From the IMG/VR virus record IMGVR_UViG_3300031523_000009, positions 1 to 23,416 of that record: a DNA stretch of 23,416 bases. One strand, given 5' to 3'. Both the position numbers and the translations under genes were made by a program. The notes below the pieces were generated by a model. The model worked only from the letters and a program-made list of their open reading frames with translations. It had not been told where the DNA came from and did not search any database. The stretch is from a virus. Shown here one piece after another: positions 1 to 23,416 of the stretch. The number at the start of each line of letters is the position of its first letter. Position 1 is the first letter of the stretch.

Positions 1-164
1 CCATAGAGTAGTGTAGTCCTTAGGGTTCTTAGGTAGGGTTGGTAACCCCTTGGGACTACTGGTGGAGTCCTCAGGGAGTATTGGGGGGTCTCTTAATAAT
101 TAAGGGTACCCTATATATTGGAGGATTACTTATATACTCCCGAGGGACCCCCTCAGATCCCTGT

Positions 165-299
165 AATCTTTTAAGTACCTTATAGGAACACTATAAGAAT
201 CCCTTGGGATCCTAGGAATCTTTTAAGTACCTTATAGGAACACTATAAGAATCCCTTGGGATCCTAGGAATCTTTTAAGTACCTTATAGGAACACTATA
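165..299. repeat. 52-bp tandem direct repeat, 2.6 copies
   Basis: Two perfect 52-bp units (165-216 and 217-268) are followed by a third copy identical for 31 bases (269-299). Each full unit carries two inverted repeats: CTTATAG-gaaca-CTATAAG (179-197 and 231-249) and ATCCC-tt-GGGAT. In the truncated third copy the right arm of the first inverted repeat breaks down. Tandem units with internal dyads are typical of iterons or operator arrays. There are no unique spacers, so it is not a CRISPR array. Function is inference. Confidence 0.9.
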
Positions 300-758
300 G
301 ATCAGAGATCTACTAATATACAAGCAGGAGTCTTGCAGTACACAGTTGATGTAGTAGAGGAGTACCCCGAGGAGATCCCATAGATCTCTCAGATACCTTA
401 CACGGTAGGGAGTACCCCTTAAGAGATACGAGGGGGTCTCTGAATAACTACATCAATACACTCTATATCTAATCTACACAGATATAGCTGGGACAGGACA
501 CCCCCTCAAGGGTACTAAGGGAATGATCTCGGAGGGTACTTAGGGATACTCTAAGGTTCTTAAGACTCCTATAAGATGATGGTGATGTATACCTCTATAG
601 ATATAAACCTTATGGAGTTCTTAAGGATACTATAGGTTCTTAGGTAGTACCCTTAGGGATACCCTAGTACTACCTTATATGTACTGAGGTACTGTTTCCC
701 TTTTATATTTGTATTGCCCCACCTTAACCCATGTGTGGCGGCATGTAACCCCAGTCTT

Positions 759-763
759 GGAGG
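759..763 (+). promoter_or_regulatory. Shine-Dalgarno sequence fixing a TTG start for terL
   Basis: GGAGG lies 10 bases before a TTG at 774. The more upstream in-frame TTG (714) and GTG (735) have no comparable purine-rich sequence in front of them. This favours 774 as the true start. Confidence 0.55.
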
Positions 764-773
764 ACTACTCACC

Positions 774-2417
774 TTGTCAATAACTAACAGACAGAAGCTA
801 GCCTTAGCAGTTGAATCACGGAAGCGTAAAGACCTCGCAAGATACGAGGGGTCCTTCCAAGACTTTGCTAAAGAGCAGATCAGAATATTACCAAAAGATG
901 CATCTAAGGGTTTTATACCTTTGGAGTTCAACAAGGCCCAACAGATCGTTGATGATGCCATTGAGAAGCAACTTAGGGAAACCGGTAAGGTACGTGCTAT
1001 TATACTTAAAGCAAGGCAGATGGGTCTCTCGACCTATGCCTGTGGCAGGGTATACTGGAAGTCATACCTTACACCATACAACAAGTCAGTGGTAATGGCA
1101 CATGACTCTGCAACATCTGATGCATTGTTTGCTATGTCAAGAAACATCATTCAGAATATGAAGCCAGAGTTCAAACCAGTGCTTAAGAAGTCTAACTCTA
1201 AAGAGATAGGATTTGAACACAATGACTCAGGATACCGGCTCTACACCGCAGGATCCCCAGAAGCAGGCCGAGGGACCACCCCGACTATTGCTCATCTATC
1301 TGAAGTTGCTTTCTGGACTCATGATGCAAAGATTCTCGCAGGCTTATTCCAAGGTATATCCCAAGCTGACGGTACCGAAGTAATCTTAGAGTCAACTGCC
1401 AACGGTGTTGGTAATGAATTCCACAGATTATGGAAAGGTGCAGTAGCAGGTGAGAACGAATATGTACCTATCTTTGTACCTTGGTTCCTTATGCCAGAGT
1501 ACCGAAGGTTTGTACTAGAGCCAGAGATCTTTGCTGACACAGTCACAGAGGAAGAAGCAGGCTTACAAAAGGCCCACGGCTTAGACTTAGAACAACTCTA
1601 CTGGAGGCGTCTTAAGATAGCCGAAGGGGGTCTGGATAAGTTCCGTCAGGAATACCCATCAACAGCAAATGAAGCATTCATAGTCTCAGGTTCTAATGTG
1701 TTTGACACAGGGAAACTGGAAGATATGGTTGCGTTACCCTGCATGAAAAGACAACACTTCAGTCTTGAATCATGTATGTTTGAGGATCACCGAGAAGGTT
1801 TCTTGGAGATCTATAAGTACCCTAAGTTTGACAGTAACTTCATCATCGGAGCTGACTGTGCCTTAGGTGTTGGACAAGATTACTCAGCAGCAGTAGTCTT
1901 AAATGCAGACAGAGAGGTATGTGCTGTGTATCGTAATAACAAGATAGACCCCACTCAGTATGGTGACCTCTTGTTCTATTTAGGGCGATACTATAACAAT
2001 GCTCTGGTTGCAGTAGAATCTAATTCCTTAGGTATAGCAACACTAAACCGATTAAAACAAATGGATTATGTGAACTTATACCATCAAACAAAAGTAGCTA
2101 ATGTATCTAATGAGGAAGGTACACGTTTAGGTTGGAGGACAACCCAAGCTACTAAGCCGATGATCATAGGGCATCTTAAGAACGCTATAGAGAATGATGA
2201 TATCTCTCTTGCGGCCCCCGTAATCATACAAGAGTGTATGACATACGTGGCTGATGCCAGTGGTAAAACAAACGCTATATCGGGTTGTAATGATGACACC
2301 GTAATAGCAACAGCTATATCCCTTGAGGTTCTCCGTACACACGGGGATAGACTTTCAGCGACTCGTGTATCCTTCAGGAACCAGTCGTTTCAGGTTGATA
2401 ATACTCAATGGTTGTAA
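774..2417 (+). CDS. terL: Terminase large subunit (DNA-packaging ATPase and nuclease)
   Basis: This is the motor that pumps DNA into the prohead through the portal and cuts the concatemer. Counting from the TTG at 774 (547 aa), the ATPase half shows a Walker-A-like KARQMGLST at about residues 79-87, a Walker-B-type segment ending in SEVAFW with Glu177, and the coupling motif ESTANG at about 206-211. The C-terminal RNase-H-like nuclease half shows GADCALGVGQDYS (Asp361, Asp369), AVESNSLG (Glu415) and CNDDTVIA (Asp507, Asp508), the expected acidic metal ligands. Length is normal for the family. The start is set by GGAGG; an extension to 714 would add 20 residues of unconvincing sequence. The portal gene follows after 220 bases. 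No small terminase gene is seen next to it. Confidence 0.95.
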   Translation: MSITNRQKLALAVESRKRKDLARYEGSFQDFAKEQIRILPKDASKGFIPLEFNKAQQIVDDAIEKQLRETGKVRAIILKARQMGLSTYACGRVYWKSYLTPYNKSVVMAHDSATSDALFAMSRNIIQNMKPEFKPVLKKSNSKEIGFEHNDSGYRLYTAGSPEAGRGTTPTIAHLSEVAFWTHDAKILAGLFQGISQADGTEVILESTANGVGNEFHRLWKGAVAGENEYVPIFVPWFLMPEYRRFVLEPEIFADTVTEEEAGLQKAHGLDLEQLYWRRLKIAEGGLDKFRQEYPSTANEAFIVSGSNVFDTGKLEDMVALPCMKRQHFSLESCMFEDHREGFLEIYKYPKFDSNFIIGADCALGVGQDYSAAVVLNADREVCAVYRNNKIDPTQYGDLLFYLGRYYNNALVAVESNSLGIATLNRLKQMDYVNLYHQTKVANVSNEEGTRLGWRTTQATKPMIIGHLKNAIENDDISLAAPVIIQECMTYVADASGKTNAISGCNDDTVIATAISLEVLRTHGDRLSATRVSFRNQSFQVDNTQWL

Positions 2418-2435
2418 TAGCTGAACTGTAGTAAG

Positions 2436-2471
2436 CCCGAGGGTCCCCTTCTTTTCCAAGGGGCCTTTGGG
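2436..2471 (+). terminator. Terminator-like hairpin after terL
   Basis: CCCCTT and AAGGGG pair across the loop cttttcc. The stem extends outward through AGG/CCT and CCCGA/TTGGG, with a two-base bulge on the left arm. No T-run follows, so it may be a weak terminator, an RNA-processing site or a stabilising hairpin. The rest of the gap to the portal (2472-2637) has only weak dyads, such as GGTTTC/GAAACC at about 2532-2570, and a Shine-Dalgarno sequence AAGAGG before the portal start. Confidence 0.45.
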
Positions 2472-2637
2472 TTCTACTGCACCTTATTTAAAAGTTTCCC
2501 ATAGTCCTCCACTATGTAAGATGTTTGTTATGGTTTCTTCACATCTCGGGAATGAGAAAGAAATGAAACCACCTAATTCTAATACAGATAGATAGAGTGT
2601 AGGTTGTTTAACCACACATACTTAAGAGGTATCATAG

Positions 2638-4827
2638 ATGTCAAGTAATAATGAAGATGGATACAAAGTACCAGTATCCGATGAGGAGTTAACAACACTC
2701 CTCGACTACAAGCTGGCTCAGTCAAGCTCCAGCTTCCTAGATACCTCAGAGCTATCTGATGAACGCCAGAAGGCAACCTATGAGTACGCTATGATCCCTC
2801 AGGGTCATTTGAAGCCTCAGGGTGTATCACGTATTGTATCGTCTGATACAGTTGAAGCTATCGAAGGTTACACAGCAGTACTCTCTGAGCTACTGTTTGA
2901 TAACAATAAACTAGCCAAGTTCAAAGCTTATGACCGTACGCCACTGGCCTACCATAAGGCCACAGCAGCATCAGAGCTGATCAACCATTGCTTGTTCTCA
3001 AAGAACCGTGGTTGGTCTGTGTTAAACACATGGCTTAAGTCAGCATTGATGTGGAAGTTGTCAGCAGTGACATGGTCTTACGTTGCTGAAGAAAAGGTAT
3101 CCTTTGAAGAGTACGAGACAATTGACAGTACTGCTCTGGATATCCTCCTTGCAGACCCAGAGATTACCACAACAGGTGATATCTATTTAGATGAACAGAC
3201 AGGTAACTACCTTGATGTACGTCTTAAGCGTACCAAAGTAACCAACAAAGTAATCGTATCCGCTGTACCCCCTGAGACCCTAAGAGTCAACAGAGGTGCC
3301 ACAGGAGTACACGATGCATCCTTTGTAGGTTTTGAAGAAGAGATGACACGATCAGAGATCCGAGAGCAATGGCCTGACAAGGCTGGTGACATTGACTGGT
3401 CAACTGTTGAAGGATCCATAAGCTTCGGTAATAGTATTGATGCACTTGCACGTAAGAGAGCAATAGGTACTACATTGATCTTAGGTACTGCTGATGATAA
3501 TCAGTTAGAAGCCACAGAGACTGCTGTTGTACTACGTTGCTGGACATACGTTGACCGTGACGGAGATGGTATTGCTGAGCTCAAGTATGTTGTCAGAGTT
3601 GGTGGCACAATCCTTTATGAGGATGATGCAGATCATATCCAAGTAGCAACCTTCACACCATTTGAAATCCCCTTCGAACTTGAAGGTTTATCTATGGCTG
3701 ATATGGTAAGACCATCTACACTTGCAGGTACAGCTATCTTACGTGGCTTTGTTGAGAATACATACTTGACAAACTATGCACCTAAGATTGCAGACCCCAA
3801 TGTAGTAGACTTCTCTGCATTACAAAACATGAAACCAAAGCAGATCATTGCATCTAACGGTAGCCCACAAGGTGCAGTTGCATCCTTACCGCCAGAGCAG
3901 ATCTCCACAGGTACAGTACCCTTGCTCCAGTTCTTGCAAGGTCACAAAGAACAAGCCACTGGACTGTCTAAAGCAGCCCAAGGACTTAACGATGCCCTAT
4001 ATGTGTCTGGTAATTCAGAAGCTAAGGTGTCACAAGTGCAGTCAGCTGCACAGCTACGCATCCAGTTCATTGCTCGTAGATTCATGGAAACCGGTGGACG
4101 GGAACTCCTTGAAGGTATATACAAGACAATGCGTAAGGAAATGCGTGGTGGGACTGTAGGAAACTACACAGGCAATCAACGATATCTCGATGTGTCCATA
4201 GATGATCTACCCGGAATCGAGTACATGACTGTAGAAGCAGATGTTGGTGATGCCAGTAATCAGTCCACATTACAGAAGTTACAAATGATAGGTCAACAGA
4301 TCCTGCCAGCCCTTCGGGACGCTGGTGCAGGTGCTGTTGTATCTCCAACTGCAGCTTCAACAATTGCAGTACAAGCGTTAGACGCTTTAGGTTTAGACCC
4401 TCTTGACTATCTTATTGATATCAACACAGAAGAGTTTAAGAAGAAAGCAGAAGAAGGTCAAAAGAGTGATCAGGAAGCTCAGGCGAAAGCCCAGCAGCTC
4501 GAAGAGTTGACACAACAGTTAGCCATAGATTTACAGAAAGCTAACATTGACTATACTAACGTGCAAGCCCAGAATTCCATTCAAGATAATCTTAAGCAAC
4601 TTATGGTTGCCTTGGATAAGTCTGAACAAGAATGGACGAAGTTAGCCTTAGATGCTGGTAAAGAACAGCAGCCTATTCCATCGAAATCTAACATTGATGC
4701 ACTGTACGCTAAAGCACAAGCACTTGTGACTAACGTCATGACTACTACTGCCGGATCCTCAGCTGCACCTGATCCATCTACCCAGCAGCCTAATCCTGAA
4801 TCTATGGGAGGCCCTGCCGGAGTGTAA
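2638..4827 (+). CDS. Portal protein (head-tail connector)
   Basis: The portal forms the dodecameric ring at the head vertex through which TerL translocates DNA and to which the tail adaptor attaches. At 729 aa it matches P22-type podovirus portals (about 725 aa). A characteristic DRDGDGIAELKY segment lies near residues 305-317, followed by the GGTILYEDD strand and an FEIPFELEGLSMADMVRPS stretch that fits the conserved stem and clip region of this family. Residues about 598-668 are a Gln/Glu/Lys-rich helix with coiled-coil character, like the C-terminal barrel of long portals. The tail end is Pro/Ser/Gln-rich and probably disordered. AAGAGG lies 8 bases before the ATG. The position directly after terL supports the call. 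Confidence 0.9.
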   Translation: MSSNNEDGYKVPVSDEELTTLLDYKLAQSSSSFLDTSELSDERQKATYEYAMIPQGHLKPQGVSRIVSSDTVEAIEGYTAVLSELLFDNNKLAKFKAYDRTPLAYHKATAASELINHCLFSKNRGWSVLNTWLKSALMWKLSAVTWSYVAEEKVSFEEYETIDSTALDILLADPEITTTGDIYLDEQTGNYLDVRLKRTKVTNKVIVSAVPPETLRVNRGATGVHDASFVGFEEEMTRSEIREQWPDKAGDIDWSTVEGSISFGNSIDALARKRAIGTTLILGTADDNQLEATETAVVLRCWTYVDRDGDGIAELKYVVRVGGTILYEDDADHIQVATFTPFEIPFELEGLSMADMVRPSTLAGTAILRGFVENTYLTNYAPKIADPNVVDFSALQNMKPKQIIASNGSPQGAVASLPPEQISTGTVPLLQFLQGHKEQATGLSKAAQGLNDALYVSGNSEAKVSQVQSAAQLRIQFIARRFMETGGRELLEGIYKTMRKEMRGGTVGNYTGNQRYLDVSIDDLPGIEYMTVEADVGDASNQSTLQKLQMIGQQILPALRDAGAGAVVSPTAASTIAVQALDALGLDPLDYLIDINTEEFKKKAEEGQKSDQEAQAKAQQLEELTQQLAIDLQKANIDYTNVQAQNSIQDNLKQLMVALDKSEQEWTKLALDAGKEQQPIPSKSNIDALYAKAQALVTNVMTTTAGSSAAPDPSTQQPNPESMGGPAGV

Positions 4828-4852
4828 GGGGGTGATACTGTATCTGACTGCA

Positions 4853-4881
4853 TGGGGTCTCAGTCTTCATAATAGACCCCA
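4853..4881 (+). terminator. Hairpin after the portal gene
   Basis: A perfect 8-bp stem, TGGGGTCT (4853-4860) with AGACCCCA (4874-4881), encloses a 13-base loop. What follows is aacctttaatt rather than a clean T-run, so termination would be inefficient. It could instead partly attenuate transcription or mark an RNA-processing site between portal and the small downstream genes. Confidence 0.45.
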
Positions 4882-4911
4882 AACCTTTAATTAACAAAGA
4901 GACTAACACAG

Positions 4912-5271
4912 ATGAAGAAGTATAAAGCTGGCATTGACAAGAAGGTCAAACCGCAACTTCAGACTGATGGATCTTATCGTCCGGGACCTTTCTCGGATGC
5001 AAAGACTGCATTGGCAAAGGCAACATTCTCTAAGAAAGAGCGTGATGAATTCTTTACCGAAGCGTATGGTGACATACTATCAGATCTATTTATGAAGTGG
5101 CTGAACACCGCTGCGCATTGCACCAAGGAAAGAGAATATCTCTACCATGTGGCTATGGGTTTAGGTTCTGTAAAAGAACGATTGATTCAAATAGAGACCT
5201 ATGGTTTCAACCAAGAATATATTGATCAATCACATTTAGAAGATGAGGAACAAGATAATGATTCCAACTAA
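4912..5271 (+). CDS. Small unknown protein between portal and scaffold
   Basis: This is a soluble, predicted mostly helical protein of 119 aa. Residues 1-30 are basic and probably flexible. A helical core runs from about 36 to 105, containing FFTEAYGDILSDLFMKWLNT. The tail is very acidic (LEDEEQDNDSN). There is no signal peptide or membrane segment. Many podoviruses have a small helical gene at this place that takes part in head assembly or is of unknown role. A small-terminase-like function cannot be excluded but no helix-turn-helix is evident. The start has only a weak AGAG upstream. The end overlaps the next gene by 14 bases. Confidence 0.75.
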   Translation: MKKYKAGIDKKVKPQLQTDGSYRPGPFSDAKTALAKATFSKKERDEFFTEAYGDILSDLFMKWLNTAAHCTKEREYLYHVAMGLGSVKERLIQIETYGFNQEYIDQSHLEDEEQDNDSN

Positions 5272-5482
5272 TACACTAGAAGAACTCTATAAAGCTGAGT
5301 TAGACTTACAGCGATCTCAGGTATCCTTGATACGTGAAATGGGTCGTGGACACGAGAAGAGCCGATTACATGCTGGTACCCTACAAGCAATGTCATCTGC
5401 ACTCTCCTTTGTACAGGATAAGATACTACTTCAAGAATCGAAAGTATCAGTACCTGCAGCAAAGACTAAGACTAGTAAATGA
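5258..5482 (+). CDS. Small helical protein of unknown function
   Basis: A 74-aa protein beginning MIPTNTLEELYKAELDLQRS. It has one or two predicted amphipathic helices (about residues 6-60) and a short Lys/Thr-rich end. The ATG at 5258 is preferred because GAGGAA (5245-5250) sits 7 bases before it. An in-frame ATG at 5243 would add five residues but overlaps that Shine-Dalgarno sequence. It overlaps the end of the preceding gene by 14 bases, suggesting translational coupling, and lies 22 bases before the scaffold gene. A role in head assembly is inferred from position only. Confidence 0.7.
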   Translation: MIPTNTLEELYKAELDLQRSQVSLIREMGRGHEKSRLHAGTLQAMSSALSFVQDKILLQESKVSVPAAKTKTSK

Positions 5483-5504
5483 GGACTATAAGGGATAATA
5501 AATT

Positions 5505-6602
5505 ATGAGCAAAGAAAACATTCCAGCATCTACCTCCAACGGAGATGACGCTGCTTTCAATGCTGGTCAACAATCACAGAGTTTTGATGACATTCCAGTA
5601 CCGATGGGGCCTATGGCCAAACATCTAGGTATTGAGATTGATCTACCAGAAGACGATGTAGAACTTGACCCGGAAGATTCTGTAGATGAAGTACCCGCTG
5701 AAGACGATACAGAGGAAGACGATACACTAGATCAGGAAGAAGATGCTTTAGATGAAGACGAAGGTGACGAGGATGATGATGAATCTACCCCAGACACCGA
5801 GTTACTATCTGAAGAGGAGATTGATTGGGACTATAAAGTACCCGTTAATGTAGATGGTGTCATTGAACATAAGACACTTGAAGAACTCCGTAAAGGTTTT
5901 GCAACTGATCAAAGCTTGTCTAAAAAGGGAAACAAGATTAGTGAACAACGGAAAGAGTTTGAGGCTGAACAAAGTACCAAACTCGAAGAACTAACAGGTA
6001 TGGCTTCACTACTGCAAGAACAACTCCAACAAGAGGAGAACACTCTGGCAGCTGAATACCATGACTTTGATGAGAAGATTAAGGAAGCCCGTAAAGAGGG
6101 TAACACTTATGAACTCTCAGAACTAAAAGATCAGCGTGAGACTGCTCAAGATGCCTACTGGACCGCCCGAAAGAAGCGTGAAGGTGTGGCTACTGCTGTA
6201 CAGGAGAAACAAAAAGCACAGCTTGATCTCCGTCAACAGGAACTCTCGACTAAGTTTAACTCTGATATTGCAACGCTTGTACCATCATTCCAAGAAGATG
6301 CAGCAGCTATCCAAGCTTTTGCAGTAGAAGAAGGGATTCCCCAAGAACTCCTATCGACTATCGCAGATGCTAACGTTATCAAGTTTATTGATGACTATCG
6401 TAAGTTGAAGCACAAGGCTACTAAGGGAGCTGTTAAGCGAAAGGCAACGCCTAAAGCTAAGTCAGCCCCTATTAAGAAAGGCCCATCTCGGAATTCTCAG
6501 CAAGCAAAGGCAACTACTGCGGTTCGTAACAAAGTTCTTACCGGCACAGGTTCAGAAGAGGATCAACTATCATTCCTCAAGAACCTATCAAAGTTCAGCT
6601 AA
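5505..6602 (+). CDS. Capsid scaffolding protein
   Basis: Scaffolding proteins guide prohead assembly and leave before DNA packaging. This 365-aa protein has the typical build. Residues about 47-109 are extremely acidic (runs of D and E, such as EDEGDEDDDES). Residues about 140-250 form a long Glu/Gln/Lys-rich coiled coil. Residues about 297-343 are Lys-rich and basic, matching the C-terminal coat-binding element of scaffolds, and the protein ends in a short helix (LSFLKNLSKFS). No Cys is present. AGGG lies 10 bases before the ATG. The position directly before the major capsid gene is the classic one. No prohead protease motif is visible in it or nearby, so the scaffold is probably released whole. 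Confidence 0.88.
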   Translation: MSKENIPASTSNGDDAAFNAGQQSQSFDDIPVPMGPMAKHLGIEIDLPEDDVELDPEDSVDEVPAEDDTEEDDTLDQEEDALDEDEGDEDDDESTPDTELLSEEEIDWDYKVPVNVDGVIEHKTLEELRKGFATDQSLSKKGNKISEQRKEFEAEQSTKLEELTGMASLLQEQLQQEENTLAAEYHDFDEKIKEARKEGNTYELSELKDQRETAQDAYWTARKKREGVATAVQEKQKAQLDLRQQELSTKFNSDIATLVPSFQEDAAAIQAFAVEEGIPQELLSTIADANVIKFIDDYRKLKHKATKGAVKRKATPKAKSAPIKKGPSRNSQQAKATTAVRNKVLTGTGSEEDQLSFLKNLSKFS

Positions 6603-6644
6603 TCCTTAACTTTTTAATACTTTTATTTATAAGGAATATTTATC

Positions 6645-7697
6645 ATGGCAGGACGTAACTTCCAAACAGCTGGCCCTAAAGCGGCAGCTGGCACATCAGG
6701 CGTAGGCGTATCAGAACGCGAAGACTTAGCTAATTTCATTAGCATGATCACTCGTGACGAGACTCCTTTTTATTCATCTATCGGCAAGACTAAGTCTAAA
6801 GGTATCCTTCACGAATGGACTACTGACGAGCTAGCAGCACCGGGTTCTAACCAAGTTGCTGAAGGTTCTTCTTATGCTACTACTCACGCAGCACAGTCTG
6901 CTGAGCCTGTACGTACACGTTTAGGTAACTACACTCAGATCAACTCTAAGACTGTTGAAGTATCTGGTTCTAAGCGCGCAGTTGATCAAGCTGGCGTTGC
7001 AGACGAGTACGCATACCAGTTGAAGAAGCGTGGCACTGAGCTACGCCGTGATGTTGAGCATGACTTGGTACACAGCTGGAACTCTTCAAACGGTTCAGGC
7101 ACTCGTACTATGGGTGGCTATCAGGCATTCACTAACGTTAACATCGTTAACGCTGGCGCTTCTGCAGCTTATACTGCTCCGGGCACTACTGGCGTAGGTA
7201 CTACTGGTACTATCGTACGTGGTACTGCTGATGCTAACTTGCTTGCTCTTGAGTTGAGCAACGTTGATGATGCAATGCAGACTATTTATCAGGAAGGTGG
7301 CAAGGCTACTGTAATGATGACTTCACCTGCGAACAAGCGTAAGTTCTCTGCGAAAGCACAGGCAGCTGGTTCTAACGTATCTCGTAACATCGATGACAGC
7401 GGTAAGCTTCGTCAATCAGTTGAACTTTATGATAGTGACTTCGGTACTATCAAGATCGTTCCTAACTACGTTATGGGCTTGACCTATAACACTGGCGCTA
7501 CTGCTGCTACTAACGCTGCAGATTTCTCTGCACTAGTATATGATCCACAGTGGTACAACATCGCTACTCTTCGTGCTCTACATGAGACTGAAGTTGGCCA
7601 AGCTGGTGACAGCACTATTGGTCAGATCGTAGAAGAATGTTCATTAGAAGTTCGCAACCCAACCGGTTGTGGCTTGATCGTTGGTTTAGCTGGTTAA
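6645..7697 (+). CDS. Major capsid protein, SU10/DUF5309 type
   Basis: This is the shell protein of the head, 350 aa. The N-terminal stretch with NFISMITRDETPFYSSIGK (about residues 30-48), then HEWTTDEL, and the long helix-rich LKKRGTELRRDVEHDLVHS are characteristic of the SU10-type HK97-fold capsid family, as I recall it. AAGGA lies 9 bases before the ATG. Codon use differs clearly from the neighbours: all arginines that I read are CGT or CGC, and threonine is mostly ACT. This marks it as the most highly expressed gene here. A strong terminator follows the stop. The AT-rich 42-base gap before the gene may hold a promoter, but I could not identify a convincing one. Confidence 0.92.
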   Translation: MAGRNFQTAGPKAAAGTSGVGVSEREDLANFISMITRDETPFYSSIGKTKSKGILHEWTTDELAAPGSNQVAEGSSYATTHAAQSAEPVRTRLGNYTQINSKTVEVSGSKRAVDQAGVADEYAYQLKKRGTELRRDVEHDLVHSWNSSNGSGTRTMGGYQAFTNVNIVNAGASAAYTAPGTTGVGTTGTIVRGTADANLLALELSNVDDAMQTIYQEGGKATVMMTSPANKRKFSAKAQAAGSNVSRNIDDSGKLRQSVELYDSDFGTIKIVPNYVMGLTYNTGATAATNAADFSALVYDPQWYNIATLRALHETEVGQAGDSTIGQIVEECSLEVRNPTGCGLIVGLAG

Positions 7698-7712
7698 ACA
7701 CTAAGCTACACA

Positions 7713-7743
7713 AAGGGGTCCTCCAAAGGGACCCCTTATTTTT
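7713..7743 (+). terminator. Strong intrinsic terminator after the major capsid gene
   Basis: A perfect 9-bp stem AAGGGGTCC/GGACCCCTT (7713-7721 and 7729-7737) with a 7-base loop is followed directly by atttttt-like sequence (ATTTTT). This placement equals that of the terminator after gene 10 in T7, where it limits expression of the tail genes relative to the capsid gene. Confidence 0.85.
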
Positions 7744-7762
7744 CATAGGGGGACACCATCTT

Positions 7763-8089
7763 ATGAGCTTCAAGTCTCAGACAGATAACAAACATAGCTT
7801 TAACGTTGTAACCGATCAGAGTAACTTTATCTTATCGCAGGACGTTAACGCATACCGTGACTACGCAAAGGAATCAAGAGACATCTACGATGCATCTGGT
7901 GCAGCGAGTCACTACCGATCATTTGCAGTGATACCAGATATCGTTGCAATCGATATATTAACAAAGTACAAGATTGACATTAATGCCCAAGACTTTATGG
8001 GTGATAAGCAGTTAGTCGCTAAACTTAAGAAGATTATAATCTCAGAGTACCCAGATCTGCTTACGCATGGTCAGACTCGGAGACAATAG
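7763..8089 (+). CDS. Small unknown protein between capsid and adaptor
   Basis: A 108-aa soluble protein. The ATG at 7763 is chosen because AGGGGGA (7747-7753) precedes it by 9 bases. The reading frame stays open upstream into the end of the capsid gene, but that part overlaps the terminator and is not plausible protein. The C-terminal half (residues about 50-103) has a compact pattern, FAVIPDIVAIDILTKYKIDI, then FMGDKQLVAKLKKIIISEYP, ending in LLTHGQT. I recall a similar short pattern in other podovirus proteins of unknown role. It lies 12 bases before the adaptor gene, so a head-completion role is likely but inferred from position. Confidence 0.75.
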   Translation: MSFKSQTDNKHSFNVVTDQSNFILSQDVNAYRDYAKESRDIYDASGAASHYRSFAVIPDIVAIDILTKYKIDINAQDFMGDKQLVAKLKKIIISEYPDLLTHGQTRRQ

Positions 8090-8101
8090 AGGATATAAAA
8101 T

Positions 8102-8857
8102 ATGTCTACCCCACTTTATGATGCATTAGTCGCAAAGGTTCGTGACTGGGCTAACCGGGACTCCACAGTCCTTTCAGATTCTATCGTCAATGACGCACTA
8201 GATTACGCTGCAGATACATGTTACCGAGAGCTCCGCATCCCACCATTGGAGTATACATATCGATACCCTACTATAACAACTGCAGGTGACAGCTCAGTGC
8301 AACTACCGCCAGACGTTACAGAGTTCATTATGTTCAGTAGGACAGATGTTAATGGCAGTACCCTTGTTTTCGATCAGAAGCTTGACCTTCAGTCATTCAC
8401 AGACATGCACACCTCAAAGGGTCATGGGTCTTTCACTCGTAAGGGTCAGAATATCCACTTCTACCCAGCATCCGCAGTTGGTGAGGTCTACGAGATCCAC
8501 TACTACCGTAGGTTGTTTGACTTAGATGCAGCTTACGTTGTTAACCAGAACAACATTGACGTAGGTAATACTACTGTATCCTCTGTTGGACTTACAGGTG
8601 CATTCGAGTACCCAGTAGGTTCAGGTGCTTACTACACTGGAAATGAGGTGTACAACTGGCTACGGGATGATAATGAACGTATGCTACTTTGGGGTGCACT
8701 CCACTACGCCTTTGACTACATGGGTGATGAGGCAAGCTCTGCCAAGTATCTGGACAAACAGATGAGTGCTATTGGTGAGTTGAATCGCGAAGAGAAGCGG
8801 CGCAGGGTGACAGGTGCATCTAACTCAGTTACGTACGAAGTGTCTGGGTTACTTTAA
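8102..8857 (+). CDS. Head-tail adaptor (tail tubular protein A-like)
   Basis: This 251-aa protein probably forms the ring under the portal that joins head and tail. It starts with a helical part (residues 1-40, with RDWANRDSTVLSDSIVNDAL and the CYRELRIPP segment), then a beta-rich part (VQLPPDVTEFIMF, GQNIHFYPAS, YEIHYYRRLFDLD), then a helical end (ERMLLWGALHYAFDYMGDE... LDKQMSAIGELNREEKRRR). This helix-beta-helix order, with an LPPD strand and a C-terminal WGALxxAxxYxGD helix, is what I know from T7 gp11/TTPA-like adaptors. GAGGA lies before the ATG. In many podoviruses the nozzle gene follows at once. Here it lies 11 kb away at 19874. Confidence 0.75.
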   Translation: MSTPLYDALVAKVRDWANRDSTVLSDSIVNDALDYAADTCYRELRIPPLEYTYRYPTITTAGDSSVQLPPDVTEFIMFSRTDVNGSTLVFDQKLDLQSFTDMHTSKGHGSFTRKGQNIHFYPASAVGEVYEIHYYRRLFDLDAAYVVNQNNIDVGNTTVSSVGLTGAFEYPVGSGAYYTGNEVYNWLRDDNERMLLWGALHYAFDYMGDEASSAKYLDKQMSAIGELNREEKRRRVTGASNSVTYEVSGLL

Positions 8858-8870
8858 GGAGATCTGATAT

Positions 8871-9500
8871 ATGGCTATTAACTACGCACCAAGTGAATCC
8901 GCAGTGCAGGATCCAGCAACAGAGATTGCATTTCAGAACGGGGTACTACAACTGGGTTTAGTGGATAAGCCGTCAGAGGGTGGTTCATTTCAGAATGACA
9001 CAGTTGGCTCTTATAACTCAGCATTAACAGCAGCTAACATGGCTATACTTGCTAAGGTTGCATCGGAGCTATCAGCATCTAATTCAGATGTAAGCGCATC
9101 AGCCTCTGGGTTGAGTAGCCTTGAGAGTCACTTAAGTGCCAGCGAGAGTGAAGTCAGTAACACTGAAGCAGCCATAAGCGCTGGACTGTCTGAAGCTAGT
9201 AAGCTTGCAGCCGAAGTAAGTGCATCTGAAGCAGCAGATTCAGCAGCTTTAATAACTGGATTAACAACCACCACAACAACTGTTGCCTCAGGTGGCCCCG
9301 CAACATCCTCATATGACCCAGTAACTGGGGTATTAGGTTTAGGTATACCAATGGGCCCACAGGGTTCTCAGGGTATTCAAGGTATTCAAGGTATAATCGG
9401 AGTGCAAGGGGTGCGAGGTTTTACAGGAGATGACGGAGATGATGGAATCGTAGACACTTATGATCCCGGTGACCTAGCCGCTTTATTTGAATCATCATAA
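8871..9500 (+). CDS. Collagen-like tail fibre protein
   Basis: A 209-aa fibre-type protein. Residues 1-60 form an N-terminal module (MAINY at the start, then KPSEGGSFQNDTVGSYNSA) shared with the large protein at 11422. It is probably the part that attaches to the virion. Residues about 60-125 are Ser/Ala/Glu-rich with heptad-like spacing, a likely trimeric coiled coil. Residues 162-194 are eleven collagen-like Gly-X-Y triplets (GPQGSQGIQGIQG onward, then GDDGDDG). It ends in a short acidic tip. The protein is short and has no obvious receptor-binding head. It may be a stalk joined by the small proteins encoded next to it. AAGGAG precedes the ATG at good spacing. Confidence 0.8.
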   Translation: MAINYAPSESAVQDPATEIAFQNGVLQLGLVDKPSEGGSFQNDTVGSYNSALTAANMAILAKVASELSASNSDVSASASGLSSLESHLSASESEVSNTEAAISAGLSEASKLAAEVSASEAADSAALITGLTTTTTTVASGGPATSSYDPVTGVLGLGIPMGPQGSQGIQGIQGIIGVQGVRGFTGDDGDDGIVDTYDPGDLAALFESS

Positions 9501-9535
9501 ACTATTAACCTTAATTAACTAAAGGAATCATCATT

Positions 9536-9994
9536 ATGTCATTACAGACTAGACTAAATACACTAGTCACTTCAATCAAGGCAGAGACTAAGTCTCTACG
9601 CGTTATGATTAGTGGCACTAATACGGGAGACACTACAGATCTCACAACAACTGCAACTAACCTTGTAGCCGCACTTAATGAAGTAAAAGCCATTGCAGAC
9701 GCAGCAGGAGCAAGCCACCTTGTAATCAATGACTTAGCAACAAACCTGACACAGGTATGGTCTTCTACTAAAGTTGATTCTGAGATCACTGCTTCTTTGA
9801 ACTCCATCTTAGCAGGTGCTCCAGCAGCATTGGATACATTGAATGAATTAGCTGCTGCCATTGGGGATGATGCAACTTATGCAGCGTCAATCACCGCAGC
9901 TCTTGCAACTAAGGCTAATATGTCTAGTACCTACACCCAAGCACAGCTGGGTGACCCTGAGACAGACTTAGCGGCAATATGGACAGCGGCGTAA
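9536..9994 (+). CDS. Small fibre-associated protein with MSLQTRL module
   Basis: A 152-aa protein beginning MSLQTRLNTLVTSIKAET, a short amphipathic helix also found at the start of the next gene. The middle is Thr/Ala-rich and helical. Residues about 85-125 carry LDTLNELAAAIGDDATYA, a widespread tail-fibre motif that appears again in the 1048-aa protein (TLNELAAALGDD, residues about 265-276). The end is a short TQAQLGDPETDLAAIWTAA. AAAGGAATC precedes the ATG. It is probably a short fibre or fibre-linking subunit. The precise role is unknown. Confidence 0.75.
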   Translation: MSLQTRLNTLVTSIKAETKSLRVMISGTNTGDTTDLTTTATNLVAALNEVKAIADAAGASHLVINDLATNLTQVWSSTKVDSEITASLNSILAGAPAALDTLNELAAAIGDDATYAASITAALATKANMSSTYTQAQLGDPETDLAAIWTAA

Positions 9995-9997
9995 CCT

Positions 9998-10366
9998 ATG
10001 TCTTTACAAACACGACTAAGTGCGTTAATCACAGGCATTAAAGGTGAGTTTACAACACTTGCTAATCGAGTGACTGTGGTTGAAGGGGCGGCTGCTTCGT
10101 ACTCAGGGGCGGCCTCCTTAGATTTTGGTACAGGGTCTAATTATGCAAGTACAATCATCTCTAATAGTGACGTACTCAGTTCCCATCAGTTAACGGTAGA
10201 GCTTAGTATAGTCCCTACGGCAGATCACCCATTAGAGGATTTACTATATGACCCAATTAGAGTAACATCTCATAGTATCGTTGATGGGGTAGGGTTTACA
10301 GTGCTTGGGCATATGGACAACTCCGCTGCCCACGGTACATATAATATTAACTGGTACGCAAGGTAG
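9998..10366 (+). CDS. Small structural protein with the same MSLQTRL module
   Basis: A 122-aa protein starting MSLQTRLSALITGIKGE, clearly related to the start of the preceding gene, then an unrelated beta-rich body (residues about 40-122) with no Cys. It lies 3 bases after the previous stop and has no good Shine-Dalgarno sequence, so translation is probably coupled to the upstream gene. The likely role is an exchangeable beta-structured tip carried on a shared attachment helix. That is inference. Base use is somewhat richer in GCG/CGG words than the head genes, which may reflect a separate origin. Confidence 0.72.
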   Translation: MSLQTRLSALITGIKGEFTTLANRVTVVEGAAASYSGAASLDFGTGSNYASTIISNSDVLSSHQLTVELSIVPTADHPLEDLLYDPIRVTSHSIVDGVGFTVLGHMDNSAAHGTYNINWYAR

Positions 10367-10372
10367 ATAAAA

Positions 10373-11320
10373 ATGGCAGTAGAAATAAAGAGTGGTAACA
10401 GCACAGACGTACAGACTGTTGACCCAACAAGTAAAGCGGCACGAGTAACTTTATATAACCCAGATGGGACGGTTGTTGATACAACTATTCCCGTGGCGAT
10501 TACCATAAATCCCGTAACTGTTGTTGATAACGACATTCTAGCTTCTTTTGATGCTAGTGCTTATAAGTTCATTTCAATACAATTGACGGGCACATGGGTA
10601 GGTACAGTTAAGTTCCAAGGCTCGAACGATAACGGCACTTTTGAAGATGTTGTTGTGCAAAACACAGGTTCAGTTTTAGAGCCATACGTTATTTCAATGG
10701 ACGCTATCGGCGGCGTTAAAATCCCAGTCCTGTTCAAATTCATGCGCATACGTGTTACGGCTTACACATCGGGCACAGTGATAGGTACAGCATTCGGATT
10801 AAAAGAAGACGCTAACACAGGCCAAATATCTTCTGTTGGTACTGTCAATATTTCGGCAGGTCAGACGCTGGCTACAGTAACCAATTTAGAAAAGCTGGGT
10901 GGCGTAGCGGTATCTATGGGCGCTGGTGTTGTAGATGCAGGTACTCAACGCGTAGTCCTTCCAGACAACCCCACACTCTATACAGACTTCTATCAGACTG
11001 GAGTCTCTGGTGGTGTAAACGGTAACTCTCGTATGATTCAGACCGGAGCTTGTATTTTAAAGGCAGCGGTCTTTACGAGCTACGCAGCTACACCGAGACA
11101 CATCAAGCTATATGATACTGCTACAACCCCTGTTGCTGGCGTAGGCGTCCCAACATTAGTCTTAACACGAGCAGCGTCAGGCAATAATTCATACCCATTG
11201 CCAGAGGGAGGCTTCCCGTTTGCTAACGGTATTGGTATGACATTTGTCCAAGGGGCGGCTAATACAGACGCAACAGGCACAGCAACTGTTGATGGTAGTT
11301 TAACCTGTATCTTCACTTAA
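10373..11320 (+). CDS. Virion structural protein, fibre region
   Basis: A 315-aa, nearly all-beta protein. The N-terminus has MAVEIKSGNST and then TVDPTSKAARVTLY, a start pattern that I recall from other phage structural or fibre proteins. Residues about 50-145 resemble a jelly-roll or carbohydrate-binding-like beta domain (FISIQLTGTWVGTVKFQGSN, FMRIRVTAYTSG). Residues about 205-315 form a second beta domain with TDFYQTG and IKLYDTATTP. No catalytic motif is visible. AGG lies before the ATG, and the gene follows the previous stop by 6 bases. It is most likely a fibre or receptor-binding component. Function is inferred from location and fold type. Confidence 0.72.
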   Translation: MAVEIKSGNSTDVQTVDPTSKAARVTLYNPDGTVVDTTIPVAITINPVTVVDNDILASFDASAYKFISIQLTGTWVGTVKFQGSNDNGTFEDVVVQNTGSVLEPYVISMDAIGGVKIPVLFKFMRIRVTAYTSGTVIGTAFGLKEDANTGQISSVGTVNISAGQTLATVTNLEKLGGVAVSMGAGVVDAGTQRVVLPDNPTLYTDFYQTGVSGGVNGNSRMIQTGACILKAAVFTSYAATPRHIKLYDTATTPVAGVGVPTLVLTRAASGNNSYPLPEGGFPFANGIGMTFVQGAANTDATGTATVDGSLTCIFT

Positions 11321-11367
11321 GTAAGCATATCGATATATGACAGCTGAACTGATGACACTAAACAGTA

Positions 11368-11386
11368 CCACTAGCGTATTTAGTGG
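11368..11386 (+). other. Small hairpin before the 1048-aa fibre gene
   Basis: CCACTA and TAGTGG pair across a 7-base loop within the 101-base gap. No T-run follows, so it is not a typical terminator. It may influence translation of the fibre gene. The gap also has the palindrome atatcgatat near 11328. Confidence 0.35.
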
Positions 11387-11406
11387 CACACACGACATGC
11401 CTATTT

Positions 11407-11412
11407 AAGGAG
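11407..11412 (+). promoter_or_regulatory. Shine-Dalgarno sequence fixing the fibre start at 11422
   Basis: AAGGAG lies 9 bases before ATG 11422, and the protein from that ATG begins with the same MAINY module as the protein at 8871. The longer frame from GTG 11383 runs through this site and adds 13 residues unlike the family. Confidence 0.85.
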
Positions 11413-11421
11413 ACACTCTCA

Positions 11422-14400
11422 ATGGCTATTAATTACATAACACAAGAAACAGGGGCTACCGAGATACCCTTCTCAAATGGGACTGAACAGGTGGGTCTTG
11501 TCAATAAGCCATCCGAGGGTGGTTCCTTTCAGAACGATTCAGTGGGCAGTTATGCGTCAGCTACTACCTCAGCCAACTTATCACAGCTAAGCCAAGAAGC
11601 AGCACTTGCCTCTGCACAAGCTGCAGCACTTAGTGCAGCTGATGCTGAAGCATCTAGAGACCTTACATTGCTTTCAGCCGCTGGGGTTGGATCAGTGGTG
11701 ATTGCTTCGAATGCTAACGCCAATAGAGCAGAGGGTGCTCAGGCAGTGGCAGCAGCTTCCGCAGCCTCAGTTGCAGCTGACTTAGTTGAGACTACGCAGG
11801 ATACTCTGGATACAGCAGCTGATAGAGCTCAGACTAACTTAGATATGATTGCAACTGCTGCAGATAGAGTTCAGACAGGTTTAGATCGTGCTGCTATAGG
11901 TACGGATGCCTCCACAGCAACAACTAAAGCAAATGAAGCAAGTGCCTCTGCATCTGCTGCTAGTGCATCAGCTTCTGCCGCATTGGCTTCTGAGAATAAT
12001 ACGGCAGATAAGTTACCGCTGTCTGGTGGGAGTTTAACAGGTCCGGTTACAACCACCTCTACCATTGATGGTCGTGATGTTGCTACAGATGGTACTAAAC
12101 TGGACGGTGTGGCAATAGGGGCAAATAACTATACGTTACCCGCTGGGATAGCCACTGAGACCTATGTTGGTACTCAGATAAGCAACCTAGTTGACGCATC
12201 TCCAGCAACACTTAATACACTAAATGAACTAGCAGCAGCCTTAGGTGATGATGCTAACTTCTCTACTACAATGACTAACACCCTTGCGGGTAAGGTCGAT
12301 GATAGTCAGGTGTTAACAAATGTACCTGCAGGTGCAGTGTTTACTGATACTAATACCACATACACAGTGGGTGATGGTGGTTTAACTCAAGTTAACTTCA
12401 CCACAGCAGATAATACTAAGCTAGATGGTATTGAAGTAGGTGCTACAGCAGACCAAACTGCTGCTCAGTTACTTGTTGCTATTAAGACTGTTGATGGAGC
12501 AAGTAGTGGTTTAGATGCTGACTTGCTAGATGGTAATCATGCTTCTGCTTTCCTAACACCTACAGGTGATGGTTCTCAATTATCAGGTCTACCTGCTACT
12601 GGGGCAACTACAGCACAAGCAAATGAGATAACAGCTAACACGGCTAAAGTTGGAATAACTACAGCACAAGCAAATGCAATTACAGCTAACACAGCCAAAG
12701 TAACTAACTCTACCTCTGCCTCAGACCTAACATCTGGCACATTAGCAGACGCTAGATTCCCAGCCACACTACCAGCAATCAGCGGTGCTAACTTAACCAA
12801 CCTACCGATCACACCAGCAGGAACAGCAGACTTTGTTGCCTCTGGAACATTGCCTAACGGTAGCCCTGTGGTATTGAAGTCTGACGGTACAGTTGAAGCT
12901 GCTGCTCCGACTGCATCACTTGTAGCTGAAAGTATACCTGCTGGGAGTGCCGATGCGTTTGGTGTATCCGGTAATACTGGTCACGTCACATCCGCTTTTG
13001 ACTATAATACTGCAAACGTGTTTGTTGTAGCATATAAGGTAGGTTCTCTTGTTTATGTTGTAGTAGGAACAGTTTCAGGGACTTCTGTTACTTTCGGAAC
13101 TCCTGTTGTACTTAATGGGGGGGCTAACGCAGACTTCCCTAGGATAGCCTTTGACCCTAATACAGCAGGTAAATTTGTTTTAACTTACCTAGATAAAACA
13201 ACCTCCACTCCAAATGGTACTACTATAGTTGGTACAGTTTCAGGAACTTCAATAACTTTTGGAACTACTACTGCACTTAATGTATATTGCAGTCTTGCAG
13301 TTGGACTATCCTTCGACCCTAATACAACGGGGGGGATTGCATTTGTTTATCAGGATGGATCTAATGCAAGCTATGGTAAGGTAAAAACAGCTACTATTTC
13401 AGGCACTACAATAACTTTTGTAACTACTGCTACATTTAATGCAAGCTCTACTTACGAACCTCTCATAGAATTTGACCCCACTACAGCAGGTAAGTTTGTA
13501 GTAACCTATAAGGATCAAAATAACTCGCAATTTGGTACAGCAAGAGTGGGGGCACTTTCAGGGACTTCTGTTAGCTTTGGAACTGCGGTTGTATTTAATT
13601 CAGGAACTACTAACTACATGTCTTCAGCCTTCGCCCCTAATATGGCAGGCAAGTTTGTAGTTGCTTATCAGGACACTAGTAACTCAAACTATGGTGCTTT
13701 AGTAGTAGGTACAGTTTCAGGAACTAGTATTAGCTTTGGGGCTGAAGTCATCTTTGCTTCAAGCTATGTTTACTCAGGGAGTATATCTTTTGATCCTACT
13801 CAAGTAGGTAAGTTTGTTATAGGTTATGTGGATATTGGGAACAGTCAGGATGGTAAAATTGTAGTAGGGACACTTTCTGGTAATACAGCTAGCTTTACAG
13901 GCCCATCTGTATATGATACATACACTAATAGTGCATCTGTATCCTTTGATTCTAATAATTCTGGTAAGTTTATTATGGCTTACAGGGACGCATCAAGTGG
14001 CGGCAGAACCAAAGTAGGCCAGCTAGCTGCAACAGTGTACGGCCCAACAAACCTAACAGCAACCAACTTCCTAGGCACTTCAACAGCCGCCTACACTGAC
14101 ACCCAAACAGCAACCATAATGCTTCAAGGTGGAATCTCAACTAACCAAACAGGACTAACAATAGGCTCAACCTACTACGTCCAACAAGATGGAACACTAT
14201 CCACAACAGAATCATCACCGAGCGTAATCGCAGGTAAAGCCTTATCTACTACTGATCTATTCTTAGCTAACTGGTCTGATGTATACACAAATCCTAATCT
14301 ACTAGTGAAGACAGCCGACCTCACTGTATATGCAGGGGACAGCATTGTGGTAGGTGCAGGTGGCATAACCATAACATTACCTAGTTCACCATCTATAGGA

Positions 14401-14568
14401 GATAATGTGATAATTAAAGATGGCACAGGTGCAGTATCTACAACCCCATTCACAGTGGCAGGAAATGGTTCTAACATTGTATCTTCCGCTTCTTCACTAA
14501 CCTTTAACTCAGATTGGGCAGAAGTACGATTCGTATTCATTAATGCCACAATAGGATGGAGCGTATAA
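11422..14568 (+). CDS. Large tail fibre with seven propeller-like repeats
   Basis: This 1048-aa protein is a probable receptor-binding fibre. Residues 1-60 are the attachment module shared with the protein at 8871. Residues about 60-195 are Ala/Ser/Gln-rich coiled coil. Residues about 196-380 hold common fibre-shaft motifs (LPLSGGSLTGPV, TKLDGVAIG, TLNELAAALGDD, TKLDGIEVGATADQTA, GLDADLLDG). Residues 396-427 are two tandem TTAQANxITANTAKV units. Residues about 428-461 are an NSTSASDLTSGTL module, and 466-493 an ASGTLPNG module. Residues about 521-870 are seven ~50-residue repeats built on FDPNTAGKFVVAY and VGTVSGTSxSFGT, a likely seven-bladed beta-propeller. After the TNFLGTS module come a beta-rich tip (about 960-1048: ITITLPSSPSIGDNVIIKDG) and a final IGWSV. 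Confidence 0.88.
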   Translation: MAINYITQETGATEIPFSNGTEQVGLVNKPSEGGSFQNDSVGSYASATTSANLSQLSQEAALASAQAAALSAADAEASRDLTLLSAAGVGSVVIASNANANRAEGAQAVAAASAASVAADLVETTQDTLDTAADRAQTNLDMIATAADRVQTGLDRAAIGTDASTATTKANEASASASAASASASAALASENNTADKLPLSGGSLTGPVTTTSTIDGRDVATDGTKLDGVAIGANNYTLPAGIATETYVGTQISNLVDASPATLNTLNELAAALGDDANFSTTMTNTLAGKVDDSQVLTNVPAGAVFTDTNTTYTVGDGGLTQVNFTTADNTKLDGIEVGATADQTAAQLLVAIKTVDGASSGLDADLLDGNHASAFLTPTGDGSQLSGLPATGATTAQANEITANTAKVGITTAQANAITANTAKVTNSTSASDLTSGTLADARFPATLPAISGANLTNLPITPAGTADFVASGTLPNGSPVVLKSDGTVEAAAPTASLVAESIPAGSADAFGVSGNTGHVTSAFDYNTANVFVVAYKVGSLVYVVVGTVSGTSVTFGTPVVLNGGANADFPRIAFDPNTAGKFVLTYLDKTTSTPNGTTIVGTVSGTSITFGTTTALNVYCSLAVGLSFDPNTTGGIAFVYQDGSNASYGKVKTATISGTTITFVTTATFNASSTYEPLIEFDPTTAGKFVVTYKDQNNSQFGTARVGALSGTSVSFGTAVVFNSGTTNYMSSAFAPNMAGKFVVAYQDTSNSNYGALVVGTVSGTSISFGAEVIFASSYVYSGSISFDPTQVGKFVIGYVDIGNSQDGKIVVGTLSGNTASFTGPSVYDTYTNSASVSFDSNNSGKFIMAYRDASSGGRTKVGQLAATVYGPTNLTATNFLGTSTAAYTDTQTATIMLQGGISTNQTGLTIGSTYYVQQDGTLSTTESSPSVIAGKALSTTDLFLANWSDVYTNPNLLVKTADLTVYAGDSIVVGAGGITITLPSSPSIGDNVIIKDGTGAVSTTPFTVAGNGSNIVSSASSLTFNSDWAEVRFVFINATIGWSV
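12990..14030 (+). repeat. Seven ~50-codon propeller repeats in the first fibre
   Basis: Seven units each follow the pattern SFDPNTxGKFVxxYxD, NSxYG, VGTVSGTSxxFG, VxFN. The last unit stops at KVGQLA and lacks the SGT-FG part. This suits ring closure by an N-terminal strand in a seven-bladed propeller. Units are similar but not identical at the DNA level. Confidence 0.85.
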
Positions 14569-14569
14569 C

Positions 14570-17359
14570 ATGTCAAATTTAAAAGATATACTAAACCCCA
14601 CAGTAGCAACAGGATCAGCAGACTTCATTGCTAGTGGCACATTACCTAACGGTGCTCCTGTAGTATTGAAGTCTGACGGTACAGTTGAAGCTGCTGCTCT
14701 GGTTACAGCAGCAATAGCTGAAAGTATACCTGCTGGTGCTGAAGCGGTATTTCATACAGGTGAAGTACAGTTCACATCAACAGTATTCGACCCTAACAAT
14801 GCAAATAAGTTTGTCACGGCTTATCAGGATTATGGTAATTTAGGTTACGGCACAGCAGTAGTAGGGACTGTATCTGGCACTTCTATTACGTTCGGAACTG
14901 AAGTTGTGTTTAATGCAGGTATGACAAACCACACCTTTGCATCTTTTGACCCTAATACAGCTGGTAAGTTTGTTGTGGCTTATAAGGATAGTGGTAACTC
15001 CCACTACGGAACGGTAATAGTAGGAACACTTTCAGGAACTACTTTAACCTTTGGAACCGAAGTTGTATTTAATTCAGGTAATTCAAGTGACCCATCAGTG
15101 GCATTTGATCCTAATACAGCAGGTAAGTTTGTTGTATCCTATATGTATAGTAGTACGGGATATTCTAAGGTAGGGACACTTTCAGGAACCTCTGCTACCT
15201 TTGGAACTGCTGCTGCGTTTAATTCAGGGGCTATCTCAGACACTTCAATGGCCTTTGACCCTAACACAGCAGGTAAGTTTGTTGTATCTTATAATGATCA
15301 TGCTAATTCATATTATGGTACAGCTATAGTTGGAACAGTTTCGGGTACTTCTGTTAGCTTTGGAACTGAAGCTGTATTTAGCTCCGATAGTAGCACTACT
15401 GATCCTAGATTTGCATTTGACCCCAACAACGCAGGTAAGTTTGTTATAGCCTATTCTTATGGGAATGCAAGCATAGGTTCAGTTAAATTAGGTACAGTTT
15501 CTGGTACTTCTGTTAGCTTTGGGACTGAAGTTATATTTAATACAGGATCGGGAGGAGGTGCATCTAGGATCAGTATAGCCTTTAATCCTAATACTGCAAA
15601 TAAGTTCGTCATGGCTTATCAGGATTATGGTACTGCAAGCGGTATAGCAGTAGTAGGTACAGTTTCAGGAACTACTATTAGCCTTGGGACTAATATTGTA
15701 TTTAATCCGTCTTTTTCAAGCCACACCTCAATATCCTTTGATCCTAATACCGCAGGTAAGTTTGTTATAGCTTATACAGATTCTGGTAACTCAAGCTCTG
15801 GCACCGCTATAGTAGGCCAACTAGCATTACCAGCTACCTCAAACCTAACATCCACCAACTTCCTAGGCACTTCAAATGCCACATACACAGATACCCAAAC
15901 AGCAACAGTAATGCTCCAAGGTGGTGTATCTGATAACCAGACAGGACTCACAATAGGCTCAACCTACTACGTTCAACCTGACGGCACTCTAGCAACATCA
16001 GCAGGAACACCAAGTGTAGAAGCTGGTAAGGCATTATCAGCAACCTCTCTATTGCTCAGTGACACAGCAGACCCCGCAGTAGCTTTGAACACAGCTAAGG
16101 TAACCAACTCTACCTCTGCCTCTGACCTAACATCAGGCACATTACCAGACGCTAGATTCCCAGCTACTTTACCTGCTATCAGTGGAGCTAACCTAACCAA
16201 CCTGCCTGCTTCGGCTAGTGACTTCACATCTATCACTGAAGGTTCTAACACAGGTTATGGCACTAGCGAAAGATCAGCCAACCCTAACAACTATGGGGAT
16301 ATTGGTAATCTCGCTACTGATTTAAGCTATAGTCAGGGTTCATCCACGACTAGAGGGGCCACGGGTGAGTATTCTACTGCTCTAGGTAGGAATACGATTG
16401 CAAGTGGTCTTAATTCATTCACTACGGGTGTTTCCAACACGGCAAGTGGTAACTACTCCATTGCTATGGGTGGTAATAGTGAGGCAAGCGCCAACTATGC
16501 CTTTGTTTTTGGTGAATACTCATATGCGAGTGGTCTCGCATCTTTTGCTGTAGGCACTGAGGTAGAGGCAATTGGTACAAATTCTGTTGCTTTGGGCTTC
16601 CATACCATCGCAAAAGGTAACAACTCTGTTGCCCTCAATTACGATACTACTGCGGCTGGCATTTACTCCACAGCGATGGGTAAATTTGGTGGTGTAGGTA
16701 CTGCGGGTACTACACTCCTAGGTGTGGCTTTTGGTGCATCAGATCCGGGAAATATAAAATCAACTTCAACAGACACTAACTTAGTATTCAAAGTGTCTAC
16801 CGCTGGTGATGGTTATTTTGATGGTGTTGCTGACTCCGCTGCTGCCGACTATGCAGAGTATTTTGAAAGTGCGGATGGCTCAGAGCTAGAAAGAGGTTAC
16901 TTTGTTTCATTTGCTCAAGGCTCCGAGTGTGTCGAGTATGGAAACAGTGAGCTAGTGGGCATAGTATCTGCTGCCCCTGCTGTAGTAGGTGATAGTCAAT
17001 CTCTACATTATAAAGGTAAGTACCAGAAAGATGAATTTGGTGCATACATTAGAGAGCCTGTAAAACTTTATGACGATGACGGTGTTTACACACACACAGA
17101 AATACACAAAGTTCTTTCAGAGGACTTTGACCCAACCCAAGAATACCTACCAAGAAGTGAGAGACCTGAATGGAGTCCTATTGGATTACTGGGCAAACTT
17201 TGGGTTCATTTAGCGACTGGCGAGACCATCGTTACTGGGGATTACGTTACCTCAGATAGTGAAGGAAAGGCTATCAAGTGTCTACGGGCTGATATTGATT
17301 CCTTTAGGGTTATTAGCATCAATAGTGAGCGTAATTTAGTTAGAGTGTTATACAAGTAA
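14570..17359 (+). CDS. Propeller/YadA-like fibre with Peptidase_G2 chaperone end
   Basis: A 929-aa probable receptor-binding fibre or tailspike. Residues about 17-46 are an ASGTLPNG module near-identical in DNA to part of the upstream gene. Residues about 66-420 are seven propeller-like repeats ending in VGQLA. Residues about 424-494 are the TNFLGTS to YYVQPDGT module, and 513-548 the NSTSASDLTSGTL module. Residues 599-710 are eight 14-residue YadA-head-like repeats (pattern GxxSxAxGxxxxAx). The C-terminus from Asp760 (DYAEYFESADG, GIVSAAPAVVGDS, YIPRSERPEW-like YLPRSERPEWSPIGLLGKL, ending LVRVLYK) matches the Peptidase_G2 intramolecular chaperone known from phi29-type neck appendages, which assists trimer folding and then cuts itself off. 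GGAG lies 8 bases before the ATG, and only one base separates it from the previous stop. The short N-terminus lacks the MAINY module, so it may attach differently. Confidence 0.88.
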   Translation: MSNLKDILNPTVATGSADFIASGTLPNGAPVVLKSDGTVEAAALVTAAIAESIPAGAEAVFHTGEVQFTSTVFDPNNANKFVTAYQDYGNLGYGTAVVGTVSGTSITFGTEVVFNAGMTNHTFASFDPNTAGKFVVAYKDSGNSHYGTVIVGTLSGTTLTFGTEVVFNSGNSSDPSVAFDPNTAGKFVVSYMYSSTGYSKVGTLSGTSATFGTAAAFNSGAISDTSMAFDPNTAGKFVVSYNDHANSYYGTAIVGTVSGTSVSFGTEAVFSSDSSTTDPRFAFDPNNAGKFVIAYSYGNASIGSVKLGTVSGTSVSFGTEVIFNTGSGGGASRISIAFNPNTANKFVMAYQDYGTASGIAVVGTVSGTTISLGTNIVFNPSFSSHTSISFDPNTAGKFVIAYTDSGNSSSGTAIVGQLALPATSNLTSTNFLGTSNATYTDTQTATVMLQGGVSDNQTGLTIGSTYYVQPDGTLATSAGTPSVEAGKALSATSLLLSDTADPAVALNTAKVTNSTSASDLTSGTLPDARFPATLPAISGANLTNLPASASDFTSITEGSNTGYGTSERSANPNNYGDIGNLATDLSYSQGSSTTRGATGEYSTALGRNTIASGLNSFTTGVSNTASGNYSIAMGGNSEASANYAFVFGEYSYASGLASFAVGTEVEAIGTNSVALGFHTIAKGNNSVALNYDTTAAGIYSTAMGKFGGVGTAGTTLLGVAFGASDPGNIKSTSTDTNLVFKVSTAGDGYFDGVADSAAADYAEYFESADGSELERGYFVSFAQGSECVEYGNSELVGIVSAAPAVVGDSQSLHYKGKYQKDEFGAYIREPVKLYDDDGVYTHTEIHKVLSEDFDPTQEYLPRSERPEWSPIGLLGKLWVHLATGETIVTGDYVTSDSEGKAIKCLRADIDSFRVISINSERNLVRVLYK
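14765..15829 (+). repeat. Seven ~50-codon propeller repeats in the second fibre
   Basis: Seven units share the consensus of the upstream gene (FDPNTAGKFVVxY, VGTVSGTSxxFGTEVVFN) and are more regular. The seventh again ends at IVGQLA. Short stretches such as gcaggtaagtttgttgta are identical between units, which would permit recombination. Confidence 0.88.
16364..16699 (+). repeat. Eight YadA-head-like 14-residue repeats
   Basis: Eight consecutive 14-codon units code for residues 599-710, for example GEYSTALGRNTIAS, GNYSIAMGGNSEAS and GTNSVALGFHTIAK. The small residue-Ala-hydrophobic-Gly spacing is that of left-handed trimeric beta-rolls in bacterial trimeric autotransporter adhesins. Confidence 0.85.
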
Positions 17360-17413
17360 GCACCCTAAACCTACCTAACTCAAACAACCATATTACTAAA
17401 AGGTATTTAACAA

Positions 17414-17695
17414 ATGAAAACCATCACATGCAACAGCAACAACGTATCTGCATACACCTTCGATGATGCACATGATCTAGTAGCTACCACTGAAAACATC
17501 ACATGCCCTCACTTCATCATTGGTGACTTGAACTCAACCAACGCTACTATCCATGCCAGCGTTACACCGCCAGCAGATTGGATGGGTGGACGTTATACCT
17601 TCGATGGTACTACGTGGACAGCAGTTGAAGGTTGGGTTGATCCTGCCGTACTACAAGCAGAAATGGATGCAGAACGTGCAGCACTAGAAGGCTAA
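17414..17695 (+). CDS. Small unknown protein after the fibre genes
   Basis: A 93-aa protein starting MKTITCNSNNVSAYTFDD. Residues about 10-75 are beta-rich, with TPPADWMGGRYTFDGTTW, a pattern that I recall in short proteins beside tail fibre genes of other phages. It ends in a short helix (DPAVLQAEMDAERAALEG). It may assist fibre assembly or be a minor structural protein; that is inferred from position. AAGG precedes the ATG. Its stop shares the sequence TAATG with the start of the next gene. Confidence 0.75.
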   Translation: MKTITCNSNNVSAYTFDDAHDLVATTENITCPHFIIGDLNSTNATIHASVTPPADWMGGRYTFDGTTWTAVEGWVDPAVLQAEMDAERAALEG

Positions 17696-17877
17696 TGTGG
17701 TCAGACATAGCCGCCTTATACCCGTCCTACACAGCGCCCTCAACAGCGCCTGTGGGACAGGTGTTACTTAATGAACCTCAGGTTATACGGGAGGAAGACT
17801 ATATGTGTGTACAACCACCAAGCAAGCCTTACTCAATCCCTGCGTACAGTACGCTACATTGGGTGGCTAAATGTTAG
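17695..17877 (+). CDS. 60-residue protein of unknown function
   Basis: The start overlaps the previous stop (TAATG) and the end overlaps the next start by 7 bases. Such tight linkage argues that it is a real, translationally coupled gene despite its size. The sequence is rich in Pro, Ser and Tyr (MWSDIAALYPSYTAPSTAP at the start, QPPSKPYSIPAYSTLHW near the end), with no membrane segment or domain that I recognise. Confidence 0.6.
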   Translation: MWSDIAALYPSYTAPSTAPVGQVLLNEPQVIREEDYMCVQPPSKPYSIPAYSTLHWVAKC

Positions 17878-18305
17878 CCGAACTAGCTATAGCCAATGCA
17901 GCATTTGGTGTCATTAAGCAGGCATTGTCTAATGGCAAAGAATTACTAGATGCAGGTGATGCAGTCGGTAAATACTTCAAGGCTGAGAACGACATAGCCA
18001 AAGAAGTAGCTACTAAGGGTCGTGGGTCAGCACTTGAAGCTTACCAAGCCCAACAGCAGTTAAGAAAGCAAGAGGATGAACTCAAGTACATGCTCAACAA
18101 ACAAGGACTCTTAGGCTACGCTAACTTCATACAGTTTAAAGCTGAGTGGGCCAGAGATCAGAAGGAACAAGTACGCTTAGAAGCCCGAAGGAAACACCAA
18201 CGGGCTAAAGCACTGGAAGAAAACATAACTATTGGCCTCAAGGTTGGTGGTACACTATTACTAATAATGGCGGCACTCTTTGGTGTGGCCCTTTACTTGA
18301 GATGA
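17871..18305 (+). CDS. Membrane-anchored coiled-coil protein
   Basis: A 144-aa protein. Residues 1-60 are amphipathic helix (LAELAIANAAFGVIKQALSN, then LLDAGDAVGKYFKAEND). Residues about 60-115 are strongly charged coiled coil with many Gln, Lys, Arg and Glu. Residues about 119-142 are a single hydrophobic segment (IGLKVGGTLLLIMAALFGVA) ending in YLR. No Cys or lipobox is present, so it is not a typical spanin lipoprotein. Position before two further membrane proteins suggests the lysis or membrane module, but I also recall similar sequences annotated as phage structural proteins of unknown role. It starts at the ATG overlapping the previous gene and ends in ATGA with the next. Confidence 0.78.
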   Translation: MLAELAIANAAFGVIKQALSNGKELLDAGDAVGKYFKAENDIAKEVATKGRGSALEAYQAQQQLRKQEDELKYMLNKQGLLGYANFIQFKAEWARDQKEQVRLEARRKHQRAKALEENITIGLKVGGTLLLIMAALFGVALYLR

Positions 18306-18589
18306 CTATTATGGATGATGTTAATGGACGATTTGACCGGCTAGAGACTAAGATAGATAAGCTGTCGGATGCAATGATCACACTGATCCAGCATGATACA
18401 AAGATTGATGGGTTAGTCGCCCACAACAACACACAAGACAATCGACTCAATAAATACTCGGAAGCCTTAGATGACCATGCAGTTAAACTTGCAACAGTCG
18501 CCAAGTCCAGTGGTGCTAATGAGTGGTTTGTCAGATTACTTATAGCTGCACTTGTAACAGGTGTGGTATTTATGATGCGTTCTACATGA
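18302..18589 (+). CDS. XhlA-like small coiled-coil membrane protein
   Basis: A 95-aa protein. Residues about 4-70 form a coiled coil (DDVNGRFDRLETKIDKLSDA and HDTKIDGLVAHNNTQDNRL). Residues about 76-92 are one hydrophobic segment (FVRLLIAALVTGVVFMM). Coiled coil plus a single C-terminal membrane helix in under 100 residues is the XhlA-type arrangement, known from phage and prophage lysis cassettes. The starts at 18302 and 18311 are both possible; 18302 is favoured by its ATGA overlap with the previous stop. Its own end overlaps the next start in the same way. Confidence 0.7.
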   Translation: MTIMDDVNGRFDRLETKIDKLSDAMITLIQHDTKIDGLVAHNNTQDNRLNKYSEALDDHAVKLATVAKSSGANEWFVRLLIAALVTGVVFMMRST

Positions 18590-18666
18590 GATGCACAATA
18601 TGTAGCTCATATAACGTAGCCAAAGGTTCCAAGGTATGCAGGGACTGTAAGAAGATTAAGGGGTAA
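18586..18666 (+). CDS. 26-residue Cys4 microprotein (zinc-knuckle-like)
   Basis: The start overlaps the preceding stop as ATGA, and the gene ends 7 bases before the holin-like gene. It codes for 26 residues with Cys3-x2-Cys6 and Cys18-x2-Cys21, separated by 11 residues, and a basic rest (MRCTIC, then VCRDCKKIKG). Two CxxC pairs at this distance are typical of a small zinc ribbon or knuckle. Its precise fit into the chain of overlapping genes supports translation. Function is unknown. It could also be a fortuitous open frame, as only 26 codons are available. Confidence 0.55.
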   Translation: MRCTICSSYNVAKGSKVCRDCKKIKG

Positions 18667-18673
18667 CATCAGT

Positions 18674-19108
18674 ATGTTTGGATTACCAATGGAAATGATC
18701 ACAATGATTCTAAGTGTCGTGGGTGGCGCTGTGATGAAGATGTGGTCCCAGTCACAAGCTGATAAGGCTGAGCAACAGAAAGCCCTTATACAGCAATTCT
18801 CGGCCTCTGAGGACAGTGTTCAGAACGCACGTAACTATCAGAACCCTAATGCCCAATGGATCCGTAGATTCCTAGTAGTTTCCTTTATGGGAATGGCTAT
18901 GTTCATACTGATTGCACCTATCCTCAACCTACCTACGGTAGTACCTGTGGAAGTGACATCTGGGTTTAAGTTCTTGTTCTTAGATTTCACAACAACAGTA
19001 ACCGAATGGGTTACCTTAGAAGGTATGGTAACACCTGAGTGGCTACCTCATGCAATAATGTCAGTGGTCGGTATGTACTTCGGTCAGTCACTCGTATCAA
19101 GAAAATAA
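18674..19108 (+). CDS. Holin-like protein with three membrane segments
   Basis: A 144-aa protein with three hydrophobic stretches: about residues 5-22 (MEMITMILSVVGGAVMKM), 54-75 (FLVVSFMGMAMFILIAPIL) and 122-140 (PEWLPHAIMSVVGMYFGQS). A Gln/Lys-rich linker lies between the first two, and WIRRFL precedes the second. This matches the 3-TM holin-like family known from gene transfer agents and phages. The role would be timed permeabilisation of the inner membrane so that endolysin reaches the wall. No endolysin gene is seen in the window. A structural membrane protein is the alternative. It follows an XhlA-like gene, which supports the lysis assignment. Confidence 0.6.
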   Translation: MFGLPMEMITMILSVVGGAVMKMWSQSQADKAEQQKALIQQFSASEDSVQNARNYQNPNAQWIRRFLVVSFMGMAMFILIAPILNLPTVVPVEVTSGFKFLFLDFTTTVTEWVTLEGMVTPEWLPHAIMSVVGMYFGQSLVSRK

Positions 19109-19120
19109 CAGGAGAAGTAT

Positions 19121-19861
19121 ATGAGTTTATCATTGATTAACTTAAACAAAGACAGACGTACGGGTGATGTGTACTTTGACATTGCTCGTGGGTGTTATGA
19201 CGATGCAACAGTTAACCACAAGTTTGGGGTAAACTTAGATATTAATATAACAACAGACCCGGAAACTGTCTGGTCTGCTGGAGGTGAGTACCCTTGGAGT
19301 GCACTGGATACAGCGCAAGTGCTATACGTGGTTGTAACTAATGCAGCAGACGTAGGTACAATAACTATTGAAGGGTTAGATGCAGATTGGAATCAGGTCT
19401 CAGAGGATATCACCAGCACTGGTGCTGCAACCTACGTGACTACAACCATATTCAAAAGAGTCTTCAGGGTTCTCTTTACAGATGATAATGACAACAACAT
19501 CGGTATCATCACAGTACGTACAGCTTCTTCAGCAGGAACTATAGTTGCTCAGATCGACCCTGACGTATCCCAGTCCTTAATGGCTATCTACTCTGTACCA
19601 GCAGGCTACACAGCTTTCTTACGTACCATAGAGTTGACAATTGATGCCCTTAAGACTGCACGTTTTAGACTACGTACAAGCGTCAATGCGGGTGCATGGA
19701 GAGTCAAGCATGTTGCAGAACTGAAAGGTATTTACGTAAGAGACTTTAGTGTACCGCTTGTTATGGAAGAGAAGACTGATATTGACTTCCTGATACTAGA
19801 AGCTGAGGCTAACAACACAAGTGTATCAGCTAACTTCGATATTATTTTAGTTAAGAACTAA
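19121..19861 (+). CDS. Beta-rich virion structural protein
   Basis: A 246-aa, nearly all-beta protein. It starts MSLSLINLNKDRRTGDVYFD and has KFGVNLDINITTDPETVWSA and then GGEYPWSALDTA (about residues 34-65), followed by ITIEGLDADWNQVSEDI (about 81-97). The part at about 150-185 has QSLMAIYSVPAGYTAFLRT. I recall this KFGxNxDIxT...PExVWxxGG start and the MAIYxVPAG motif from structural proteins of many marine phages, where the exact role is unsettled. AGGAGA precedes the ATG at good spacing, and the next gene follows 12 bases after the stop. Tail or fibre-base function is inferred from the neighbouring nozzle. Confidence 0.75.
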   Translation: MSLSLINLNKDRRTGDVYFDIARGCYDDATVNHKFGVNLDINITTDPETVWSAGGEYPWSALDTAQVLYVVVTNAADVGTITIEGLDADWNQVSEDITSTGAATYVTTTIFKRVFRVLFTDDNDNNIGIITVRTASSAGTIVAQIDPDVSQSLMAIYSVPAGYTAFLRTIELTIDALKTARFRLRTSVNAGAWRVKHVAELKGIYVRDFSVPLVMEEKTDIDFLILEAEANNTSVSANFDIILVKN

Positions 19862-19873
19862 GGAGGCACATAT

Positions 19874-21436
19874 ATGCCATTTCAAATAACCCCAGAGATT
19901 GACTTCTCATCTGTGGGTCTCATCACAGATGTACCAGCACATGCTCTCCCACAAGGGGCTTGGAGTGACTGCCTCAACGTCCGAGTTAAGGATGGTTCAG
20001 TTCAAGGTGTAAACTCATTTGAGGATTCCTTCACTGTCCACTCAAACTACAGCTCAAGCAAGCCTGTTGCCATAACACAATGGACTCCCGCAGGATCCTC
20101 ATTCCTTAATATAGCTTATATTATCAAGAGTGAACACGTAAGTGACTCAGCTAATAAGGGTAGAGTGTTTGTATATAACACAGGGACTCAGGTCACTGCA
20201 GAGATAACAGATGCTACTCTGCCTTTTACTATCGATGATAAGTACCCACCACAGTTATTTGTATTCAATGGACTACTGATCTGTAATCCGGGTACAGGTA
20301 TGCCGACTTACATCACAGCTGGTGAGACAACCAACGGTAATCTTGTAGTACTTCCGGGCTGGTTAAGTATGGCTGGCACACAGTACGCAAGGATCATACG
20401 TCCATTCAAGAACAGGCTTATAGCTATGAGCTTCTTTGATGACAAGGGCACAGCAAGCCTGAGTGATGACTCAGCGTACCCAGTAGACTTCGCATGGTCA
20501 TCTCATATAACAGCACTAGATTCACTTACAGGGGCCTCGTGGCAGGCCTCTACAACTAACACAGCTGGTGATGCTTTCCTGACTCAAACATCAGGTCGTA
20601 TCCTTGACGGTGGACAGCTAGGTGAGTTCTTCATTGCTTACAAGACTGATGCAGTTGTCAGGGTCTATGAGACTGGTGATACCTTTATACTTGGATTTGA
20701 CTCTATCTTCGAGGATGACGGTATATACTCAACACGTTGCTTTGCAAATATAGGGGACTCCCAGCATTTAGTTGTAGGTAACTATGGTGTTTACTTACAC
20801 GATGGTCAGTCACAGAGACAAGATATCGCCAAAGGTATATTCCAAGATACTATGTTTGATCTGGTCAAAGGTTCAGATAAAGATAAGTCTTTCACCTTCC
20901 AACAGACCCGAGATAAAGAAGTCTGGTTCTGTTTCAGAGAGACTGGGACTACTGGCTCTGGATGTAATAAGGCTTTTGTATTCAACTATATGAACCAGTC
21001 TGTGCACATACGTACACTACCTGACGTCACTGACTTATATGAGACAGAGATTGATGGTCAGCTGGCTATCTATGCTGCTGCAGACAGTCCAACTATCAAG
21101 CAGTTATCTAACACTGCACTGGAGAGTTCTGGGTGGTTCACAAGAACTGATGATTCATTGGGTTCCAGTGATAAGTACAAGGATATCAATCAGATATTCC
21201 CAGAATCAACTGGATCCTTTAAGATCTCCATAGTGAGTTCCGGTGGACCCTTGACAACCTCAGAGCTTGACACACAGTTTAACCTTAAGGATAAGGTGTA
21301 TGACCCTGCATTGACTTATAAGCTTGATGTAAGGGATTCTGGTAGATACCTGAACATGAGAGTGACAATGAATGGCACTGTTAATCCAAAGCTAACAACA
21401 CTACAGTTCAGCTTAAAAGCTCCAAGCAAGAGGTGA
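19874..21436 (+). CDS. Tail nozzle-like protein (tail tubular protein B-like)
   Basis: A 520-aa, predominantly beta protein. It starts with FQITPEIDFSS, DVPAHALPQGAWSDCLNVRV and DGSVQGVNSFE. An N-terminal ALPxGAWxxxxNVRVxxGxVxxV segment is typical of podovirus tail nozzle proteins of the T7 gp12 kind, whose body is a beta-propeller. Later segments include PFKNRLIAMSF, VDFAWSSHI, GEFFIAYKTDAVVRVYETGD and HLVVGNYGVYLHDGQS, again propeller-like. It would form the distal tube and contact fibres and the host surface. A perfect AGGAGG precedes the ATG. Length is shorter than T7 gp12 (about 790 aa), and the adaptor gene is 11 kb upstream. A different tail stabilising protein is the alternative. Confidence 0.65.
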   Translation: MPFQITPEIDFSSVGLITDVPAHALPQGAWSDCLNVRVKDGSVQGVNSFEDSFTVHSNYSSSKPVAITQWTPAGSSFLNIAYIIKSEHVSDSANKGRVFVYNTGTQVTAEITDATLPFTIDDKYPPQLFVFNGLLICNPGTGMPTYITAGETTNGNLVVLPGWLSMAGTQYARIIRPFKNRLIAMSFFDDKGTASLSDDSAYPVDFAWSSHITALDSLTGASWQASTTNTAGDAFLTQTSGRILDGGQLGEFFIAYKTDAVVRVYETGDTFILGFDSIFEDDGIYSTRCFANIGDSQHLVVGNYGVYLHDGQSQRQDIAKGIFQDTMFDLVKGSDKDKSFTFQQTRDKEVWFCFRETGTTGSGCNKAFVFNYMNQSVHIRTLPDVTDLYETEIDGQLAIYAAADSPTIKQLSNTALESSGWFTRTDDSLGSSDKYKDINQIFPESTGSFKISIVSSGGPLTTSELDTQFNLKDKVYDPALTYKLDVRDSGRYLNMRVTMNGTVNPKLTTLQFSLKAPSKR

Positions 21437-21439
21437 TAT

Positions 21440-22234
21440 ATGGCTAAGATTAGCGAAACGGAATTACAGCGTAGACTTAAGGCTCTTGAGCGTGGGGGTG
21501 GTGGTGGTGGCAGCTCCAACAGCTACAGTGGGACCACACCACCTGAATCCAATAGCGGAACCTATGTTGACAACGATACCTATTATGATGGGGCCACAAA
21601 CAATCTCTATGTATTCAGTGGTGGTGTTTGGGTTCTGGCAAATAAGCAGTTACATATAAGGTACGCAACACTTGTCATCAATAACTCAAGCAGTGGTATG
21701 GTCACCAATCAGACAGATGTCACTGATTTCTCAGAGCTTCCCTTTGATTCCTCAGGTGAGCAGAGAGCTTGGCGTGGCTTCTGGTGGGGCTCCTCGAACT
21801 TAGGTTCAACAGATCCCACAGACTACGAGTGGACACTGACCTCAGGTGCTGACGGATCCGGTGCAGTTGCCGTTAATATCTATTCAACTAATGGCACTGT
21901 GTTCCGCAATGATACTGGTACAACAGCCCTCAAGGCTAACGTGGATATCGGTGGGACACTTCAGGATAATAACCAGCATGACACCTATGAGTACAATTGG
22001 GTAGTGGGCAGTGACACGATATGTGTGGATGCGTACGGCAATATAGCCTCGGATGGATTAGGTAATATCTATACAGATACAGTGGCAGTTACTTGTCAGA
22101 GCAGAGGTCCTTATCACAGGGCTGATTCATCTGACTCTACTGTGTCTATAAACTTCAGACAAATAACTTTAAGTGCAGACGATATCGGAATGGTTGAGAC
22201 CATACGAGTGTCAGTCTCAAACATACCTGATTAG
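21440..22234 (+). CDS. Ig-like structural protein with glycine hinge
   Basis: A 264-aa protein. Residues 1-20 are a basic helix (SETELQRRLKALERG), then a six-glycine hinge and a Ser/Thr/Pro linker. Residues about 40-70 show TYYDGATNNLYVFSGGVWV, a short surface-strand motif. Residues about 75-264 are beta-rich and contain YSTNGTVFRNDTGTTALKA (about 154-172), a motif of Ig-like domains in phage tail and fibre proteins. It is related to part of the next gene. GAGGTGAT precedes the ATG, which lies only three bases after the previous stop. It is probably a fibre or tail-tip component attached by the N-terminal helix. Confidence 0.72.
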   Translation: MAKISETELQRRLKALERGGGGGGSSNSYSGTTPPESNSGTYVDNDTYYDGATNNLYVFSGGVWVLANKQLHIRYATLVINNSSSGMVTNQTDVTDFSELPFDSSGEQRAWRGFWWGSSNLGSTDPTDYEWTLTSGADGSGAVAVNIYSTNGTVFRNDTGTTALKANVDIGGTLQDNNQHDTYEYNWVVGSDTICVDAYGNIASDGLGNIYTDTVAVTCQSRGPYHRADSSDSTVSINFRQITLSADDIGMVETIRVSVSNIPD

Positions 22235-22245
22235 GGGAATATAAT

Positions 22246-23397
22246 ATGGCTCGTATAGCAGTAGGTGCAATAACAATCGCAGATATAGCGGACGGTGGTA
22301 GTCCGATAGCTGCATTCTTAACTAACGAAAACCACACATTTGCAGCAAGTACTAACGGTGATATAACTTCAGTTGAGCTTGCAGTATTTACAACATTAGT
22401 CAATATATACTTAGGAACTACAGCTGGAACTTTCAAGAGTACCGCTGTGACTTCCGCTGGAGCTGATGCTAATAAGTTCTCTATTGGCACAATAACTTCA
22501 AGTGCATCTGGTTGGGCCACAGCCACCAATGCATCCACAGGTGCAATAACATTGACTGCATCCCCAACAGGTGCCAGTAACTTAGGCACTACATTAACAG
22601 TACCTGTGACTGTAAACGACACCTCAATAACACTGAAGAATGTCACACTGATCATAAGCTTAAGTAAACAGATAGCTGGAGCTGGTGGACAGATTGTACA
22701 GATGACTGCTAACAAGCAGCACTTCCAGTACGATGAGTTCGCAGTGTTAAGCCCTGCAGGCCAGAATAACATCACACTTACAATGACCACTCAGGGTGCC
22801 ACAGGTGCCCTCACAGCTCAGAAGAGTATTGATGGTGGTACTTATACCACATTAGCAGTTGGTGCAGGTTCCGGCTTTGCAAGTGCTATCGATATCGATG
22901 GTCTTAATGCCAACGATAATATTGTAATCACACCGGCTAACTTCGGAACAGCTAACACAATGACAGTCCGAGTCAGTGGAGCCAATGATGGCTCTGACTC
23001 AGTATCTCTTGTAAGAATCCGTGATGGTGTAAGTGGTAAGAGTTCTCTCTTTGTAGCTGTCAGTTCATCTGATGGTACTTTGTTCAAGAACAACTCTGGC
23101 ACTGCTAAGACAATCACATGTGAGGTCTGGGATCAACTTGATGGATCTGCTGTGACACACGTAGGTACCAGCCCGACTCAGCGTTCAGTTCACTTTAACT
23201 GGCAACGTGTTGATGCCGGTGGCACCTCAGCTGATGTGTTTGTGGCATCCTCAACTAGTCGTCAAGTTTCAACTGCAGGGGGCTCTGCTGTCACTGCAGA
23301 TGGCTACGGTAAGTCAACATTAATAATTGGTCCAGAGGATATCTCTGACAACAGTTCAACTCAGTTCTCCTGTGAAGTTACGGTAACTGAAAACTAG
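22246..23397 (+). CDS. Ig-like tail or fibre structural protein
   Basis: A 383-aa, Thr/Ala/Ser-rich beta protein. It begins MARIAVGAITIADIADGG; residues about 24-50 show AFLTNENHTFAASTNGDI, the start of Ig-like modules that I know from phage host-contact proteins. Several beta modules follow. Residues about 265-295 have VSSSDGTLFKNNSGTAKTI, which corresponds to YSTNGTVFRNDTGTT in the preceding protein, and the order of later strands is similar (VHFNWQRV against YEYNWVV). No signal peptide or catalytic motif is visible. It lies 12 bases after the previous stop. A tail-tip or host-contact role is inferred. Confidence 0.72.
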   Translation: MARIAVGAITIADIADGGSPIAAFLTNENHTFAASTNGDITSVELAVFTTLVNIYLGTTAGTFKSTAVTSAGADANKFSIGTITSSASGWATATNASTGAITLTASPTGASNLGTTLTVPVTVNDTSITLKNVTLIISLSKQIAGAGGQIVQMTANKQHFQYDEFAVLSPAGQNNITLTMTTQGATGALTAQKSIDGGTYTTLAVGAGSGFASAIDIDGLNANDNIVITPANFGTANTMTVRVSGANDGSDSVSLVRIRDGVSGKSSLFVAVSSSDGTLFKNNSGTAKTITCEVWDQLDGSAVTHVGTSPTQRSVHFNWQRVDAGGTSADVFVASSTSRQVSTAGGSAVTADGYGKSTLIIGPEDISDNSSTQFSCEVTVTEN

Positions 23398-23405
23398 GAG
23401 TAATT

Positions 23406-23416
23406 ATGACTAGAAC
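23406..23416 (+). CDS. First codons of a further gene (cut by the window end)
   Basis: AGGAG (23396-23400) lies 5 bases before an ATG, followed by ACT AGA, in the same spacing pattern as other genes here. Only three codons are visible, so nothing can be said about the product. Confidence 0.5.

Follow-up and report, generated by a model that had tools for sequence, protein, structure and literature searches.

The adjacent tail-fibre genes P0001 and P0002 very likely each encode a seven-bladed, velcro-closed beta-propeller. Both genes lie in a 23.4 kb record of a marine bacterial virus, and the whole stretch analysed is referred to here as the window. The best explanation as a whole, to which we give a probability of roughly 0.7, is that the closed seven-bladed propeller is the exchangeable host-contact part of the fibres and has been multiplied in marine tailed phages. 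Propeller receptor-binding proteins are already known in phages, such as phi11 gp45 and PhiKZ gp131C, and it is this sequence family that is uncatalogued.

Gene Models and Layout of the Two Modules

P0001 (11422-14568, + strand) was assigned as an anchored tail fibre with an N-terminal anchor, a stalk, a propeller module and a C-terminal domain. The mechanical ORF spans 11383-14568 and opens at a GTG at 11383; the true start is probably the ATG at 11422 (MAINY...), judging by similarity to the protein at 8871, which starts in the same way. The anchor-like N-terminal segment of P0001 (11425-11620, + strand) showed 59% identity over 68 residues to the N-terminus of that protein, and may serve to anchor the fibre. 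The protein itself, encoded at 8871-9500, is a second, shorter fibre-like protein that combines this N-terminal anchor with collagen-like GxY repeats. The stalk of P0001 (11998-12777, + strand) matched phage tail-fibre PHROGs (phrog_24456, E 1.2e-43, residues 254-371) and also Lauvirus and cyanophage fibres. It is followed on the same strand by the conserved propeller N-flank FVASGTLPNGSPVVLKSDGTVEAAA (12832-12906), the closing (velcro) strand AESIPAGSADAF (12925-12960), which was placed by aligning it by eye with the final strand of the units, the seven propeller units (12997-14028, from the first FD at residue 539 to the VGQLA end at residue 882), and the conserved C-flank (14047-14271). The C-terminal domain (14281-14565, + strand) is the one that in relatives closes the ORF upstream of a propeller row.

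P0002 (14570-17359, + strand) was predicted to consist of a propeller module, a linker, a YadA-like head and a self-cleaving chaperone. Its module comprises, all on the + strand, the conserved N-flank FIASGTLPNGAPVVLKSDGTVEAAA (14624-14698), the closing strand AESIPAGAEAVF (14717-14752), which aligns with the final strand of the units and was predicted to form a strand there, the seven units (14771-15826, from the first FD at residue 73 to the VGQLA end at residue 419) and the conserved C-flank (15836-16069). The DNA of the linker (16088-16206, + strand) is 87% identical to P0001 12688-12806 (repeat family D10). YadA-like trimeric head repeats follow at 16346-16687 on the + strand (PF05658, E 1.4e-16; PDB 7o23 aligned at residues 593-706), and then a Peptidase_G2 intramolecular chaperone at 16793-17326 on the + strand (PF11962, E 1.5e-32). 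PDB entry 3gqh, the released fragment of phi29 gp12, aligned to P0002 from D760 (codon at 16847), and the C-terminus matched the phi29 gp12-type Peptidase_G2 family, a match that takes in the DxAEYFE segment of the cleavage site. We infer that P0002 would cleave itself between residues 759 and 760.

Behind the fibre genes, two small proteins with hydrophobic stretches are encoded at 18302-18589 and 18674-19108. The first gave a sub-threshold XhlA match, and both are possible lysis genes.

Seven Repeat Units and the Predicted Fold

The unit is about 53 residues long, with the family consensus SVAFDPNTANKFVVAYRDAGNSNYGTAIVGTVSGTSISFGSEVVFNSG. Units begin at residues 539, 590, 644, 697, 750, 803 and 855 of P0001, and at residues 73, 126, 179, 229, 283, 338 and 390 of P0002. 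The unit HMM recognised seven units per protein, of which units 1 to 6 were complete and unit 7 ended at HMM position 33-34 of 53, where VGQLA forms the end of the seventh unit in both proteins. Scores were 65-91 bits for complete window units and 24-51 bits for the truncated seventh one, and none of 1000 shuffled copies scored above 5.0 bits; since the HMM was built from the window units themselves, these scores are not independent, while counts in other viruses are. Identity between blades was 32-65%. The start positions and the HMM thus bear out an earlier sequence-only reading of this DNA, which had claimed exactly seven units in each fibre protein and an incomplete seventh unit ending in VGQLA in both.

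AlphaFold2 models of both modules were made from an alignment of 44 modules, and the fold was judged from predicted secondary structure, confidence and fold matches. The P0002 module reached a mean pLDDT of 89.0 and a pTM of 0.81, with blades at about 97, and the P0001 module a mean pLDDT of 84.4 and a pTM of 0.77, with blades mostly at 90-97. In both, the blades were confidently predicted to be four-stranded. In Foldseek searches against the PDB, the P0002 model matched Sec12, Sqt1, ARPC1 and G-beta (E from 1.2e-8, target TM up to 0.70). The P0001 model additionally matched Photorhabdus PLL2 and PHL (target TM 0.74-0.78) and sialidases. Sec12, ARPC1 and G-beta are seven-bladed, and sialidases are six-bladed.

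The strand absent from blade 7 occurs N-terminal to blade 1 (AESIPAGxxxAF), where the unit HMM picked up a partial unit in 32 homologues. Sequence and models together strongly support a ring closure of the ordinary "3+1 velcro" type, in which the N-terminal strand would complete blade 7. The sequence-only reading had proposed just this, a seven-bladed ring that an N-terminal strand closes, and the predicted structures, the fold searches and the number of blades in related modules all agreed with it; the models were confident propellers, neither a beta-helix nor separate Ig domains. The region start given earlier, 12990, took in the units of P0001 and left out the closing strand.

Blade Number across Relatives

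IMG/VR scans yielded 29 and 79 loci, partly on the same contigs; in one scan, 156 stretches were confirmed and the best 80 of the 156 were kept. Together with two MAG loci and the window, the IMG/VR loci made up a search set of 104 sequences. Exactly seven units were found in 209 modules (155 distinct) within this set, and ORFs with 14 or 28 units consisted of two or four sevens. The distance from unit 1 to the C-flank, measured with a C-flank HMM and a score filter, had a median of 347 in seven-unit modules, with 185 of 193 lying within 310-380. Modules called with five or six units measured 334-364, apart from one outlier. As these have the length of seven-blade modules, a weak unit was missed there, and a variable blade count was rejected. 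A few divergent ORFs had too few recognised units for counting. No convincing six- or eight-bladed members were found among the 104 sequences searched, and homologues with a variable count unable to close a ring, which would have spoken against the propeller, did not appear. The seven-blade count and the closure are strongly supported.

Comparison with Known Families and Propellers

No match to the propeller was obtained in NCBIfam, and no convincing one in Pfam or among PDB sequences. WD40 families and sialidase/BNR families gave no match in the Pfam searches, and PHROGs gave only marginal, unnamed matches. PRY, CPSase_sm_chain, Me-amine-dh_L and Cyclophil_like2 were matched in Pfam by single A1 members and were set aside as unrelated families matching a repetitive protein. 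For PRY and the window module, no single stretch passed alone and the score was under the curated cut-off. Weak phmmer matches to antibody light chains (E of at least 0.02) were disregarded. The earlier remark that the repeat family could not be recognised by name holds, as the propeller falls into no sequence family of Pfam, NCBIfam or the PDB.

In open-access papers, this propeller family was not found; other phage propellers (phi11, PRD1 P2, PhiKZ gp131C and endosialidases) and eCIS propeller lectins were. According to PMC4901313, gp45 of Staphylococcus phage phi11 is a trimeric receptor-binding protein with a propeller, closure by an N-terminal (velcro) strand and a proposed sugar site. 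P0001 and P0002 resemble it in having an N-terminal-strand-closed propeller in a phage fibre-type protein; however, phi11 gp45 has five blades, one copy and a Gram-positive host, and shows no sequence match. The same paper describes Pseudomonas phage PhiKZ gp131C (PDB 4GBF) as a seven-bladed propeller at the baseplate edge, suspected of receptor binding or enzymatic action. In contrast to the window proteins, it is a myophage baseplate protein; it gave no PDB sequence match and was absent among the 50 fold matches listed. Rows of propellers and their exchange are a feature here, and are not described for gp131C in the passage on it in PMC4901313. Photorhabdus PLL/PHL lectins, which bind sugars between the blades (PMC6943638), share the seven-bladed fold (PLL2 against the P0001 model, target TM 0.78), but are secreted bacterial lectins with about 12% identity and Trp-based sites, and gave no PDB sequence match. 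Beta-propeller lectins have also been predicted on the phage-like tail fibres of eCIS for target binding (PMC12923769); these belong to bacterial injection systems with collagen shafts and are likened to our proteins by description. The propellers of the window lie in tail-fibre genes, a location expected of phage propeller receptor-binding proteins.

Related Viruses and a Plausible Host

The nearest named relative of the window's portal was that of Roseobacter phage CRP-7 (48%). In tblastn against named phages, only Lentibacter phage vB_LenP_ICBM2 (weak) and one C-flank in Marine virus AG-345-O18 were detected. ICBM2 gp49, within the tail-fibre module, is a distant cultured propeller relative (E 4.8e-26 with the unit HMM; 28% identical to a homologue along 84% of the latter), but has a different N-terminus, is annotated as hypothetical and contains about five units recognised by the HMM. 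Given the CRP-7 portal and the occurrence of gp49 in a Lentibacter phage, a roseobacter host for the window virus is plausible on sequence grounds. Bacterial genome contigs searched with the window protein gave no match, and those searched with alignment A3 gave only two, both MAG contigs (L033 and L034; Prolixibacteraceae and Acidimicrobiaceae). As L034 resembles the virus locus L032, these MAG contigs may be viral sequence binned with a bacterium.

Sibling contigs, with portals 83-98% identical to that of the window, had other fibre contents wherever the sequence reached the locus. In L123 the slot held a 437-aa fibre and, behind it, several small proteins in a row; in L147 it held a 1260-aa fibre. 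No propeller units were detected in any sibling contig, several of which stop so early that propellers farther downstream could have been missed. The row in L123 (10713-13666) consists of proteins of about 125-200 residues behind an anchored fibre, and the C-terminal tails of several are alike, II(V)TEI(K/A/Q)G.

Exchange and Rows of Propellers

Between sibling contigs of propeller loci overall, identity was 92-98% until about 100 bp before the propeller, 35-50% for the propellers and 90-94% afterwards. Contigs L061 and L009 were 98.4% identical over 1650 bp, until about 115 bp before the first core; cores one and two differ between them, and from the end of the second core they are again 90.5% identical over 825 bp. 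L088 and L077 showed 95.2% identity over 1994 bp, a core with 35% amino-acid identity and then 94.4% over 356 bp. For L106 and L099 the values were 91.8% over 3941 bp, about 50% in the core and then 94.4% over 354 bp. Some of these exchanges could be artefacts of metagenome mis-assembly at conserved flanks. In 18 module pairs, the C-flank pS was below 0.2 while the core pS exceeded 0.5, and only 11 of the 113 modules having a paralogue were closer to a same-locus paralogue than to an other-locus module. Between P0001 and P0002, dS was 0.26 in the N-flank, 0.74 in the C-flank and 1.0 in the core. As dS in the flanks lies below that in the core, the core divergence is read at least partly as recombination and not as proof of positive selection. 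Judged by these sequence comparisons, the propeller is an exchangeable cassette of marine viruses.

Loci carried 1 to 6 modules. Many modules are stand-alone ORFs of about 480-520 residues, which start like MSNLSxLLPxGG and come after an ORF ending in a P0001-type C-terminal domain. The window propellers are instead built into the anchored fibre (P0001) and the YadA-head/chaperone protein (P0002); the combination of propeller, YadA-like head and self-cleaving chaperone was found in no other propeller ORF, nor in 80 chaperone loci. One ORF of 2562 aa in L018 encodes four seven-bladed propellers in one polypeptide, and a fifth lies in a later ORF. Since relatives carry 1 to 6 modules, the two in the window are incidental. 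A "dual receptor-binding system" had been suggested on the basis of the two neighbouring modules; fibre locus, exchange and loop variability fit receptor binding, but "dual" is nothing special. It is conceivable, though rather speculative, that the stand-alone genes form a combinatorial adhesin set, in which different propellers would vie for a single fibre socket, or stack upon it, by means of the MSNLSxLLPxGG N-terminus and the flanks, giving mixed or multiple receptor specificities per genome, refreshed by cassette exchange.

Variable Loops and Alternative Explanations

Across 25 pairs of close modules (70-97% identity), the share of differing residues was 31% in the B-C loop and 33% in the D-A loop, compared with 10-17% in strands, A-B turns and C-D turns. 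Substitutions in these two loops, which share one face of a propeller, were therefore 2-3 times as frequent as elsewhere. Entropy over 930 units agreed for the B-C loop; D-A variation was mostly in unaligned insertions. Loop variability alone fits relaxed constraint or immune-free drift too. A propeller that is both exchanged and variable in its loops is as expected of a receptor-binding domain, and the modules are likely receptor-binding cassettes. The ligand would probably be a glycan, although no Trp-rich lectin site stood out in the unit (Trp was rare at every unit position), and neither did a catalytic motif.

The propeller could instead be a structural spacer or assembly hub; another part, such as the P0001 C-terminal domain or the YadA-like head in P0002, would then touch the host. 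WD40 rings are often protein-protein scaffolds, the best PDB matches of P0002 were WD40 scaffolds, and neither propeller sits at a tip, that of P0001 being central and that of P0002 lying in the N-terminal half. However, a scaffold should be conserved together with its neighbours, whereas here the neighbours are conserved and the propeller differs between siblings, with the variation placed in loops of one face; we consider a spacer or hub unlikely. That the propeller is a sialidase or another glycan-cleaving enzyme stripping a surface polymer from the host is more doubtful still. Sialidases were among the Foldseek matches, and phage endosialidases are trimeric propeller spikes (PMC4901313). 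But sialidases are six-bladed with Asp boxes, while the modules have seven units without an Asp box in the unit consensus, no sialidase/BNR family was matched, and the conserved positions recur in every blade, as structural residues do. A sialidase-like enzyme was rejected for its blade number and the missing Asp boxes.

That the repeats form no ring but an open beta-solenoid or a string of Ig-like domains has hardly any chance of being correct. The fold evidence consists of secondary structure and fold matches rather than coordinates, and a beta unit of about 53 residues would by itself also suit other beta repeats. Against this stand the count of seven fixed across the 209 modules, the constant module length, the truncated seventh unit whose missing strand lies at the opposite terminus, and the very high model confidence with seven-bladed fold matches. 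Open repeats were rejected by the fixed count, the velcro strand and the model.

Proposed Role of the Propellers

In the favoured explanation, the exchangeable host-contact propeller, each gene would encode one closed ring whose blades are four-stranded meanders, blade 7 being completed by the N-terminal strand. Lying between two conserved flanks in the tail-fibre locus, the propeller would be the host-contact part; the flanks may hold it on the fibre, and the B-C and D-A loops, variable and located on one face, may bind a cell-surface ligand, probably a glycan. P0001 would be the anchored fibre. P0002 may be a second fibre or a distal piece, depending on how it attaches, and its YadA-like head and self-cleaving chaperone presumably bring about trimerisation. 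By recombining within or close to the flanks, marine tailed phages would exchange and multiply propellers, resulting in rows of 1 to 6 different ones.

Host recognition by marine phages is mostly unannotated. An exchangeable seven-bladed module with conserved flanks can be used to flag probable receptor-binding genes in sequence data from ocean viruses, and makes specificity change in these phages testable. The exchange of propellers most likely serves the gripping of different host surfaces.
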